Below, one piece after another: positions 1 through 64,000 of a DNA stretch of 64,000 bases; the first letter of the stretch is position 1; each line of letters begins with the position of its first letter. The notes beneath the pieces are model-generated. The model saw only the letters and a program-made list of their open reading frames with translations. It did no database searches and was not told where the DNA came from. Origin of the DNA: Chryseobacterium sp. Marseille-Q5410. Lineage in GTDB: Bacteria > Bacteroidota > Bacteroidia > Flavobacteriales > Weeksellaceae. Both the position numbers and the translations under genes were made by a program. The stretch spans positions 124,001-188,000 of the forward strand of contig CAMPOT010000002.1 of assembly GCA_946892665.1 (NCBI GenBank). Reading direction: 5' to 3'.

Positions 1-505
1 TGGTTTCTTTGTCGGAAGTGATGAGTTGTTCTTTGGTCATCAATTCTTCTACCTTGGCTTCTAGGTTTTCCTGATATTTCACATCTCGATTGGTGATGAT
101 TCCGATAAGTTTATTATCATTATCAACCACGGGCAGTCCGGAAATTTTGAAATTAACCATCATTTCTTTTGCCTGACCTAAAGTATGGTCTTTGGACAAA
201 GTCACCGGGTCGGAAATCATTCCGTTTTCTGAACGTTTTACGCGGTAAACTTGCGCGGCTTGTTCGGCGATTGGCATGTTTTTGTGAATGAAACCAATTC
301 CTCCAACTCTCGCCATTGCAATGGCCATTTCGGCTTCGGTAACCGTATCCATCGCAGCGGAAACAATCGGCGCATTGAGCGTAATTTTATCGGAAAGTCT
401 TGATTTAAGGGAAACCTGATTAGGCAGAACTTCTGAGTAAGAAGGGATAAGTAGAACGTCATCGAAAGTGATGGCCGTTTCTACGATTTTGTTGTGAATA
501 GACAT
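1..505 (-). CDS. guaB: IMP dehydrogenase, 5' part (runs off window)
   Basis: Catalyses the NAD-dependent oxidation of IMP to XMP, the first committed step of GMP synthesis in the cytosol. The visible N-terminal 168 codons read from ATG at 505 and contain FDDVLLIPSYSEVLP near the start, the SAAMDTVTEAEMAIAMA stretch of the barrel, and the beginning of the inserted CBS pair (SGLPVVDNDNKLIGIITNRD). These are diagnostic of the family. The catalytic cysteine loop lies beyond the window edge. The gene points leftward and appears separate from the DUF4252 gene upstream, from which a hairpin divides it. Confidence 0.95.
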   Translation of the reverse strand, partial: MSIHNKIVETAITFDDVLLIPSYSEVLPNQVSLKSRLSDKITLNAPIVSAAMDTVTEAEMAIAMARVGGIGFIHKNMPIAEQAAQVYRVKRSENGMISDPVTLSKDHTLGQAKEMMVNFKISGLPVVDNDNKLIGIITNRDVKYQENLEAKVEELMTKEQLITSDKET

Positions 506-602
506 CTTTACTTTCTTGCAAAATTATGGTTTTTTTTTGGAAAATCGAAATAGCGGTTTTTTTGTGAATGGAAATTAATGTTGATACTGTATTCAGTAAA
601 AG

Positions 603-632
603 AAATAACCGCAGAAAAATCTGCGATTATTT
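603..632 (-). terminator. Hairpin downstream of the DUF4252 operon
   Basis: A 13-bp stem with one mismatch (AAATAACCGCAGA / TCTGCGATTATTT, loop AAAA) begins 10 bases beyond the stop codon of the last gene of the sigma-factor operon. The following T-run on the minus strand is short, so it is a plausible but not strong terminator. Confidence 0.5.
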
Positions 633-641
633 CAATTTAAT

Positions 642-1166
642 TTATTTGGAAACAAGTTTTTTTACGTCTTTCTTTTCGGAGTAATTGATAATTCTCGAAA
701 TATCATCGGCGGTAAATTTGCCTGAAACATCTACAAAAACCAATTCGCTGCCGGAATGTACCGTGATCATCAGTTTTTTAATGACATCCCCGCTTTGTTT
801 TGCCTGAAAATTGACGGTTTCATTTTCTTTCTTTACCGTCATCCATTCTTCGAAGCGGTTATTGGTAAGATATTTGGCAAAATCTGCCAGCATTTCTTTG
901 TTGCCATTTTCAATCGTCATCACTTTAATATCGGAGATTTTTTTGATGAGGCTGATGACTTCTTCGCTTTCTCCGTCTTCTCTCAAAGCTTTTTTTACAA
1001 TAGGTTTTGCAAGAAACATCGGGACATTGATGCTGGTAAACTGTGCGCCTTTATAGTCGTAGTAAGGATTATCAAAGAAACCCATGTTTGGACGTCTGGA
1101 AACTACGCACGACTGAAGGGACATCATAAACAGCACTGCAGCAAATAAAAGGGAAATCTTTTTCAT
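642..1166 (-). CDS. DUF4252 lipoprotein
   Basis: A 174-residue predicted lipoprotein: positively charged start, hydrophobic stretch and lipobox LQSC with the cysteine at residue 20, so it should be anchored in the envelope. The body resembles DUF4252, a Bacteroidetes family of unknown function usually found beside extracytoplasmic sigma factors. It shares with the next gene upstream the motif pattern of an alpha/beta domain ending in a glycine-containing VDVSGKF strand. It is the last gene of a four-gene minus-strand operon and lies 24 nt after the DUF4252-GIN gene. Function unknown; the family call rests on sequence feel and context. Confidence 0.8.
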   Translation of the reverse strand: MKKISLLFAAVLFMMSLQSCVVSRRPNMGFFDNPYYDYKGAQFTSINVPMFLAKPIVKKALREDGESEEVISLIKKISDIKVMTIENGNKEMLADFAKYLTNNRFEEWMTVKKENETVNFQAKQSGDVIKKLMITVHSGSELVFVDVSGKFTADDISRIINYSEKKDVKKLVSK

Positions 1167-1190
1167 GATTTTAATTTTCAGGGTTCGTTT

Positions 1191-2459
1191 TTAATTCAAA
1201 GTTTTAATGCTTCCTCCGCTGCTGGTTTTTTGCGAAGAAATCGTTTTAGGATTTCCTTTATATCTTACTGAGGCGCCTGAACTTGCTGTTGCAGAAAGTG
1301 TATCGGTTGCCTGAACTTTCAAATTAGAGCCTGAAGAAGCTGAAACAGTAACGGTTTTGGAGGCTAAATCCTGGGCGTTGCAGCTCACCGCACTCGAAAC
1401 ATCAAACACCGCGCTTTCCGTTTTTCCTACGACGGTTATCATGGAGCCGCTGGTTCCGTTTAAACTGAATTTTTTTGAGTTGATATCCAGTTTTGCATTA
1501 GAACCGGAACTTATTTCCACATCCACCGTATTGTCAGCATTAATGTCAGCATTCAAATTAGATCCGGACGAAATATCCGCCTTGAAGTTATTTTCTTTTA
1601 CTGTATTTACTGTTGTTAAAAGGGAACCTGAGCTTAATTCTACTGAAGCAAGTCTCGGAGCTTCCACAGTAACCAATAGTTTTTTGAAGTTCAGTTTTTT
1701 ATTGTTTTTGTTATTAATTGAAAGCACCAGAATTCCGTCTTTTACTTCCGTTGAAACATATTCCTGAAGATTGGGATCGGTATCAACGATCACGCTTTGG
1801 TTATTTCCCTGAGTAAAATTTACTTTAATGCCGCTGGATGCTTTGATTCCGGTAAATTTTCCTACATTTCTTACCTGGGTAACTCCGGACGCACTTACAT
1901 TTTCTGTAACTAAGGAAGATTTAAGGGAAGTATTCTGTGCCTCGTTCACGAGTTTGTTCACGTCGTCCATAGAGATTTTTCCGTCGAGCATCATCAGCAC
2001 GGTATTCCCTTCAGAGCTGATATTTAAAAGCAAATTGTCCAAAATTCCGTTGGTTGCGTCAGAAGAAAGGAATTTAATTTTATTGTCTTTGCTGTTCACG
2101 GTCATCAATTCCTCATATTTCATGTTTTTAATGGAATTGTTAATGTCGGATTGAAGACTTTGAAAATTGCCTAAATTTAATTTGTTTTGGCTTCCCGTAT
2201 TGTTTACTGCGGTCGGTTTTTCTACGATAAGGATTCGTAAACCATTGATTTTGCTGAGCAAAGGTTTGATTTGCTCGAGTTCGGAATCGTTAATATTCAG
2301 CTTGTTGAGCATGTTGAACATTGGTTTTGCAATTTTGATGGAGGTAACCCCTTCGGATTCCTGGTATTTATCAAAAAGCTGATCTAATTTGTCTTTCTGG
2401 GCATTTATTTGGATAAAATACGAGAAAGTAAGGGCGAATATTAAGAGTAATTTTTTCAT
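1191..2459 (-). CDS. DUF4252-GIN (DUF2807) fusion protein, secreted
   Basis: A 422-residue protein with a signal peptide (about residues 1-20, cleavage near NAQK). Residues about 25-180 resemble DUF4252; residues about 195-422 are a GIN/DUF2807 domain, recognisable from the repeated SSGS turns (VELSSGS, ISSGSN, ASSGSN, ASSGAS, TSSGGS) of a parallel beta-helix-like fold. GIN domains are annotated as putative head domains of auto-transporter adhesins, but the role is unproven. It lies 11 nt after the anti-sigma gene and 24 nt before a stand-alone DUF4252 lipoprotein, so it is probably part of the regulon output. The domain fusion is the odd feature. Confidence 0.8.
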   Translation of the reverse strand: MKKLLLIFALTFSYFIQINAQKDKLDQLFDKYQESEGVTSIKIAKPMFNMLNKLNINDSELEQIKPLLSKINGLRILIVEKPTAVNNTGSQNKLNLGNFQSLQSDINNSIKNMKYEELMTVNSKDNKIKFLSSDATNGILDNLLLNISSEGNTVLMMLDGKISMDDVNKLVNEAQNTSLKSSLVTENVSASGVTQVRNVGKFTGIKASSGIKVNFTQGNNQSVIVDTDPNLQEYVSTEVKDGILVLSINNKNNKKLNFKKLLVTVEAPRLASVELSSGSLLTTVNTVKENNFKADISSGSNLNADINADNTVDVEISSGSNAKLDINSKKFSLNGTSGSMITVVGKTESAVFDVSSAVSCNAQDLASKTVTVSASSGSNLKVQATDTLSATASSGASVRYKGNPKTISSQKTSSGGSIKTLN

Positions 2460-2470
2460 GATTTTAAATT

Positions 2471-3139
2471 TTAGTAATCATTAATAAAGCTGTTCACTGC
2501 TTCAGTCGAAGCTACTGTTTTAGAAACGTTTTCAGAAAGAATTCGGAACGAATATTTCGTTAGATCGATGGCTTCCTGTTCGTTTTCTATTTTTTGCCCG
2601 TTGATAATCACGTAGTTGGATTTATACTCGGGATTTTGGGCAGTTTTGCCCGTTGCAGATTTTTCTGGTGTGGAATTGTCGACAAACTGCGGCAGCGTCT
2701 GTCTTTTTATCCTTCCTCTTTTCGGAAGAATTTTTTCTATTACATCATCACCATCGTTGATAGATACTGAATCGGTAACCAAACTGTCAGAAGCTGTTGT
2801 CAGGGAATCTTTCGAGTTATTGATCGCGACAATCTCGTTGCCGTTACCGAAATCATTTTTTTGTTTTAAAATTTCATTTATTACCAATTGGTCTTTTTCA
2901 TCCATCTTATTTTGGTCGAAAATTTTAAAGAAAACTCCGATAGAAACAAGCAGTACTACGCTCGCTGCCATCCAATAAAACTTCGGGAAAGACGCGCTTT
3001 TCTTTTCTGAAATTTTAGTGGTGAGATTTTTTTCTTTTTCAGCTTCCGCCAAGAAATCTTCGAAATCCCAGTTCATCTTTTCTTCCCTGAGCTCTTGGAA
3101 GATTTCGTTGTATTTATCCTGTGATTTGTCGGTTTTCAT
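2471..3139 (-). CDS. Putative membrane anti-sigma factor
   Basis: A 222-residue protein with an acidic cytoplasmic N-terminus (about 1-50), one membrane segment (about residues 53-70, MAASVVLLVSIGVFFKIF) and a long outer portion. This is the usual plan of Bacteroidetes anti-sigma proteins that hold an ECF sigma factor at the membrane. Its start overlaps the sigma gene by 26 nt, which suggests translational coupling. There is no clear zinc anti-sigma motif, so the assignment is mainly from topology and context. Because the sigma gene upstream is interrupted, this protein may now lack its partner. Confidence 0.65.
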   Translation of the reverse strand: MKTDKSQDKYNEIFQELREEKMNWDFEDFLAEAEKEKNLTTKISEKKSASFPKFYWMAASVVLLVSIGVFFKIFDQNKMDEKDQLVINEILKQKNDFGNGNEIVAINNSKDSLTTASDSLVTDSVSINDGDDVIEKILPKRGRIKRQTLPQFVDNSTPEKSATGKTAQNPEYKSNYVIINGQKIENEQEAIDLTKYSFRILSENVSKTVASTEAVNSFINDY

Positions 3140-3623
3140 AATTCATCAATTTGGTGATTTGTTCTTTAATTTTTTGTCGGGCACGCATTAAGTTTATTCT
3201 TACTGCGTTTTCTTCCATTTCCAACATTTTTGCTATTTCCGAGATTTCATATTCTTCAACATCTTTCAGGTGAATCACGGTTTTTTGTTTCTCCGGCAGT
3301 TGCCTGATGAAGCCTAGTATTTGATCTTTCAAATTATTGGTTTCAATTTGGTAAAGCTCGCTACGGTGAAATTGAAAATCTGCAAAACCCATTTTCACAT
3401 CGTGATGCTTTAGCCGGTTCAGACATTCGTTTTTCACCGATTTCATCGCGTATGATTTCAGGTTTCCGAATGTGGCCAATTCTTCTTTTTTTTGCCAGAA
3501 TTTTATCATTAAATCCTACACAATATCTTCGGCTTCGTCACTGCTCATCACAAATCTTTTTGCAAAACGATACATCTCATCCTTGAGACAGAATACCGTT
3601 TCTTTAAAGATTGCGTGAGTCAT
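3114..3623 (-). pseudogene. ECF-type sigma-70 factor interrupted by an in-frame TAG
   Basis: Reading from ATG at 3623, the frame begins MTHAIFKETVFCLKDEMYRF and runs unbroken except for a TAG at 3516-3518, inside the region 2 motif DEAEDIV-stop-DLMIKFW. Sigma factors of this kind nearly always have glutamine there (EDIVQD), so the codon looks like CAG changed to TAG. After the stop comes the rest of region 2 and an intact region 4 (LPEKQKTVIHLKDVEEYEISEIAKMLEM), to 3114. A restart at the ATG at 3509 would give 131 residues without region 2.1-2.2, probably unable to bind core polymerase. It heads the operon with its anti-sigma and two envelope proteins. A sequencing error is the alternative. 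Confidence 0.85.
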
Positions 3624-3674
3624 AGTTTAGTTTATAGGTAAGACAACGAAGTTCGGAAATATGTTACATCGAAA

Positions 3675-3707
3675 TAAAAAAAACTTCAAAAATTGTTTTT
3701 GAAGTTT
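3675..3707 (-). terminator. Intrinsic terminator after the toxin gene
   Basis: A perfect 12-bp stem (AAACTTCAAAAA / TTTTTGAAGTTT, loop TTG) with an A-run on the plus strand, which reads as a U-tract on the minus strand. It lies 45 bases past the end of the ParE-like gene and closes the toxin-antitoxin transcript before the sigma-factor operon. Confidence 0.75.
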
Positions 3708-3751
3708 AAGATTATTGCCTTTAATCTGAATAATTATAGCTCTTAATTATT

Positions 3752-4051
3752 TTATTTGTTAAGCTTTTCCGGACTTTGCCTATTGGAATAAAATGAGAGA
3801 ATTTGAATTTGGTTTTTGGTTGCCCTATAATGCATTGAATTAAACTTTAAGAGAACAGCTTTTCTGGCGTTTAATCTATCAGATAGTGGGAAAATGTCGG
3901 GATTTTTAGAAATTATTAATAATATCCGTTCAATTTCATCACCCAGCCGGTTGATTTCTTTTTGGGAAAATTTTTCTTCAAGATATTGAACGGTGTTTTC
4001 AAGCTCTTCTAAAGCCAGATCGGTCCAAACTATTTCACGACCTTCTTCCAT
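3752..4051 (-). CDS. Type II toxin, RelE/ParE family
   Basis: A 99-residue protein with the ParE/RelE layout: an N-terminal helical hairpin (VWTDLALEELENTVQYLEEKF) followed by a short beta-sheet with the strand pair ARKAVLLKFNSMHYRA and QIQILSFYSNRQSPEKL. ParE relatives poison DNA gyrase, and RelE relatives cut mRNA on the ribosome; the sequence does not decide between them, but the YLEEKF start resembles ParE more. It follows and overlaps the putative antitoxin by 17 nt, the usual operon order, with a terminator behind it. Confidence 0.8.
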   Translation of the reverse strand: MEEGREIVWTDLALEELENTVQYLEEKFSQKEINRLGDEIERILLIISKNPDIFPLSDRLNARKAVLLKFNSMHYRATKNQIQILSFYSNRQSPEKLNK

Positions 4052-4277
4052 AGATTGCCCGTGCTTTCGAATGTGAATTTAGTTTTCCCGAGTCTGCCTG
4101 TTCAATACCTTTTTCGATTGCTTTTTTTTCCACATCCGAAATTTCGTTCCACCAATCTTCCTTTTTTTCACTCAAAATCAGATCTGAGATTTTTTCCAAA
4201 AATTTAAGATCTTCAATTGTTGAGAGCCACTGAATAAGTTCGAGCTTTTTGTTTTGGATCTGTAATTCAGTATTCAT
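4035..4277 (-). CDS. Putative antitoxin partner of the ParE-like toxin
   Basis: An 80-residue, highly charged, mostly helical protein. The first half (MNTELQIQNKKLELIQWLST) looks like a dimerisation segment. The C-terminal half contains EKGIEQADSGKLNSHSKAR, a pattern typical of Bacteroidetes antitoxins that precede ParE genes. No classical ribbon-helix-helix or HTH motif is obvious. The 17-nt overlap with the toxin gene supports co-translation. The assignment rests on size, composition and pairing. Confidence 0.7.
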   Translation of the reverse strand: MNTELQIQNKKLELIQWLSTIEDLKFLEKISDLILSEKKEDWWNEISDVEKKAIEKGIEQADSGKLNSHSKARAIYGRRS

Positions 4278-4344
4278 TTTTAAATTTTTATCAAATTTAG
4301 AAATATATTTTCAGATTTAAAATATCAACATGCGATCGTCACGT

Positions 4345-4761
4345 TTACAAGTCCGTCACCTTCTTATCAATTTTATACACCGTTCCCCGAAAAGCAGCTA
4401 CCAATTCCTGCTTTTGGTTGGTGATCTTGATATCGTAAATTCCTGTTTTACGTGTGTCGGAAATTAGAACGCTTTCTGCTCTTAAAATATCGCCCATTTT
4501 CACGGCTTTGGTGAAATTAATGGTGCAATTCAATGCGACCGAAGCTTCGTTGGTATTGTTGCTGGAAAAAGCTAGTGCTGAATCGGCGAAGGAAAAAGTA
4601 ATACCGCCGTGAACGGTTTTCAGTCCGTTGATCATTTCCTGTTTTACCGGCATTTCTATTAAGCAATATTTTTCGCGTACCTCAATCAGTCTTATTCCCA
4701 TCCATTGTGAGAAATGGTCCTGATTGAGCATGTATTGGGCTAGTTCAAAAGGTGTTTTCAT
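4345..4761 (-). CDS. paaI: PaaI-type hotdog-fold thioesterase
   Basis: A 138-residue single hotdog domain. PaaI hydrolyses CoA thioesters of the phenylacetate pathway that would otherwise trap CoA. The core motif is VHGGITFSFADSALAFSSNN, with the conserved HGG and the catalytic acidic residue on the following helix, then ALNCTINFTKAVKMGD. I start at ATG 4761 (MKTPFELAQYML); a longer frame to 4812 adds a segment (MNFWFFGFKTKEPPN) that is not family-like. It is the last gene of the phenylacetate block, about 70 nt after the dehydrogenase gene. Confidence 0.85.
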   Translation of the reverse strand: MKTPFELAQYMLNQDHFSQWMGIRLIEVREKYCLIEMPVKQEMINGLKTVHGGITFSFADSALAFSSNNTNEASVALNCTINFTKAVKMGDILRAESVLISDTRKTGIYDIKITNQKQELVAAFRGTVYKIDKKVTDL

Positions 4762-4831
4762 ATATTTATTTGGTGGTTCTTTGGTCTTGAAACCAAAGAA
4801 CCAAAAATTCAAGACTGGACTTTTTCAAAAT

Positions 4832-5962
4832 CTAAATTTCTCGTAAGAGCGGACTTTGTCGATACCTTTCTTCCTGATATTCTTCGTATAAGTTTTGAAG
4901 CGTCTCAGAAATTTTTCGGTAACCAATTTCTCTTCCCCACGCCAGCAAACCTTTTGGGTAATTCACACCTTTTTGCATTGCCAATTCCAAATCTTCATCG
5001 CTAGCAATTTTCAGGCGTTTTGCTTCTACAGCTTCATTAATAAGCATTGAAATGATTCTCATAAAAATTTGCTCATACAACTCCTCATTCTTTTCTGCGG
5101 CAGGATTTCGAGCGTTTTCTGAATAATCGTAGAAACCTTTTCCGGTTTTTCTGCCGAGTAATTTCGCCTCGCTCATTCTCTGCTGAAGCAAACTCGGTTT
5201 GTATTTTGGATCGTAAAAATAATCCTGATATACAGTTTTTGTTACCGCAAAATTCACATCAATTCCGATAAGATCCATCAATTCAAATGGTCCCATTTTG
5301 AAATTTCCCAATGTGCGCATAGCATCGTCGATTTGTTCAGCAGTGGCAATCTGTTCTTCGGCAATTCTTAATGCTTCACCATAAAAAGGTCGAGCAATTC
5401 GGTTCACGATAAATCCGGGAACATCCTTCGCAATAACCGAAATTTTTCCCCAGCTTACCATTAAAGCATAAATTTGATGAGGTAGATTTTTATTTGTTAA
5501 AAGTCCCGGTATGATTTCCACCAAAGGCATCAGTGGCGCAGGATTGAAAAAATGAATTCCGATAAAACGTTCAGGATTTTTAAGTTCTGAAGATAGGGAA
5601 GTGATAGAAATCGAAGAGGTATTGCTCGCTATCACGCAGTTTTCGGAAACAGTTTCTTCTACATTTTGAAAAACTTTGCTTTTAATTTCTTTGTTTTCAA
5701 TAATGGCTTCGATCACCAAATCACAGGTTGCAAAATCCTGAAGTTGGTTGCAAGGTCTTATATTACTGAAAATTTCTTCGCCTTGTTCGGGCGAAATCTT
5801 CTGTTTTTCGACCAGTTTATATAAAGTTTTTTTTAAACTAAGCAAAGATTTTTCGGTTTGTGCAGAATTGGTATCGTACAAAAACACCTCGCATCCGGAA
5901 GTTGCTGCCACTTGCGCTATTCCGATTCCCATCGTTCCGGAACCGATAATTCCAATTTTCAT
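4832..5962 (-). CDS. paaH: 3-hydroxyacyl-CoA dehydrogenase, phenylacetate pathway
   Basis: A 376-residue NAD-dependent dehydrogenase that should oxidise the 3-hydroxyadipyl-CoA intermediate of phenylacetate breakdown. An N-terminal Rossmann domain opens with MKIGIIGSGTMGIGIAQ, followed by the family signature HFFNPAPLMPLVEI, the catalytic C-terminal domain (GRKTGKGFYDYSENARNP) and a second partial C-terminal repeat (MQKGVNYPKGLLAWGREIG). I choose ATG 5962, which starts exactly at the Rossmann strand; a TTG at 6001 would add an untypical extension. It sits between paaG and the thioesterase. A general beta-oxidation role is possible, but context favours phenylacetate. Confidence 0.88.
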   Translation of the reverse strand: MKIGIIGSGTMGIGIAQVAATSGCEVFLYDTNSAQTEKSLLSLKKTLYKLVEKQKISPEQGEEIFSNIRPCNQLQDFATCDLVIEAIIENKEIKSKVFQNVEETVSENCVIASNTSSISITSLSSELKNPERFIGIHFFNPAPLMPLVEIIPGLLTNKNLPHQIYALMVSWGKISVIAKDVPGFIVNRIARPFYGEALRIAEEQIATAEQIDDAMRTLGNFKMGPFELMDLIGIDVNFAVTKTVYQDYFYDPKYKPSLLQQRMSEAKLLGRKTGKGFYDYSENARNPAAEKNEELYEQIFMRIISMLINEAVEAKRLKIASDEDLELAMQKGVNYPKGLLAWGREIGYRKISETLQNLYEEYQEERYRQSPLLREI

Positions 5963-6048
5963 AAATGTAAAAATGTGAAAATCTACCAATGTAACAATCA
6001 AAACGCAAGATTGGTAGATTGTTACGCTGGTAAATTTTTATATTTAAA

Positions 6049-6846
6049 TTATTTCCCCTTGTAGTTTGGTTTTCTTTTTTCCAGAAAAGCGGTTACTCCT
6101 TCCCGAAAATCTTCTGTTTCAGCGGCTTCCTGTTGCAAAATTCCTTCGATGTCGAGTTGTTCGCTGAGGGAATTTTCATAAGATTTATTGAAGGCTTTTT
6201 TAGTTAAAGCAATTGCTTTGGTAGGTAAATTTGAAATTGTTGAAAGGACTTCCATCGCACTATCCATAAAATTTTCATCTTCAAAAACATCGGCAATTAA
6301 TCCTAAATCTTTAGCTTCGGAAGCAGAAAGTTTTTTCCCAGTGAATGCCAAATAATTTGCTTGTTGACGACCTAAAAGTTTTGGCAACCAATAAGTTCCG
6401 CCGGTGTCTGGAATCAAACCAATATTCACAAATGCCTGCGAAAAATAGGATGATTTTGCAGCCAAAGAAATATCACAAATCAATGCCAACATGGCTCCGG
6501 CTCCTACAGCAGCGCCATTTACCAACGAAATTACTGGTTTTTTCGCATGTGCAATTTCTGTTACCAACGGATTGTAATAATCGATTACGATTCGTTGGAT
6601 TACTTTGTCTTCACTGGGATCGCCAAAAGATAGCGCATCTTTTAAATTTTGTCCGGAACAAAACGCTTTTCCACGCCCCGAAATGGCTAGGCAACGTATG
6701 TTCTCGTTGCGACTTCCGTCGTAAACAAATTTCCGAAGTTCAGAGAGTAACGTTTTATTTAAACTGTTAAAGGTTTTCTCATCATTGAGATAAGCGATTT
6801 GAAGTTTGCCGTCCAGATGAGATTCTATTTCTAGTTGAGTGTACAT
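6049..6846 (-). CDS. paaG: Enoyl-CoA hydratase/isomerase, PaaG-like
   Basis: A 265-residue crotonase-fold protein. PaaG isomerises the epoxide formed from phenylacetyl-CoA to the oxepin. Visible marks are the CoA-binding loop GRGKAFCSGQNL, the oxyanion-hole glycine run VNGAAVGAGAMLALICD, and GLIPDTGGTYWLPKLLGRQQA, where the aspartate of PDTGGT is the acid used by PaaG-type isomerases. Length is normal. A promoter-like TATCTTTG lies upstream on the minus strand (6902-6909), so paaG-paaH-thioesterase may be transcribed partly independently of paaBCD. Confidence 0.88.
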   Translation of the reverse strand: MYTQLEIESHLDGKLQIAYLNDEKTFNSLNKTLLSELRKFVYDGSRNENIRCLAISGRGKAFCSGQNLKDALSFGDPSEDKVIQRIVIDYYNPLVTEIAHAKKPVISLVNGAAVGAGAMLALICDISLAAKSSYFSQAFVNIGLIPDTGGTYWLPKLLGRQQANYLAFTGKKLSASEAKDLGLIADVFEDENFMDSAMEVLSTISNLPTKAIALTKKAFNKSYENSLSEQLDIEGILQQEAAETEDFREGVTAFLEKRKPNYKGK

Positions 6847-6901
6847 AGTTTTTAATTTGAAAATTTTACAATGAGCTTGATTTAAAAAACATGCGTTTTC
6901 A

Positions 6902-6909
6902 CAAAGATA
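6902..6909 (-). promoter_or_regulatory. Promoter -7 element for paaG
   Basis: The minus strand reads TATCTTTG, a full match to the Bacteroidetes -7 consensus TAnnTTTG, 55 bases before the paaG start codon. No TTG is present at the best -33 spacing, so strength is uncertain. Confidence 0.5.
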
Positions 6910-6972
6910 AAGTTTAATTATTAAGAAAAACGAAGGTTATAATGCTTAGAATAATGAAATTCTCATGTTGAA

Positions 6973-7449
6973 TTAATGACATTTAAAATAATCGAAGGGT
7001 TCCAGGCAATCGTTGCACTGATAACTCGCTTTGCAGAGAGTGGAACCGAAGCGGCTGATTTGTTTGGTATTTTCGGAGCCACAACGCGGACATTTTTTCG
7101 GAATATTCAAATGATTTTCTTCGCTACCTTTTTCGGGGGGCGTAATCCCATAATTTCTGAGTTTCTCGCGGGCTTCTTCCGTCATCCAATCCGTTGTCCA
7201 AACAGGAGAAATTTTGGTGATTATTTTTGCGGAAATTCCTTTTTCCTTAAATAGTTTGATGAGATCTTCTTCAATATTAAACATCGCCGGGCAAGCCGAA
7301 TACGTCGGTGTAATCACGATTTCAGCTTCATTTTCGGAAATCATTTTGGCCTCGCGTACAATCCCCAGTTCTACGATGTTGATTACGGGAATTTCGGGGT
7401 CGGGGATTTGCGAAAGGAGTTTGAATAAGTCTTGTTCTATTTTGATCAC
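6973..7449 (-). CDS. paaD: Phenylacetyl-CoA epoxidase accessory protein PaaD
   Basis: A 158-residue protein in two parts: an N-terminal MIP18/DUF59 domain (PDPEIPVINIVELGIVREA, then TPTYSACPAM with the conserved cysteine) and a C-terminal zinc ribbon (CPRCGSENTK...CNDCLEPFDYFKCH). PaaD is thought to help assemble the iron-sulphur or di-iron centres of the PaaABC(E) epoxidase. It lies downstream of paaC, from which it is separated by 222 bases of repeats. Length and motifs are normal. Confidence 0.92.
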   Translation of the reverse strand: MIKIEQDLFKLLSQIPDPEIPVINIVELGIVREAKMISENEAEIVITPTYSACPAMFNIEEDLIKLFKEKGISAKIITKISPVWTTDWMTEEAREKLRNYGITPPEKGSEENHLNIPKKCPRCGSENTKQISRFGSTLCKASYQCNDCLEPFDYFKCH

Positions 7450-7461
7450 AGGTTTTTTTTT

Positions 7462-7568
7462 ACCACAAAAGTCACAAAAGTCTTTATTTAAGATGCAATT
7501 TGATTCTGTTTAAAGTGCAAATAAGTAAGATTGAAATCTGTTTTTTTTAAACCACAAAAGTCACAAAA
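7462..7568 (+). repeat. 18-bp direct repeat ACCACAAAAGTCACAAAA
   Basis: Two identical copies at 7462-7479 and 7551-7568, both preceded by a run of eight or more T (or T then AA), in the paaD-paaC gap. The unit is itself a near-duplication (CCACAAAAG, TCACAAAAG). It resembles in design the AACGCAAAGAACGC repeats near the GxxExxY gene at 12263-12832. The role is unknown. Confidence 0.8.
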
Positions 7569-7630
7569 ACTTAAAGTGAAAATTGAGTTTTTCAAAAGTT
7601 CATAAAAGTTCAGAACTAATAATTTTGCAA

Positions 7631-7668
7631 CTATCAACTATCAACTATCAACTATTAACTATCAACTA
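7631..7668 (+). repeat. Short tandem repeat of CTATCAA, five copies
   Basis: Five tandem heptamers, CTATCAA x3, CTATTAA, CTATCAA, end 3-4 bases beyond the paaC stop codon. Such 7-mers can vary in number by strand slippage. They are not in a coding region, so a change would alter only spacing between paaC and paaD. Confidence 0.85.
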
Positions 7669-7671
7669 AAA

Positions 7672-8421
7672 TTACCAAACACAATTCGGGTAAGTTCGCT
7701 GCATATATTGCAATTCGCAAAGAATATAACCAAAATATTCCGTGTGATAGCCGGTTCTGGAACCTTTTTGCATGAAGGCTTTTTCCGGAATTTCAATGCC
7801 GAAATTGTTGAAATCTTCATTTACATTTTCCTTCCAAATTTCATAAAGTTTTTCGGAATTCGGAACGATGTTTAATTTAGCCAAATCCTTTTCACCACTG
7901 GTTTCCACGAAGATTCCAGCAGTATATTCCCAAAGATTTTCCACAGCGTTTTTCAGTCGTGCTTTGCTTTCTTCGGTTCCGTTGGCAAACATTTTCACCC
8001 AAGTCGAAGTGTGGGTATAGTGGTATTTCACTTCTTTCAAAGATTTTTCGGCGATCGCGGCAATTTGTTCATTGCTGCTTTCCATTAATGCTTTATAGGC
8101 GATTTTTTGATACAGCGAAAAGAAATAAACTTTCAAAATTGTGTTTGCGTAGTCACCATTCGGAAGCTCTGACAGTTGGCAGTTCAAGTATTCTTTTTCC
8201 AGACGAAGAAATGCCAAATCGTCCTCGGTTTTACCTTCATTTTGAATTTGAGCGGCATATTTATAAAAATTGCTCGATTGACCAAGATAGTCCAGCGCAA
8301 TATTCGTCAGTGCAATATCTTCTTCCAAATAAGGCCCTTGTCCGCAGAGTTCGCCCAATCGCTGTCCGAAAATCAACGTGTCATCGGCAAGTTTTAAAAG
8401 ATAATTAAAAAGTGGATTCAT
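7672..8421 (-). CDS. paaC: Phenylacetyl-CoA epoxidase structural subunit PaaC
   Basis: A 249-residue all-helical, ferritin-like protein that pairs with the catalytic subunit PaaA in the 1,2-epoxidase acting on phenylacetyl-CoA. Signature stretches are ADDTLIFGQRLGELCGQGPYLEEDIALTNIALDYLGQ (start and end of a long helix pair), EVKYHYTHTSTWVKMFANGT, and a C-terminus with GSRTGYHTEYFGYILCELQYMQR. I start at ATG 8421 (MNPLFNYLLK), the usual family start; the longer frame to 8445 adds eight residues. It lies between paaB and the repeat-filled gap before paaD. Confidence 0.93.
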   Translation of the reverse strand: MNPLFNYLLKLADDTLIFGQRLGELCGQGPYLEEDIALTNIALDYLGQSSNFYKYAAQIQNEGKTEDDLAFLRLEKEYLNCQLSELPNGDYANTILKVYFFSLYQKIAYKALMESSNEQIAAIAEKSLKEVKYHYTHTSTWVKMFANGTEESKARLKNAVENLWEYTAGIFVETSGEKDLAKLNIVPNSEKLYEIWKENVNEDFNNFGIEIPEKAFMQKGSRTGYHTEYFGYILCELQYMQRTYPNCVW

Positions 8422-8504
8422 TTTTATTTGAGATTTAAGAGCCAAGGTTAAAAGTCCAGATTGTTGGTTCTGACTCTTTGTTTTTGAACCTTGTTTCTAA
8501 GAAT

Positions 8505-8786
8505 TTACATATTTTTCACGTCGTTCGGGATTTCGTAAAAAGTTGGATGGCGGTATAATTTATCGTCTGCCGGATCGAAAAATGCTTCCTTGTCTACGCC
8601 CTCGGATGTCACCATATATTTGCTTGGAACTACCCAAATCGAGGTTCCTTCCATTCTTCTGGTATATACGTCGCGTGCGTTCTGTAAAGCCATTTCGGCA
8701 GTAGCTGCCTGCACCGTTCCTGCGTGTTTGTGGGAAAGTCCTGGTTTTGTTTGAATGAAAACTTCCCACATTTCTAAGTTGCTCAT
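8505..8786 (-). CDS. paaB: Phenylacetyl-CoA epoxidase subunit PaaB
   Basis: A 93-residue protein with the PaaB signature (WEVFIQTKPGLSHKHAGTVQ, then ALQNARDVYTRR and SIWVVPSKYM). PaaB is an essential small bridging subunit of the epoxidase complex. Its normal upstream neighbour, paaA, is absent: hutI ends only 33 nt before its start. It probably depends on transcription from the hutI side. Confidence 0.95.
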   Translation of the reverse strand: MSNLEMWEVFIQTKPGLSHKHAGTVQAATAEMALQNARDVYTRRMEGTSIWVVPSKYMVTSEGVDKEAFFDPADDKLYRHPTFYEIPNDVKNM

Positions 8787-8819
8787 TGTATTATATTTGA
8801 GGCGTTAAGATAATTAATT

Positions 8820-10046
8820 TTAATGAATTTTTTCTCCGTCAACGAAAACGTTTGCTGCAATCAAGCTACCTTGTTGGTAAAGAATATTCTGAAAATTATC
8901 GGTTTTGAAGGTTACAAAATCTGCTTTTTTGCCTTTTTCCAGTTTTCCGCGATCTTCCAAACCAAGCGCAAAAGCCGAACGGAACGTAATTCCCGCCAAA
9001 ACCTCTGCCGTGGAAAGTTTCTCGAAAGTTGCCAAAATTGAAGCTTGGGTAATAAGATTTCCCATCGGCGCGGAACCCGGATTCCAGTCGGATGCGATGG
9101 CTAAAATGCCATTTTTATCTAAAATTTTTCTTGCCGAAGAAAATTTTTCTCCCAAACCTAAACTCGCTCCGGGAAGAGCAACCGCTACCGTTTCCGATGA
9201 GGCGATCAAATCGATGTCTTCATCCGCCGTGGCTTCCAAATGATCGGCCGATTTTGCGGCAACTTCCACAGCAATTCTCGAGCTTCCGGGTGTAAACTGA
9301 TCAGCGTGAACAGTAATGTCAAAGCCCATTTCTTTCGCTTTCATAAGAAAATTTCGGCTTTCTTCCGGCTGAAATGCAGATTTTTCAATGAAAATATCTA
9401 CGCGCTTCGCAAGTTTTTCTTCCTTTACTTTAGGTAAAATTTCATTTAAAATATATTGAAGATATTGCACATTATTTCCTTCAAAATCCCTTGGTTTCAA
9501 ATGGGCAGAAAGACAAGTCGGAACTAAAGTTGCTTTGGTAAAATTTTGCGCTTTCTTGATCACGCGGAGCATTTTCAACTCGTTTTCCACATCCAAACCG
9601 TAACCGGATTTTATTTCGATCGTGGTAATTCCCAGAGAAATTAAAAAATTAATTCTTTTTAAAGTGGTTTTCAGCAATTCGTCCTCCGAAGCTGCTCGCG
9701 TATGTTGCACGGAACTCCAGATTCCGCCGCCACTTTCGGCAATTTCCAAATAGGTTTTTCCGGCATTTCGCATCGCAAAATCGTTTGCGCGGTTTCCACC
9801 GAAACAAATGTGCGTATGTGCATCGGTGAAAGCAGGAAGAGCAACTTGCGTTCCTGCGATATTTTCAATTTTAGCGGTTGGATATGCTGTTTTTAAACCA
9901 TTAAAATTTCCAACTTCAACGATCTTTCCGTTTTCGGAAAGAATTCCTCCGTTTTCGATGATTTCGAGTTGTTCATCTGCCAATTTCCCCCGCAAAGGCA
10001 GATTGGCAAGCGTCACGATTTGTTTGAAAGGTCCAGTTATTTTCAT
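8820..10046 (-). CDS. hutI: Imidazolonepropionase
   Basis: A 408-residue amidohydrolase that opens the imidazolone ring to give N-formimino-L-glutamate in histidine breakdown. Metal-binding and substrate motifs are present: FTDAHTHICFGGNRANDFAMR (HxH), KSGYGLDVENELKML, FDITVHADQFTPGS and IASDWNPGSAPMGNL. Length is typical of the family. No other hut gene is near. It lies directly upstream of paaB on the same strand, so it may share a transcript with the phenylacetate genes although the pathways are unrelated. Confidence 0.95.
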   Translation of the reverse strand: MKITGPFKQIVTLANLPLRGKLADEQLEIIENGGILSENGKIVEVGNFNGLKTAYPTAKIENIAGTQVALPAFTDAHTHICFGGNRANDFAMRNAGKTYLEIAESGGGIWSSVQHTRAASEDELLKTTLKRINFLISLGITTIEIKSGYGLDVENELKMLRVIKKAQNFTKATLVPTCLSAHLKPRDFEGNNVQYLQYILNEILPKVKEEKLAKRVDIFIEKSAFQPEESRNFLMKAKEMGFDITVHADQFTPGSSRIAVEVAAKSADHLEATADEDIDLIASSETVAVALPGASLGLGEKFSSARKILDKNGILAIASDWNPGSAPMGNLITQASILATFEKLSTAEVLAGITFRSAFALGLEDRGKLEKGKKADFVTFKTDNFQNILYQQGSLIAANVFVDGEKIH

Positions 10047-10138
10047 ATTGGTAAATTTAACATTTAAACATTATGCCAGCAAAGTTTTTTTATCAATGTA
10101 TAAACTAAGCCTTATGTATGATGGATTTATTGATGGTC

Positions 10139-10171
10139 TTGTGTTTAGATAATTAAAATGAATTATCTTTG
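10139..10171 (+). promoter_or_regulatory. Promoter for ruvB
   Basis: TTG at 10139-10141 and TATCTTTG at 10164-10171 with a 22-base gap fit the Bacteroidetes -33/-7 pattern. The start codon of ruvB follows 24 bases after the -7 box. Confidence 0.6.
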
Positions 10172-10195
10172 ATTCTTAAAATTTAAAACAAAAAA

Positions 10196-11218
10196 ATGCC
10201 AGATTTTCTTCACCCTGATCAAGAAAATTATTCCGACGAGGAATTGTTACAAGAAGAAAAAATCCGTCCCCAGAGTTTTCAGGATTTTGCCGGACAACGA
10301 AAAACATTGGACAATCTAGAAGTTTTCGTGGCGGCTGCCAAAAATCGTGGTGGCTCGCTGGATCATGTGCTTTTGCATGGTCCGCCGGGATTGGGAAAAA
10401 CTACTTTAGCCCACATCATCGCGAATGAATTGGGTGTAGGATGTAAAATTACTTCGGGTCCGGTTTTGGACAAACCCGGAAGTTTGGCAGGACTACTCAC
10501 CAATTTGGAGGAAAACGATGTGCTGTTTATTGATGAAATCCACCGATTGTCGCCGATTGTGGAAGAATATCTGTATTCCGCGATGGAAGATTTTAAAATC
10601 GATATCATGCTGGAAAGCGGTCCCAACGCGCGTTCGGTACAAATAGGCTTAAATCCTTTTACCTTGGTCGGAGCAACCACCCGTTCCGGAATGCTGACGA
10701 AACCCATGTTGGCGAGATTCGGAATCCAATCGAGGCTGGAATACTATACCGTTGAACTGTTAGGAATGATCATCGAAAGAAGTGCGCGAGTTCTCGGGGT
10801 TCCGATTTATGAAGATGCCGCATTGGAAATCGCCCGAAGAAGCCGCGGAACGCCCAGAATTGCAAATGCTCTGTTAAGAAGAGTTCGGGATTTTGCGGAA
10901 ATAAAAGGCAATGGTGAAATCGAAATTGAAATAACCAAGTTCGCATTAAATTCCTTAAATGTTGATGAATTCGGATTGGATGATATGGATAATAAAATCA
11001 TGCGCGTGATGATCGAAAATTTCCGTGGAAAACCAGTGGGAATATCAGCTTTAGCAACTTCGATTGGCGAAATTCCGGAGACCTTGGAAGAAGTTTATGA
11101 ACCATTTCTCATTCAGGAAGGTTTCATTATCAGAACGCCGAGAGGACGGGAAGTGACAGAGAAAGCGTATCAACATTTGAAAATTTCGGTGCCGAAAAGA
11201 CCAGATACTTTGTTTTAA
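10196..11218 (+). CDS. ruvB: Holliday junction branch-migration ATPase RuvB
   Basis: A 340-residue AAA+ motor that drives Holliday-junction migration with RuvA. Domains in order: Walker [13 protein letters not shown] (about residues 61-72), Walker [12 protein letters not shown] (about 105-115), sensor region [18 protein letters not shown] with the arginine finger, then the winged-helix domain ([27 protein letters not shown]). Length is standard. It stands alone on the plus strand, divergent from hutI. Confidence 0.97.
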
Positions 11219-11234
11219 TGAGTAATGAAAAATT

Positions 11235-11637
11235 AATAATGAATAATTAGATTATGGAGGATCAATTCAAAGAAAAAAACAATGTAATTCGTCATAAATC
11301 CTTTGAATTTTCGGTTGGGATTGTGAATTTATTTAAAATTCTTTATTACGAAAGAAACGAAAAAATTCTATCCAAACAGCTTCTGAGATCCGGTACTTCC
11401 ATAGGTGCAAATATTGAAGAAGGAATCGCGGCTTTTAGTAAAAAAGAATTTATTTATAAATTGTAAATTTCATATAAAGAGGCAAATGAGTCCTTTTATT
11501 GGATAAAACTTCTTTATAGAACAAATTATATCAATGATGTTGAATTTGAATCTTTGAAATTAAATTTAGAAGAAATAATTAAGTTACTGACTTCAATCAT
11601 CAAATCCTCAAAACTAAATTCTTAATTATTCATCATT
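11235..11637. repeat. Inverted AT-rich repeats around the four-helix-bundle gene
   Basis: AATAATGAATAATTA (11235-11249) and its complement-strand counterpart TAATTATTCATCATT (11623-11637) match at 14 of 15 positions and bracket the disrupted four-helix-bundle gene almost exactly. The sequence is low-complexity, so chance similarity is possible, but the positions are striking. Confidence 0.5.
11254..11625 (+). pseudogene. Four-helix-bundle (23S rRNA IVS-type) protein with in-frame TAA
   Basis: The frame reads MEDQFKEKNNVIRHKSFEFS, then LLRSGTSIGANIEEG (the hallmark of the S23/IVS-encoded four-helix-bundle family) and FSKKEFIYKL before TAA at 11464-11466. The same frame continues open as ISYKEANESFYWIKLLYRTN to TAA at 11623-11625, giving the usual size of about 122 residues. 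Relatives have lysine or glutamine at the stop position, so one base change explains it. Family function is unknown; members are found within 23S rRNA intervening sequences and as stand-alone genes. It is flanked by inverted AT-rich repeats. A sequencing error is the alternative. Confidence 0.8.
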
Positions 11638-11659
11638 CATCATTAATTGTTAATTACAT

Positions 11660-12264
11660 ATGTACATCCCCAAAATCTACAAATCTGAAGACCAAGAACT
11701 GATGAAAAAAATCATTAGTGAAAACGGTTTTGCACTTTTAATATCAGATAAAGAAAAATTATCCGCGACACATTCCATGTTTTTGGTGAATGAAAAAGAA
11801 GACGGTTTTTTACTTGAAACTCATATTTCCAAAGCTAATTTTCAGGCAAAAGTTCTGAAAGATGGCGACCAAGTATTGTGCGATTTTCTTGGTGCGCATT
11901 CCTATATTCGTCATCTTGGTATGATCACAAAAATGTTTCGACATGGAATTATGAAGCAGTGCAAATCCGTGGAAAGGTTAAATTGATGACTGATGATGAA
12001 CTTTATGAGCATCTCCGAAAGCTGACTTTTAAATATGAAAAACCTCAGAAATGCCCGATGTTGGTTGAAAATATGGGAGATGAATATATGAAAAATGAAA
12101 TGAAAGGCGCTTTTGGGATTTATATTTTTCCCACGGAGATAAGTATTGTCAATAAATTAAGTCAGAACAGAAATGAAAGTGATTTCAGAAATATCATTAA
12201 AGAGTTGGAGGAATCTTCGGACGGAAATTCGCAGCGTATTGCTGAGAAAATGAGAAATCTTTAA
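11660..12264 (+). pseudogene. PaiB-like FMN-binding regulator/flavoprotein, frameshifted
   Basis: Two overlapping frames make one protein. The first begins MYIPKIYKSEDQELMKKII and reaches DFLGAHSYI at 11908; the second continues SSSWYDHKNVSTWNYEAV and ends at 12264. Joined, they give about 201 residues of the PaiB / FMN-binding negative regulator family, including the HSYISSSWY and VSTWNYEAVQIRGK motifs of the flavin-binding split barrel. Restoring one T after 11908 (ATT CGT to ATT TCG) repairs the frame. The family is linked to regulation of sporulation and protease genes in Bacillus, but the role here is unknown. It is either a real 1-nt deletion or a sequencing error. Confidence 0.85.
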
Positions 12265-12832
12265 ACGCAATGAACGCAAAGGAAATTAAAAAAGAGAACT
12301 CATTTTATCGGCGCAAAGGCGTTTCACTTAGAAAAGGCTAAATTCCATTTACTTTTTAATCAAAAAAGCAAATAATGACAGAGAATGAAATTTCAAAAAT
12401 AATATTTGAAGCCGGATTAAAAATTCATCGAAAAATTGGAATTGGCCTATATGAAACAGTTTATGAACAATGTTTGGCCTACGAATTAAAAAATAGTGGT
12501 TTAAAAGTAGAAAAACAAAAAGATATTTCGGTTGAATATGAATCCTTGTTAATTGAAAAGGCATTCAGAGTTGATTTATTAATTGAAAACAAAGTTATAA
12601 TAGAGATAAAAGCTGTTCCCGAAATCAATAGTTATCATAGCTATCAACTTTTAAATTATTTAAGAATATCAGGTTGTAAATTGGGTATGATCCTCAATTT
12701 TCATTCTGTTTTGTTTAAAGACGGCGTAAAAAGAATTGCAAATAGATTATAAATAACGCCCTCGCTAAGCGAAGCGCCTTTGCGCATTAAAAAACCATTA
12801 AGTATTTAAAAAAAACCGCGTTCTTTGCGTTA
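12263..12832. repeat. Nested inverted repeats bracketing the GxxExxY gene
   Basis: Outer pair: AACGCAATGAACGC (12264-12277) and GCGTTCTTTGCGTT (12818-12831), 13 of 14 matching when one is complemented. Inner pair: GCGCAAAGGCGTTTCACTTAG region (12311-12331) and its counterpart at 12765-12785, 19 of 21 matching. Both pairs surround the gene at 12375-12752. The arrangement looks like a small self-contained unit of about 570 bp with GC-richer ends than its AT-rich surroundings. Confidence 0.8.
12375..12752 (+). CDS. GxxExxY family protein
   Basis: A 125-residue protein matching the GxxExxY family, named for the motif seen here as GIGLYETVYEQCLAYEL. It also has VDLLIENKVIIEIKAVPEI, where the acidic and lysine residues (D...E-x-K) look like a PD-(D/E)XK nuclease-type core, and a C-terminal LLNYLRISGCKLGMILNF. 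The function is unknown. Members often occur in several copies per Bacteroidetes genome. Here it lies between two pairs of inverted repeats in the accessory stretch after ruvB. Confidence 0.88.
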   Translation: MTENEISKIIFEAGLKIHRKIGIGLYETVYEQCLAYELKNSGLKVEKQKDISVEYESLLIEKAFRVDLLIENKVIIEIKAVPEINSYHSYQLLNYLRISGCKLGMILNFHSVLFKDGVKRIANRL

Positions 12833-12915
12833 AAAATAAGCAAAACCAGAGCACCCAAGTCCGTTGAAATAAAATAAATTGCTAAATTAGAAACGGAAAA
12901 TCAAAAACAAAATAT

Positions 12916-13782
12916 ATGAAGCTATATCCAATACAATGTGGGAAATTTAAATTAGACGGCGGCGCTATGTTCGGAGTCGTTCCGAAAACCCTGTGGGAAA
13001 AGACCAATCCGGCCGACGAAAGAAACCTTATCGAGCTTGGAACCCGTTCGCTTTTGGTGGAGGATGGCAAAAAATTAATCTTAATCGATTGCGGCCTCGG
13101 CAACAAACAAGACGAAAAATTCTTCGGACATTATTCACTTTGGGGCGATGATTGTTTAGACAAAAACCTTAAAAAATACGGTTTCGTGCGCGAGGATATT
13201 ACCGATGTTTTCCTTACCCATCTTCATTTCGACCATTGCGGCGGCGCGATAGAGTGGAATGATGATAAGACAGGCTATCGTCCTGCTTTCAAAAATGCAC
13301 ATTTCTGGACCAACGAGGAACACTGGAAATGGGCTACAGAACCCAATCCGCGCGAAAAAGCAAGCTTTTTAAAAGAAAATATCCTCCCGATGCAGGAAAG
13401 TGGGCAACTTAACTTTTTGCCAACTCCGACCAGTGGAAATTACGGATTCGCGCCGGATCTGAAGATGGATGTGATTTTTGTAGACGGACACACCGAAAAA
13501 CAGATGCTTCCCGTGATTCAGTATCAGGAAAAAACGATTGTTTTCGCGGCAGATCTTATCCCTACCGTAGGTCATATTCCACTGGTTTATGTCATGGGTT
13601 ACGATACGCGACCGCTGCTGACGATGGAAGAAAAAGCTAAGTTCCTGAAACAGTGTGTGGACAACGAATATCTTTTGTTTTTCGAGCACGATGCCCACAA
13701 CGAATTGGCAAGTTTGAAAATGACCGAAAAGGGAGTTCGTCTGGATGAAACCTTCACTATGAACGATGTTTTTGGATATTAA
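12916..13782 (+). CDS. Metallo-beta-lactamase-fold hydrolase
   Basis: A 288-residue MBL-fold enzyme. The zinc site is visible: HLHFDHCGGA (about residues 101-110), DGHTEKQMLP further on with the next histidine, FAADLIPTVGHIPL with the bridging aspartate, and FFEHDAH near the C-terminus. The layout with an N-terminal GTRSLLVEDGKKLILIDCGLGN is shared with lactonase-like and uncharacterised MBL proteins. The substrate cannot be told from sequence. It ends 18 nt before coaE and is probably co-transcribed with it. Confidence 0.85.
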   Translation: MKLYPIQCGKFKLDGGAMFGVVPKTLWEKTNPADERNLIELGTRSLLVEDGKKLILIDCGLGNKQDEKFFGHYSLWGDDCLDKNLKKYGFVREDITDVFLTHLHFDHCGGAIEWNDDKTGYRPAFKNAHFWTNEEHWKWATEPNPREKASFLKENILPMQESGQLNFLPTPTSGNYGFAPDLKMDVIFVDGHTEKQMLPVIQYQEKTIVFAADLIPTVGHIPLVYVMGYDTRPLLTMEEKAKFLKQCVDNEYLLFFEHDAHNELASLKMTEKGVRLDETFTMNDVFGY

Positions 13783-13800
13783 TTTGAACGGATTTACAGA

Positions 13801-14427
13801 ATGGAAGGAGAAAGTTTAATAAACAATAAAAAAATTATTGGTCTCACCGGTGGCATCGGCTCAGGGAAAACTACGGTAGCAAAATTCATCGAAGAAATGG
13901 GATTTCCGGTGTATTATTCGGATGATAGAGCGAAGGATATTGTAAATGATGATGAGGTATTAAAAAATAAAATTACAGAACTTCTAGGTGACGGAGCTTA
14001 CGATGAAAACGGTTTTTATAATAGAAAATACGTTTCAGGAATTGTTTTTAATAACGACGAAACACGGCTTAAGCTCAATGCGCTCATTCATCCCGCTGTA
14101 AAAATCGATTTTGAAAATTGGGTTAATAAGCAACAAGCGGAATTTGTTTTTAAAGAAACTGCACTTTTGTTTGAATTAAATCTTAATGAAAGCTGCTACA
14201 AAAGCGTTTTGGTGACGGCCGACGACAATATCCGCATCAAACGCGTGATGGATCGCGACCACAAAACTTATCGGGAAATTGAAGCAATAATCGATAAGCA
14301 AATGCCCGAAAAAGATAAAATTAAACGTGCTGATTTTGTGATCTTTAATAATGAAGGAATCGATGAGCTGAAAGCTGCCACCGATAGAGTGATGGTAAAT
14401 TTGAAAGAAGTTTCTCATAAATCTTAA
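13801..14427 (+). CDS. coaE: Dephospho-CoA kinase
   Basis: A 208-residue P-loop kinase for the last step of coenzyme A synthesis. It shows KIIGLTGGIGSGKTTVAKF (P-loop near residues 16-24), YSDDRAKDIV (acceptor-binding aspartates), and LIHPAVKIDFENWV with the family HP motif. Length is normal, and the short N-terminal MEGESLINN is slightly longer than usual. The coaD gene for the preceding step is at 25893-26351. Confidence 0.95.
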   Translation: MEGESLINNKKIIGLTGGIGSGKTTVAKFIEEMGFPVYYSDDRAKDIVNDDEVLKNKITELLGDGAYDENGFYNRKYVSGIVFNNDETRLKLNALIHPAVKIDFENWVNKQQAEFVFKETALLFELNLNESCYKSVLVTADDNIRIKRVMDRDHKTYREIEAIIDKQMPEKDKIKRADFVIFNNEGIDELKAATDRVMVNLKEVSHKS

Positions 14428-14502
14428 TTTTTCCCTTTATAACAATTTCGAAATTCCTATTTAATTAAGACTTCTTAATATTCCGGATTCAGATTTTCGG
14501 AG

Positions 14503-14510
14503 TAAATTTG
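14503..14510 (+). promoter_or_regulatory. Promoter -7 element for the phosphodiesterase gene
   Basis: TAAATTTG, a full match to the -7 consensus, ends 17 bases before the start codon at 14528. No TTG at -33 spacing is present. Confidence 0.45.
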
Positions 14511-14527
14511 GATCTCAAAATTTCTCC

Positions 14528-15793
14528 ATGAAGAACCTATTTTCTTTAGCTTTTATTCTAATTTTCGGATGGGCTTTTTCTCAAACCGATACTGCGCAAG
14601 TCGTGGTTCCGAACCGAAAAAATACAGACGCTTCTCTTACAAAACCTTATGTGATATTAATTTCTGCGGATGGTTTCAGATATGATTATGCGAAAAAATA
14701 TCATGCGAAAAACATACTGAAACTTGCCGAAAAAGGTGTTTCCGCAAAGGCGATGATTCCTTCTTATCCTTCCATTACGGGACCGAATCATTATACGATG
14801 ATCACCGGACTTTTCCCATCGAATACCGGTTTTGTAGATAATTATTTTTATGATCAAAAGCGCAATGATATCTTTGGTATGAGTGTTCAGAGCAAAATTT
14901 CCGACGGTTCCTGGCTTGGCGGAATTCCACTTTGGAGTCTCGCCGAGAAGCAGGGAACACTTACTGCTTCGTTGTTTTGGGTAGCTTCCAACAGTGATGC
15001 GGGAGGAACTCGGCCAACCTATTATTACCAATATCATGAAAAATTTACGGCAGATGAAAAAATCAATATTGTCCTCAACTGGTTGAAACTTCCGGTAGAT
15101 AAAAGGCCACATCTTATCACTTTTTATTTCCCTGAAGTGGATAAAAATGGACATCTTTATGGCACAGAATCTACCGAATTGCGCGAAGCTGTTGAGTTTG
15201 TAGATGATGCTGTAGGGAAATTAATTCAGAAAGTGAATGAACTGACGCTTCCGAATGTGAATTTCATTTTTGTTTCGGACCATGGGATGAAAGATGTCGA
15301 TTTGGAAAATCCTCTGGAAATTCCCGAAATATTTTTGGATAAGAACCGTTTCACCTATTTCAATGCTCAAACTTTACTTCGTGTTATGGTGAAAAATGAA
15401 GCTGAAGTAAAGCAAGTTTATCGTGAATTAAAGAAAAATAGAACTAGAGATTACCAGGTTTATCTTACCGAAAAATTCCCTGCAAAGTTACATTATCGCA
15501 CTTCTGACGATCGTTTCGGAAGGATTGGGCAGATTCTTTTGGTTCCTAATGCTCCGAAGGTTTTCTTGGAGTCCGGATCTAAAAAAACACCTGGAAAGCA
15601 TGGTTACAATCCATTTAAAGTTCCGGAAATGAGGGCGACTTTCGCTGCTTCCGGTCCAGCTTTTAAAGAACGAAAAAAAATCGGAAAGTTTCGGAATGTG
15701 AATCTTTATCCGATGGTTGCTGAAATTTTAGGATTAAAAGTTTCCCAAACTATTGACGGTTCACCGAAAACGGCAAAAAAGGTTTTGAAATAG
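14528..15793 (+). CDS. Ectonucleotide pyrophosphatase/phosphodiesterase family protein
   Basis: A 421-residue exported member of the alkaline-phosphatase superfamily, NPP branch. A signal peptide (about 1-19, ending GWAFS) precedes ILISADGFRYDYAKKY (metal-binding aspartate), then PSYPSITGPNHYTMITGLFP with the nucleophilic threonine and the NHY of NPP enzymes, GFVDNYFYD, PEVDKNGHLYGT (metal D and H), FVSDHGM and GKHGYNPF (third metal site). It should hydrolyse phosphodiester or pyrophosphate bonds in the periplasm. The exact substrate is unclear. Confidence 0.9.
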   Translation: MKNLFSLAFILIFGWAFSQTDTAQVVVPNRKNTDASLTKPYVILISADGFRYDYAKKYHAKNILKLAEKGVSAKAMIPSYPSITGPNHYTMITGLFPSNTGFVDNYFYDQKRNDIFGMSVQSKISDGSWLGGIPLWSLAEKQGTLTASLFWVASNSDAGGTRPTYYYQYHEKFTADEKINIVLNWLKLPVDKRPHLITFYFPEVDKNGHLYGTESTELREAVEFVDDAVGKLIQKVNELTLPNVNFIFVSDHGMKDVDLENPLEIPEIFLDKNRFTYFNAQTLLRVMVKNEAEVKQVYRELKKNRTRDYQVYLTEKFPAKLHYRTSDDRFGRIGQILLVPNAPKVFLESGSKKTPGKHGYNPFKVPEMRATFAASGPAFKERKKIGKFRNVNLYPMVAEILGLKVSQTIDGSPKTAKKVLK

Positions 15794-15806
15794 ACTTTAT
15801 AAAAAA

Positions 15807-16865
15807 TTAGTTTTTCAGAGATTGCATATCAATCACAAAGCGATAGCGCACATCACTTTTCAGCATTCTTTCGTAAGCTTCGTTGATGTTTTGCATATTG
15901 ATCATTTCTATTTCCGGAAGGATATTTTTCTCGCCACAGAAATCGAGCATCTCTTGGGTTTCTTTGATTCCTCCGATCACAGAACCTGCTACAGATCTTC
16001 TGCCACCAATCATCGGTGGAGTGAAAAGTGCATCTTCCATTTTTCCGATGTAACCTACCAATACAAGGGTCCCACTGATATTTAAGGTGCTGATATACGG
16101 ATTAATATCGTGGTCGTAAGGAACAGTATCAATAATTAAATCAAACTTTCCTTTTACGGCTTTCATTTCATTTTCATACGTTGAAATTACTACGGCATCG
16201 GCTCCCAAATCCAGGGCATCCTGAATTTTGTCGGGGCTTCTGGAAAATAAAGTAACATTGGCGCCCAGACCTTTGGCAAGTTTAATCGCCATGTGTCCCA
16301 ATCCGCCTAATCCTACTACTGCAACTTTACTCCCTTCCTTCACGTCCCAATGTTTCAGAGGAGACCATGTAGTAACGCCAGCGCAAAGTAGCGGTGCAAC
16401 AGCTTTTAAATCTAAATTTTCCGGGATATGTAGCCCAAAAGCCTCATCAACGACAACTTTTTCAGAGTAACCTCCAAAAGTATGACCACCCAAAAATGGA
16501 TCTTTTCCGTTGTAAGTTCCTGTAGAGCCATTCAGACAATATTGCTCCAGGTTTTGTTTGCAGCTCTCACATTCTCGGCAAGAATCTACTAAACAACCAA
16601 CACCGGCTAAATCGCCTACTTTGAATTTTGTTACCGCAGATCCTACTTTTGTAATTCGGCCAATGATCTCGTGTCCCGGAACAGAAGGATATTTAGTTCC
16701 ACCCCAGTCGTTTCTTGCCGTATGGAGGTCGCTATGGCAAACTCCGCAGTACAAGATATCGATTTCAATATCTGTAGGTGTAACTTCTCTTCTTTCAATT
16801 TGCATTAGTTGCAAATCTTTATCTTTTGCTTCAGTTCCGAAGGCTTTTACAGAGGTTGTATTCAT
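15807..16865 (-). CDS. Zinc-dependent NAD(P)-linked alcohol dehydrogenase
   Basis: A 352-residue medium-chain dehydrogenase of the YahK / cinnamyl-alcohol type. Catalytic zinc site CGVCHSDLHTARNDWGG and PSVPGHEIIG; structural zinc site with four cysteines in CRECESCKQNLEQYC; cofactor site VVGLGGLGHMAIKLAKGLG; substrate loop VAGSVIGGIKETQEMLDFC. It interconverts aldehydes and alcohols in the cytosol and probably prefers NADPH, as its relatives do. It is convergent with the phosphodiesterase gene, 13 nt apart, and monocistronic. Confidence 0.9.
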   Translation of the reverse strand: MNTTSVKAFGTEAKDKDLQLMQIERREVTPTDIEIDILYCGVCHSDLHTARNDWGGTKYPSVPGHEIIGRITKVGSAVTKFKVGDLAGVGCLVDSCRECESCKQNLEQYCLNGSTGTYNGKDPFLGGHTFGGYSEKVVVDEAFGLHIPENLDLKAVAPLLCAGVTTWSPLKHWDVKEGSKVAVVGLGGLGHMAIKLAKGLGANVTLFSRSPDKIQDALDLGADAVVISTYENEMKAVKGKFDLIIDTVPYDHDINPYISTLNISGTLVLVGYIGKMEDALFTPPMIGGRRSVAGSVIGGIKETQEMLDFCGEKNILPEIEMINMQNINEAYERMLKSDVRYRFVIDMQSLKN

Positions 16866-16968
16866 ATAAACTTTTTTAAGACTTCAAATTTATAAAATAG
16901 GAAAATGGAGTTGTCATAATTTTTTCTTAAAGTTTTAACTTTTATGAAATCAAAAGTTGGGAGAAAAT

Positions 16969-18546
16969 TTATTTTTCGAGACTTAGTCTCTCTTCCTGAA
17001 GATCAATCAGTCTTAAATGCTTTCGTACAATTTCCTCATCGAGTAGGAGTTCTTCTCGGTTTTTATTGACCAGCCACATTCTTTGATGATCCAAAATATC
17101 AGCAAAAATCTTTTGGTATTCGGGGTAATTAATGATGATTTCGGAACTGTTAATTCTGTTTTCCCAGCTTTGAAATTGCTCTTTGAGCGCTGGGATTTGT
17201 TCCAACTTTTCGGGATACTCTTTTTTAATTTTTTCGGCGGCAATTTTTGCTAATTCGCTTTGAATTTCATGGTCGATTTCTTTTTCGGATTTAATGAAAT
17301 CTTTATCTTTTAATTTTACTTTTTTCAGTAAAAGAGGAAGCGTTAAGCCTTGCAAAACTAAAGTAAGTAAAATCACTACAAAAGTGATGTAAAGGATGAG
17401 GTTACGGTGAGGAAATGGGCTTCCGTCCGCCAAAGTCACAGGTATTGAAAGTGCTGCTGCCAACGAAACCACCCCGCGCATTCCGGTCCAACCGAGAACG
17501 ATTGGGACTTTCCAACCGGGATGCTCGGCATCTGCAACATTGATGAAATTTCGCATAATTAAAGTGAAAACAACCGCCCCATAACTGGCGAACATTCTAA
17601 TGATAATAAGAACTCCCGTGATTACAATACCATAAATAGTTGCTTGATAAATGCTGGTGTCGCCAAGCCCCGAAACAATTAGCGGAAGATCCAGCCCAAT
17701 CAGCATGAATACCATTCCGTTGAGTAAAAAACTGAAACTTTGCCAAACATTAATGCTGTGAAGCCGCGATGCGCCACTAAGAAAGTGATGTCGGCGAACT
17801 GATAAAAATAATCCACCGCTTACGACCGACAGTACGCCGGAAGCGTGAAATTCTTCCGCAGCGAGATACATGATAAACGGAGATGCAAGGGTGAAAATGG
17901 TATCCATATTGGCGTCAGTCGGTAGTATTTTATGCATTTTCATAAAGAGAAAAGCAATTAAAATCCCGATTCCTGCTCCGCCTACACACATCCAAATAAA
18001 ATCCATAATAGCTTGATGCCATATAAATTGTCCTGTTGCCACAGCAATTAATGCAAAGCGAAAAATAATAAGGGAGGATGCATCATTCAACAAACTTTCT
18101 CCTTCTAAAATGGATTGGAATCTTTTCGGGATTTTTACAAATTTTAAAATAGCTCCTGCACTTACTGCATCTGGCGGAGATACGATTCCGCCTAACAAAA
18201 AACCTAATGCCAAAGAAAATCCGGGAATAATATAGTTTGCAGCAAAAGCGACCACAATTGCAGTAAAAAAAACAACGACAAACGCAAAACTAAAGACAAT
18301 TCTTCGCCATCTCCACAGTTCTTTCCAAGAAGAATTCCATGCGGCTTCATAAAGCAAAGGCGGTAAGAAAATAAAGAAGATGAGTTCTGGCTCGATCTCC
18401 ACAATGGGAGTGCCTGGAATAAAACTAATTCCCAATCCCGCTAAAACCAAAAGAACAGGGTACGCTACTTTTATCTTTTGCGCAAGCATGATTAGAAGCA
18501 CAATGATAATGACTAACGTAAGATAGAAGGCCAAATTTTGCAACAT
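16969..18546 (-). CDS. Na+/H+ antiporter, CPA1 (NhaP/NHE) family
   Basis: A 525-residue membrane protein with about 12 transmembrane segments up to residue 400 and a charged helical cytoplasmic tail of about 120 residues. Ion-path motifs of CPA1 exchangers are present: IFLPPLLYEAAWN, GIVSPPDAVSAGAIL, EGESLLNDASSLIIF (the ND pair) and GMRGVVSLAAALSIP. It should export sodium in exchange for protons at the inner membrane. The long tail may be regulatory. It stands downstream of the barstar-like gene, with a 62-nt gap. Confidence 0.92.
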   Translation of the reverse strand: MLQNLAFYLTLVIIIVLLIMLAQKIKVAYPVLLVLAGLGISFIPGTPIVEIEPELIFFIFLPPLLYEAAWNSSWKELWRWRRIVFSFAFVVVFFTAIVVAFAANYIIPGFSLALGFLLGGIVSPPDAVSAGAILKFVKIPKRFQSILEGESLLNDASSLIIFRFALIAVATGQFIWHQAIMDFIWMCVGGAGIGILIAFLFMKMHKILPTDANMDTIFTLASPFIMYLAAEEFHASGVLSVVSGGLFLSVRRHHFLSGASRLHSINVWQSFSFLLNGMVFMLIGLDLPLIVSGLGDTSIYQATIYGIVITGVLIIIRMFASYGAVVFTLIMRNFINVADAEHPGWKVPIVLGWTGMRGVVSLAAALSIPVTLADGSPFPHRNLILYITFVVILLTLVLQGLTLPLLLKKVKLKDKDFIKSEKEIDHEIQSELAKIAAEKIKKEYPEKLEQIPALKEQFQSWENRINSSEIIINYPEYQKIFADILDHQRMWLVNKNREELLLDEEIVRKHLRLIDLQEERLSLEK

Positions 18547-18608
18547 TTCAAAAAATTTCAGTAAAAATAATGTAAAAGCAGCAAATTTTTTCGATTAATT
18601 TTTAATCA

Positions 18609-18998
18609 TTAATCATTAATTAGCATAATATTGTCGTGATCGGATATGATTTCCAGGACAATTTCGAAGAAAGTAGGTCCTACACCATCATGCAGTTCAT
18701 CTATTTTACTAAGAACAAATTTACGGTTAAAAATTTCTGGAGATTTCAATTTGTTTTGATAAAACTCCAAGGTTGTTTGAAAGCCCAGTGATTTCTGGTT
18801 TTGTTTGATATCTTTCCAAATCAGCTGGATTTTTTCTTTTCCTTTAATCTCACCGAAAGATCCGTATAACATATCATTGAGAGCATCTAAACTCTGCGCA
18901 ATTTTCCAATCTTCATTTCTCATAAACACTCGATTCACTTCCTCGTAGAAGGTCTCGATATTATTAATGTTCTTGCCTTCGATAATAATTTTTTTCAT
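18609..18998 (-). CDS. Barstar-family ribonuclease inhibitor, without a toxin partner
   Basis: A 129-residue protein with a barstar-like opening (IIIEGKNINNIETFYEEVNRVF) and the signature SLDALNDMLYGSFGEI, corresponding to the helix that plugs the barnase active site. Barstar proteins bind and block small secreted or toxin RNases. No barnase-like or polymorphic-toxin gene lies nearby: the neighbours are an alpha-amylase (13 nt upstream) and an antiporter. It could be an orphan immunity protein or have an unrelated role. Some Bacteroidetes carry such orphans. Confidence 0.8.
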   Translation of the reverse strand: MKKIIIEGKNINNIETFYEEVNRVFMRNEDWKIAQSLDALNDMLYGSFGEIKGKEKIQLIWKDIKQNQKSLGFQTTLEFYQNKLKSPEIFNRKFVLSKIDELHDGVGPTFFEIVLEIISDHDNIMLIND

Positions 18999-19011
18999 CA
19001 GAATTTTTCAC

Positions 19012-20484
19012 CTATTCAGGAACCCAAACCGAGACATTTCCTGCCGGAACCGGAAAATTTCCCCATCCGTTTTCGTCAATGGTAACTTTATCGGAAAACC
19101 ATCCCATAAAGTCATAGAATTGCTTCCCTGAATATTTTTCACCCATTTCCATTGGTTTTTCGTAAGCATCTTTGTTGCTTAAAACTACTGCGCAACCAGC
19201 GTGTTCATCGTCACCTTCGCGGGTCCAGGCAAGACAGTTCGCGTCTTCAAAATAATCTTTTTGCGCTCCATAAGCGAATTGTTGTCGCGCTTTCAATAGT
19301 TCTTCAATTTTTTCTACTTTGTCCAGAAATATTTCCTGATCGTTTCCTTCCTTGTCTTTATCGGTATAGTGTGCTCCAAATAAATCAGGATAAAACACAC
19401 AAGGATATCCGTTCTCTCGAAGAAGAATAAGCGCATAAGCCAATGGTTTGAACCATGTTTCAACAGGAGCTTCCAAAGCTTGCAGCGGCTGTGTATCGTG
19501 ATTATCGACCACGGTTACAGAAAATGCGGGATTCAGTAAAGTCAAGGTTTCATCAAATATTTTTCGTAAATCATAATCCGCACCTTTTTTCGAAGCGATG
19601 TGAAAATTTTGTTGAAGAGAAGAATCGAACAAACTCATGCAACCTTCGGTGGCATTTATATAATCTTGCAAAAGATTTACCTCGCCAGGAGCCCAATACT
19701 CACCGACTGCGAAAATATTTTTAGCAGTATTTTCCCGAAGTTTGTAAAGCCATTCTTTGTAAAAAACCGGAGATTGATGTTTCACCGCGTCTAAACGAAT
19801 TCCATCGAAATGGATCTGGTCGTGATACCATTTGCCCCATTTGTCGAGTTCTTCCCGAACGAATGGGTTTCTGTGGTCGATATCGTTGTACATCAGATAA
19901 TCATAATTCCCTTTTTCGGTATCGATCATTTCTTCCCAACCATCGCCGAAATCGTGGATGATTTGGTAAATTCCATCTTCCTGGCCTTCCGCATAATCTA
20001 CGCCAGAAAAGCAGGTAAAATTCCATTCGAAGTCTGAATATTTTTTTTCACGGTTCGGAAAAGTGAATTTTGTGTAACTTTCAATTTCAAAAGGTTCTGA
20101 AATGTTTTCTTGTCGGTTTTCGGGATTTACTTTTACGGCATGGAACTTTTCTTTTTCGTCGCCGCCGGCTTTATGATTCAAAACGATATCGGCAATTACG
20201 GAAATGCCGTTTTCTTGTAAAGTTTTGCAAGCGTTGACATATTGTTCTTTAGTACCGTATTTGGTAGCGATTCCACCTTTTTGATCAAATTCTCCCAAAT
20301 CAAACAAATCATAGGGATCATAACCAACGGAATAACCGCCACCAGAAGCTTTGTAAGCCGGAGGAAACCATACCGCAGAAATTCCCAATTGTTTTAAGTA
20401 TTCTGCAGAATCTTTCGCGTGATCAAATAGTTTTGAATTTCCTTCGGAATACCAATGGAAAAACTGAATCATGGTTGCATTCAT
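19012..20484 (-). CDS. Cytoplasmic alpha-amylase, GH13
   Basis: A 490-residue glycoside hydrolase family 13 enzyme with no signal peptide, so it probably acts on intracellular or imported alpha-glucans. Conserved GH13 regions are visible: IADIVLNHKAGGD (region I), FDGIRLDAVKH with the nucleophile Asp (II), FAVGEYWAPG with the acid Glu (III) and TVVDNHDTQPLQ (IV). The N-terminus MIQFFHWYSEGNSKLFDH and size match the bacterial liquefying (GH13_5) group. The barstar-like gene follows after 13 nt. Confidence 0.92.
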   Translation of the reverse strand: MNATMIQFFHWYSEGNSKLFDHAKDSAEYLKQLGISAVWFPPAYKASGGGYSVGYDPYDLFDLGEFDQKGGIATKYGTKEQYVNACKTLQENGISVIADIVLNHKAGGDEKEKFHAVKVNPENRQENISEPFEIESYTKFTFPNREKKYSDFEWNFTCFSGVDYAEGQEDGIYQIIHDFGDGWEEMIDTEKGNYDYLMYNDIDHRNPFVREELDKWGKWYHDQIHFDGIRLDAVKHQSPVFYKEWLYKLRENTAKNIFAVGEYWAPGEVNLLQDYINATEGCMSLFDSSLQQNFHIASKKGADYDLRKIFDETLTLLNPAFSVTVVDNHDTQPLQALEAPVETWFKPLAYALILLRENGYPCVFYPDLFGAHYTDKDKEGNDQEIFLDKVEKIEELLKARQQFAYGAQKDYFEDANCLAWTREGDDEHAGCAVVLSNKDAYEKPMEMGEKYSGKQFYDFMGWFSDKVTIDENGWGNFPVPAGNVSVWVPE

Positions 20485-20793
20485 TATTGATGAATTTTGA
20501 ATGGTGAAGTTAGTAAAAACAACTCCAATATTTAGGGGAAAAAGAAGATTTCATAAATAAAAATCATGGAAATGCATTCGCGCTCATCCAAAAGTCTATT
20601 TTTTAATCCCTGAAAGTTTAGTATTTTGAAATTTACGATGAGTTTCCTGTCTAAATTTTTTGGAATTATCTTATTTTAAAAGCAATACTTATACTGAATA
20701 AAGGGCTTATGTAGAAGACATTAGGAGAAGTGGAAGGAACAAATTATTTTTTTTCGAAAATTATTTTTTTTAAATTTTTAAAACAGAGATTTC
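20485..20793. other. Intergenic region, no gene recognised
   Basis: About 310 bases between the amylase start and the dinB stop. Very AT-rich, with T-runs near 20748-20780. No convincing ORF, hairpin with U-tract, RNA gene or full promoter match was seen; it presumably holds the amylase promoter. Confidence 0.5.
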
Positions 20794-21876
20794 TTATTCG
20801 TATTCTGTAAAAGGAATTTTCAACTGTACCGAAACGTGCTTTTTTTCTAAAGTGTTAAGGTTGGAAAGTGAAAGTCCCAACAACCGAACAGGTTTGTCGA
20901 AGGGACGAAGTTCCCAAAGTTTTTTCGCTGTTTCATAAAATTCGGAGTGATTTAGAAAATAAATTTCCGTCGTTTTGCTGCGGGTATATTGGGTGAAATC
21001 TTTGTATTTAATTTTTAGGGTTAAAGTTTTTCCTTTGATCTCTTTTTTGCTAATTCGGTTTTCAAGTTCTTGGCTGATGATTTTCAGCTGAGCGAAAACA
21101 GCCTCTTCATCCAAAAGATTATCCCAGAAAGTTTCCTCCACCGCCACACTTTTCTGGATTCGGTGAGGTTTTACCTCGCTTTGGTGAACGCCGCGGACGA
21201 CATTGTAATAATAATTCCCCGATTTCCCGAATATTCTTACCAGTTCTTCCAAAGATTTTTTCTTTAAGTCGGCACCTTTATAGATATGCAATTCATGCAT
21301 TTTGTTGGCCGTCACTTTCCCGATTCCGTAGAATTTTTCAATCGGCAAATCTTCCGTAAAATCCAAAATTTGAGTTGGGTGAATGGTTTTTTGTCCGTTG
21401 GGTTTGTGGTAGTCGGACGCAACTTTTGCAAGGAATTTGTTCACCGAAATGCCAGCAGAAGCTGTAAGTCCGGTTTTTTCATAAATTTTTCTTCGGATTT
21501 CCCTTGCAATATCGTTGGCAGAAGAAATTCCTTTTTTATTTTCGGTGACATCCAGGTAGGCTTCATCTAAAGAAAGCGGTTCAACAAGATCGGTATATTC
21601 ATGAAAAATCTCGCGAATTTGCATTGAAATTTCTTTGTAACGCTGGAATCTAGGTTTCACGACAATTAATTGTGGACATTTTTCCAGCGCCATTCTTCCG
21701 GGCATTGCGGATCTCACTCCAAATTTTCGGGCTTCGTAACTTGCTGCAGCCACTACACCATATTGTCCGCCACCTACACAAACCGGTTTCCCGCGAAGGT
21801 CCGGATTGTCGTGCTGCTCCACGGAAGCATAAAATGCGTCCATATCGACATGAATGATTTTTCGGTGGCTTTGCAT
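20794..21876 (-). CDS. dinB: DNA polymerase IV (Y-family)
   Basis: A 360-residue translesion polymerase. Catalytic motifs: HVDMDAFYASVEQHD (about residues 9-23), SYEARKFGVRSAMPG, and PLSLDEAYLDVTEN with the two acidic residues (about 102-112). Two helix-hairpin-helix segments (LPIEKFYGIGKVTANKM) and the little-finger domain follow. It ends with KIPFTEYE, without an obvious classical clamp-binding pentapeptide (a variant such as VQLKIPF near the end could serve). Length is typical. Monocistronic. Confidence 0.95.
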   Translation of the reverse strand: MQSHRKIIHVDMDAFYASVEQHDNPDLRGKPVCVGGGQYGVVAAASYEARKFGVRSAMPGRMALEKCPQLIVVKPRFQRYKEISMQIREIFHEYTDLVEPLSLDEAYLDVTENKKGISSANDIAREIRRKIYEKTGLTASAGISVNKFLAKVASDYHKPNGQKTIHPTQILDFTEDLPIEKFYGIGKVTANKMHELHIYKGADLKKKSLEELVRIFGKSGNYYYNVVRGVHQSEVKPHRIQKSVAVEETFWDNLLDEEAVFAQLKIISQELENRISKKEIKGKTLTLKIKYKDFTQYTRSKTTEIYFLNHSEFYETAKKLWELRPFDKPVRLLGLSLSNLNTLEKKHVSVQLKIPFTEYE

Positions 21877-21994
21877 GGGGTAAAATTAGTAAATGTACCG
21901 AACATTGACGGGATTTGAAAAGTCTTTGTAATTATTTTCCTGTCATTAAAATGTATTTATCGGTTTTTAGTGGATAATTCTGAAAGTTTTAATG

Positions 21995-22002
21995 TAATTT
22001 TG
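21995..22002 (+). promoter_or_regulatory. Promoter -7 element for the NYN-LOTUS gene
   Basis: TAATTTTG matches TAnnTTTG, 41 bases before the start codon. Just downstream is the palindrome TTGTACAA, which could be an operator; no function is known. Confidence 0.45.
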
Positions 22003-22043
22003 GGTACATTGTACAAAGTGCAATCATTAAAAAAATAAAAAAT

Positions 22044-22805
22044 ATGACCGACGATAAATTAGCCGTACTCATCGATGCAGATAATGTTCCTTATAAAAAT
22101 GTGAAGGAAATGCTGGAAGAAATTTCGAAAAACGGAACGCCAACCATCAAAAGAATTTATGCTGATTGGACGAAACCGACCGTTTCCGGATGGAAAAATG
22201 TGTTGCTGGAAAACGCCATCACGCCAGTTCAGCAGTACAGCTATACGACCGGGAAAAACTCCAGCGATAGTGCTTTAATCATCGATGCAATGGATATTTT
22301 GTATTCCGAAAAAGTGACCGGATTTTGTATTGTTTCCAGCGATAGCGATTTTACAAGATTGGCAACCCGATTGCGCGAAGCCGGAATGACAGTAATTGGA
22401 TTTGGAGAAAAGAAAACACCAAAACCATTTATTTCTGCTTGTGATAAATTTATTTATCTAGAAATTCTCGACCATACTGAAGATAGCGAAAGTGCCGAAG
22501 AACCTGAAACTAATGCTGCTAAAAAAGCAAGCAAAACCAAGAAAAAACAGGAACCACTAAGTAAAATCGATTCCCGAACCGTAAAGTTGATTACCGAAAG
22601 CATCAACGCTTTGGCGGATGAGGATGGCTGGACTTTTCTAGGGAATCTCGGAAGTTTCATCATCAAAAAGAAACCCGATTTTGATCCACGAAATTTCGGT
22701 TTCGCCAAGCTTTTGCCATTAATTAAAAATATCAGCAAAATACAAATCGACGAACGCGAAACTGGCGTGGGAAACATTCGACATATTTATGTGAAAGTGA
22801 AGTAA
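22044..22805 (+). CDS. NYN-domain (LabA/PIN-like) protein with C-terminal LOTUS/OST-HTH
   Basis: A 253-residue protein. Residues about 1-145 form a NYN ribonuclease-like domain with the acidic site residues in VLIDADNVPYKN and SSDSDFTRLATRLREAG, plus IIDAMDIL. A charged linker (about 150-175) leads to an OST-HTH/LOTUS domain (ESINALADEDGWTFLGNLG, then FGFAKLLPLI), a module that binds RNA. This MARF1-like layout suggests RNA binding and cleavage, but no substrate is known. It stands alone on the plus strand. Confidence 0.9.
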   Translation: MTDDKLAVLIDADNVPYKNVKEMLEEISKNGTPTIKRIYADWTKPTVSGWKNVLLENAITPVQQYSYTTGKNSSDSALIIDAMDILYSEKVTGFCIVSSDSDFTRLATRLREAGMTVIGFGEKKTPKPFISACDKFIYLEILDHTEDSESAEEPETNAAKKASKTKKKQEPLSKIDSRTVKLITESINALADEDGWTFLGNLGSFIIKKKPDFDPRNFGFAKLLPLIKNISKIQIDERETGVGNIRHIYVKVK

Positions 22806-22830
22806 TTTGCTTTAAATTTTTAACCAAACA

Positions 22831-22864
22831 AAAACGCATCTCGGAAAAAGATGCGTTTTTTAAT
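22831..22864. terminator. Bidirectional terminator between the NYN gene and pnp
   Basis: An 11-bp perfect stem (AAAACGCATCT / AGATGCGTTTT, loop CGGAAAA) with a T-run after and an A-run before it, between convergent genes. Confidence 0.85.
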
Positions 22865-22878
22865 TTTTAATAAAAAAA

Positions 22879-23697
22879 TTAGCTGTTGTAATTTTTCACT
22901 AAACCTTTCACGATGGTAATTACGTTTGGCATTGCTTTGTTGGCCGCTTCCAAAACTTCGGCATGGGAAACAGTAAAAGCGATTTCCGGTCCGCCAACAT
23001 CCGTAATGATAGAAATTCCGAAACAATTCATCCCTTGATGTTTGGCAACAATCACTTCCGGTACCGTGCTCATTCCCACAGCATCTCCGCCGATTGCTCT
23101 GATCATGCCGTATTCCGCGGGAGTTTCGAAGGTTGGACCTTGCAGGGCAACATAGCAACCTTGGTGGATTTTGATCTCGGATTCTTTCGCCACATTTTCC
23201 GCGATTTCAATCATTTTTCGGTGATAGGGTTCGCTCATATCGACAAATCTCGGACCGAATTCCTCAAGGTTTTTCCCTCGAAGAGGATGTTCCGGTAGCA
23301 TGTTGATGTGGTCATTAATAATCATAATGTCCGCTACTCGGAAATTAGGATTTACGCCTCCGGCGGCATTGGAAACTATTAAGTTTTTAATTCCTAAAAG
23401 ATGAAAAACCCGAAACGGAAAAACAACAGTCTGAATATCATGACCTTCGTAATAATGAAATCTGCCGCTCATCATTAGTACTTTTTTGCCTTCAAGCGTA
23501 CCATAAATCAGTTTTCCGCCGTGTCCGGCAACGGTGGTTTGCGGAAAATTGGGAATATCGCGATAATCTAAGGTGTGAATTGGTTCTACTTCATTTTTCA
23601 AAGCACCCAAACCGGAACCTAAAACCATTGCGAAATCTGGAACATCCTGAATGATTTGCTTAATAAAATCGGAAGTCTCTTTAATTTTTGTTAACAT
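22879..23697 (-). CDS. punA: Purine-nucleoside phosphorylase
   Basis: A 272-residue trimeric-type PNP that releases the base from inosine and guanosine for salvage. Motifs: FAMVLGSGLGALKNEV (phosphate loop), RFHYYEGHDIQ, VSNAAGGVNPNFRV, and YVALQGPTFETPAEYGMIR followed by GGDAVGMSTVPEVI and the purine-binding end. I start at ATG 23697 (MLTKIKETSDF); the longer frame to 23745 lies inside lpxK. It overlaps the 3' end of lpxK by 17 nt, so the two are an operon. Confidence 0.93.
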   Translation of the reverse strand: MLTKIKETSDFIKQIIQDVPDFAMVLGSGLGALKNEVEPIHTLDYRDIPNFPQTTVAGHGGKLIYGTLEGKKVLMMSGRFHYYEGHDIQTVVFPFRVFHLLGIKNLIVSNAAGGVNPNFRVADIMIINDHINMLPEHPLRGKNLEEFGPRFVDMSEPYHRKMIEIAENVAKESEIKIHQGCYVALQGPTFETPAEYGMIRAIGGDAVGMSTVPEVIVAKHQGMNCFGISIITDVGGPEIAFTVSHAEVLEAANKAMPNVITIVKGLVKNYNS

Positions 23698-24706
23698 AAT
23701 TAAGGATGATTTGGTTGAATTCTTCCTTGCGATCGATATGTACATTGATTGGCCAATAATACACGATCTCCCGGAGATAATCGAAAGTCTTAAGCCTTAC
23801 ATAGTCTTTTTCGGTGGTCAATATTATTTTGTATTCGCCCAGTTTTTTATATTCTGCGACGATGGTTTTGATGTCCTGATCGCTGAAATTATGATGATCT
23901 TTGAACTTTAAATGTTTAACACGCTGAGAAAATTTAGCCAAATGATTTAAAAGCGGTTTAGGATTCGCAATGCCGGTGATGAGCAAGATATCGTAATAAC
24001 TTAAATTATTATCCGGAAGCGATTGGGTTTTATTATAAATATTTTCGTCGTAACCAATGCTCGAAAAAAATACTTTTTGGTTATGCTGAGGTTTTATTCT
24101 TGAAATATAATATTGTTTTTTCTCCTCAGTTAAATCATCCGGACATTTGGAAACCATGATGATCTGTGCCCTCTTTGCACCGCTTCGGCTTTCTCGTAAA
24201 TCGCCTGCAGGCAACAAAAAATCTTTAAAATAAGGGTCATTATAGTCCGTCATTAAGATGTTGAAGCCCGGTTTTATCGCTCGGTGTTGGTAAGCGTCAT
24301 CCAGAATGAGGACGTTCAAATCCATATCGGCAATCATTTTTTTTGCGCCGGGAACTCTTTTTTCCGAAACTCCAATTACAAAACGGTTTTTGAATCTCTC
24401 GAAAAGCTGCATCGCTTCGTCGCCCACGGTTTTGTAATTGCTATCGTAGTTGGTAATTCCGTAGCCTTTGGTTAACCGGCCATAACCGCGAGAAAGCACC
24501 CCAGTTCGGTAATGTTTTGAAAGTAATTCTGCCAAATACATCACCATGGGAGATTTTCCACTTCCGCCTACGGAAAGGTTTCCAACATTGATGATTGGTG
24601 TTTTCAGTGTAGTCGATTTAGTGATTCCCCAGTCATACATTACGTTTCGAATGCTTGTAACCAAATGATAAACCAGAGAAAAAGGGTAGAGATACCATCT
24701 TTTCAT
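23681..24706 (-). CDS. lpxK: Tetraacyldisaccharide 4'-kinase
   Basis: A 341-residue inner-membrane kinase that phosphorylates the lipid A precursor. A hydrophobic N-terminal segment (YLYPFSLVYHLVTSIR) precedes the P-loop region NLSVGGSGKSPMVMYLAELL, then VLSRGYGRLTKGYG and LILDDAYQHRAI, all typical of LpxK. I start at ATG 24706; an upstream ATG at 24715 adds three residues. It precedes pnp with a 17-nt overlap. Confidence 0.95.
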   Translation of the reverse strand: MKRWYLYPFSLVYHLVTSIRNVMYDWGITKSTTLKTPIINVGNLSVGGSGKSPMVMYLAELLSKHYRTGVLSRGYGRLTKGYGITNYDSNYKTVGDEAMQLFERFKNRFVIGVSEKRVPGAKKMIADMDLNVLILDDAYQHRAIKPGFNILMTDYNDPYFKDFLLPAGDLRESRSGAKRAQIIMVSKCPDDLTEEKKQYYISRIKPQHNQKVFFSSIGYDENIYNKTQSLPDNNLSYYDILLITGIANPKPLLNHLAKFSQRVKHLKFKDHHNFSDQDIKTIVAEYKKLGEYKIILTTEKDYVRLKTFDYLREIVYYWPINVHIDRKEEFNQIILNYVNKN

Positions 24707-24852
24707 AGGTTGCAAAAATACATTTTTTTGGCACGAAAGAAAAGTCCTAAACGATGGTTTTTAGGAAATTTTATTGTAAAAATTCTCGAGAAAATAATTT
24801 GGTGAAACAACAATATATTTCCATAATAACGGCTATTTTTCAACAATTTGTT

Positions 24853-24860
24853 TAAATTTG
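24853..24860 (+). promoter_or_regulatory. Promoter -7 element for ddl
   Basis: TAAATTTG matches the -7 consensus 19 bases before the ddl start codon. No TTG is seen at -33 spacing. Confidence 0.45.
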
Positions 24861-24879
24861 CTTTACTTACATAAAAACA

Positions 24880-25863
24880 ATGAACAAGAAAAATGTCGCC
24901 GTGGTCATGGGAGGTTATTCTGATGAATATAAAGTTTCTCTCAAAAGCGGACAACTGATTTATGATTCTCTCGATCGGGAGCTGTATAATGTGTATAAAG
25001 TGGTGATCTTGAAGGATGAATGGTATTTCCTCGATGATCACGAACAAAAAGTTCCTATCAACAAAGCCAATTTTTCTGTCGACCTGGAAAGTGGTTTCAC
25101 GGTGAAGTTCGATGTATGTTTTAATACTATTCACGGAAAACCCGGTGAAAATGGTGAGTTACAAGCTTATTGGGATACTATAGGACAAAAATATACCGGC
25201 TGTGGTTTTTATCAAAGTGCATTAACTTTTAATAAAAAAGATACACTGGCTGTCCTTTCAAAATACGGCATTCCTTCTGCAAAAAGTATTTATCTGAGAA
25301 ATGGCGAATCCGTGGATGAATCGCAAATTATCAATGAATTGGGTCTTCCATTGTTTGTAAAACCTAATCAGAGTGGCTCTTCACTGGGAATTTCAAAAGT
25401 AAAAGAAGCTTCCGAGCTAAAAGCTGCTTTGGATTTCGCATTTGCGGAAGACGATGAAATTTTAATTGAAAGTTTCCTCAACGGAATGGAAGTTTCTGTA
25501 GGTGTGGTCGATTTTAACGGCGAAACAATCGTTTTAGGAATTACCGAGATTGTTCCTCACAAAGAATTCTTCGATTACGAAGCCAAATACGAAGGAGCAT
25601 CGGAAGAAATTACTCCTGCGAGAATTGACCATGAAACCCGCCTAAAAGTGGAAGATATCGCTAAAAAAGCGTACAATTCTTTAGGGATGAGCGGATTTTC
25701 CAGAAGCGAATTTATCATTATGAACGGAACTCCGTATATGCTCGAAATGAATACAAATCCTGGATTTTCACCCGCAAGTATTCTTCCGCAACAGGCAAAA
25801 ATCTATGGAATTTCGATTCAGGATCTTTGCGGAAATGAAGTGGAAAAAGCGCTGAAAAAATAA
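24880..25863 (+). CDS. ddl: D-alanine-D-alanine ligase
   Basis: A 327-residue ATP-grasp ligase that makes the dipeptide for peptidoglycan. It shows VAVVMGGYSDEYKVSLKSG (N-terminal, Ser of the GGxSxE-type motif replaced by Tyr-Ser spacing), IHGKPGENGELQAYWD, LFVKPNQSGSSLGISKV (ATP-binding) and the metal-binding end MLEMNTNPGFSPASILPQQA. Length is normal. It heads a plus-strand run with coaD (29 nt later), the TRIC channel and murI, joining wall and CoA synthesis genes. Confidence 0.95.
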   Translation: MNKKNVAVVMGGYSDEYKVSLKSGQLIYDSLDRELYNVYKVVILKDEWYFLDDHEQKVPINKANFSVDLESGFTVKFDVCFNTIHGKPGENGELQAYWDTIGQKYTGCGFYQSALTFNKKDTLAVLSKYGIPSAKSIYLRNGESVDESQIINELGLPLFVKPNQSGSSLGISKVKEASELKAALDFAFAEDDEILIESFLNGMEVSVGVVDFNGETIVLGITEIVPHKEFFDYEAKYEGASEEITPARIDHETRLKVEDIAKKAYNSLGMSGFSRSEFIIMNGTPYMLEMNTNPGFSPASILPQQAKIYGISIQDLCGNEVEKALKK

Positions 25864-25892
25864 ATACGAATCCGATTAACCCATCACTATTT

Positions 25893-26351
25893 ATGAAAAT
25901 TGCTGTATTTCCGGGATCTTTTGATCCGATTACTTTAGGACATTACGACATCATTGAAAGAGCAGCTCCGCTTTTTGACAAACTGATTATTGCAATAGGG
26001 CAGAATTCTCAGAAAAAATACATGTTTCCCCTTGAAAAAAGAATGGAATTCATCCGCAAATCCACCGAACATTTTTCGAATGTAGAAGTTGATTTTTTTG
26101 AAGGACTTACCGTGGATTACTGTTTGCAGAAAAATGCCCAGTTCATCATACGAGGTCTGAGAAATCCCGCTGATTTCGAATTTGAAAAAGCGATCGCACA
26201 CACCAACAGAACGCTTGCCCACAAAAAGCTGGAAACCGTTTTCCTGCTTACTTCATCCGGAAAATCATTCATCAGCAGCAGCATTGTCCGCGAAATTATC
26301 ACACACGGTGGCGAATATGAGCTGTTGGTTCCAGATGCGGTTAGGGTTTGA
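25893..26351 (+). CDS. coaD: Phosphopantetheine adenylyltransferase
   Basis: A 152-residue nucleotidyltransferase for the fourth step of CoA synthesis. Motifs: AVFPGSFDPITLGHYDIIERA (with the TxGH nucleotide-binding site), FIIRGLRNPADFEFE, and FISSSIVREI near the end. Typical length. Probably co-transcribed with ddl. Confidence 0.97.
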   Translation: MKIAVFPGSFDPITLGHYDIIERAAPLFDKLIIAIGQNSQKKYMFPLEKRMEFIRKSTEHFSNVEVDFFEGLTVDYCLQKNAQFIIRGLRNPADFEFEKAIAHTNRTLAHKKLETVFLLTSSGKSFISSSIVREIITHGGEYELLVPDAVRV

Positions 26352-26385
26352 TATCGGTATTTAGCAATAAGCAATAATTCTAGCG

Positions 26386-27018
26386 GTGCATCAGCAATTC
26401 AATTTTATCATAGAAATTTTAGGAACCATTTCCTTCGCAATGTCGGGTAGTTTTGCCGCGATGCAAAAACGTCTGGATCCATTTGGTGTGCTTATTATTG
26501 CTTTCGTAACTTCCGTCGGAGGTGGTACCGTGCGGGATTTACTGCTCGATGTTCCCGTTTTTTGGATGCATGATTTGTGGATGTGTTCGCTGATTTTTGT
26601 CACAGCGATTCTGTCCATGATTTTTAAGTCTATTGAGAAAAAATTCAGTGTTACCTTATTTATTTTTGATAGTTTCGGTCTTGGACTTTTCACAATTATC
26701 GGGATTCAGAAAGGTTTAAGCGCCGATCTACATCCTTTAATTTGTCTTACCTTAGGAACCATAACCGGTTGCTTCGGAGGAATCATTCGCGATATTTTAT
26801 TGAATCGCATTCCTTTGATTTTTAGAAAAGAAATTTATGCAACTGCGTGTATTGTAGGAGGCGGTGTATTTCTTTTTTTAGTTAAATATAGTGCTCTCTC
26901 ATATACTTTTGTCCAGATTTCCACGATTTTGTTGATTGTTGCGATTCGAACATTGGCAGTAAAATATCATTGGCAAATGCCTAAATTCTACGGCAATGAA
27001 CAAAATGCAGAGATGTAA
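26386..27018 (+). CDS. TRIC-family cation channel (UPF0126)
   Basis: A 210-residue inner-membrane protein with about seven membrane segments in two pseudo-repeats: FAMSGSFAAMQKRLDPFGV...SVGGGTVRDLLL, and later GTITGCFGGIIRDILLNRIP. The GGG(T)xRD motif is the family mark. Bacterial TRIC proteins act as monovalent-cation channels; older annotation linked them to glycine transport. It begins with GTG at 26386. It lies 34 nt after coaD and 77 nt before the preferred murI start. Confidence 0.88.
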   Translation: MHQQFNFIIEILGTISFAMSGSFAAMQKRLDPFGVLIIAFVTSVGGGTVRDLLLDVPVFWMHDLWMCSLIFVTAILSMIFKSIEKKFSVTLFIFDSFGLGLFTIIGIQKGLSADLHPLICLTLGTITGCFGGIIRDILLNRIPLIFRKEIYATACIVGGGVFLFLVKYSALSYTFVQISTILLIVAIRTLAVKYHWQMPKFYGNEQNAEM

Positions 27019-27073
27019 TTTATTTGGTTGAAGATCGTGGGTTTCATCAAAGAAAACATCCGTCCAAAAACCG

Positions 27074-27081
27074 TATTTTTG
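27074..27081 (+). promoter_or_regulatory. Promoter -7 element that supports the murI start
   Basis: TATTTTTG lies 14 bases before TTG 27096. A transcript starting here would exclude the upstream candidate start at 27024, which favours the shorter murI. Confidence 0.45.
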
Positions 27082-27095
27082 TAAAAATTTTTCCA

Positions 27096-27926
27096 TTGAA
27101 AAAGAAAAAACAGGATTTCAGCCATCTTTCAGCCAGCCAGCCGATCGGTATTTTCGATTCCGGAGTGGGAGGCTTAACGGTTGCTAAGGAAATCAAAAGA
27201 TTACTCCCTCACGAAAATCTTATTTATTTCGGCGATACGAAACATCTTCCTTACGGTGAGAAATCTCGGGAAGCAATTGTAGGCTACTCCACCAAAATCA
27301 CCAATTTTTTACTGGAAAAGAACTGTAAGGCGATTGTAATTGCCTGTAATTCGGCGACGGCAAATGCATTGAAGGAAGTTTTGGAGCTGGTTTCCGATAG
27401 AGTTCCGGTGATTGATGTGATAAATCCTGTCGCTGAAAAAGTAGCATATGAAATTCATAATAATGTAGGAGTAATAGCCACAAAAGCTACAGTGAATTCA
27501 GGGTTGTACAAGAAATCCATTCGCAGACACAACAAATTTATCAGGGTAGATGAGCTTGCAACTCCACTTTTGGTTCCTGCGATAGAGGAGGGTTTTAAAA
27601 ATCATCCCATCACGCATTCTATTATTTATAATTACCTGAGCAATAGCAAATTAAAAAATATTGAGACGCTTATTTTAGGTTGTACACATTATCCTCTTCT
27701 TATCGATGAAATTAAGCAGTATTACGGAAATCGCGTTCGTGTGATCGATTCTCCGAATATTGTCGCAAACCAATTGAAAATGATTTTGGAACAGCATCAT
27801 CTGCTGAACGATAAAAATGCCAATCCTTCTTATCAGTTTTATTTATCCGATCTCACCAAGAATTTCGAAAAAATCTCAAAAAAATTCTTCGGAAAATCCA
27901 TCGATTTGGAATTGAAAGTTTTGTAA
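27096..27926 (+). CDS. murI: Glutamate racemase
   Basis: A 276-residue racemase giving D-glutamate for peptidoglycan. Motifs: PIGIFDSGVGGLTVAKEI (first catalytic region), IYFGDTKHLPYGEKS, VIACNSATANAL with the first catalytic cysteine, and LILGCTHYPLL with the second. I prefer the TTG start at 27096 (reading MKKKKQDFSHLSA) because the longer frame from TTG 27024 adds a non-family segment and a -7-like box lies between the two. Convergent with rsmD, 21 nt apart. Confidence 0.93.
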   Translation: MKKKKQDFSHLSASQPIGIFDSGVGGLTVAKEIKRLLPHENLIYFGDTKHLPYGEKSREAIVGYSTKITNFLLEKNCKAIVIACNSATANALKEVLELVSDRVPVIDVINPVAEKVAYEIHNNVGVIATKATVNSGLYKKSIRRHNKFIRVDELATPLLVPAIEEGFKNHPITHSIIYNYLSNSKLKNIETLILGCTHYPLLIDEIKQYYGNRVRVIDSPNIVANQLKMILEQHHLLNDKNANPSYQFYLSDLTKNFEKISKKFFGKSIDLELKVL

Positions 27927-27947
27927 AATTAAGTTAGGAAAAAGAAT

Positions 27948-28535
27948 TTAATCTTCCAAAGATTCAGCAGTTTCCGTTTCATTAGGCTTGAAGAAAGAGA
28001 AGCTCACATTTCCGTATTTTCGGGTGTCGAGCAAATTCGGATGTTCAAGTTTGGTCCTGCTTTGATGTTCCAAAATAAAAATTCCGTTCTCCTTTAAAAA
28101 AGCATTATTTAAAACCAAAGCGATCAATTCGTTGTATTTTTTTTCGTCCGTTTCGAACGGAGGATCGGCAACGATAATTTCATGCGATTTTCGGTTTCTG
28201 TTTTTCTTTAAATAATCGAAAACATCGGCGCGCTGTACATTTACTTGTAAACTCATATCAAGTTCTGCAGCAGTAGCATTGATGAAAGCAGCGTGTTTCG
28301 GATTCATTTCTACCGACGTCACATTTTGGCAGCCACGAGAAGCAAACTCCAAAGAAATCGAACCAATGCCCGCAAAAAGATCGAGTACAGCGCTGCTTCC
28401 GATATCAAAATTGAAACGGTTTTCGATGATGCTAAAAAGAGCTTCTTTGGCAAAATCGGTGGTCGGTCTTACTTCGAAATTTTTGGGAGCAGAAATTCTT
28501 TTCGATTTCCATCTTCCACTGATAATTCTGTACAT
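27948..28535 (-). CDS. rsmD: 16S rRNA (guanine-N2)-methyltransferase, RsmD family
   Basis: A 195-residue SAM-dependent methyltransferase expected to modify G966 of 16S rRNA. It starts with the family MYRIISGRWKSKRI, then RPTTDFAKEALFSII, the SAM loop VLDLFAGIGSISLEFASRG, and the catalytic motif IVADPPFE (DPPF, as in the family). Follows the DUF3822 gene with a 29-nt gap; the two are commonly adjacent in Flavobacteriia. Confidence 0.93.
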   Translation of the reverse strand: MYRIISGRWKSKRISAPKNFEVRPTTDFAKEALFSIIENRFNFDIGSSAVLDLFAGIGSISLEFASRGCQNVTSVEMNPKHAAFINATAAELDMSLQVNVQRADVFDYLKKNRNRKSHEIIVADPPFETDEKKYNELIALVLNNAFLKENGIFILEHQSRTKLEHPNLLDTRKYGNVSFSFFKPNETETAESLED

Positions 28536-28564
28536 AATGAAGGAGTGTAGGGTGATGCGATTGG

Positions 28565-29287
28565 TTATTGGGGGTTGAGGATGAAATTTTTCTTCGGAAT
28601 ATTGTCGTAAACGATTTTCAGAATTTTTACAAATTTTCTGAGTTCGGAGATAAAAGTTTCATTTTCAGTAGTTTCGCCATACACCAAAAACTGCGTTTCA
28701 TTGATTCCAAATCCTATTTTGCTTAATGTAAACATGATGAAATAAAGAAAATCAACCTCCGAGTTCACATCCAAATTGTTGTAAAGCACAATTTTTTTCT
28801 GGTTCAATGCGAAAAATTCACACTGATTATGATACAAATTGATATGGATTTCCTTTTGGTTTTTCGGATTGATGGTGTTCAAAAATTTTTCCCCCGAGAA
28901 ATTAAAGTTTGTTGCAACCTTCAAATCTTTAATTAATTGATAATAATTTTTAGGAAAAGTATAATAAAACTGAACTCCAAATTTTTTGTTCACGGAAAGC
29001 ATTAATTCTTCATTTTCTCGATCTACAGGCGCATTATAGGCAATCAAATCGTAACCCAAGTCGTGTTGCGAAAATCCTTCGGGCATCAAAGTGAAATGAT
29101 TTAAAGCTGAAAAAACAGCAATTTCCTTAAGATTTTTATTGGCTAAAACTTTAGCAAGGTGATCGGCGATATCATTTTCCGGAGTTTCTTCGGTTACAAA
29201 GAAAGATTGTTCATCCGAAACATTTCTGTTTTTGGAAATCTGGTATTGTAAACCATCTTTTGTGAAAAGAAGAGAAAGCTTTTGCAT
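28565..29287 (-). CDS. DUF3822 family protein
   Basis: A 240-residue protein of the DUF3822 family, found in Bacteroidetes beside rsmD or coaD. It has an actin/ASKHA-like feel (short strands and repeated small-residue turns) but no catalytic motif I can name. Function unknown. The family call rests on the arrangement with rsmD and typical segments such as FTLMPEGF and YDLIAYNAPV. Confidence 0.85.
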   Translation of the reverse strand: MQKLSLLFTKDGLQYQISKNRNVSDEQSFFVTEETPENDIADHLAKVLANKNLKEIAVFSALNHFTLMPEGFSQHDLGYDLIAYNAPVDRENEELMLSVNKKFGVQFYYTFPKNYYQLIKDLKVATNFNFSGEKFLNTINPKNQKEIHINLYHNQCEFFALNQKKIVLYNNLDVNSEVDFLYFIMFTLSKIGFGINETQFLVYGETTENETFISELRKFVKILKIVYDNIPKKNFILNPQ

Positions 29288-29303
29288 AATTTTTTATCGA
29301 CAG

Positions 29304-29311
29304 CAAATTTA
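29304..29311 (-). promoter_or_regulatory. Promoter -7 element for DUF3822-rsmD
   Basis: The minus strand reads TAAATTTG, 16 bases before the DUF3822 start codon. Confidence 0.5.
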
Positions 29312-29416
29312 ATAAAAAAATAGGAGTATGTCCTGATCTGCCGGATATTGATGAAATTCATGTATTGAAAGGGCAATTTTTTATTGTTAAATATCCTATT
29401 TTTACAAAAAATAAAT

Positions 29417-29737
29417 ATGAAAATGAAAAGTTTATTGTTCATGATTCTGCTTTTTGCAGGAATCGCTGTTTTTTCTCAGTCAAAGCAAACAAAACAAGTT
29501 GTAGATGTTGCTTGCGGACAGTGCCAGTTTAAAATGAAAGGCAAAAAAGGTTGCGATTTAGCCGTGAAAATTGATGGAAAATCGTATTTCGTCGAAGGAA
29601 CCAATATTGATGATTACGGTGATGCACACGCAGAAGAAGGTTTTTGCAATGCCGTTCGTAATGCTGAAGTGACCGGAACAATTAAAGGCGATAAGTTTGT
29701 CGCGACTTCATTCAAGTTGTTGCCGAAGAGTAAATAG
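29417..29737 (+). CDS. Small exported cysteine-containing protein (possible DUF6370)
   Basis: A 106-residue protein with a signal peptide (MKMKSLLFMILLFAGIAVFS) and a mature part holding ACGQCQFKMKGKKGCDLAVK, FVEGTNIDDYGDAHAEEGFC and KFVATSFKLLP. Four cysteines (CxxC, C, C) suggest metal binding or disulphides. I recognise a Bacteroidetes family, possibly DUF6370, but am unsure of the number. I start at ATG 29417, which begins the signal peptide; the longer frame to 29384 is not family-like. Monocistronic. Confidence 0.75.
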   Translation: MKMKSLLFMILLFAGIAVFSQSKQTKQVVDVACGQCQFKMKGKKGCDLAVKIDGKSYFVEGTNIDDYGDAHAEEGFCNAVRNAEVTGTIKGDKFVATSFKLLPKSK

Positions 29738-29752
29738 TTTTTTGAGGAAAAT

Positions 29753-30247
29753 TTATTTCAAAGTTACCAAGATGCTTCCCCGTTGATGGTAGAAAAAATC
29801 GTGGTCGTCGAATTCCAAATTGGATTGCCCGATTAGGTAATCGTGTACCATCTTTTGTAATACCCCATCGCCGATTCCGTGGATGATTTCTAATTTTTTC
29901 AAGTTGTTTTTCCGGCAGAAATCCAGCGTTTCCATCAATTTTTCTTTTTGCATGAAAATTCTTTCAAATGCATTATAATCCGCTGGATTTTTTACCAAAT
30001 TTTCAAAATGTAAATCGAGCACGAGATGTTTTTTGTGGTGTTTTTTGGAAATGGGTTTTGGATTTTCGGCTTTTGCGACCGTTTTAACCAGGTCGTAAAT
30101 TTCGGGATTCTGTGGCACCAACTTATTTTTTTTAAATTGATGCGTGAAGCCGTGTTTATCTTTGAAAACCACAATTTCTCCCTTCACAGAAGTGATGGTG
30201 CCTTGTAAATCTTCATCAATGGCTGCTACTTTGTCGCCGATTTTCAT
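29753..30247 (-). CDS. Smr-domain protein
   Basis: A 164-residue protein. The N-terminal part (MKIGDKVAAIDEDLQGTI, FKDKHGFTHQFKKNKLVP) is a small KOW/SH3-like barrel, followed by a charged linker and a C-terminal Smr domain with DLHFENL (the DLHG-type motif in weaker form) and EIIHGIGDGVLQKMVHDYL (the HGxG motif). Smr domains nick DNA or RNA in MutS2-type proteins. The reduced first motif leaves activity uncertain. Monocistronic. Confidence 0.82.
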   Translation of the reverse strand: MKIGDKVAAIDEDLQGTITSVKGEIVVFKDKHGFTHQFKKNKLVPQNPEIYDLVKTVAKAENPKPISKKHHKKHLVLDLHFENLVKNPADYNAFERIFMQKEKLMETLDFCRKNNLKKLEIIHGIGDGVLQKMVHDYLIGQSNLEFDDHDFFYHQRGSILVTLK

Positions 30248-30265
30248 GTTGAAAGGTTCTTAGTG

Positions 30266-30273
30266 CAAAAATA
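30266..30273 (-). promoter_or_regulatory. Promoter -7 element for the Smr gene
   Basis: The minus strand reads TATTTTTG, 18 bases before the Smr gene start codon. Confidence 0.5.
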
Positions 30274-30424
30274 CAAATTAAGATGAATGAGCGGAAATTT
30301 TGAAAAATATTGATTGATCAGTTTTCAGGATTTTACATTTCTTGAAGACTGAAAAAGTGCTTTATTGCAGTAAAATGATTTCAAATACATGAACAATCAT
30401 AAAGCCTTTTTCGTGAAAAATGCC

Positions 30425-30432
30425 TAAATTTG
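30425..30432 (+). promoter_or_regulatory. Promoter -7 element for glyA
   Basis: TAAATTTG matches the consensus, leaving a leader of about 60 bases before the glyA ATG at 30497. The rest of the 30248-30424 gap shows no gene. Confidence 0.5.
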
Positions 30433-30496
30433 AAACCATTAATTCAATAAAATCAGGAGAAATTTTAAACCACAAATATTTAATTTAATTATCATT

Positions 30497-31762
30497 ATGG
30501 ATCCAATTTTTGACCTCATAGAACAGGAAAGACAAAGGCAAACCCACGGCATTGAACTCATCGCATCCGAAAATTTTGTTTCGGAAAATGTGATGAAAGC
30601 TATGGGCAGCGTGTTAACCAACAAATATGCTGAAGGGTATCCGGGAAGAAGATATTATGGTGGTTGCGAAGTGATAGATGAGGTTGAAACCCTTGCTATC
30701 GAAAGAGCAAAACAACTTTTCGGGATAGAATATGCCAATGTGCAACCTCATTCCGGTTCACAAGCTAATGCAGCGATTTATTTGGCGATTCTGAAACCTG
30801 GCGATCAGATTTTAGGATTGGATTTATCCATGGGAGGACATCTCACGCATGGTTCTTTTGTTAATTTTTCCGGAATTCAGTACGGAGCGAATTTTTATGG
30901 AGTGGACCGTGAATCTGGGTTGATCGATTACGAAGCGATGCGCCAGAAAGCATTGGAAGTAAAACCAAAAATGATAATCGCAGGTTATTCTGCGTATTCC
31001 AGAGATATTGATTTTAAAAAATTCCGTGAAGTTGCTGATGAAGTAGGAGCAACACTTTGGGCCGATATTGCGCATCCAGCAGGATTAATTGCCAAAGGAT
31101 TGCTAAGCTCACCATTCGAACATTGCCACGTAGTAACTACAACCACTCATAAAACACTTCGTGGACCAAGAGGAGGATTGATTATGATGGACAAAGATTT
31201 TGAAAATACCTATGGGCATAAGACTCCACAAGGTGAGACCAAAATGATGAGTGCTGTTTTGGACAGCGCGGTTTTCCCTGGGATTCAGGGTGGTCCATTG
31301 GAGCATGTAATTGCCGGAAAAGCGGTGGCTTTTGCTGAAGCGCTTGACGATAAATTCGAAGTTTATGCAAAACAAGTCGTTGCAAATGCTCAAGCTTTGG
31401 CAAAAGCGATGATTGCAAATGGTTTTGATATCGTAAGCGGAGGTACGGATAATCACCTGATGTTGGTTGATCTAAGAAACAAAAATGTTAACGGAAAAGA
31501 AACCGAAAAAGCATTGGTAAAAGCCGACATTACTTGTAATAAAAATATGGTTCCTTTCGATGATAAATCAGCGTTTACCACTTCCGGAATTCGTTTGGGA
31601 ACTGCTGCAATTACGACCAGAGGTTTGAGAGAGAACGATATGGAAGTGATTGCAGGATTAATTAACGATGTCGTGATGAAACTCAAAGACGAATCGGTGA
31701 TTTCCGGAGTAAGACAAAAAGTAAATGAATTGATGAATTCAAAACCTTTGTTTCAATACTAA
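30497..31762 (+). CDS. glyA: Serine hydroxymethyltransferase
   Basis: A 421-residue PLP enzyme that interconverts serine and glycine and charges tetrahydrofolate. Family marks: [49 protein letters not shown], and the PLP-lysine motif [16 protein letters not shown]. Length is typical. Its one-carbon product ties to folA and folK in this window. A strong terminator follows. Confidence 0.97.
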
Positions 31763-31793
31763 TTGATAAAGTTGTACTACATTAAAAAAACAA

Positions 31794-31826
31794 AAAAATC
31801 CTGATGCAATTCAGGATTTTTTTTTA
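31794..31826. terminator. Terminator between glyA and the TPR-like gene
   Basis: An 11-bp stem (AAAAATCCTGA / TCAGGATTTTT, loop TGCAAT) followed by T's, placed between convergent genes. Confidence 0.85.
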
Positions 31827-31848
31827 CAGATTATGTTTTAAGGAAAAA

Positions 31849-32415
31849 TTAAGAGAATTTTCCTCTTTGTCTCATATTCGGGTTGTGCATGTGCTTTTGC
31901 ATTGATGGCATTTTCAATTGATCTTTCATTATTTTAATTTGATCGGTCATCATTCCCGCAGTGTCCAATCTTTTAGCTTCTTCCAATAGCTTGCTGGCTT
32001 CCTGTTTTCTTCCTTTTTGCATGGCTCCTGCAGCAATGTTCAAAGTGGCCATTGCCCGGTCGTGTTTCATGTTTAATCCGTATTCTAGCGCTTTTTTCAT
32101 GAAAGGTTCCACTTTCGAAGGGTTTTCCTGAGCCAGGGTTAACCCTTGAAGATAATGGAAATATCCGTACTGCGATCGGTGAAGCTGCGTTTCGAAGTTC
32201 GTGATCTTACCGAGCCATTGCGTAGCTTTTGCCATATTTTGTTTTCTTAAATACCAGAAAGCGGCAAGGATGAATTCGTTTTTATAAAATAATAAGATTG
32301 GAATTGCGGATAAGATTACGACTACGATTCCCCAACCAATATTTCGGTTCATCATCAGATAAATTCCAGCGGCAATCATCAATGCGGCGATTACGAATTT
32401 TATGTATTTGTTCAT
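31849..32415 (-). CDS. Membrane protein with TPR-like soluble part
   Basis: A 188-residue protein with two N-terminal membrane segments (about residues 5-22 and 27-44) and a helical cytoplasmic part with TPR-like repeats (AFWYLRKQNMAKATQWLGKI; LEYGLNMKHDRAMATLNIAAG; GRKQEASKLLEEAKRLD), ending in a methionine-rich basic tail. I know close forms only as uncharacterised flavobacterial proteins. It follows folA on the same strand but has its own promoter. Confidence 0.7.
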   Translation of the reverse strand: MNKYIKFVIAALMIAAGIYLMMNRNIGWGIVVVILSAIPILLFYKNEFILAAFWYLRKQNMAKATQWLGKITNFETQLHRSQYGYFHYLQGLTLAQENPSKVEPFMKKALEYGLNMKHDRAMATLNIAAGAMQKGRKQEASKLLEEAKRLDTAGMMTDQIKIMKDQLKMPSMQKHMHNPNMRQRGKFS

Positions 32416-32435
32416 TGCTTAATTTTTTTGAAGTA

Positions 32436-32443
32436 CAAAGATA
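32436..32443 (-). promoter_or_regulatory. Promoter -7 element for the TPR-like membrane protein
   Basis: The minus strand reads TATCTTTG in the 39-nt gap after folA, 20 bases before the gene start. Confidence 0.5.
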
Positions 32444-32454
32444 AAAATTAGATC

Positions 32455-32949
32455 TTAGTTTTCAGACTTTCTGACAAATGTTTGGAAACAGAAGTCGTAC
32501 TCGTTCTTTTCGTCTTTTTCGTAGCAGGTTTCCTGTGTTTTTTTCCAAATTTTCGGGTTGATTGTGGGGAAGAAAACATCCGCTTTCAGGTGTGCTTTCA
32601 CTTGAGTAATTTCCAATTGATCGGCAAGATCGATGGTTTGTTCATAAATATTCCCACCTCCGATGATGAAGATGTTTTCGTCCATTTTTTTTGCAAATTT
32701 TACCGCTTCTTTGATGCTTCCCACAATCAAAATACCTTCCACAAACCAATCTTTTTTTCTGCTGACAACAATATTGGTGCGGTTGGGAAGTGGCTTTCCG
32801 ATGCTTTCATAAGTTTTTCGTCCCATGATGATCGGGTGACCGGTGGTGATTTCTTTGAAATGTTTTAGATCTTTCGGAAGATGCCAAAGTAGCTGATTGT
32901 CAGCACCAATTTCATTGCTTAAGCCCATGGCTACTACAATTGTTGTCAT
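32455..32949 (-). CDS. folA: Dihydrofolate reductase
   Basis: A 164-residue reductase that regenerates tetrahydrofolate with NADPH. It shows GLSNEIGADNQLLWHLPKDLKHF (substrate site, with the WHLP motif), PIIMGRKTYESIGKPLPNRTNIVVSR (cofactor site) and FIIGGGNIYEQ. Length is normal. It diverges from the LemA operon, separated by a 78-bp region with a dyad. Confidence 0.96.
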   Translation of the reverse strand: MTTIVVAMGLSNEIGADNQLLWHLPKDLKHFKEITTGHPIIMGRKTYESIGKPLPNRTNIVVSRKKDWFVEGILIVGSIKEAVKFAKKMDENIFIIGGGNIYEQTIDLADQLEITQVKAHLKADVFFPTINPKIWKKTQETCYEKDEKNEYDFCFQTFVRKSEN

Positions 32950-32964
32950 TTTTTTTAAATTTTT

Positions 32965-32994
32965 ACAAATTTAGTACATAATTTGTATATTTGG
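32965..32994 (+). promoter_or_regulatory. LemA operon promoter with overlapping dyad
   Basis: TACAAATT (32965-32972) and AATTTGTA (32981-32988) form a perfect 8+8 inverted repeat with an 8-base spacer. Its right arm overlaps TATATTTG (32987-32994), a full -7 match, 33 bases before the LemA start. The dyad could be an operator for either divergent gene. Confidence 0.5.
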
Positions 32995-33027
32995 GTACCG
33001 AATAAAAAACATTAAAAATATTAAATT

Positions 33028-33636
33028 ATGAAAAACAGAGGTTGTATGAGCGCTGGAACCATTGGTATCGCTCTTCTGGTAATTGCTGCAGTATTATTTT
33101 TCTGGGGTAAAAATGGGTATAACACTTTTACCACCAAAGAACAAAATGTAAACACCAAGTGGTCGAATGTAGAAACCGTTTACCAAAAACGTGCGAACCT
33201 AATTCCGAATCTTGAAAGAACCGTGAAATCATATTCGCAATTTGAGCAAGAAACTTTAACACAAGTAGTTGAAGCCCGTGCCAAAGCAACATCCATGACG
33301 ATTGATCCAACCAATATGACCGAAGCTGATATGGCGAAATTCCAGGCTGCACAAGGCGAATTAAGTGGGGCCCTCAGCAGATTGATGGCGGTAGTTGAGA
33401 GTTACCCAAATTTGAAAGCAGATCAGCAATACATCAATTTCCAAAGAGAGTACACTGCGATTGAAAACAGCATCAGATCTGAAACTGTTTATTATAACGA
33501 AGCGGCTCAGGATTACAATACGACTATTAAGACGTTCCCGAATAATATTCTGGCCAATTTTACCAACTTTAAAGAAAAACCTTATTTCAAAGCTGCTGCC
33601 GGAGCTGAAAAAGCGCCTGAAGTATTCACTAATTAA
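33028..33636 (+). CDS. lemA: LemA family protein
   Basis: A 202-residue protein with one N-terminal membrane segment (about 8-25, GTIGIALLVIAAVLFFWG) and a long helical periplasmic or cytoplasmic bundle. Family motifs: NVETVYQKRANLIPNLERTV, LTQVVEARAKAT, RLMAVVESYPNLKAD and YNEAAQDYNTTIKTFPNNI. Function is unresolved. It heads a LemA-TPM-TPM operon, with its stop overlapping the next start (TAATG). Confidence 0.92.
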   Translation: MKNRGCMSAGTIGIALLVIAAVLFFWGKNGYNTFTTKEQNVNTKWSNVETVYQKRANLIPNLERTVKSYSQFEQETLTQVVEARAKATSMTIDPTNMTEADMAKFQAAQGELSGALSRLMAVVESYPNLKADQQYINFQREYTAIENSIRSETVYYNEAAQDYNTTIKTFPNNILANFTNFKEKPYFKAAAGAEKAPEVFTN

Positions 33637-34064
33637 TGAGTAATTTTCTAACAGATTATCAAATGGCTTCCCTGGTGGAAGCCATTAAAACAGCCGAAGA
33701 TCATTCCACCGGAGAGATCCGAATTCATATTGATTCCACCACTGAAGGAAACAACGCAGAAATCGCCTTCGAAGTTTTTAAAAAACTTTGTAAAGATCAA
33801 ACAGCAGAGCGGAATGCAGTACTTTTTCATGTAAATTTTGAGCAGCATTATCTCACGATTATAGGAGATGCTGGAATTCATGCGAAGGTTCACCAGAATT
33901 TCTGGGACCAATTGCACGATAAAATCACTCAGGAATTTGCCAAAGGAAATTATTTCGAAGGACTGAAAAATGCAGTGCTGGAAACCGGTTTGGAACTTAA
34001 AAAACATTTCCCGATTACGGGAAAAAATCCTAATGAATTGCCGAATGAGATTACCTTCTCTTAA
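33636..34064 (+). CDS. TPM-domain protein, short
   Basis: A 142-residue single TPM domain without a signal peptide or membrane segment: IKTAEDHSTGEIRIHID, NAVLFHVNFEQHYLTIIGD and GLKNAVLETGLELKKHFP. TPM domains are found in plant thylakoid phosphatases and many bacterial proteins of unclear role. The start codon overlaps the LemA stop and the 3' end overlaps the next TPM gene by 20 nt, so the three are tightly coupled. Confidence 0.88.
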   Translation: MSNFLTDYQMASLVEAIKTAEDHSTGEIRIHIDSTTEGNNAEIAFEVFKKLCKDQTAERNAVLFHVNFEQHYLTIIGDAGIHAKVHQNFWDQLHDKITQEFAKGNYFEGLKNAVLETGLELKKHFPITGKNPNELPNEITFS

Positions 34065-34860
34065 AAATTTTTTCGCTCTTATTTTTCTTTGCTTAAGCGT
34101 AATTGCTTTTGCTCAATTGGTACCGAAAAAACCTGCAGTTCTTTATCCGATTTATGATCAGGTAAATCTTTTGACAGCGACTGAAAAAGAGCAACTCAAC
34201 CAGAAACTTATCAAATTTGCAGACTCAACTTCTACGGAAATTGTAGTGATCATTATCCCAAATACCGGTGGTGAAGACGTGAATTACCTTGCCACCATGT
34301 ATGGAGAAAAATGGGGAATTGGTGACAAAGAACAGGATAACGGTATTGTTTTTCTGATTGCTACGGAAGATCACAAAATGGCTATCCAACAAGGTAGAGG
34401 CGTAGAAAGGTACCTTACTGCGTCAGTTGCCGGTCAAATTTTAGATTATATCGTTACGCCCAACTTCAAACAGGGACTTTGGTATCAGGGCATCGATCGT
34501 GGTACAACTGCGTTGATGGAAGCAGTTCAAGGTAAATTTAAGCCGATAGCGAAAGATACCTCAGATCACGATGGATTAAGCGTTTTACAAATTTTAATAA
34601 TTGCTTTCTTTGTGTTTTTGATTCTCAGTTTTATGTTCGGAAACAGAGGCGGGGGCGGCAGAAACAATAGTGATGACGATGAAGATGTCATTTTATCCCG
34701 ACGCGGAAGAAGAACTTATCCGGGAGGTTTTTTCCCTTTCCCTGGAAGCTTTGGTGGCGGATTCGGCGGTGGTGGTTTTGGCGGTGGCTCCGGAGGCGGA
34801 TTTGGTGGCTTCGGCGGACGCGGAAGTTTCGGAGGCGGTGGAGCTTCTGGTGGATGGTAA
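34045..34860 (+). CDS. TPM-domain membrane protein (YgcG-like) with Gly-rich tail
   Basis: A 271-residue protein: signal peptide (about 1-23, ending VIAFAQ), TPM domain (VLYPIYDQVNLLTATEKEQL, then STEIVVIIIPNTGG and GIVFLIATEDHKM), one membrane segment (about 180-200, VLQILIIAFFVFLILSFMFG) and a C-terminal tail dominated by Gly, Phe and Ser, ending in GGGGASGGW. This is the standard YgcG-like layout. I start at ATG 34045, the first residue of the signal peptide; the longer frame to 33970 is a reading-frame shadow of the previous gene. Confidence 0.9.
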   Translation: MRLPSLKNFFALIFLCLSVIAFAQLVPKKPAVLYPIYDQVNLLTATEKEQLNQKLIKFADSTSTEIVVIIIPNTGGEDVNYLATMYGEKWGIGDKEQDNGIVFLIATEDHKMAIQQGRGVERYLTASVAGQILDYIVTPNFKQGLWYQGIDRGTTALMEAVQGKFKPIAKDTSDHDGLSVLQILIIAFFVFLILSFMFGNRGGGGRNNSDDDEDVILSRRGRRTYPGGFFPFPGSFGGGFGGGGFGGGSGGGFGGFGGRGSFGGGGASGGW

Positions 34861-34881
34861 ATGTTTTAATAAAAATAAAGA

Positions 34882-34912
34882 AAAATCAGTCACTTAGCGA
34901 CTGATTTTTTTT
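34882..34912. terminator. Terminator between the TPM operon and the VOC gene
   Basis: A 10-bp stem (AAAATCAGTC / GACTGATTTT, loop ACTTAGC) with flanking A and T runs. It can serve both convergent transcripts. Confidence 0.85.
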
Positions 34913-34917
34913 ATGAA

Positions 34918-35277
34918 TTAATTCGAAGTTTGTCCGAAAGTAAGCAGATGTCCATCAGGATCCAGGATTGAAAATTCTTTCTGTCTCCAAGGTTTTTCCT
35001 GCAATTTTCCATGCGGATGAATGTCAATTTGTTTTCGGAGGAAATCCTCGTACAAAGATTCAATAGAATTCGTTCGAATGTAAACTTGTCCATAATTTTC
35101 CAACGGATTGATGGTTTCAAACAAGATAAAATGCAACTCGATCTGGTCTTTTTTAATCATCAAATATTCATGAAAATCAGCAGCTGCAATTTCCTCAAAA
35201 CCCAAAGAATCTATATAGAAATTCCGGGTAATTTCCTTGTTTCGCATTGGGATTTTTGGATAAAGTTGGGTTAGCAT
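34918..35277 (-). CDS. VOC-family (glyoxalase/bleomycin-resistance fold) protein
   Basis: A 119-residue VOC fold protein: LTQLYPKIPMRNKEITRNFY, YLMIKKDQIELHF, QVYIRTNSIESLYEDFLRK, and KEFSILDPDGHLLTFGQ. The fold covers glyoxalases, dioxygenases and antibiotic-binding proteins; this resembles the bleomycin-resistance-type binders. Substrate unknown. Confidence 0.85.
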   Translation of the reverse strand: MLTQLYPKIPMRNKEITRNFYIDSLGFEEIAAADFHEYLMIKKDQIELHFILFETINPLENYGQVYIRTNSIESLYEDFLRKQIDIHPHGKLQEKPWRQKEFSILDPDGHLLTFGQTSN

Positions 35278-35310
35278 AAAATCTTTTTTATTAAGAGAAA
35301 TCCATGAAAA

Positions 35311-36105
35311 TTATTGGATAGAAATACTTCCCCCGCTGCTTTCTTTTTGGTTGATGATGGTTAGACTTCCTTTTTTAATCACAGAAATGTTTCCGGAAGA
35401 ACTTGCCGATGCACTCAGTTGTCTCCTTACCGAAACGCTTACACTTCCGCTGCTCGAAGCTTCAATTTCTGCGTTTTCCGCAATCACATTTTGTGCATTT
35501 AATGTTCCGGAAGATGATGCATTTAACTCTGCGTTTTTGGTTTTTCCGGAGATTTTGATGTCGGCGGAAGAATCTACTTCTGAACTAAGATTCACCGCCC
35601 ATATTTGCCCGGAAAAAGTTCCGGAACTCGACGCCTCAATCGATAAATCATTGGCTTCCAAATCACCGGAAATTTTTCCTGAACTGGAAACTTCAATATC
35701 GGTTTTGTCTTGGGTAAATTTGTCTTTAATCTTGATGTCTGCCGAAGAACTTGCTTCGATTTTAGAAAAATCTTTCGCAAAAATTTTCGCTGCTACATTT
35801 CTCGCTGAAATATTTACATTAGGTTTGAAATGGATATAAAGTTTTCCGTCGTTGTTTTCTACTAAAATATCATCGATAATATCACTTGGAGCGCTGATCA
35901 CTACTTTTTCTTGATCGGATTTTACTACTTCTGCTGAAATGGATTGAGCAACTTTGATCTCATCGAAATCTTTTACAAATTCTTGGGTTTTGATGATGCC
36001 TTTTCCTTCTTTCGGAGAAATGTTGAAGGAAATTCCATTGTCGGATTTTTTACCGCATGACATTAAAAAAATTGCGACAGAAGCAGAGATTAAGAGTGAT
36101 TTCAT
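35311..36105 (-). CDS. GIN-domain (DUF2807) lipoprotein
   Basis: A 264-residue protein with a lipobox (FLMSCGKKSD, cysteine at residue 17) and a single GIN/DUF2807 domain with repeated ASSSG / VSSSG turns (IEASSSADI, VSSSGKISG, IEASSSGTFSG, ASSSGTLNA, IEASSSGSVS). It shares this domain with the sigma-operon protein at 1191-2459 but without DUF4252. Divergent from the M3 peptidase gene, 60 bp apart. The role, perhaps surface adhesion, is a family-level guess. Confidence 0.85.
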   Translation of the reverse strand: MKSLLISASVAIFLMSCGKKSDNGISFNISPKEGKGIIKTQEFVKDFDEIKVAQSISAEVVKSDQEKVVISAPSDIIDDILVENNDGKLYIHFKPNVNISARNVAAKIFAKDFSKIEASSSADIKIKDKFTQDKTDIEVSSSGKISGDLEANDLSIEASSSGTFSGQIWAVNLSSEVDSSADIKISGKTKNAELNASSSGTLNAQNVIAENAEIEASSSGSVSVSVRRQLSASASSSGNISVIKKGSLTIINQKESSGGSISIQ

Positions 36106-36165
36106 GAAAATGAATCTTTATTTTTGTTTAAATTTAATACCTTTACTTCAATTAACAGTTTAAAA

Positions 36166-38379
36166 ATGAAAAATATTACATCCGTACTATTAATTTCTTC
36201 TTTGGCGATAAATACCGCCTGTACCACCATGAAAAATACAGAAGCACAATCCACCGAGATTCCTGCCCCGGACGCTAGTTTGGCTACAAACCCTTTTATG
36301 AAAAAAAGCAGTTTGCAGTATCAAACACCGGAATTCGACAAAATTAAAAACGAAGATTTCAAACCTGCTTTCGATTATGGAATGAAAGTTCAGCTTGCAG
36401 AAATTGAAAAAATTGCGAACAGTACTGAAGCTCCAACTTTTGAAAACACGATTCTCCCTTTAGAGACTAGTGGAGAAGTATTGAAAAGAGCCCAAATTGT
36501 ATTTTATAATTTGACAGGCTCCAATACCAATCCAGCTTTACAAAAACTGGAAGAAGAGTATGCTCCAATTTTCTCAGGGTTGAGCGATAAAATTTATCTT
36601 AATGAAAAACTCTATTCGAGAATTAAATCTATTAAAACTGATGGTTTAGGTTCTGAAGAAAAGAGAGTTTTAGAATTGTATAAAACCAATTTCGAAATTG
36701 CCGGGGCTAATCTTTCTGAAGAAAATAAAGAAAAGGTAAAGAAAATTAATGAAGAATTGGCAACACTTTCCACTCAGTTTTCTAATAAATTATTGGATGC
36801 GAGAAAGAATGGAGCAGTTTTAATTTCTGATGTAAAAGAACTTGATGGTCTTTCCGCTGACGAATTGGCCGCGACAGCGGCAGATGCAAAAGCTGCGGGG
36901 TATGAAGGAAAATATTTGCTCACTTTGCTTAATACTACACAGCAACCACTTTTGCAGAATCTGAAAAACAGAGCGACAAGAGAAAAACTCTTCAAAGCAT
37001 CTTGGTACCGCGCGGAAAAAGGAAATGCGGATGACACCAGAAGCATTTTGGAAAGACAGGCAAAACTAAGAATGGAAAAAGCGCATCTTTCTGGTAAAAA
37101 ATCTTTCGCAGAATGGAAACTGCAGGATCAGATGGCGAAAACGCCGGAAAATGCAATGAATCTTTTAGCACAACTCGCAAAACCAGCTGTAGAAACTGCT
37201 AAAAGAGAAAGCGATGAAATTCAAGCTTTGATTGATAAGCAAAAAGGAGGCTTCACGGTAGAACCTTGGGACTGGAATTTCTATTCTGAACAAGTGAGAA
37301 AAGCAAAATATGACCTTGATGAAAACGAAATCAAACCGTATTTTGAAATATCGACCGTGTTGGAAAAAGGGGTGTTCTATGCGGCGGAGAAATTCTATGG
37401 AATTACTTTTAAAGAAAGAAAAGATTTGCCGGTTTATCATCCGGATGTTGTCGCTTACGAAGTTTTCGACCGCGACGGAAAATCAATGGCGCTTTATTAT
37501 CTGGATTTCTATACCAGAAGCAACAAAAACGGAGGTGCCTGGATGAGCAATTTTGTTGAACAATCGCATCTTCTTGGGCAGAAACCAGTGATCGTAAATG
37601 TTTTCAACTATCAGAAGCCGGCTGACGGAAAACCTTCACTGATTTCTTATGATGATGTTTCTACAATGTTCCATGAGTTTGGACATACTTTGCACGGTCT
37701 TTTTGCGAACCAGAAATATGTGTCAATTTCCGGAACCAATACGCCGAGAGATTTTGTTGAATTTCCTTCTCAAATCAACGAGTTTTTTGCTTTGGAACCT
37801 TCAGTTCTGAAAAATTATGCACTTCATTACCAAACCAAAAAGCCAATGCCACAGGCTTTGGTTGAAAAGATAAAAAAAGCGGCAAGCTTTAATCAGGGAT
37901 ATTCTACGACGGAGTTGGTTTCTGCTGCCATTATAGATATGAATTGGCATTCCGTAACCGATGAATCTCAACTGAAACCAGCTTTGGAATTTGAGAAAGA
38001 AGTTTTAGCCAAATATGGTTTCAACTTGAAGCAAGTTCCACCGAGATATCATACACCTTATTTCGCACACATTTGGGGTGGTGGTTATTCGGCCGGTTAT
38101 TACGCTTACATGTGGAGTGACGTGCTGAATGCGGATGCGTGGGATTGGATCACCACTCATGGCGGAATGACGCGTGAAAATGGAGATCGTTTCCGGAAAT
38201 ATATTCTATCGGTTGGAAACTCAGTGGAATTAAATCAAGCGTATAAAGATTTCACTGGCAGAACGCCGGATATTAAGCCATTGCTGATTAATAAAGGGTT
38301 TGTTTCCCAAAATAAAGGAAAAGTAAGTCTAAAAGCTGGTGAAACTACGCTAAACCAAAAAGATTTAAAAAAAAAATAA
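36166..38379 (+). CDS. dcp: M3-family metallopeptidase (peptidyl-dipeptidase Dcp-like), with split C-terminal Ig-like domain
   Basis: A 737-residue zinc peptidase, probably a lipoprotein (signal with NTAC near residue 18). It should cleave dipeptides from short peptides in the envelope. The catalytic motif MFHEFGHTLHGLF is at about residues 501-513, with the third ligand glutamate in FVEFPSQINEFF. The peptidase domain ends near LLINKGFVSQ. A further 22 residues (NKGKVSLKAGETTLNQKDLKKK) look like the first strands of a bacterial Ig-like domain whose remainder is in the -1 frame beyond an A10 tract (38367-38376). I start at ATG 36166. Confidence 0.93.
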   Translation: MKNITSVLLISSLAINTACTTMKNTEAQSTEIPAPDASLATNPFMKKSSLQYQTPEFDKIKNEDFKPAFDYGMKVQLAEIEKIANSTEAPTFENTILPLETSGEVLKRAQIVFYNLTGSNTNPALQKLEEEYAPIFSGLSDKIYLNEKLYSRIKSIKTDGLGSEEKRVLELYKTNFEIAGANLSEENKEKVKKINEELATLSTQFSNKLLDARKNGAVLISDVKELDGLSADELAATAADAKAAGYEGKYLLTLLNTTQQPLLQNLKNRATREKLFKASWYRAEKGNADDTRSILERQAKLRMEKAHLSGKKSFAEWKLQDQMAKTPENAMNLLAQLAKPAVETAKRESDEIQALIDKQKGGFTVEPWDWNFYSEQVRKAKYDLDENEIKPYFEISTVLEKGVFYAAEKFYGITFKERKDLPVYHPDVVAYEVFDRDGKSMALYYLDFYTRSNKNGGAWMSNFVEQSHLLGQKPVIVNVFNYQKPADGKPSLISYDDVSTMFHEFGHTLHGLFANQKYVSISGTNTPRDFVEFPSQINEFFALEPSVLKNYALHYQTKKPMPQALVEKIKKAASFNQGYSTTELVSAAIIDMNWHSVTDESQLKPALEFEKEVLAKYGFNLKQVPPRYHTPYFAHIWGGGYSAGYYAYMWSDVLNADAWDWITTHGGMTRENGDRFRKYILSVGNSVELNQAYKDFTGRTPDIKPLLINKGFVSQNKGKVSLKAGETTLNQKDLKKK

Positions 38380-38678
38380 ATTTCGTCATCAGTAATGATA
38401 CTTCAGAGGTTATAGGAACAGGAAATTTTTTTCTAATTGAAAAATGGAACGGTAAGGCTTGGGTAAAGGAAAAATATACCACCAACCGCATCTTTACAGA
38501 TATTGGATACGATATAATACCCGGTGAAAAAAGAAATTTTGAGACCGATGTTTATGGTTATTATCCCAATTTAACAAAAGGGAAATACAGAATTACCAAG
38601 ACCTACCATTATAATAAAGAAGTACCAATTACTACCGATGAAGTGTATAAGATTTCTACAGAGTTTAGGATAGACTAA
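38376..38678 (+). pseudogene. Ig-like domain remainder, in -1 frame after the M3 peptidase
   Basis: No ATG, GTG or TTG opens this frame near its beginning, yet it is open for 100 codons and reads as a coherent bacterial Ig-like (Big_14-type) domain: INFVISNDTSEVIGTGNFFL, IEKWNGKAWVKEKYTTNRIF, TDIGYDIIPGEKRNFETD, YPNLTKGKYRITKTY, ending DEVYKISTEFRID. Adding one A to the ten-A run at 38367-38376, or a -1 slip there, joins it in frame to the peptidase. It may be a phase-variable or slippage-made tail, a decayed fusion, or a sequencing artefact in the homopolymer. Confidence 0.7.
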
Positions 38679-38687
38679 AAAAAGAAG

Positions 38688-38712
38688 CCGCAGATTTTCT
38701 GCGGTTTTTTTT
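38688..38712 (+). terminator. Terminator after the Ig-like frame
   Basis: A 7-bp GC-rich stem (CCGCAGA / TCTGCGG, loop TTT) with a T8 tract, starting 10 bases after the stop of the -1 frame. That it follows the Ig-like frame rather than the peptidase stop supports transcription through both. Confidence 0.88.
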
Positions 38713-38751
38713 ATAACCTGAAGTTTTTTCGGAAATAGAACGTCAGAACAT

Positions 38752-38823
38752 TTAGCCCGGATCGCAGCGGAAATCCTTTTTGCACTGGCAAAAAGATTGA
38801 AGCGAAGAGCCGGAAAGGATTAT
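38752..38823 (+). ncRNA. Candidate structured RNA element (possibly Flavo-1)
   Basis: A 70-base stretch begins TAGCCCGGATCGCAGCGG, holds a perfect 8-bp hairpin CTTTTTGC / GCAAAAAG (38776-38783, 38788-38795, loop ACTG), and ends with AAGCGAAGAGCCGG and GGATT, which can pair with AATCC before the hairpin. I recall similar elements (TAGCCC..GAAGCGG..ATCCTTTT hairpin AAAAG..) scattered in flavobacterial genomes; they may be the Rfam motif Flavo-1, but I cannot confirm it here. The strand is uncertain. Confidence 0.45.
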
Positions 38824-38844
38824 CAAAAGAATAACTCATTTTCG

Positions 38845-38872
38845 TTGCTCCCAAAAAAAATCCTTATTTTTG
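38845..38872 (+). promoter_or_regulatory. Strong promoter for the aminotransferase
   Basis: TTG (38845-38847), 17-base gap, TATTTTTG (38865-38872): a full -33/-7 match. It ends 15 bases before ATG 38888 and rules out the alternative TTG start at 38870, which lies inside the box. Confidence 0.75.
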
Positions 38873-38887
38873 TACAAATTCAACAAA

Positions 38888-40093
38888 ATGCCGAAAATTT
38901 CTCATAGAGCGGAAAATATGCCTGCTTCACCTGTAAGAAAACTAGTTCCGTTTGCAATCCAAGCAAAGCAAAAAGGGCTGGAAGTTTTTCATTTAAATAT
39001 TGGTCAGCCGGATATTGAAACTCCTGAAACAGCACTGAATGCAGTAAAAAACAATCATTTAAAAATTTTCGAATACTCCCTTTCTGAAGGCAATATCGAA
39101 TATAGAACTGCGCTGAAAGATTATTATCATTCATTGGGTTTTGAGGATCTTACCACATATAATTTCATTGTAACCAACGGTGGATCGGAAGCTTTGAATT
39201 TTGCTATTTCTACCCTTTGCGATGATGGTGATGAGGTGATTATCCCGGAACCTTACTATGCGAACTACAATGGCTTTACCAATGCTTTCAACGTAAAGGT
39301 TGTCGCGGTTCCCTCAACTATCGATACTGGATTTGCGCTTCCGAAAATAGAAGAGTTTGAAAAGAAAATTACTCCAAAAACTCGCGCAATTATTATTTGT
39401 AATCCGGGAAATCCTACCGGTTATCTATATACGCAAGAAGAATTACAGCAACTCGCAGAAGTCGCTTTGAAACACGATATCGTGATAATTTCCGATGAGG
39501 TTTATCGCGAGTATGTGTACGATGGAAAACAGCAAACTTCGATGTTGGCTTTCCCGGAAATCGCAGAAAACTGTATTATTATCGATTCTGAATCGAAACG
39601 TTATTCGATGTGTGGAGCGAGAATCGGATGCATGATTACCCGCTCGAAAAAAATCCACGATGCAGCGATGCTTTTTGCACAAGCACGACTCAGTCCGGTA
39701 CTGTTGGGACAAATTGCCGCAACAGCTGCTCACCAAAATGACAGCGCTTATATCATGAAAGTGCGTGCAGAATATACGCACCGAAGAAATGTTTTGGTTG
39801 ATTTGCTCAACGGAATTCCCGGAGTGATTTGTCCCAAACCGAAAGGGGCTTTTTATTGTGTAGCCGAACTTCCTGTGGATGATTCCGATACGTTTGCACA
39901 ATGGCTTTTGGAGCATTATTCAAACAATGGGCAAACCATTATGGTTGCGCCAATGAGCGGTTTTTACAGCAATCCGGAACTCGGAAAAAAACAAGTACGA
40001 ATTGCTTATGTTTTAAAAGAAGCAGATTTGCGAAGAAGTGTAGAATTATTGGAAGACGCGCTTCAAAAGTATAAAATCGAGTTTAATCTTTAG
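38888..40093 (+). CDS. PLP-dependent aminotransferase, class I/II
   Basis: A 401-residue fold-type I aminotransferase, aspartate-aminotransferase-like. Motifs: FHLNIGQPDIETPETAL, VTNGGSEALNFAIS, CNPGNPTGYLYTQEEL, IISDEVYREYVYDG (PLP pyridine-N aspartate) and DSESKRYSMCGARIGCM with the PLP lysine; a C-terminal KQVRIAYVL holds the substrate arginine. Substrate not assignable with certainty. Start ATG 38888 is fixed by the promoter position. Confidence 0.9.
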   Translation: MPKISHRAENMPASPVRKLVPFAIQAKQKGLEVFHLNIGQPDIETPETALNAVKNNHLKIFEYSLSEGNIEYRTALKDYYHSLGFEDLTTYNFIVTNGGSEALNFAISTLCDDGDEVIIPEPYYANYNGFTNAFNVKVVAVPSTIDTGFALPKIEEFEKKITPKTRAIIICNPGNPTGYLYTQEELQQLAEVALKHDIVIISDEVYREYVYDGKQQTSMLAFPEIAENCIIIDSESKRYSMCGARIGCMITRSKKIHDAAMLFAQARLSPVLLGQIAATAAHQNDSAYIMKVRAEYTHRRNVLVDLLNGIPGVICPKPKGAFYCVAELPVDDSDTFAQWLLEHYSNNGQTIMVAPMSGFYSNPELGKKQVRIAYVLKEADLRRSVELLEDALQKYKIEFNL

Positions 40094-40101
40094 TCGATGA
40101 G

Positions 40102-40124
40102 AACGGGCTTTAGCCCGTTTTTTA
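40102..40124 (+). terminator. Terminator after the aminotransferase
   Basis: A 7-bp stem (AACGGGC / GCCCGTT, loop TTTA) and T-run 8 bases after the stop. A second hairpin with the same GGCTTTAGCC core follows at 40139-40157 (TTTTGGC / GCCGAAAA), so the core is repeated. Confidence 0.8.
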
Positions 40125-40186
40125 GTTTATAAATCAGCTTTTGGCTTTAGCCGAAAATTACGATTTGAGTGAAATATTTTAATAAT

Positions 40187-41212
40187 ATGACCATCCAGGA
40201 AAATTTCTCATTAAAAAAACACAATACTTTCGGAGTTGATGTTTCGGCGAAATATTTTGCCGAAGTTAGTTCTGTTGATGAATTATTGCATGTTTTACAA
40301 AACCAACAGTTATCAATCATCGACGATCAACCCCTTTTCTTGGGCGGAGGAAGCAATATTTTGTTGACCAAAGATTTTGATGGATTGGTTATTCAATTAA
40401 ATTTAAAAGGAATTTCTGAGGAAATTATCGATGATAATACCGTTTTGGTTACTGCGCAAGCCGGTGAAAACTGGCATCAATTTGTGCAATACTGCTTGAA
40501 TAAAGATTACGGAGGATTAGAAAATCTTTCATTAATTCCGGGAAATGTAGGCACTTCGCCGATGCAAAATATCGGAGCTTATGGCGTGGAAATCAAAGAC
40601 CGTTTTGTAAGCTGCAAAGTATTAAATCTGGAAACATTGGAGATTGAAAATTTTACCAATGAAGAATGCAAATTCGGTTATCGCGAATCGTTTTTCAAAA
40701 GAGAAGGAAAGGGAAAATACGTAATTTTGGAAGTTGCTTTCCAGTTGACGACAAGAGATCATTCTGTTAAAACAGAATATGGAGCTATTTCTACTGAATT
40801 GGAAAATTTAGGAATTCAGAATCCTACGATTCAAGATGTTTCAAAAGCGGTAAGTGCTATAAGAAAAAGCAAATTACCGGATCCCGCAGTAATAGGTAAT
40901 GCAGGAAGTTTTTTCAAAAATCCCAGCATTCCTTTGGTGCAATTTAATGATTTAAAGCAAAAATTCGAACACATTCCAGGTTATCCGAACGGAGATTTGG
41001 TGAAAGTTCCTGCCGGTTGGCTGATTGAACAATGTGGTTGGAAAGGCAAACAAATCGGCAATGTTGCATCACATAAATTGCAGGCATTGGTGATTGTAAA
41101 TGCGACCGGTCACGCTTCGGGAAAAGAAATTTTCGATTTTTCAACGCTGATTATTGATTCGGTGAAGGAAAAATTCGGAATTGAACTTGAAAGAGAGGTT
41201 AACATTCTTTGA
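40187..41212 (+). CDS. murB: UDP-N-acetylenolpyruvoylglucosamine reductase
   Basis: A 341-residue FAD enzyme of the E. coli (type I) form that makes UDP-MurNAc for peptidoglycan. It shows FSLKKHNTFGVDVSAKYF, FLGGGSNILLTKDFDG (FAD site), LSLIPGNVGTSPMQNIGAYG, GYRESFFK and AVIGNAGSFFKNP with the catalytic serine. ATG 40187 (MTIQENFSLKKHNTFG) is the family start. Its end overlaps the long reading frame of proC but not its real start. Confidence 0.95.
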   Translation: MTIQENFSLKKHNTFGVDVSAKYFAEVSSVDELLHVLQNQQLSIIDDQPLFLGGGSNILLTKDFDGLVIQLNLKGISEEIIDDNTVLVTAQAGENWHQFVQYCLNKDYGGLENLSLIPGNVGTSPMQNIGAYGVEIKDRFVSCKVLNLETLEIENFTNEECKFGYRESFFKREGKGKYVILEVAFQLTTRDHSVKTEYGAISTELENLGIQNPTIQDVSKAVSAIRKSKLPDPAVIGNAGSFFKNPSIPLVQFNDLKQKFEHIPGYPNGDLVKVPAGWLIEQCGWKGKQIGNVASHKLQALVIVNATGHASGKEIFDFSTLIIDSVKEKFGIELEREVNIL

Positions 41213-41267
41213 CAATATAGTCGAAAACTCAATTGAAGATTTTTATGGTATTGCAAATTCTATTAAA

Positions 41268-42074
41268 ATGATGAAAATAACCATTCTGGGAGCCGGGAAA
41301 ATGGGGGTTTCGTTTGCGAAATCTTTTTTAAAATACGAACTCATTAAGCCTGAAAACCTCCAATTAATTACCAGGAAAAAGAGCAACATTCCGCGGCTTA
41401 CAGAAGAATTTCCGGGATCAAAAATTTCTGTTTTTGATGAAGATGTTATAACCGATTCCGATTTGGTGATTATCGCTGTCAAGCCACAGGATTTTCAGCT
41501 TTTGACGGATAATATTTCATTTCAATTTAAGGAAGACCAGATGATCCTTTCTATCATGGCGGGAATCAAAATTAAACAAATTCAACAATTTCTTAATCAC
41601 AAAAAAGTAGTTCGGGCCATGCCTAATTCCCCAACACTTCTCGGGATGGGGATAACCGGATATAGCGTGGCGGAAGGGATTTCTTTCAATGAATTGATGT
41701 CGATTGAAAGATTACTCAACGCTACTGGCCGCTCTATCTATTTGGAAGATGAAGATCTTCTGGATAGCGTCACAGCGCTTTCAGGCAGCGGACCAGCGTA
41801 TTTTTATTATATTGTAGATGCTATGATCAAAGCAGGAGTAGCAATGGGAATTGATGAGAATCTTTCGAAACTTTTTGTGAAGCAAACCATGCTTGGAGCC
41901 TATCACTTAATTAATAATTCCGAGAAAAATCTGGAGCAACTTATTGAAGATGTTGCTTCAAAAGGTGGAACAACCGAAGCAGCGTTGCAGGTCTTTGAAA
42001 AAAATCAGCTGAATGAAACGATGCAGAAAGCCATTTTAGCTGCGGAAAAAAGGTCGAAGGAGTTGAGCAGATAG
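41268..42074 (+). CDS. proC: Pyrroline-5-carboxylate reductase
   Basis: A 268-residue NAD(P)H reductase for the last step of proline synthesis. Rossmann motif KITILGAGKMGVSFAKSFL, VRAMPNSPTLLGMGITGY, and the catalytic region TALSGSGPAYFYYIVDAM with LEQLIEDVASKGGTTEAAL near the C-terminus. I start at the ATG pair 41268/41271, which opens exactly at the Rossmann strand; the longer frame to 41181 lies in murB. Gap of 55 nt from murB. Confidence 0.95.
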   Translation: MMKITILGAGKMGVSFAKSFLKYELIKPENLQLITRKKSNIPRLTEEFPGSKISVFDEDVITDSDLVIIAVKPQDFQLLTDNISFQFKEDQMILSIMAGIKIKQIQQFLNHKKVVRAMPNSPTLLGMGITGYSVAEGISFNELMSIERLLNATGRSIYLEDEDLLDSVTALSGSGPAYFYYIVDAMIKAGVAMGIDENLSKLFVKQTMLGAYHLINNSEKNLEQLIEDVASKGGTTEAALQVFEKNQLNETMQKAILAAEKRSKELSR

Positions 42075-42111
42075 TGATTTTAGAAATTTATAATAATTAA
42101 TTCATAAATAT

Positions 42112-42142
42112 TTGTCTATCTAAAATTTTCTTCGTTATTTTG
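42112..42142 (+). promoter_or_regulatory. Promoter of the L28-L33-DUF4295 operon
   Basis: TTG (42112-42114) and TTATTTTG-type -7 (about 42136-42142), roughly 40 bases before the rpmB ATG. The -7 box is one base short of consensus spacing. Confidence 0.5.
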
Positions 42143-42181
42143 CACTCTCAAATTATAAGTAGTAATAAAGAACATCGAGAT

Positions 42182-42427
42182 ATGTCAAGAATTTGCCAAA
42201 TAACAGGAAAGCGTGCCATGGTTGGAAACAATGTTTCTCACGCTAATAACAAAACGAAGCGTCGTTTTGAAATTAACTTATTGGAGAAGAAATTTTACCT
42301 TCCGGAGCAAGAAAAATCTGTAACCCTAAAAGTTTCTGCGCACGGATTGAGAGTTATCAACAAGATTGGTATCGAAGAAGCATTGGAAAGAGCAACTAGA
42401 AACGGATTTATAAAAAAAGATAAGTAA
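42182..42427 (+). CDS. rpmB: Ribosomal protein bL28
   Basis: An 81-residue large-subunit protein with the typical start [20 protein letters not shown] and [14 protein letters not shown]. The first gene of the conserved Bacteroidetes trio L28-L33-DUF4295. Its stop overlaps the L33 start. Start ATG 42182; the longer frame is non-family. Confidence 0.97.
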
Positions 42428-42609
42428 TGGCTAAAAAAGGTAACAGAGTACAGGTGATTCTTGAGTGCACAGAGCACAAAGAGACTGGTGTAGCAGGAAT
42501 GTCAAGATACATTACGACAAAAAATAAAAAGAACACTACTGAGAGATTGGAATTGAAAAAATACAATCCTGTTCTTAAAAAATACACCCTTCACAAAGAG
42601 ATCAAGTAA
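42427..42609 (+). CDS. rpmG: Ribosomal protein bL33
   Basis: A 60-residue large-subunit protein: [20 protein letters not shown] and the conserved [20 protein letters not shown]. It lacks the zinc cysteine pairs of the C+ form (one Cys, in LECTEH), as in C-minus L33. Start overlaps the L28 stop. Confidence 0.95.
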
Positions 42610-42628
42610 TTTTTTAAAATAATAAAAA

Positions 42629-42784
42629 ATGGCAAAGAAAGTAGTAGCAACACTTCAGGGTGGAGCAGGGTCTAAAAAAATGACCAAAGTAGTGAAAATG
42701 GTAAAGTCTCCTAAAACCGGAGCCTACGTTTTCGAAGAAAAAGTAATGAACGCTGATGATGTAGATGGTTATTTGAAAAAATAA
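42629..42784 (+). CDS. DUF4295 ribosome-associated small protein
   Basis: A 51-residue basic protein, MAKKVVATLQGGAGSKKMTK and VKSPKTGAYVFEEKVM, ending DGYLKK. It matches DUF4295, which in Bacteroidetes follows L28-L33 and is probably a ribosomal or ribosome-associated protein. Starts 19 nt after L33; a terminator follows. Confidence 0.9.
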   Translation: MAKKVVATLQGGAGSKKMTKVVKMVKSPKTGAYVFEEKVMNADDVDGYLKK

Positions 42785-42809
42785 TTCACTGCATAACTTC
42801 TTATAGTAC

Positions 42810-42840
42810 AATCCTAAAATTATATTTTAGGATTTTTTTT
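42810..42840 (+). terminator. Terminator after DUF4295
   Basis: An 11-bp perfect stem (AATCCTAAAAT / ATTTTAGGATT, loop TAT) with a T8 tract. It closes the ribosomal operon before the adhesin-like genes. Confidence 0.9.
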
Positions 42841-42901
42841 ATTAGTAAGAAATAATTAATTCGCATGATTATTTTTAACTAGTAAAACACAATTAAATTC
42901 G

Positions 42902-44971
42902 GTGAAAAAAAATTATTTATTACTCGCTATTGTAGCGTCAGGATTGTTCTATGCACAATCTACACCACCCACATCTACTGGCCAACCTGCCGCTCTAAAA
43001 TCTACTTCTGGAATTGGTTTGCACCATAAACGTATTTGGTGGATCAATTGGGACCTTAATAACAATAAAGCTGCAGGAGATAATCTGGTTAATGGAGCTA
43101 CAACAACTTTTGTTTCACCGGCTGGGTTTACCTATAAAGCTACGATTTCAGATGTAAAAGTATATACCGGAGCAACCGCCGCGAGCCCTATCGGAACTCA
43201 AATTACTAGCGGAACAAATTTTGTCCTTAATGCTAATGTTCCAAACAGCTGGAGTGGAAATAACTTTCCTACTGCATATTCCGGATTCAGAAATTTCACA
43301 ACTAATCCTTCTACCGAAGTAGCAGACTCGAATGCTGTTATTACAACCGACAACCTGTATGGCAGTGTCGGGGGCGGGAACCGAGTTACTTACCGCCTTA
43401 CTGTAGAAGCGACCGATCCATTGGGAGTTAAGGGAAATGCAACAGGAATTGTGCTTGCAGGTTCTGAATCATTGAATGGTACTGGCGAATGGTATTCACT
43501 TTCGGCGCCTCAAGGACGAATAAGGTATATTGATAAATATATTCGATCTACCGCATCTTGGAATAATTATTCTGTACAATTGCAAATTTCTAATGCTGGA
43601 AAAAAGGTTTTTGTAACCAACCCAAATGGTGGAGACACTCGTGGTGATGCGATGCTTTTTGCTGAAGGTGTGCCATACGTTGATGCAGAAGTAAAAGGTG
43701 GCGGAGGACAAAGTATTGCCATCGGATTTTTAGAAGAATTAGATTATTCCGATGCTCCACGGACTTATGGGATAGCATACCACTTATTTGAAAATAAATT
43801 TAGAGGAGGATTATTTCCAGATGGAAATAAAACTTTAAGTACGGATTCTAATGTGGCTGATTATGCATCGCCGACAGGTGAAATTGCAAAATTCTTCGAT
43901 CCAACACTACGATTGGGAGCTACTATTGACTCAGAAGATAATCCGCTCCTTTCTTTGCCTGCCAATAGCACAAATATGCCAATTCCCAATTGGGATGATG
44001 CAAATGGGAACGATGAGGATGGACTCAATTCTCGTACTTCAACTGTAAATGGTTTTATGAGGGTTGCATACGTGAACATTTCACCGCTAACCTCATATAT
44101 GTCTGTTTGGATTGATGCGGACAAAAATGGGATTTTTGACAGTACAGAAAAATTAGTGAAAACCATACCTGCCAACAAAACAGGAAATGCAATCTTCGAT
44201 TTATCTTCATTGGGTTTAAACCCGGGGAGTTATTATACCCGCATCCGTTACAGTTCTAATCCTTATTTAGATCCGACCGGCTATGCTTCCAATGGAGAGG
44301 TGGAAGATCATTTGATTAAGGTGGACAAAAACTACTACAATATTTTGGGAACGATCTACCAAGATAACAACGGCGTAATACCGGACGGTACCGCAATGTA
44401 TAATGTTACAGTAAATCTCTACGATGTTGCTGGGAACCTGGTTGATACCACGCTTTCTAATTTCGAGGGGCAATATATGTTCACGGGGTTAACTGGTGGG
44501 AATACTAAATACACGGTAGAAGTACTTGCCCCATCATCCTACCAACATGTTTCTTCCACAGATACAACTCCATTCGATGGTATAACTGAAGTATCGCTGA
44601 ATGGTCAAAATGTAACAGGCGTTAATTTCGGTCTATACTTCGATCTTTGTTATAAAACCCCACCTGTAATTACCGGAGGATTGCCAACTAATCATGGAAT
44701 CACCAATCTCGGTAGAGCTGGAAAAGATGATGGCAATTGGCCGATGATAAGAACCGGAGCATGGAGTGCTTTAGAATCTAAAACTAAAGGATTTGTAATT
44801 AATAGGGTTGCTGCGAACTATGAACCGCCATTAGATGACGGACAAATACCGGCTATTATTGAGCCAGTGAAAGGAATGATGGTTTATGACACCACAAACC
44901 ATTGTTTAAAAATCTACGATGGAGTCACTTGGAAGTGTTTTAATGTTCAAACTTGTCCACCGATAAATTAA
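42902..44971 (+). CDS. Large secreted GEVED/CshA-type surface protein
   Basis: A 689-residue exported protein starting with GTG (signal peptide MKKNYLLLAIVASGLFYAQS). It has an N-terminal CshA-like region with GGGNRVTYRLTVEA and the DYSDAPRTYGIAYHL motif; a GEVED domain (ASNGEVEDHL, with DWDDANGNDEDG-like acidic loops, SVWIDADKNGIFD); an SdrD/prealbumin-like domain (NILGTIYQDNNGVIPDG, LSNFEGQYMFTGLTGG); and a terminal GMMVYDTTNHCLKIYDGVTW. Such modules build cell-surface adhesins. No T9SS signal of the standard types is clear. It is followed after 8 nt by a related small gene. Confidence 0.85.
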   Translation: MKKNYLLLAIVASGLFYAQSTPPTSTGQPAALKSTSGIGLHHKRIWWINWDLNNNKAAGDNLVNGATTTFVSPAGFTYKATISDVKVYTGATAASPIGTQITSGTNFVLNANVPNSWSGNNFPTAYSGFRNFTTNPSTEVADSNAVITTDNLYGSVGGGNRVTYRLTVEATDPLGVKGNATGIVLAGSESLNGTGEWYSLSAPQGRIRYIDKYIRSTASWNNYSVQLQISNAGKKVFVTNPNGGDTRGDAMLFAEGVPYVDAEVKGGGGQSIAIGFLEELDYSDAPRTYGIAYHLFENKFRGGLFPDGNKTLSTDSNVADYASPTGEIAKFFDPTLRLGATIDSEDNPLLSLPANSTNMPIPNWDDANGNDEDGLNSRTSTVNGFMRVAYVNISPLTSYMSVWIDADKNGIFDSTEKLVKTIPANKTGNAIFDLSSLGLNPGSYYTRIRYSSNPYLDPTGYASNGEVEDHLIKVDKNYYNILGTIYQDNNGVIPDGTAMYNVTVNLYDVAGNLVDTTLSNFEGQYMFTGLTGGNTKYTVEVLAPSSYQHVSSTDTTPFDGITEVSLNGQNVTGVNFGLYFDLCYKTPPVITGGLPTNHGITNLGRAGKDDGNWPMIRTGAWSALESKTKGFVINRVAANYEPPLDDGQIPAIIEPVKGMMVYDTTNHCLKIYDGVTWKCFNVQTCPPIN

Positions 44972-44979
44972 TATACCAG

Positions 44980-45516
44980 ATGAAAAACATACTCACACTC
45001 GGCTTTTTTATTATTTGCAATTTACATTATTCGCAAGTAGCTATTGGAAAAGCTTCCGTAAGCAATACGACTTCAATATCTTTGGAATTTGGAAATACTG
45101 CATCCAAAGGACTTTTGTTACCTTGGGTGACTAATGAGGCAGCTGTTACAGGGGCGGTACCCGGCACAATGATTTATGACTTGAATGACAAAAAAGTAAA
45201 ATATTATAAATACGACGAAAGTAAATCATCCAATGTTTGGTTCGATCTTTCTGTTGATGGTTCAGGCGTGGCAGATGATTCTGCACAGAAACTGCTGACT
45301 GAAAATCCAACCGCAAAAACCAGGATTGGTACTCCTAAAACAACAGAGGTTCCCGGTATTTTGGTGTTGGAAGATGTTAATAAAGCAATGATTTTGCCTT
45401 TGGTAGACAAATATTCTTCGATCATTAATCCGTCTCCCGGAATGATGGTTTTCGATACTACCAATAATATGCTTTGCTTTTTTAATGGAACAAATTGGTC
45501 ATTTTGGAAAGATTAA
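44980..45516 (+). CDS. Secreted protein sharing a C-terminal motif with the adhesin
   Basis: A 178-residue protein with a signal peptide (MKNILTLGFFIICNLHYSQ). It has two short copies of a motif: GTMIYDLNDKKVKYYKYDES and GMMVFDTTNNMLCFFNGTNW; the second matches the end of the preceding 689-residue protein (GMMVYDTTNHCLKIYDGVTW). It lies 8 nt after that gene, so they are co-transcribed. Function unknown; probably surface-exposed. Start ATG 44980 opens the signal peptide. Confidence 0.75.
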   Translation: MKNILTLGFFIICNLHYSQVAIGKASVSNTTSISLEFGNTASKGLLLPWVTNEAAVTGAVPGTMIYDLNDKKVKYYKYDESKSSNVWFDLSVDGSGVADDSAQKLLTENPTAKTRIGTPKTTEVPGILVLEDVNKAMILPLVDKYSSIINPSPGMMVFDTTNNMLCFFNGTNWSFWKD

Positions 45517-45540
45517 TTTCATTAGACCTAATCTATTTTC

Positions 45541-45577
45541 AACTATCCAATTTTTGGGTAGTTTTTTTTTATCTTTG
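45541..45577 (+). terminator. Terminator of the adhesin operon overlapping the ftsY -7 element
   Basis: An 8-bp stem with one wobble (AACTATCC / GGGTAGTT) and a T-tract. The T-tract runs straight into TATCTTTG (45570-45577), a -7 match 44 bases before ftsY, so ftsY is probably transcribed independently of the adhesin genes. Confidence 0.7.
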
Positions 45578-45621
45578 CTTTCATTTAACAGCACTGATAC
45601 AATCAGAAATAAATTTCGATA

Positions 45622-46578
45622 ATGAGTTGGTTCAAAAATATATTTAAAAAAGAAGAAAAGGAAACTTTAGACAAAGGGCTCGAGAAATCGAATCAGGGAT
45701 TTTTCGAAAAAATTTCCAAAGCGGTTGTAGGAAAATCGAAAGTTGATGATGAAGTGCTTGATGATCTTGAAGAAGTGTTGATCGCTTCCGACGTCGGTGC
45801 TTCTACAACAATAAAAATTATCCAAAGAATTGAAGACCGAGTTGCTCGTGATAAATTTGTGAGCACAGATGAACTTGATGCTATACTGCGAGAAGAAATT
45901 TCCGGATTGCTTTTGGAAAATCCCCATGCAGGCTCAGGAAATATCGATGAAACCAAGAAACCTTATGTGATTATGGTTGTTGGTGTAAATGGTGTCGGCA
46001 AAACGACAACCATCGGCAAATTGGCACATCAATTTAAATCAGACGGAAAAAAAGTAGTTTTAGGTGCTGCAGATACTTTTCGTGCGGCGGCTGTGGATCA
46101 ATTGGTGATTTGGAGCGAAAGAGTAGGCGTACCGATTATTAAACAGGGAATGGGTTCCGATCCGGCTTCCGTTGCTTTTGATACCGTACAAAGTGCTGTT
46201 GCTAATAATGCGGATGTTGTAATCATCGATACTGCAGGAAGACTTCATAATAAAGTGAATTTAATGAATGAGCTTACCAAAATCAAAAGAGTGATGCAGA
46301 AAGTGATTCCCGATGCTCCACACGAAATTCTTCTGGTGTTGGACGGCTCAACAGGACAAAATGCTTTCGAACAGGCCAAACAATTTACCGCAGCTACTGA
46401 AGTTAATGCATTGGCAGTGACAAAATTGGACGGTACTGCGAAAGGTGGTGTAGTCATTGGGATTTCTGACCAGTTCCAAATTCCGGTGAAATATATTGGT
46501 GTTGGTGAAAAAATGACGGACCTGCAATTATTTAATGGAACGGAATTTGTAGATTCATTTTTCAGAAAACGTAATTAA
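45622..46578 (+). CDS. ftsY: Signal recognition particle receptor FtsY
   Basis: A 318-residue SRP GTPase that docks ribosome-nascent chains at the membrane. A short charged N-terminus is followed by the NG domain: VVGVNGVGKTTTIGKLAHQF (G1), DTFRAAAVDQL (G2/insertion), IDTAGRLHNK (G3) and TKLDGTAKGG (G4). It lacks the long acidic A domain, as is common in Bacteroidetes. In relatives ftsY follows DUF4295; here two adhesin-like genes intervene. Confidence 0.96.
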   Translation: MSWFKNIFKKEEKETLDKGLEKSNQGFFEKISKAVVGKSKVDDEVLDDLEEVLIASDVGASTTIKIIQRIEDRVARDKFVSTDELDAILREEISGLLLENPHAGSGNIDETKKPYVIMVVGVNGVGKTTTIGKLAHQFKSDGKKVVLGAADTFRAAAVDQLVIWSERVGVPIIKQGMGSDPASVAFDTVQSAVANNADVVIIDTAGRLHNKVNLMNELTKIKRVMQKVIPDAPHEILLVLDGSTGQNAFEQAKQFTAATEVNALAVTKLDGTAKGGVVIGISDQFQIPVKYIGVGEKMTDLQLFNGTEFVDSFFRKRN

Positions 46579-46662
46579 TTACAATAACTTAGTTTTAATT
46601 ACTTTTTCTGCTAATCTTTAGAAAAACCAAATACTAAATATTAACATTAAAATTTTAAAACT

Positions 46663-46917
46663 ATGGGTATTTTAACTTGGATCATTTTTGGTCTTATCGC
46701 AGGTGCAATCGCTAAATTCATTATGCCAGGAAATCAAGGAATGGGTTGGCTGATGACTATTATTTTAGGTATCGTAGGTGCATTCGTAGGTGGGTGGATC
46801 GGTAGTATGCTAGGCTGGGGTACTGTTGACGAATTCGACATTAAGAGTATGCTGCTAGCTGTAGTAGGTGCTTTGGTAGTCCTTTGGATTTACGGAATGG
46901 TCACCAGAAGGGCGTAA
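46663..46917 (+). CDS. GlsB/YeaQ/YmgE-family stress-response membrane protein
   Basis: An 84-residue, very hydrophobic protein with three membrane segments and glycine-rich turns: MGILTWIIFGLIAGAIAKFI, MPGNQGMGWLMTIILGIVGAFVGGW. The family responds to stress and has an unknown molecular role. Monocistronic; a terminator follows. Confidence 0.9.
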   Translation: MGILTWIIFGLIAGAIAKFIMPGNQGMGWLMTIILGIVGAFVGGWIGSMLGWGTVDEFDIKSMLLAVVGALVVLWIYGMVTRRA

Positions 46918-46933
46918 TAGAAAAATTGAATTA

Positions 46934-46968
46934 AAAAAACCGGTTTGAATTTTCAGACCGGTTTTTTT
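46934..46968. terminator. Terminator between the GlsB-like gene and sppA
   Basis: A 14-bp imperfect stem (AAAACCGGTTTGAA / TTCAGACCGGTTTT) with flanking A and T runs; it can act on both convergent genes. Confidence 0.85.
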
Positions 46969-46979
46969 ATTTCCTATTT

Positions 46980-48734
46980 TTAAAATTTCACTTGATAAGG
47001 CATTTCCATCATCACTTCACTCTGAAGCTTTGGATTGATGATTTGTTCGAAAATTTTATAATTTTCTTTGCCTATTTTATTTTTAATGAGCCTTGTTGAT
47101 ATTTCATTTTCTTCCATATCCTTGAATAATTGCTCGAATTCACTTACCTTTTTTGGATAAGGGGCAACGTTGAATTTATTTAATTTTGCCTGTTTTGCAG
47201 CATAATTTATTGCATCATTTAAAGTTCCCAGTTCATCAACTAAACCGATTTGTTTTGCTCTCTTTCCACTCCAAATTCTGCCGCCACCGACTTCATCAAT
47301 TTGTTCGAAAGATTTTTTTCTGTTTTTTGAAACAAAATGCACAAATCGCTTATACGTCTGTTCCACACTTTTCGTCATTATTGCAATACCGCCTGGCGTA
47401 ATTCCGTTCAATGGCGAATACATATTGGAATTCGCATTCGTATTTACAGCATGAGAACTTAATCCGTTTTTGTTAGCGATTTCTTTAAAATAAGGAATCA
47501 TCCCGAAGACACCGATTGATCCTGTAAGCGTATTGGGTTCGGCAAAAATTTTATCTCCGGCCATTGCGATATAGTACCCGCCTGAAGCTGCATAATCACC
47601 AAAAGAAACGATAACAGGTTTTTTCTTTTTCAATTGTTGCATTTCAAACAAAATTTCATCTGATGCGTTAGCGCTTCCACCCGGGGAATTTATTCTGAAA
47701 ACAACCGCTTTCACTTTGTCGTTTTCTGCTAATTTTTTAATTTCTTTCACGAAATTTTCCGAATATATCGCGTCATTTCCTTCACCATTATAAATCGCTC
47801 CCGACGCGTAAAGAACCGCAACTTGATCGTTTTTTCTCAGATTGTCTTCACTGAACGAACTGATGTATTTGCTGAAAGATATTTTGTTCAGTTTGTCATT
47901 TTTCTTTAGGTTAATTTTTGCTTTAATTAAATCATCATACTCGGTTTTCTGCATCAAGCGATCCACAAGTCGGTGCTGAAGACTCAAATCTGGAATAATT
48001 CCATACAAACTATCGACTACAGTTCTAAATTTTGCAGTATCAATCTTTCTGGAATTTGCCATTTTTCTGGAATTTCCGCTCCATAAATCATTCAGCATCG
48101 TCGAGATTTGTTCTTTGTTTTCGGGCGACATATCGTCTCTCAGGAAAGGTTCTACAGCAGATTTGTATTTTCCGTGTCGGATCACTTCCATGCCGATTCC
48201 GTATTTTTCAGCAAAGCTTTTCATGTAAAGAATTTCCGTGGTCATACCTTTAAGTTCAATGCCACCGGATGGATTTAGAAAATATTGATCAGCAACTGAA
48301 CCTAAGTAATAGGCTGATTGCGAAACCGTATTTCCATAAGCGTACACAAACTTTCCGCTTTTTTTGAAATCTTCTAATGCATTTCGAATGTCGTCGAGTT
48401 GGGTCATTCCGGCCATTATGCCGTCGGTTTCAATACTGATTCCTTTTATTTTATTATCGGATTTTGCCTTTTTTATGGCTTCCAACATTTCGTAGATAAG
48501 AATGTTTTTTTCTTTTTCACTAAATGCAAATATATTGCTGTTGTCTTCGGTAGGACTGTCGATTATTTTGGTCTTAAAGTCTAAAGTAAGAATAGAATTT
48601 TCTTTCACTTTGGCTTTTCCATTGTCGCTAACTGCACTTACGGCAACCAAAGAAATTAAAAACATGAAAAAAATTGCAAGGATAATCATAATTCCAACTA
48701 TATTTGCTAAGACATTTTTAAAAAAACTTCTCAT
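46980..48734 (-). CDS. sppA: Signal peptide peptidase SppA, 67K type
   Basis: A 584-residue inner-membrane serine protease that degrades released signal peptides. One N-terminal membrane segment (about 8-35, NVLANIVGIMIILAIFFMF). Two tandem domains: the catalytic lysine in the N-terminal one (RHGKYKSAVEPF) and the nucleophilic serine in the C-terminal one (FGDYAASGGYYIAMAGD), preceded by RINSPGGSANASDEI. I start at ATG 48734, the first residue before the membrane segment. Divergent from folK with only 19 bp between start codons. Confidence 0.94.
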   Translation of the reverse strand: MRSFFKNVLANIVGIMIILAIFFMFLISLVAVSAVSDNGKAKVKENSILTLDFKTKIIDSPTEDNSNIFAFSEKEKNILIYEMLEAIKKAKSDNKIKGISIETDGIMAGMTQLDDIRNALEDFKKSGKFVYAYGNTVSQSAYYLGSVADQYFLNPSGGIELKGMTTEILYMKSFAEKYGIGMEVIRHGKYKSAVEPFLRDDMSPENKEQISTMLNDLWSGNSRKMANSRKIDTAKFRTVVDSLYGIIPDLSLQHRLVDRLMQKTEYDDLIKAKINLKKNDKLNKISFSKYISSFSEDNLRKNDQVAVLYASGAIYNGEGNDAIYSENFVKEIKKLAENDKVKAVVFRINSPGGSANASDEILFEMQQLKKKKPVIVSFGDYAASGGYYIAMAGDKIFAEPNTLTGSIGVFGMIPYFKEIANKNGLSSHAVNTNANSNMYSPLNGITPGGIAIMTKSVEQTYKRFVHFVSKNRKKSFEQIDEVGGGRIWSGKRAKQIGLVDELGTLNDAINYAAKQAKLNKFNVAPYPKKVSEFEQLFKDMEENEISTRLIKNKIGKENYKIFEQIINPKLQSEVMMEMPYQVKF

Positions 48735-48753
48735 AAAATTTATATTTTGCAAT

Positions 48754-49176
48754 ATGTCGCAGCATACAGTCACTTTGTTACTCGGAAGTAACCTCGGAAA
48801 TCCTGAAGCTAATTTGCAAATTGCGCAAAACCTCCTAAGTAGTAAGATAGGTGAAATTTTAACAAAAAGTGAAATATTATATTCTGAGGCCGTAGAATTT
48901 GTCAGTAACTATAATTTTTGTAATATTGCATTGGTGCTAAATACACAATTTTCGCCTGTGAAACTTTTGAATTTGATAAAAAAGATAGAGTTAGAAATGG
49001 GAAGAACAGCTGATTCTGCAGTAACAAAAGGATATACAGACAGAATTATTGATATTGACATCGTGTTATTTAATGATTTGAAATTTGAATCTAAGCGGTT
49101 GCAAATTCCTCATTTAAAGCATTTATATCAGCGCGAGTTCTCAAGAACATTGTTGGAAAGTATAAAAACACATTAA
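48754..49176 (+). CDS. folK: 2-amino-4-hydroxy-6-hydroxymethyldihydropteridine pyrophosphokinase
   Basis: A 140-residue HPPK of folate synthesis. TLLLGSNLGNPEANLQIA (start), SEAVEFVSNYNFCNIALVL, the basic stretch KIELEMGRT, and RIIDIDIVLFND (metal-binding DxD). ATG 48754 matches the family start; the longer frame to 48502 lies over sppA. It overlaps no neighbour; the next gene starts 11 nt later. Any promoter must lie inside sppA. Confidence 0.94.
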   Translation: MSQHTVTLLLGSNLGNPEANLQIAQNLLSSKIGEILTKSEILYSEAVEFVSNYNFCNIALVLNTQFSPVKLLNLIKKIELEMGRTADSAVTKGYTDRIIDIDIVLFNDLKFESKRLQIPHLKHLYQREFSRTLLESIKTH

Positions 49177-49187
49177 AAACATAAAGT

Positions 49188-50291
49188 ATGAAATTAGGTT
49201 TATTATTATCATTAACCCTACCACTTGTTTTTTATGCTCAGGATCAAACACCTGTTTCAGCAAAAAATGATTATCCGAATTCTTTTTCCAGTGGCTCTGC
49301 CAATGTTCAAAAGTTCGATAACTCAGCAAGAAGGTTTAATGACTGGGCGGTTTCCGTCGGTGGAGGGGCGGCTATAATGCTGCATTCGGACTTGAGGTCT
49401 ATTTATGACGGCAAATTCAACGAAGGTTGGAACGCCTATGTAAGTTTAGACAAGCAAATTTCCCACACTTTTGGTCTTAGTTTGCAATATCAAATGGGTA
49501 AATCAAACCAGCAAGGCCAATTGCCGGGAGCGGAAGGTGTAAAAGCCGGTGTCGCTAATGCTTGGACAAAATATCAGCAGATTTCAGTCCTTGGCGATGT
49601 AAATTTTTCTAACTTACTACGAAGAGTTGATAATACTTCCCCGTACAGGTGGGCTCTTCATGGATATCTAGGTATGGGATTCCAAGGATATGAAACATTG
49701 CTTTTGGATAACGATGTTTCGCAATATGCGCCACGTACCTTCCCAATTGCCGTTGATCAAAAGCTAGGTGTTGCGTCTTTCTTTATACAAACTGGAGTTG
49801 GTCTCAAATATAATTTATCAAAATTATTAGACGTTGAGTTGAGATCAATGTATATTATGAGTGGTGACGAAGAGTTCGATGGTGGTGGAGATTTAAGAGA
49901 AACCGGACATCCAAGAATCAATTACAACCTTATCAATGATTCATATAGCGACAATTTGCTTACCGTAAATTTAGGCCTATCATTCAAATTGGGGAAACAT
50001 CCGTCTCATTTAGCTTGGCATGATCCGTTGCAGGAAGCTTACTATAAAACTAAATTCTTGGAGGAAACTCCTAGCGATATAGTGGTTTGCGAAAAAGGTG
50101 ATCAAGATAATGATGGAGTGTGTGATGATTGGGATCGCCAGGTTGATACACCTGCGGGAGCCAGAGTAGATGGTGCTGGAGTAGCACTTGATATGGATTT
50201 AGATGGAGTCATCGATTTATATGACAAGTGTGTTACAGTGCCTGGACCTGTAGAAAATAATGGCTGCCCAACCGGAACAGTTCTCAACTAA
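49188..50291 (+). CDS. Outer-membrane beta-barrel protein with TSP3 region, OmpA domain absent
   Basis: A 367-residue protein with a signal peptide (MKLGLLLSLTLPLVFYAQ), an eight-strand-like barrel region (NDWAVSVGGGAAIMLHSDL, LLRRVDNTSPYRWALHGYLG, LGLSFKLGKHPSHLAWHDPL) and a calcium-type TSP3 region (DQDNDGVCDDWDRQVDTPAG, DLDGVIDLYDKCVTVPG). It ends at CPTGTVLN where its tandem paralogue continues into a peptidoglycan-binding OmpA domain. It could be a truncated paralogue or a working barrel that lacks the anchor. Closely spaced before the paralogue (33 nt). Confidence 0.88.
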   Translation: MKLGLLLSLTLPLVFYAQDQTPVSAKNDYPNSFSSGSANVQKFDNSARRFNDWAVSVGGGAAIMLHSDLRSIYDGKFNEGWNAYVSLDKQISHTFGLSLQYQMGKSNQQGQLPGAEGVKAGVANAWTKYQQISVLGDVNFSNLLRRVDNTSPYRWALHGYLGMGFQGYETLLLDNDVSQYAPRTFPIAVDQKLGVASFFIQTGVGLKYNLSKLLDVELRSMYIMSGDEEFDGGGDLRETGHPRINYNLINDSYSDNLLTVNLGLSFKLGKHPSHLAWHDPLQEAYYKTKFLEETPSDIVVCEKGDQDNDGVCDDWDRQVDTPAGARVDGAGVALDMDLDGVIDLYDKCVTVPGPVENNGCPTGTVLN

Positions 50292-50324
50292 TAAACATCA
50301 TTTTTAATTTAAAAAAATAAACTT

Positions 50325-51770
50325 ATGAAACTAAATTTAGCAAGCTTCGCATTAGCATTAGCTATACCTACTGCTATGTTCGCGCAGGACTCAGTTGCGG
50401 TTTCAACTGGAGGTTATCCTAATACATTTAACTCAGGATCTGGGAATGTTTCTCCTTTTACCCAAGAATCCAAAAGATTTAACGATTGGTCAATTTCTGT
50501 CGGTGCAGGGGTACCATTGTTGGTTACTTCTGATTTAACCTCTCTTAATAATGGTAACGGAAAAAATCTTTTTGGTTACTCTGCTTACTTAAGTGTTGAT
50601 AAAGCGATTACCCACGCATTTGGTCTAAACCTTCAATACGATAGAGGGGAAACAAGACAAGGGTGGTTTAATACAAAAACAGATAACGCATCCGGTACTG
50701 GTTACCAAGATGTAGGTGCCAGAACTCAATATGACGCAATTTCCCTATTAGGAGATATCAATTTCTCAAATTTATTAAGAAGAGTTGATAACAAATCTCC
50801 GTACAGATGGGCTCTTCACGGGTACGCTGGTATCGGTACATTAGCTTATCGTTCATATCTCGAAGATGCATCCGGTCAAAAATTAATGACAGAGATTAAG
50901 CCTTTTAAACTCAGCTCCATGTTTGGACAAGCTGGTGCTGGTGTAAAATATAAAATTAACCGAAGAATCGATGTAGAAGGTAGAGTAATGTATATCGTAA
51001 CAGGAGATGATGAATTCGACGGTGGAGGTGAGCAATATAGTAACATCAATAGAAGAGAGGATCAAATCTCCGATAATTTCTTCAACGCTACTTTAGGACT
51101 TTCTTTGAAATTAGGAAAACACGAATCACACTTGATGTGGCACGATCCGTTGCAGGAAATTTATTACAAATTAGATGTTTTGGCTGATAAAAACCAAGAT
51201 GTTGAAGTATGTAAAAAAGGTGATGCAGATAACGATGGAGTTTGTGATGATTGGGATCGCCAACTAGATACTCCTGCTGGTGCAAGAGTTGATGGAGCTG
51301 GTGTTGCGTTGGATACTGATTTAGACGGTGTAATCGACCTTTACGATAAATGTGTAACCGTTCCAGGTCCGGTAGAAAACAACGGTTGCCCTACCAATTC
51401 TAGCTCTACAGTTTCTGATAATACAAGAACTTTGGAAGGAATTGAGTTTGATTTGAATTCAGATAGAATTCTCCCATCAAATACTCCTATTTTGAACAGC
51501 GCAGTAAATTATATCAATTCTTCAAATGGATCTTATAACGTAATCGGAGCGACTGATACCAGAGGTTCTGATGCGTATAACCAAAATCTTTCTGAAAGAA
51601 GAGCCAATACTGTGAAGAATTATTTAATCCAAAATGGCGTAGAAGCAGGTAAATTAAACGCGATCGGTAGAGGTGAAAAAGACCTTAAATATCCTGAATG
51701 CGATCCAGCTTCCAAATGTCCTGAATGGAAAAACAGAGCAAACAGAAGAGTTTACTTCGAAGCAAAATAA
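50325..51770 (+). CDS. OmpA-family outer-membrane protein
   Basis: A 481-residue protein with a signal peptide (MKLNLASFALALAIPTAMFAQ), an outer-membrane barrel, a TSP3 acidic region (DADNDGVCDDWDRQLDTPAG) and a full C-terminal OmpA domain (IEFDLNSDRILPSNTPILNS, GATDTRGSDAYNQNLSERRA, ending in EWKNRANRRVYFEAK). It should tie the outer membrane to peptidoglycan. The first 370 residues are closely similar to the preceding gene, so the two are tandem duplicates. Confidence 0.93.
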   Translation: MKLNLASFALALAIPTAMFAQDSVAVSTGGYPNTFNSGSGNVSPFTQESKRFNDWSISVGAGVPLLVTSDLTSLNNGNGKNLFGYSAYLSVDKAITHAFGLNLQYDRGETRQGWFNTKTDNASGTGYQDVGARTQYDAISLLGDINFSNLLRRVDNKSPYRWALHGYAGIGTLAYRSYLEDASGQKLMTEIKPFKLSSMFGQAGAGVKYKINRRIDVEGRVMYIVTGDDEFDGGGEQYSNINRREDQISDNFFNATLGLSLKLGKHESHLMWHDPLQEIYYKLDVLADKNQDVEVCKKGDADNDGVCDDWDRQLDTPAGARVDGAGVALDTDLDGVIDLYDKCVTVPGPVENNGCPTNSSSTVSDNTRTLEGIEFDLNSDRILPSNTPILNSAVNYINSSNGSYNVIGATDTRGSDAYNQNLSERRANTVKNYLIQNGVEAGKLNAIGRGEKDLKYPECDPASKCPEWKNRANRRVYFEAK

Positions 51771-51790
51771 TTTTCCCATCCTATAATTAA

Positions 51791-51815
51791 AGCTGCGCTT
51801 TGCGCGGCTTTTTTT
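51791..51815 (+). terminator. Terminator after the OmpA pair
   Basis: An 8-bp stem with one wobble (AGCTGCGC / GCGCGGCT, loop TTT) and T7, 20 bases after the stop codon. Confidence 0.88.
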
Positions 51816-51848
51816 GTTTTATGAAGTTAGATTCAGTAATTTTACTCC

Positions 51849-53756
51849 ATGATTTCTCAACAAGATTTTCACCAACTCAAATTTCAAACGCTCAAGCATT
51901 TTTGGGGGTACGATCATTTCAGAGATTCTCAGGAAGAAATCATTAATTCGGTTGTTAATCGGAAAGATACTTTGGCGCTTTTACCTACGGGTGGTGGTAA
52001 ATCTCTATGTTATCAGTTGCCCGCTCTCTTGTTGGAAGGAACTTGCCTCGTTATTTCCCCGCTTTTGGCATTGATGAAAGACCAAGTTTACCAATTGAAA
52101 AATAGTGGAATTGAAGCTGAATATTTATCTTCCGAATTGGACGAATTTGATGCGGAAGTTATTTTCAACAGATGTAAAGATGGTTTAACCAAAATTTTGT
52201 ATGTCTCTCCGGAACGTCTTACCAATCGGGCTTTTCTGCAAAATCTCGAGGAGATTCAAATTTCTTTTATTGCGGTAGATGAAGCACACTGTATCTCGGA
52301 ATGGGGACAGGATTTCCGACCGAGTTATCAGAATATCAGAGCTTTTCGGCAGGATTTCAATAATATTCCTTGTTTGGCGCTTACCGCTACTGCGACTCCT
52401 CAGGTTTTGCGGGAAATTCAGCTGAAACTGAATCTCAACAATCCGGTATTGTTTCAGAAAAGTTTTAGGAGAACCAATATCAAAATTATTACAGATAAAA
52501 TTTCAGATAAATATCAAAGGGTCTTAAACCTCCTCAAATACAACAATTCTTCGGGAATCATTTATGTAAGAACCAGAAAACAAGCTGAAGAACTCACACG
52601 GTTTTTGCAAAGAAATCAGATTTCGAATGTCGATTTTTTTCACGCAGGATTGCCAGTGAAAGAAAAAAACCAAAAACAGACGAATTGGATCAAGAGCAAC
52701 AACCAGGTTTTGGTTTCTACCAACGCTTTCGGGATGGGTATTGACAAAGATAATGTGCGTTTTGTAATCCACTTTTCGCCGTCGCCGTCGATTGAAAATT
52801 ACTTTCAGGAAATCGGTAGAGCTGGGCGGGATGGATTGGAATCTCACGCTTTACTTCTTTGGAATGAACAGGAACTTTCGGATTTCGACAGGATTCTTCG
52901 CAACCAAATTCCTTCAAAAAAGGAGTTTTACGATATCGTTTCTTATCTGTATTCTAGTTTTCAGGTTGCTGAAAGCGATTTGCCGGAGACTGTTTTCCAA
53001 CTTCAGGTGCAGCGAATTCAGAACTTTACGAAAGCTTCGATGGCTAAAATTAAAAATGTTCTCAATTTTTTACACGTCCAGGAAATTGTTTTTTTTAACA
53101 ATAACAAATCCCGTTCATCTCTAGAATTGAAAATTGCGCCAGATGACATTGATCTGTTATCCAAGAAAGACGCTTATTTTATTGAACTGCTGCTCAGAAA
53201 TTATTCCGGCCTTTCATCTCATAAAATCATGTTTAGTGAGATGACCATGAGCAAAAAAATCGACGTCGATGTTTTTTTAATTAAACAAAGAATTAGGGAA
53301 CTTCAACAAAAAAACTATTTGGAATATATCGATGGAGCTTTGGCGAGTATTAAATTTTTAAAGCATCGGGATGACCGAGCTATAAGCGGAAAATACTGGA
53401 ATCTTTTTGAACAAATTCAGAAAAATAAATTGCAGAAATGGGAGGAAATGAAGTTCTTTCTCCAGGATTCCGATTATTGTAAAATGAAACTTATTTTATC
53501 CTATTTCGGGGAGAAAAATGTGAAAAATTGTGGGCAATGTTCCGTTTGCGAAGGACAAAAAGAAAGTGTTTTCGGAAGGGATATTTCTCGAGAAATCGTC
53601 GAAATCGTGAAGCAAAAACCTTCAAATATTGAAGAAATCGCCATTAAATTAAATTACTACAAAAAGGAAAATATCCTAGAAAATCTGATTCATCTTTTAG
53701 ATTCTGGGGAAGTCAAAATGCTCAATTTCCGTACTTATGCGTACAAAAATGAATGA
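51849..53756 (+). CDS. recQ: RecQ-family ATP-dependent DNA helicase
   Basis: A 635-residue superfamily 2 helicase acting in recombinational repair. Walker A LPTGGGKSLCYQLPAL (about residues 45-60), DEAH box VDEAHCISEWGQDFRPSY, helicase C motifs (STNAFGMGIDKDNVRFVIHF, EIGRAGRDG), and a zinc site with four Cys (YCKMKLILSYF...CGQCSVC). An RQC-like winged helix follows; no HRDC domain is clear at the C-terminus, so it is the shorter form common in Bacteroidetes, which often carry a second, longer recQ. Confidence 0.93.
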   Translation: MISQQDFHQLKFQTLKHFWGYDHFRDSQEEIINSVVNRKDTLALLPTGGGKSLCYQLPALLLEGTCLVISPLLALMKDQVYQLKNSGIEAEYLSSELDEFDAEVIFNRCKDGLTKILYVSPERLTNRAFLQNLEEIQISFIAVDEAHCISEWGQDFRPSYQNIRAFRQDFNNIPCLALTATATPQVLREIQLKLNLNNPVLFQKSFRRTNIKIITDKISDKYQRVLNLLKYNNSSGIIYVRTRKQAEELTRFLQRNQISNVDFFHAGLPVKEKNQKQTNWIKSNNQVLVSTNAFGMGIDKDNVRFVIHFSPSPSIENYFQEIGRAGRDGLESHALLLWNEQELSDFDRILRNQIPSKKEFYDIVSYLYSSFQVAESDLPETVFQLQVQRIQNFTKASMAKIKNVLNFLHVQEIVFFNNNKSRSSLELKIAPDDIDLLSKKDAYFIELLLRNYSGLSSHKIMFSEMTMSKKIDVDVFLIKQRIRELQQKNYLEYIDGALASIKFLKHRDDRAISGKYWNLFEQIQKNKLQKWEEMKFFLQDSDYCKMKLILSYFGEKNVKNCGQCSVCEGQKESVFGRDISREIVEIVKQKPSNIEEIAIKLNYYKKENILENLIHLLDSGEVKMLNFRTYAYKNE

Positions 53757-53789
53757 TAATTTTCTATTTTCCTAAAAAAATATTACGCA

Positions 53790-54734
53790 ATGAAATCATT
53801 AAAAGTTATTTTCTTCGGAACTCCCGAATTTGCTAAAAATTCCTTGAAAGCTATTCACGAATCCAATCACGAAGTTGTGGGAGTGGTGACGGTGGCAGAT
53901 AAAGCTAGCGGACGTGGACAAAAAATTCATGAATCGCCAGTGAAAACCTATGCATTGGAAAATAATCTTCGCGTTTTTCAGCCGGAAAAATTGCGAAATC
54001 CTGAGTTTTTAAATGAAATTAGAAATTTAAATGCCGATGTTTTTGTGGTAGTAGCATTCAGAATGATGCCGAAAATTTTATTCGAAATGCCAGAAATGGG
54101 AACCTTCAACCTACACGCATCTTTGTTGCCCGATTACCGAGGCGCAGCGCCAATTAATTATGCGATCATCAACGGGGAAAAGAAAACTGGTGCGACAACA
54201 TTTTTCATTAATGAAAAAATAGATGAAGGAAACATTCTGTTGCAAGAAGAAATTGAAATTTATGCTGATGAAAATGCTGGGATGTTGCACGATCGCTTGA
54301 TGGAAATGGGCGCAAAACTCGTTGTGAAAACTTTGGATGGACTGGCTGAAAATTCGATTCAGGAGAAACCACAACCGAATGTTGAACATCCTAAAAACGC
54401 ATTTAAAATTTTCAAGGAAGACACGAGAATTAATTGGGATATGAATTCAGAAAATGTTCACAATTTCGTACGTGGAATGTCTCCGTACCCTTGTGCTTTT
54501 ACGACGATTAAAATTGGCGAGGACGAAAAATCCTTGAAGATTTATGAAGCAAAATTTGAGATTTCTGCTCATGAAAAAACTCCCGGAAGTTTAGGAATCG
54601 ACAAAAATTTATTTAAAATTTACACCAAAGACGGCATTTATTTCCCGGAAGAATTGCAACTAGAAGGCAAAAAAAGAATGAATGTGAAAGCTTTTCTTAA
54701 TGGCTTCCAGCAGTTCGATTCTATTTCGAGGTAA
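53790..54734 (+). CDS. fmt: Methionyl-tRNA formyltransferase
   Basis: A 314-residue enzyme that formylates initiator Met-tRNA. Motifs: VIFFGTPEFAKNSLKAIHES, NLHASLLPDYRGAAPINYAI (catalytic SLLPxYRG) and a C-terminal OB-like tRNA-binding domain. Length is typical. It lies 33 nt after recQ and may share its transcript. Confidence 0.96.
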   Translation: MKSLKVIFFGTPEFAKNSLKAIHESNHEVVGVVTVADKASGRGQKIHESPVKTYALENNLRVFQPEKLRNPEFLNEIRNLNADVFVVVAFRMMPKILFEMPEMGTFNLHASLLPDYRGAAPINYAIINGEKKTGATTFFINEKIDEGNILLQEEIEIYADENAGMLHDRLMEMGAKLVVKTLDGLAENSIQEKPQPNVEHPKNAFKIFKEDTRINWDMNSENVHNFVRGMSPYPCAFTTIKIGEDEKSLKIYEAKFEISAHEKTPGSLGIDKNLFKIYTKDGIYFPEELQLEGKKRMNVKAFLNGFQQFDSISR

Positions 54735-54747
54735 GATTTTCGAGAAA

Positions 54748-56781
54748 TTAATTTCTGTTTTTCAGTAAAATCCAACCTTTATAGGAAATGGGCAATTTCG
54801 TATCCGGTTCGATCCAATTCAAAATATACCAGTAATTCCCGGTTGGCAAAGCTTTTCCGTTCATGGTTCCGTCCCAAAGGTAATTTTTGTCTAAAAATTG
54901 AAAAACCATATTTCCATAACGATCAAATATTTCGATGCGCACATTTTCTTTAATTTTTAAATCGGAATAATCCAACACATCATTGAATCCATCGTTGTTT
55001 GGTGTGATAACGTTGATTAAATTAATTACCAAAAATTGTTTTTCAATGATTTCACATTTTTTGGAATCTCGAACGTATATTGTATGAAGGCCACGTGGAA
55101 CATTGGTGAGGATGTTTGAACTTGTAAAATTGGTGCCATCTATAGAATATTCATAGCCGGGATTTCCACCGGAAACATAGACTGTCGCGGTGTTTCCAAT
55201 GATATCGATATTGGTGATTTCCGGAAGTTGAGCTGCGTAAACCGTAACTTCCTGTTCCAAAGTACAATCGTTCTGAGAAGTGAGTTCTACCTTATATTTC
55301 CCAACAGAAATATCAGAAATCTCGTTGAGCATGTCTCCTTCAGCGATAATTTCACCGTTTTCTTGCATCCATTTATAATGTTTAAAACCTGTTTCTGCTT
55401 TCAGCGTTGTTGTTGCATTTGGACAAATGGTTTGATCCACCAGATCAACGGATTTTTTTGGAGTATTCAGCTGTAGTGTTGCGCTCACAGGTGGGCAACT
55501 TCCGCTTTTCACTTGTGCGTAGATAATGGTGTCAACAGTGTAAGAGAAATTGTCGTTAAGCTGATTTAAATGAGTGGAATCTGCAAAATATTTCACCTCA
55601 AAATAATCCTTATAATTTGAAATAAATTGAGCATTAAGATCTTGAAGATTTAATTGAATGGGTGCGCCGTTATTATCATTACAAAATTTTTTTTCAGAAA
55701 CATTAGGTCTTTCCGCAAATTCAATTCGGATTGAACCTTTTAATTGGCAACCGGAGTCATCAATGTTTACTTCATAATATCCATTTTCGCTCACTACATA
55801 ATTTGCTGAGTTTGCACCGGGAATTGCAATTCCATCTTTAAACCAAGTATAAGTTGCTCCCGGAGTATAAGCATCTAAAGTGATGCTCGTATTTTCGCAA
55901 AGCGCAGTGCCATCCGTTATCAGATGATTTTGGCCTAGATCTTTGGAGCCAACGAAGCTTCCGCCTTTCAGGAAAACAGCCGAATCAAAAAGTCCGGTTG
56001 TGTCACCATGATCCGCAATAACTAGTTTGATGTGATAGGTTGTTCCGACATCTACTCTTGCTTTTGCCGTAAGGGTTTTCGTTTGCCCATTGAAGTTTGT
56101 TGGTGTTTCTTCTTCATTAAAACTTCCAAAATAGCTCACATTCATCGGACACCCTTGCGATGCATTGATGGTTAAGGTGGAAACCGGAGTAGTAGTTTCT
56201 GGAACTGTTGCGATATTTTGATACGGTTCCGACTTATTTTTCTTTTTAATAAGAAATGCGAAAGCATCAGAATATTTGCAGTTTGAAGTTCTATATTCTT
56301 CAGAAAGGAACATATATTCAAAGCTTATTTCGCTATATTTTAAGGAAACGAAATCAAATTCTAAGACCGTTGCATTTAAAATATTATCATAGTTTAAACC
56401 ATTATTATTGAGTGTTTCTATTAAATCTGGATCACCGCCCCAATTTCTTTCGGCAAATGGATCGTTAGGTTTTTCTGTTTGAATGAAATTATTAGGACCC
56501 ACCGCTTGCAAAGCACTTCCCGTGGAGAGAATGATACCTTCCTGCATTTCAAACGAGCTTCCATTTTTTTTGAAATATCCGTAACTTTTATTGCCGTTTC
56601 CGAAATCGTAACCGCTGATGCTTGCATTAGCAACCGAAATACATGAAGAACCGACCCCTCCGAAGAACACATCTTTCACCAGTTGATTTGCAGCATAATT
56701 GGTATCCACGGTTATATACTGCGCTGGTAGAAGCAAGGAACTGAAAAGAAAAATTAGACAGTAGTTGAAAATTTTATTCAT
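54748..56781 (-). CDS. Secreted T9SS substrate with choice-of-anchor L and type B sorting domain
   Basis: A 677-residue exported protein (signal MNKIFNYCLIFLFSSLLLPA). Residues about 25-270 resemble the choice-of-anchor L domain (VKDVFFGGVGSSCISVANAS, EFDFVSLKYSEISFEYMFLS). Ig/PKD-like repeats follow. The C-terminus is a gliding-motility-associated type B sorting domain: INVITPNNDGFNDVLDYSDL, IEIFDRYGNMVFQF, WDGTMNGKALPTGNYWYIL. It should be exported by the type IX system and attached to the surface. Monocistronic. Confidence 0.93.
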   Translation of the reverse strand: MNKIFNYCLIFLFSSLLLPAQYITVDTNYAANQLVKDVFFGGVGSSCISVANASISGYDFGNGNKSYGYFKKNGSSFEMQEGIILSTGSALQAVGPNNFIQTEKPNDPFAERNWGGDPDLIETLNNNGLNYDNILNATVLEFDFVSLKYSEISFEYMFLSEEYRTSNCKYSDAFAFLIKKKNKSEPYQNIATVPETTTPVSTLTINASQGCPMNVSYFGSFNEEETPTNFNGQTKTLTAKARVDVGTTYHIKLVIADHGDTTGLFDSAVFLKGGSFVGSKDLGQNHLITDGTALCENTSITLDAYTPGATYTWFKDGIAIPGANSANYVVSENGYYEVNIDDSGCQLKGSIRIEFAERPNVSEKKFCNDNNGAPIQLNLQDLNAQFISNYKDYFEVKYFADSTHLNQLNDNFSYTVDTIIYAQVKSGSCPPVSATLQLNTPKKSVDLVDQTICPNATTTLKAETGFKHYKWMQENGEIIAEGDMLNEISDISVGKYKVELTSQNDCTLEQEVTVYAAQLPEITNIDIIGNTATVYVSGGNPGYEYSIDGTNFTSSNILTNVPRGLHTIYVRDSKKCEIIEKQFLVINLINVITPNNDGFNDVLDYSDLKIKENVRIEIFDRYGNMVFQFLDKNYLWDGTMNGKALPTGNYWYILNWIEPDTKLPISYKGWILLKNRN

Positions 56782-56887
56782 GTCTTTCTAAAGGAAATAG
56801 AGGTCAAAATTACTCCGAAATTATCGGAAAAAAAATCTCCTGCGAAAAATTCTTCGCAGGAGATCATTATATTTCTATAAAAGAAGA

Positions 56888-57712
56888 TTATGCAAGACTT
56901 ACTCTTACAAATCCTACTACTTTTAGGTCTGGGTTTACAGATTTTACATACTCAGCAACAGATTGGCTACCGTCTTTGATGAAAGCTTGGTGTACCAAAG
57001 TGTTGTCTTTGTAGAAACGCTGCATTTTTCCTTTAAGGATGTTATCAATAATGTTTGCAGGTTTACCTTCTTTAGTTAAGATATCTCTTTCGATTTCTAA
57101 TTCTTTATCGATAGTTTCTTGAGAAACTTGTGTTTCGTCAAGCGCAATTGGGTTCATTGCAGCAATTTGCATAGAAACCGCTTTAGCAGCATCAGCAGCA
57201 CCTTCTACGTTTGCAGAAAGAGAAGTGATCGCAGCGATTTTGTTTCCAGCGTGGATATAAGCACCTAAGAAAGGACCTTCGATTCTTTCGAAAGAACCGA
57301 TTTCGATTTTCTCACCAATAACACCTGTTTGCTCTACTAATTTTTCAGCAACAGTAGTCCCGTGGAAATCAGATGCCAAGAATTCTTCTTTGTTTGCATA
57401 GAAAACTGCTTGTTCAGCAAGTTCGTGAGCCAATTCAACAAAATCGTCGTTTTTCGCAACGAAATCAGTTTCGCAGTTCAAAGCGATGATCGCTCCCATT
57501 GTATTATCCTCGTTTACTTTAGCAATTACAGCACCTTCGGTAGATTCTCTATCCGCTCTGTTAGCAGCTACTTTTTGTCCTTTTTTTCTAAGGATTTCGA
57601 TAGCTTTTTCGAAGTCTCCTTCCGCTTCTACCAATGCTTTTTTGCAGTCCATCATTCCTGCTCCTGTTGTGTTTCTTAATTTAGCTACGTCTGCAGCAAC
57701 CGGTGTATACAT
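56888..57712 (-). CDS. tsf: Elongation factor Ts
   Basis: A 274-residue nucleotide-exchange factor for EF-Tu. N-terminal UBA-like segment VAKLRNTTGAGMMDCKKALVEAEGDFEKAI, then the TDFVAKNDDF motif that contacts EF-Tu (ETDFVAKN), and a C-terminal QPFIKDGSQSVAE-like region (HQAFIKDGSQSVAEYVK). Usually it follows rpsB in an operon; here the gene upstream is a divergent exported protein, so tsf has its own promoter. Confidence 0.96.
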   Translation of the reverse strand: MYTPVAADVAKLRNTTGAGMMDCKKALVEAEGDFEKAIEILRKKGQKVAANRADRESTEGAVIAKVNEDNTMGAIIALNCETDFVAKNDDFVELAHELAEQAVFYANKEEFLASDFHGTTVAEKLVEQTGVIGEKIEIGSFERIEGPFLGAYIHAGNKIAAITSLSANVEGAADAAKAVSMQIAAMNPIALDETQVSQETIDKELEIERDILTKEGKPANIIDNILKGKMQRFYKDNTLVHQAFIKDGSQSVAEYVKSVNPDLKVVGFVRVSLA

Positions 57713-57766
57713 AGAATTGTTTTTTTATGATTAAAAATTGTTTATTTAGCTTATTTTTGAGCCTTG

Positions 57767-57774
57767 CAAAGATA
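57767..57774 (-). promoter_or_regulatory. Promoter -7 element for tsf
   Basis: The minus strand reads TATCTTTG, about 55 bases before the tsf start. It supports tsf being transcribed alone. Confidence 0.55.
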
Positions 57775-57849
57775 ATAAATTTCGCACAAACTAAAAAGAA
57801 GATTTCTTCGTTATTATTAAAATTTAAGTTCCTAAAAATCATTCCTTTA

Positions 57850-58428
57850 ATGAAAAAATATTTTTATATTCTGTCTTTTTTGGTTTCGGCTTTTTCCTCT
57901 GCACAAGCTCAGTACACGGTAACTCAAGTAGAAAATAGTACCGATCCGCAGGTGATTGCAACTTTTATTAAAAACAATCCCAATCACCCGAAAACACCGG
58001 AATTCAAAAGAAAACTAATAGCAGCAATTAATAATAATAAGCCTGCAAGCCAGAAAGCAGCAAGTGCAAAACCAAATGTACAACCTATCAGCACTGCGAA
58101 ACTGAAAAATGACATCAAAAAAGATGTTGCAAAAGATGGCGTAAACGACAAAAACAAACGTACCGCCGAGTTACTCACTCATCTTTTCAACACGGATCCA
58201 AGCAGTAAAGTGGCTTACATTCAGATTGTTAATCGCTCAAAATGCAATTTGATCGTGAAAATTAGCGGAAAAAGATTTTATAATTTAGATGTTCCGGCCA
58301 AAAACCAAAATTATATTTTAGTGGATAAAGGAAATTATACTTTAACCACGATGGTTTGTGATGCTAAATATACTTCAGCCAAAAATATTTCTAAAGATAT
58401 TGTGGTAACGCTAAATTCACCTAAATAA
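57850..58428 (+). CDS. Exported protein of unknown function (possibly DUF6759)
   Basis: A 192-residue protein with a signal peptide (MKKYFYILSFLVSAFSSAQA). The mature part is Lys/Asn/Ala-rich (residues about 60-110), followed by a beta-rich C-terminal region (VAYIQIVNRSKCNLIVKISG, YNLDVPAKNQNYILVDKGNY). I recall close relatives in Chryseobacterium, possibly named DUF6759. No function can be assigned. Start ATG 57850 opens the signal peptide. Confidence 0.65.
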   Translation: MKKYFYILSFLVSAFSSAQAQYTVTQVENSTDPQVIATFIKNNPNHPKTPEFKRKLIAAINNNKPASQKAASAKPNVQPISTAKLKNDIKKDVAKDGVNDKNKRTAELLTHLFNTDPSSKVAYIQIVNRSKCNLIVKISGKRFYNLDVPAKNQNYILVDKGNYTLTTMVCDAKYTSAKNISKDIVVTLNSPK

Positions 58429-58437
58429 TTCCCCTGT

Positions 58438-59130
58438 CTATTTGAAAACATGAAAATCTCTGGTTAGCTCTAAATATTCGTCGGAATATTGTCTGGGTGA
58501 TTTTTCGATGTAAAACTCGGATTCATCCGGGTTTTTTTTGTGAAATCCGAATTCTAGAACGCAACGTTTCGTCGGAGCATTTTTAATTCCAGAAATATTA
58601 ATTTTTCGGTGTAAATGAAGTTGGTTTTCAATGCAAATCTGGATGAAATCATCTGCAGAATCATGTGGAATAATTACCGAAAACAGCCCGTTCTCAGATA
58701 AAAGGTGGCTCGCTTTTTCGCTGAGATCTTGAAAAGACAATTCGGTTTGTTGCCTCGCCAAAATGTCTTTTTGTGAAGGATTTTCTTCAAAATAAGGAGG
58801 ATTAGAGAAGATCAAATCGAATTTATCGCTGGTTTCCCATGATTTTAAATCTTGATGTACCGCGCTGATTCTCTCTTGAAATGGCGAATTAGCGAAATTT
58901 TCGTTCGCTAATTGTACGGCTTCCGGATTAATATCGATGGCTAAGATCGCGGTAGTTTGATTTCGTTGGGTAACCATCAATGAGATTAATCCTGTTCCTG
59001 TTCCGATTTCCAAAACCTTGTCAGCGTTTAGAACTGAACATAGCGAACCCAGTAAAACCCCGTCGGTACCTACTCGAAAGACTTTTTTGGATTGTTGGAT
59101 TTCAAATTTTTTAAATTGAAAAGGCTTCAT
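58438..59130 (-). CDS. trmN6: tRNA1(Val) (adenine37-N6)-methyltransferase
   Basis: A 230-residue SAM methyltransferase, YfiC-like, that methylates A37 of tRNA-Val. Family marks: QSKKVFRVGTDGVLLGSL (start), VLEIGTGTGLISLMVTQR (SAM), LIFSNPPYFEENPSQKD (NPPY catalytic) and KRCVLEFGF. It overlaps the histidine kinase stop by 4 nt (ATGA), so the two are co-translated. Confidence 0.93.
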   Translation of the reverse strand: MKPFQFKKFEIQQSKKVFRVGTDGVLLGSLCSVLNADKVLEIGTGTGLISLMVTQRNQTTAILAIDINPEAVQLANENFANSPFQERISAVHQDLKSWETSDKFDLIFSNPPYFEENPSQKDILARQQTELSFQDLSEKASHLLSENGLFSVIIPHDSADDFIQICIENQLHLHRKINISGIKNAPTKRCVLEFGFHKKNPDESEFYIEKSPRQYSDEYLELTRDFHVFK

Positions 59131-60587
59131 GAAGGAAGATTAGAAGGAAATGAAATCCTGAAAGTTGAACCCTTATCTACTTCAGATTTCACCGAAATTT
59201 CACCTTTGTATTCTTCCACCATTTTTCTCACCATCGTTAAACCAAGTCCTGTACCACTGGTTTTTGAGGTGAAATTGGGTTCGAAAATTCGATCGTACAT
59301 TTCCTCTGGAATTCCGACGCCGTTGTCTTCAACTTCAATGATGATTCTCTTTTGTCGTTGCTCCACATTTACATTGATAATGCTTTCAATATCGGTTTTG
59401 CGGGCTTGTCGGGCGTTGGTGATTAAATTGGTAATAATTCTGGAGAGGTAAATTTTATCCATTACAACCATGATGGAGATCTTGTTGGAATGGAAATAAA
59501 TACGCTCATCACTGAAAACATTGATGATATTCCTAATTTCATTATTAAGATCGAAAAATTCATTGTTCTTTTCCGGGAGTTGTGCAAACTGAGAAAAAGC
59601 ATTTGCTACGGCAGTAATCAGATCGATTTGGTCTACCATCGTTCGGCTTAGATTTTTTACTTTGTCTCGAATATTGGGATCGGTTGGATCAAATTTTCTT
59701 TCGAAATTCTGAATGGTGAGTTTCATCGGGGTTAGTGGATTTTTTACTTCGTGTGCAACTTGTTTTGCCATTTCGCGCCATGCCACTTCTTTTTCTTTGA
59801 AACTGAGTCTTTCTTTCTGATCTTTTATTTGGAGGATCATCCGGTTATAAGCTTTCACCAAAGGGTTGAGCTCATCATTTTGGTGGTATTTGATTGGTTT
59901 CGGATCTTCGTCTAATAAGGTGATTTTGGTAATGATGTTTGAAAATTTAGACAAAGCTTTGGTAAGGTTGTTCGAAATAATCCAGCTGAGCCAAATTCCT
60001 AGTCCGATAATGAAAACATTCACAATAAACATATAATTTACATATTTATTGAATACCTCGAAATAGGAACCATCATTATGATAATATGGAAAATAAACAA
60101 TGCCGATTGGTTCCAGCATGTTGTTTTTCAGGATCATGTAGGATGAGGTGAGATTGGAATCTGTTTTTTCGTCGTATTTCTGGAAATCGACTCTTTTGTC
60201 GGTTTCCAATACGCGGTTTACAATATTGATAGGGATTTTTTTTTCAGCGATCAAATTGATGTCTTTGTTGGAAATCAAATAATTGCCGGCCAAATCATAG
60301 ATGATGATGTCTTGATTGTTGATGTCCGCAATTTCAAAAATATCATTTGCTAAAATCTTGGGCAAATCATTGGTTTGCACTTGGGTATGGCTTACAGAAT
60401 AATCGAGCGCTGAAAGTAACGATTCTGCTTTTCTCTGCAAATCAGTTCTGCTTTGTTCAAGTGCATTATTCTTTAAAATATAATAACTAAGACCTGATGA
60501 GATGATTATACTGACTAAACAAATCAGCATAAATCCTCCGAAAACTTTATTCCTTAAACTGTAACCTTTGTATTTAGTGAATGGCAT
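59127..60587 (-). CDS. Sensor histidine kinase, NtrY-like
   Basis: A 486-residue membrane kinase. TM1 at about 16-37, a periplasmic sensor domain (about 38-182), TM2 at about 184-205, a HAMP linker, then HisKA with the phospho-acceptor His279 in KQVAHEVKNPLTPMKLT, and the ATPase domain (NLITNARQA, DNGVGIPEEM, TSKTSGTGLGLTMV). This H-box with KNPLTP is typical of NtrY-type kinases. No response regulator is adjacent. Its gene overlaps ribE upstream by 14 nt and trmN6 downstream by 4 nt. Confidence 0.92.
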   Translation of the reverse strand: MPFTKYKGYSLRNKVFGGFMLICLVSIIISSGLSYYILKNNALEQSRTDLQRKAESLLSALDYSVSHTQVQTNDLPKILANDIFEIADINNQDIIIYDLAGNYLISNKDINLIAEKKIPINIVNRVLETDKRVDFQKYDEKTDSNLTSSYMILKNNMLEPIGIVYFPYYHNDGSYFEVFNKYVNYMFIVNVFIIGLGIWLSWIISNNLTKALSKFSNIITKITLLDEDPKPIKYHQNDELNPLVKAYNRMILQIKDQKERLSFKEKEVAWREMAKQVAHEVKNPLTPMKLTIQNFERKFDPTDPNIRDKVKNLSRTMVDQIDLITAVANAFSQFAQLPEKNNEFFDLNNEIRNIINVFSDERIYFHSNKISIMVVMDKIYLSRIITNLITNARQARKTDIESIINVNVEQRQKRIIIEVEDNGVGIPEEMYDRIFEPNFTSKTSGTGLGLTMVRKMVEEYKGEISVKSEVDKGSTFRISFPSNLPS

Positions 60588-61170
60588 TTTTTCTCATCAA
60601 TTTCGTTACATATTTTCCAATAATGTCGAATTCTAAATTTACTAAATCACCAGTTTTGAGGTTTTTCATATTCGTAAATTCCCAGGTATAAGGAATTATT
60701 GCAACGGAAAATTCACCGAATCCACTTTCTGCAACAGTTAAGCTAATTCCATTTACGGTGATTGATCCTTGCGGAACTGTTACGAAATCATCAGTTTCAT
60801 CATAATTGATGGTGATAAAGTAGCTGCCGTCTCTGTCTTCAATGCTTTTTACAGTTCCGGTTCTATCGACATGTCCCTGAACGATGTGTCCGTCCAGTCT
60901 TCCGTCAAACTTCAAACACCGTTCCAAATTCACCTCCGTTCCCAATTGCCATTGGTTAAGATTTGTTTTTTCTAAAGTTTCAGCTATCGCTGTTACGGTA
61001 TAATTTTGGTCAGTAATTTCTACCACAGTAAGGCAACAGCCGTTGTGCGCTAAACTTTGATCAATTTTAAGCTCTTGGGTGAAAGGGCAACTTAATGTAA
61101 AATTAATGTTTTCGCCACTGCCCTCAATTTTTTCGATGATGGCGGTAGCTTCTATAATTCCTGTAAACAT
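60574..61170 (-). CDS. ribE: Riboflavin synthase, alpha chain
   Basis: A 198-residue enzyme that dismutates lumazine to riboflavin. Two lumazine-binding repeats: MFTGIIEATAIIEKIEGS with HNGCCLTV (first), and IVQGHVDRTGTV with ITVNGISLTVAE (second). I start at ATG 61170, the strict family start. It overlaps the following kinase gene by 14 nt. Divergent from pdxA. Confidence 0.95.
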   Translation of the reverse strand: MFTGIIEATAIIEKIEGSGENINFTLSCPFTQELKIDQSLAHNGCCLTVVEITDQNYTVTAIAETLEKTNLNQWQLGTEVNLERCLKFDGRLDGHIVQGHVDRTGTVKSIEDRDGSYFITINYDETDDFVTVPQGSITVNGISLTVAESGFGEFSVAIIPYTWEFTNMKNLKTGDLVNLEFDIIGKYVTKLMRKNAIH

Positions 61171-61234
61171 AGGGTACGATTTGTGGGGAAAAGTCAAGTT
61201 TTAAATAAATTCCGAACAGTTATTTCTAAATTCC

Positions 61235-61242
61235 TAAATTTG
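61235..61242 (+). promoter_or_regulatory. Promoter -7 element for pdxA
   Basis: TAAATTTG, full -7 match, 33 bases before the pdxA ATG. Confidence 0.5.
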
Positions 61243-61275
61243 TGAAATTCTATTAATCTTCAAAGATAATTAAAA

Positions 61276-62370
61276 ATGAGTTTTAAACAGCACAAAGTAA
61301 GGGTAGGAATTTCGATTGGTGATTTTAATGGTATCGGTCCGGAAATCATTATGAAATCTCTAAAAGATAAAACAATTACCGATTTTTTTACTCCTATTAT
61401 TTTTGGCTCCGGAAAATTATTTACCTACCAGAAAAATATTTTTAAGCTCCAACAACTTAATTTTAATTATATCACTGACGCTACACAGGCGCAAAGCGAT
61501 AAAATTAATATGGTGAATCTTACCAAAGAGAATGTGAATGTGGAAATGGGTGTTCCTACGGAAGAATCTACAAAAATGGCGATAGATTCTTTGGAAGCTG
61601 CGACTAATGCACTGATGAAAGGCGAAATCGATGTTCTGGTGACCGCACCAATTAATAAGGATGAAATGATGAAGAATGGTTTTGCTCATGCAGGACATAC
61701 CGGCTATCTAGAAGAAAAATTCGGAAAGAAAGGATTGATGTTTTTGGTGACCAATGATTTGAAAGTGGCGGTGTCCACGCATCATATTCCGATTTCACAG
61801 GTAGCGGATAGTATTTCAAAAGAAAAAATAAAGAAACAAATCAAAATGCTGAACCAATGTTTGGCAGAAGATTTCGAAATCCCAAGACCCAAAATTGCCG
61901 TTTTAGGACTAAATCCACATGCCGGCGATGGCGGAGTGATCGGGAACGAAGAAATCGAAATTATTGAACCGGCGATCAAAGAGCTCTTTGATAACGGAGT
62001 TTTGGCTTTTGGCCCATTTCCGGCAGACAGTTTTTTCCAGCCGAATAAGTATAAAAATTATGATGCTGTATTAGCGATGTACCACGACCAAGGTTTGGCT
62101 CCCTTTAAAACCATCGCCTACGAAGAGGGAGTGAATTATACAGCCGGTTTACCTTTCATCAGAACATCACCTGATCATGGAGTGGCTTATGACATTGCTG
62201 GGAAAAATGTCGCTGATGAACAAAGTTTTAGCGAAGCATTGTTTATGGCTGTGAAAATTTTTAAAAATAGAAAAGAATATAATGACTTAATGACTAACCG
62301 AATGCGACCTCGAAGAAACGCCGCAAACAATGGTGTTGATGAGGATCTTCCGGATGAAAATGGGCATTAA
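61276..62370 (+). CDS. pdxA: 4-hydroxythreonine-4-phosphate dehydrogenase
   Basis: A 364-residue enzyme for pyridoxal-5-phosphate synthesis. Motifs: VGISIGDFNGIGPEIIMKSL, VTAPINKDEMMKNGFAHAGH (metal/substrate histidines), LNPHAGDGGVIGNEE, and YHDQGLAPFKTIAYEEGVNY with the GLPFIRTSPDHGVAYDIAG loop. C-terminal tail (MRPRRNAANNGVDEDLPDEN) is longer than the E. coli enzyme. First gene of the pdxA-DUF177-rpmF-accBC neighbourhood. Confidence 0.96.
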   Translation: MSFKQHKVRVGISIGDFNGIGPEIIMKSLKDKTITDFFTPIIFGSGKLFTYQKNIFKLQQLNFNYITDATQAQSDKINMVNLTKENVNVEMGVPTEESTKMAIDSLEAATNALMKGEIDVLVTAPINKDEMMKNGFAHAGHTGYLEEKFGKKGLMFLVTNDLKVAVSTHHIPISQVADSISKEKIKKQIKMLNQCLAEDFEIPRPKIAVLGLNPHAGDGGVIGNEEIEIIEPAIKELFDNGVLAFGPFPADSFFQPNKYKNYDAVLAMYHDQGLAPFKTIAYEEGVNYTAGLPFIRTSPDHGVAYDIAGKNVADEQSFSEALFMAVKIFKNRKEYNDLMTNRMRPRRNAANNGVDEDLPDENGH

Positions 62371-62414
62371 GATTCTGAAAAAATATTTTCTTGATTATTT
62401 GTTTTAAAAATTAT

Positions 62415-62444
62415 TTGTAATATTAAAAAATTTGCATATTTTTG
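62415..62444 (+). promoter_or_regulatory. Promoter for DUF177-rpmF
   Basis: TTG (62415-62417), 19-base gap, TATTTTTG (62437-62444): full match. The -7 box contains the frame's first TTG (62442), so the real start is ATG 62457. Confidence 0.7.
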
Positions 62445-62456
62445 CACACTCATTTT

Positions 62457-62978
62457 ATGGACAAGTTTATAAACTACGATGTCGTGTTTTCAGGACAAAA
62501 AAACGGTCAACACGAATTCCAATTTGAGATAGATAAAGCGTTCTTTCAACTTTTCGATACTGAACAAGAGTTTACAGATCCTAAAATTGTTGCAGATGTT
62601 TTAATGATGAAACACAGTACTTTTTTGGAGTTCGAAATTGAAATTTCCGGAATTGTAAATTTGGTTTGTGATATTACCACAGAAAATTTTGATCACGATG
62701 TACAAAACGAGATTAAAGTTTTGGTAAAATTCGGAACAGAGTATGATGACAGCGAAGAAGATGTAATCACCATCCCGAGTACAGACCACGCTTTCAACGT
62801 AGCGCAGCTGATTTATGAAGTCGTAATGCTTTCGATACCGATGAAGAAAATTTCACCAAATGTTTCCGATGAAGATTTGGAAATATTGGAAAAGTTCAGT
62901 CCGAAAGAAGAAGTTGAAGAAGAACAAGATATCGACCCGAGATGGGAAGCATTGAAAAAGTTAAAAGATAAAAATTAA
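62457..62978 (+). CDS. DUF177 (YceD) protein
   Basis: A 173-residue acidic protein. YceD proteins precede rpmF in most bacteria and appear to take part in 23S rRNA accumulation or L32-linked assembly. It shows the family core ISGIVNLVCDITTENFDHDV with the conserved cysteine and a C-terminal DPRWEALKKLKDKN. ATG 62457 is fixed by the promoter. Followed 63 nt later by rpmF. Confidence 0.9.
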   Translation: MDKFINYDVVFSGQKNGQHEFQFEIDKAFFQLFDTEQEFTDPKIVADVLMMKHSTFLEFEIEISGIVNLVCDITTENFDHDVQNEIKVLVKFGTEYDDSEEDVITIPSTDHAFNVAQLIYEVVMLSIPMKKISPNVSDEDLEILEKFSPKEEVEEEQDIDPRWEALKKLKDKN

Positions 62979-63041
62979 ATAGTTTAAATGATGAGAATTG
63001 AGCAATCAAACCTCATCGCTCATCAAACAAAATTATAAGAA

Positions 63042-63245
63042 ATGGCACATCCAAAAAGAAGACAATCGTCAACAAGAAGAGATAAGAGAAGAACCCACTA
63101 CAAAGCGGTAGTTCCTCAATTAGCAAAAGATGCAACTTCAGGTGAAATGCACCTTTATCACAGAGCACACTGGCATGAAGGAAAACTTTACTACAGAGGA
63201 AAAGTAGTAATGGAAAAAACCGTAGAAACTACAGAAGAAAACTAA
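63042..63245 (+). CDS. rpmF: Ribosomal protein bL32
   Basis: A 67-residue large-subunit protein. [20 protein letters not shown] is the invariant start. The zinc cysteines are missing, as in many C-minus forms. Follows DUF177 as in most bacteria; a hairpin separates it from accB. Confidence 0.97.
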
Positions 63246-63278
63246 GAGATAATCTTAGAAAACATTCAATTTTATAAC

Positions 63279-63316
63279 AAAACCACTCGATTTTTTCAAT
63301 TTTGAGTGGTTTTTTG
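63279..63316 (+). terminator. Terminator after rpmF, partly shared with the accB promoter
   Basis: A 10-bp stem (AAAACCACTC / GAGTGGTTTT, long loop) followed by T-runs with two copies of TTTTTTGTTG, leading directly into the accB promoter. Confidence 0.75.
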
Positions 63317-63345
63317 TTGTTTTTTGTTGTTTTTTAGTATCTTTG
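63317..63345 (+). promoter_or_regulatory. Promoter for accB-accC
   Basis: TTG (63317-63319), 18-base gap, TATCTTTG (63338-63345), 24 bases before the accB ATG. Confidence 0.65.
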
Positions 63346-63369
63346 GCATAATAACAAATACCACATATA

Positions 63370-63858
63370 ATGGACATTAAAGACATACAAAATCTCATTA
63401 AATTTGTGTCTAAAGCAGAAGTTTCTGAAGTTAAATACAAAACAAAAGATTTTGAAATTACCATCAAAACTCCTCTCGCAGGTAGCGAAATGAGTTATGT
63501 ATCTCAACCTGCAGTGTATCATTCTGCGCCACAACAAACTCCAGCAGCTTCCGCACCACAGCAGGTATCGCAAGTGGCTGCTCCGGCTTCAGCAGAACCT
63601 GCTTCTGACGACAGCAAGTACGTTACCATTAAATCCCCGATGATTGGTACTTTCTACAGGAAACCTTCTCCAGATAAAGATGTTTTCGTTAATGTAGGTG
63701 ATGAAGTAAGCAACGGAAAAGTGGTTTGCGTAATTGAAGCGATGAAACTATTCAACCAGATTGAGTCCGAAATTTCCGGGAAAATTGTGAAAATCTTAGT
63801 TGATGACGCTTCGCCGGTAGAATACGACCAACCTTTATTCTTGGTTGATCCATCTTAG
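63370..63858 (+). CDS. accB: Biotin carboxyl carrier protein of acetyl-CoA carboxylase
   Basis: A 162-residue carrier that moves CO2 between biotin carboxylase and carboxyltransferase in fatty-acid synthesis. An N-terminal helical part, an Ala/Pro/Gln-rich linker (about 50-85) and a biotinyl domain with VIEAMKLFNQIES, where the lysine of EAMK is biotinylated. Followed by accC 94 nt later. Confidence 0.96.
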   Translation: MDIKDIQNLIKFVSKAEVSEVKYKTKDFEITIKTPLAGSEMSYVSQPAVYHSAPQQTPAASAPQQVSQVAAPASAEPASDDSKYVTIKSPMIGTFYRKPSPDKDVFVNVGDEVSNGKVVCVIEAMKLFNQIESEISGKIVKILVDDASPVEYDQPLFLVDPS

Positions 63859-63952
63859 GAATTTTAAATGATAAATGATAAATTTTAGATGAATAGATCT
63901 CATTTAAAATAATTTAAAATTCAGAATTTAAAATTTAAAAGTACAGAAAAAG

Positions 63953-64000
63953 ATGTTCAAAAAAATATTAATAGCTAATCGTGGCGAAATTGCAATGCGT
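63953..64000 (+). CDS. accC: Biotin carboxylase, first 16 codons (runs off window)
   Basis: The frame reads MFKKILIANRGEIAMR, the invariant N-terminus of biotin carboxylase subunits. Only 48 bases are in the window. It follows accB as usual. Confidence 0.93.
   Translation, partial: MFKKILIANRGEIAMR

Follow-up and report, generated by a model that had tools for sequence, protein, structure and literature searches.

A ten-A tract at the end of an M3 peptidase gene as a probable transcriptional slippage site for adding an Ig-like domain

Why does the reading frame of an M3 family peptidase close directly behind a run of ten A's, when the rest of an Ig-like domain lies open in the -1 frame just beyond it? 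The question is raised by a locus within 64,000 nucleotides of DNA from Chryseobacterium sp. Marseille-Q5410, the whole of which is called ‘the window’ here. An earlier note on this DNA had left several readings side by side: slippage or -1 frameshifting that yields two forms of the protein, phase variation, a recently broken fusion, or a homopolymer sequencing error. The features concerned, in window coordinates, are as follows.

36166..38379, + strand: reading frame of an M3 family peptidyl-dipeptidase (Dcp-like), 737 aa, ATG at 36166, stop TAA at 38377-38379
36166..36222, + strand: signal-like N-terminal stretch with a conserved Cys (residue 19) at its end, from the sequence
38302..38366, + strand: linker and first Big_14 strand in the peptidase frame, the joined domain match reaching back to profile position 4
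38367..38376, + strand: candidate slippage tract, A10 in four of six tailed genomes, A9 in one and A8 in one
38377..38379, + strand: 0-frame stop that would close the short form, from the sequence
38376..38678, + strand: -1 frame with the remainder of the Big_14 Ig-like domain, from the PF20251 match, pN against pS, and a start-codon scan
38688..38712, + strand: intrinsic-terminator-like hairpin CCGCAGATTTTCTGCGG and T run, directly 3' of the tail stop

The sequence agrees with the earlier note that an A10 run at 38367-38376 brings the peptidase frame to its end, with the TAA directly after it, such that the 0-frame reads ...TTA AAA AAA AAA TAA across the junction. The note was likewise right that the -1 frame is open for 100 codons, which we count from the last A (38376-38675, stop at 38676-38678), and that a hairpin and T run (38688-38712) stand behind this tail frame rather than behind the peptidase stop. 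The five other tailed loci described below have a comparable hairpin and T run behind their tail stops; a terminator scan listed the window's hairpin in its minus-strand reading only, and its total was no higher than in shuffled sequences (4 found, against a mean of 3.9).

The body of the protein, which ends with the codons for KGF (38293-38301), belongs to the M3 family (Dcp type), with a PF01432 domain (Pfam, E 1.5e-134) and an HEFGH sequence that we take to be the M3 zinc motif. Its score against the NCBIfam model PRK10280 (Dcp) is 902.7 bits, under the equivalog cut-off of 944. The E. coli Dcp structure 1y79 shares this body over residues 41-711 of the query (E 1.4e-232), and the match holds no counterpart to the first 40 residues or to what follows residue 711, the tail stretch being part of the latter. 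At the N-terminus, Cys19 is invariant across five aligned tailed proteins and the -3 position before it is N or T, giving what we assume to be a non-canonical lipobox; the stretch is probably a lipoprotein signal, and the peptidase is probably exported.

Taken alone, the tail is a Big_14 domain (Pfam PF20251, E 5.9e-16), covering positions 21-103 of the 104 in the profile and scoring 58.8 bits against a gathering cut-off of 27. Joined across the run, the match extends to positions 4-103 and scores 63.6 bits, which bears out the claim that the two parts make one coherent domain; in the genome G032, where they are naturally fused in frame, the domain scores 74 bits. A comparison of the tail profile with solved structures gave a best match of E 0.3.

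A search for the peptidase found it in 118 of 149 relatives, and 30 M3 loci of a single genus, the window's own counted in, were read. Five carry the tail. In the 25 tail-less loci, all Kaistella orthologues, the stop falls 2 or 3 codons after KGF and the linker and first-strand stretch is missing. A profile built from five tails and run against 320 genomes of the bacterial family (E<=1e-5) matched in 17, and the tail sits on an M3 peptidase in six of these: the window's genome, G007, G011 (Kaistella palustris DSM 21579), G013, G032 and G047, the last a MAG from another genus. The remaining 11 hold different Big_14 proteins (12 loci read), with one to three copies of the same domain in a single open frame and, unlike the split tail, a Met upstream of the domain. 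In an order-level sample of 395 genomes, five had a Big_14 match, two being M3 tails already found and three other proteins. For the bacterial family, then, the note was right to suspect that M3 peptidases seldom carry an Ig-like tail.

The relatives were compared over the peptidase C-terminus, a check that the earlier note had proposed. The window's genome, G007, G011 and G013 all have A10 followed by TAA with the tail in -1, and G047 has A9 and then TTAA, with the 0-frame stop one codon later and the tail again in -1. The out-of-frame arrangement is therefore kept in five of the six, with the 0-frame stop right behind the run or one codon beyond the codon that ends it; G032 has A8, and its tail is in frame with the peptidase.

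Within the window's own genome there are 36 distinct runs of A>=10, and when a split frame was defined as at least 60 open codons on either side of the run, in different frames, only two of the 36 qualified: the peptidase gene and dnaX. The arrangement is beyond chance, in that it recurs in other species and is nearly unique among the A>=10 runs of its genome. At a different run (L075, G000:C1:1343771), an A10 lies in frame within one ORF that is open on both sides, where truncated products would be expected if the polymerase slips.

The dnaX gene of this genome (L077, C1:1458827) has A11 with its tau part in -1, the same direction as in the peptidase gene. All 36 genomes of the genus that were searched have its head, whereas the M3 tail occurs in six out of the family's 320. 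Thirty Kaistella dnaX loci were read, and in 28 the tract is A10-A12 and the tail lies in -1. Both exceptions have A9, in frame in G032 (L125) and in the third frame in G033 (L122). G032 has 11 A10 windows to 801 A8 runs, as opposed to 56 and 933 for the genome of the window, and similarly low counts were obtained for G023 (6 to 452) and G033 (8 to 531). Runs of A>=10 are scarce in the G032 and G033 assemblies, and homopolymers in them may have been truncated; for G032, either its homopolymers are truncated or slippage was abandoned in its lineage at the peptidase gene and dnaX alike.

What, then, keeps the tail open? The tails are 51-70% identical to one another, and in all 15 pairs among the six species pS is 0.66-0.84 and pN 0.18-0.29, giving pairwise pN/pS of 0.24-0.43; the corresponding values in the M3 bodies are 0.69-0.81 (pS) and 0.05-0.14 (pN). 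Synonymous sites in the tail are saturated, yet its frame is open in six of six cases and out of frame with the peptidase in five of six, and in a neutral simulation with assumed rates 1-2% of tails stayed open. Purifying selection in the face of saturated synonymous sites argues that the tail protein is made and kept, and we conclude from these comparisons that the tail is in all likelihood translated and useful. Pseudogene decay is rejected in view of pN/pS and of the same simulation, its rates being assumed.

These figures also bear on the readings in which the run is a homopolymer sequencing error or the locus a recently broken fusion, such that the tail would be either dead or truly in frame. 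The in-frame tail of G032, and the third-frame dnaX tail behind A9 in G033, do indicate that some assemblies may truncate runs, but the same frame relation is present in separate assemblies, including that of Kaistella palustris DSM 21579 and the MAG from the other genus, pN in the tail is far below pS, and few tails survive the neutral simulation. With five species keeping the frame relation under purifying selection, error and recent breakage are largely excluded, and we give them a barely appreciable chance of being correct.

The tail was said to have no start codon of its own, which stands for the junction and needs amending further along, where the window's tail frame has a single ATG, GTG or TTG, a GTG at codon 90. 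In the five out-of-frame genomes the stretch of tail frame from its last stop up to the run offers no start (in the window, none among the 11 open tail-frame codons upstream of the tail). Inside the tail, ATG, GTG or TTG is first met at codons 90, 55, 21 and 30 in four of them and, as a TTG, at codon 3 in G047. With no start upstream, and none before codon 21 except in G047, translation most likely enters the tail out of the peptidase frame, a conclusion that is weakest for G047. These start-codon positions make a separate tail gene, read by re-initiation, unlikely; in G047 alone, re-initiation at the TTG is conceivable.

Synthesising these findings, we consider it probable that the A10 is a programmed transcriptional slippage site from which a short and an Ig-tailed form of the peptidase are produced. 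We suggest that in some of the transcripts the tract comes out one A longer, or two shorter, as RNA polymerase passes it. Faithful transcripts would then give the 737 aa Dcp-like M3 peptidase, stopping right behind the tract, and slipped transcripts a longer one (about 837 residues) in which the C-terminal Big_14 Ig-like domain is complete; the tract would presumably set the ratio in which the cell makes these two versions of what is probably an exported enzyme. As to what the tail does, we can only speculate that it attaches the enzyme, or contacts substrate, at the cell surface. In keeping with slippage, a run of about nine or more lies at the junction (A9-A10) in five of the six tailed genomes, and the same five keep a selected downstream frame in -1; conservation strongly supports the part of the earlier note that proposed two forms of the protein, made by slippage or by a -1 frameshift. 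Against the need for slippage, the in-frame fusion of G032 requires no shift in its assembly. The all-A spelling of the tract is no more than mildly improbable (about 0.05) given the bias towards AAA among Lys codons (81%), and we therefore do not use the spelling as proof.

The same two proteins would be obtained if the ribosome, instead of the polymerase, slipped by -1 on A_AAA_AAA ahead of the stop. This motif, which also serves ribosomal -1 slips, is in the 0 frame in five of the five out-of-frame loci, and by decoding, the long protein from a ribosomal shift is identical to that from one extra A. What tells against it lies downstream and in the length of the tract. RNAalifold on the five sequences gave -0.92 kcal/mol and seven pairs, one with changes on both sides, and the window's 84 nt of downstream RNA has a z of 0.37, with 122 of 200 shuffles folding as well; the stimulatory structure that usually, if not absolutely, accompanies ribosomal frameshifting was not found. 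With neither a conserved nor an unusually stable downstream structure, no ribosomal stimulator is apparent, which leans away from this reading. Moreover, the tract has 9-10 A's, beyond the seven that a ribosome needs, and in dnaX it has 10-12 at nearly all loci read. We regard ribosomal frameshifting as unlikely, and infer that the shift takes place at transcription, not translation.

Tract length is itself open to change, A10 tracts being mutable, and if slipped-strand copying altered the DNA tract, the tail would be switched on and off between cells. Lengths of 8, 9 and 10 were indeed observed, one of them in frame. Under such phase variation, the five out-of-frame cases would not be expected to fall into one frame class, as they do with one genome compared per species; the chance of this is about 1/81 with G032 excluded and the cases treated as independent, which they are not, as they share descent. 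The essential gene dnaX, moreover, has the same design in the genus. Phase variation is accordingly disfavoured, and seems to us very improbable; the readings first offered for this locus are supported in part.

For transcriptional slippage at such a junction, the nearest anatomical match would appear to be the type VI secretion gene tssM1 of Citrobacter rodentium, whose protein is unrelated to the M3 peptidase. This gene likewise has a long A run (A11) directly before the stop, and slippage, shown experimentally, inserts additional A's, which brings a C-terminal domain onto the protein and yields two length variants, a layout like that of the peptidase gene (PMC4256274). By that account both forms of TssM1, and their ratio, were shown to be needed, whereas the evidence for the peptidase is comparative and its tail is an add-on missing in most orthologues.

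Two-ORF dnaX genes share with the peptidase gene an A tract at the frame junction, a short 0-frame product and a shift for the long one. In Antonov et al. (2013, PMC3711429), 17 such genes are recorded, nine with 10 A's, and transcriptional realignment is suggested for those with 10 A's. The Thermus dnaX slippage case is covered by Baranov et al. (2005, PMC1088944) and a 2016 review (PMC5009743); in Thermus the 0 frame at an A9 gives the long product, unlike in the peptidase gene (PMC1088944). Because the review gives Chlorobium dnaX as an A_AAA_AAA-type candidate with possible ribosomal stimulators, the dnaX parallel is no proof that the shift is transcriptional.

How the tail came to be where it is can be approached through its distribution. 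With the M3 genes arranged in a tree of 31 rows, six changes are required to account for the six that are tailed, at least four of them forced by well supported branches, and the number is no lower than with shuffled labels. The window's nearest orthologue, in G025, is tail-less at 98% identity, and the window's additional stretch lies 3' of the KGF codons and 5' of the terminator. In the tail tree G007 groups with the window and G047 (95/91), and in the body tree with the other three Kaistella (100/98). This discord, together with the patchiness of the tail, is what exchange of 3' ends by horizontal transfer could produce, which its absence from the nearest orthologues also suggests; an old tail with many losses is possible. 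No second Big_14 copy that could have served as a source was found in the window's genome (one match at E<=0.1), nor any tail remnant downstream of the 25 tail-less M3 loci (tblastn, E<=1). We put forward tentatively, as a possibility and with some doubt, that A10, stop and Big_14 form an exchangeable cassette with which recombination swaps plain M3 3' ends between related species; a conserved peptidase would then repeatedly gain or lose an optional domain under the control of slippage.

Were transcriptional slippage confirmed, the locus would be a case in which slippage governs what share of an enzyme, probably one at the cell surface, carries an optional domain. To our knowledge, few cellular genes make two proteins by this means, and the peptidase adds comparative evidence of selection on the shifted frame, with dnaX as a control in the same genome. 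No M3 peptidase with slippage or frameshifting was found in the literature searched, which covered few subscription journals. A gene caller working frame by frame would be expected to overlook the tail.

Two further observations concern Big_14 itself. One genome of the genus (G022) has the domain on another hydrolase, an isoaspartyl-peptidase-like protein, as we presume from its sequence, that bears an in-frame Big_14 tail (L043, match at 1501) with no A run at the place corresponding to the tract. A nearly identical protein with two Big_14 domains, in an open frame of 307 codons, occurs in three genomes, one of them of another genus (L045 in G003, L046 in G016 and L044 in G184), suggesting recent horizontal transfer.
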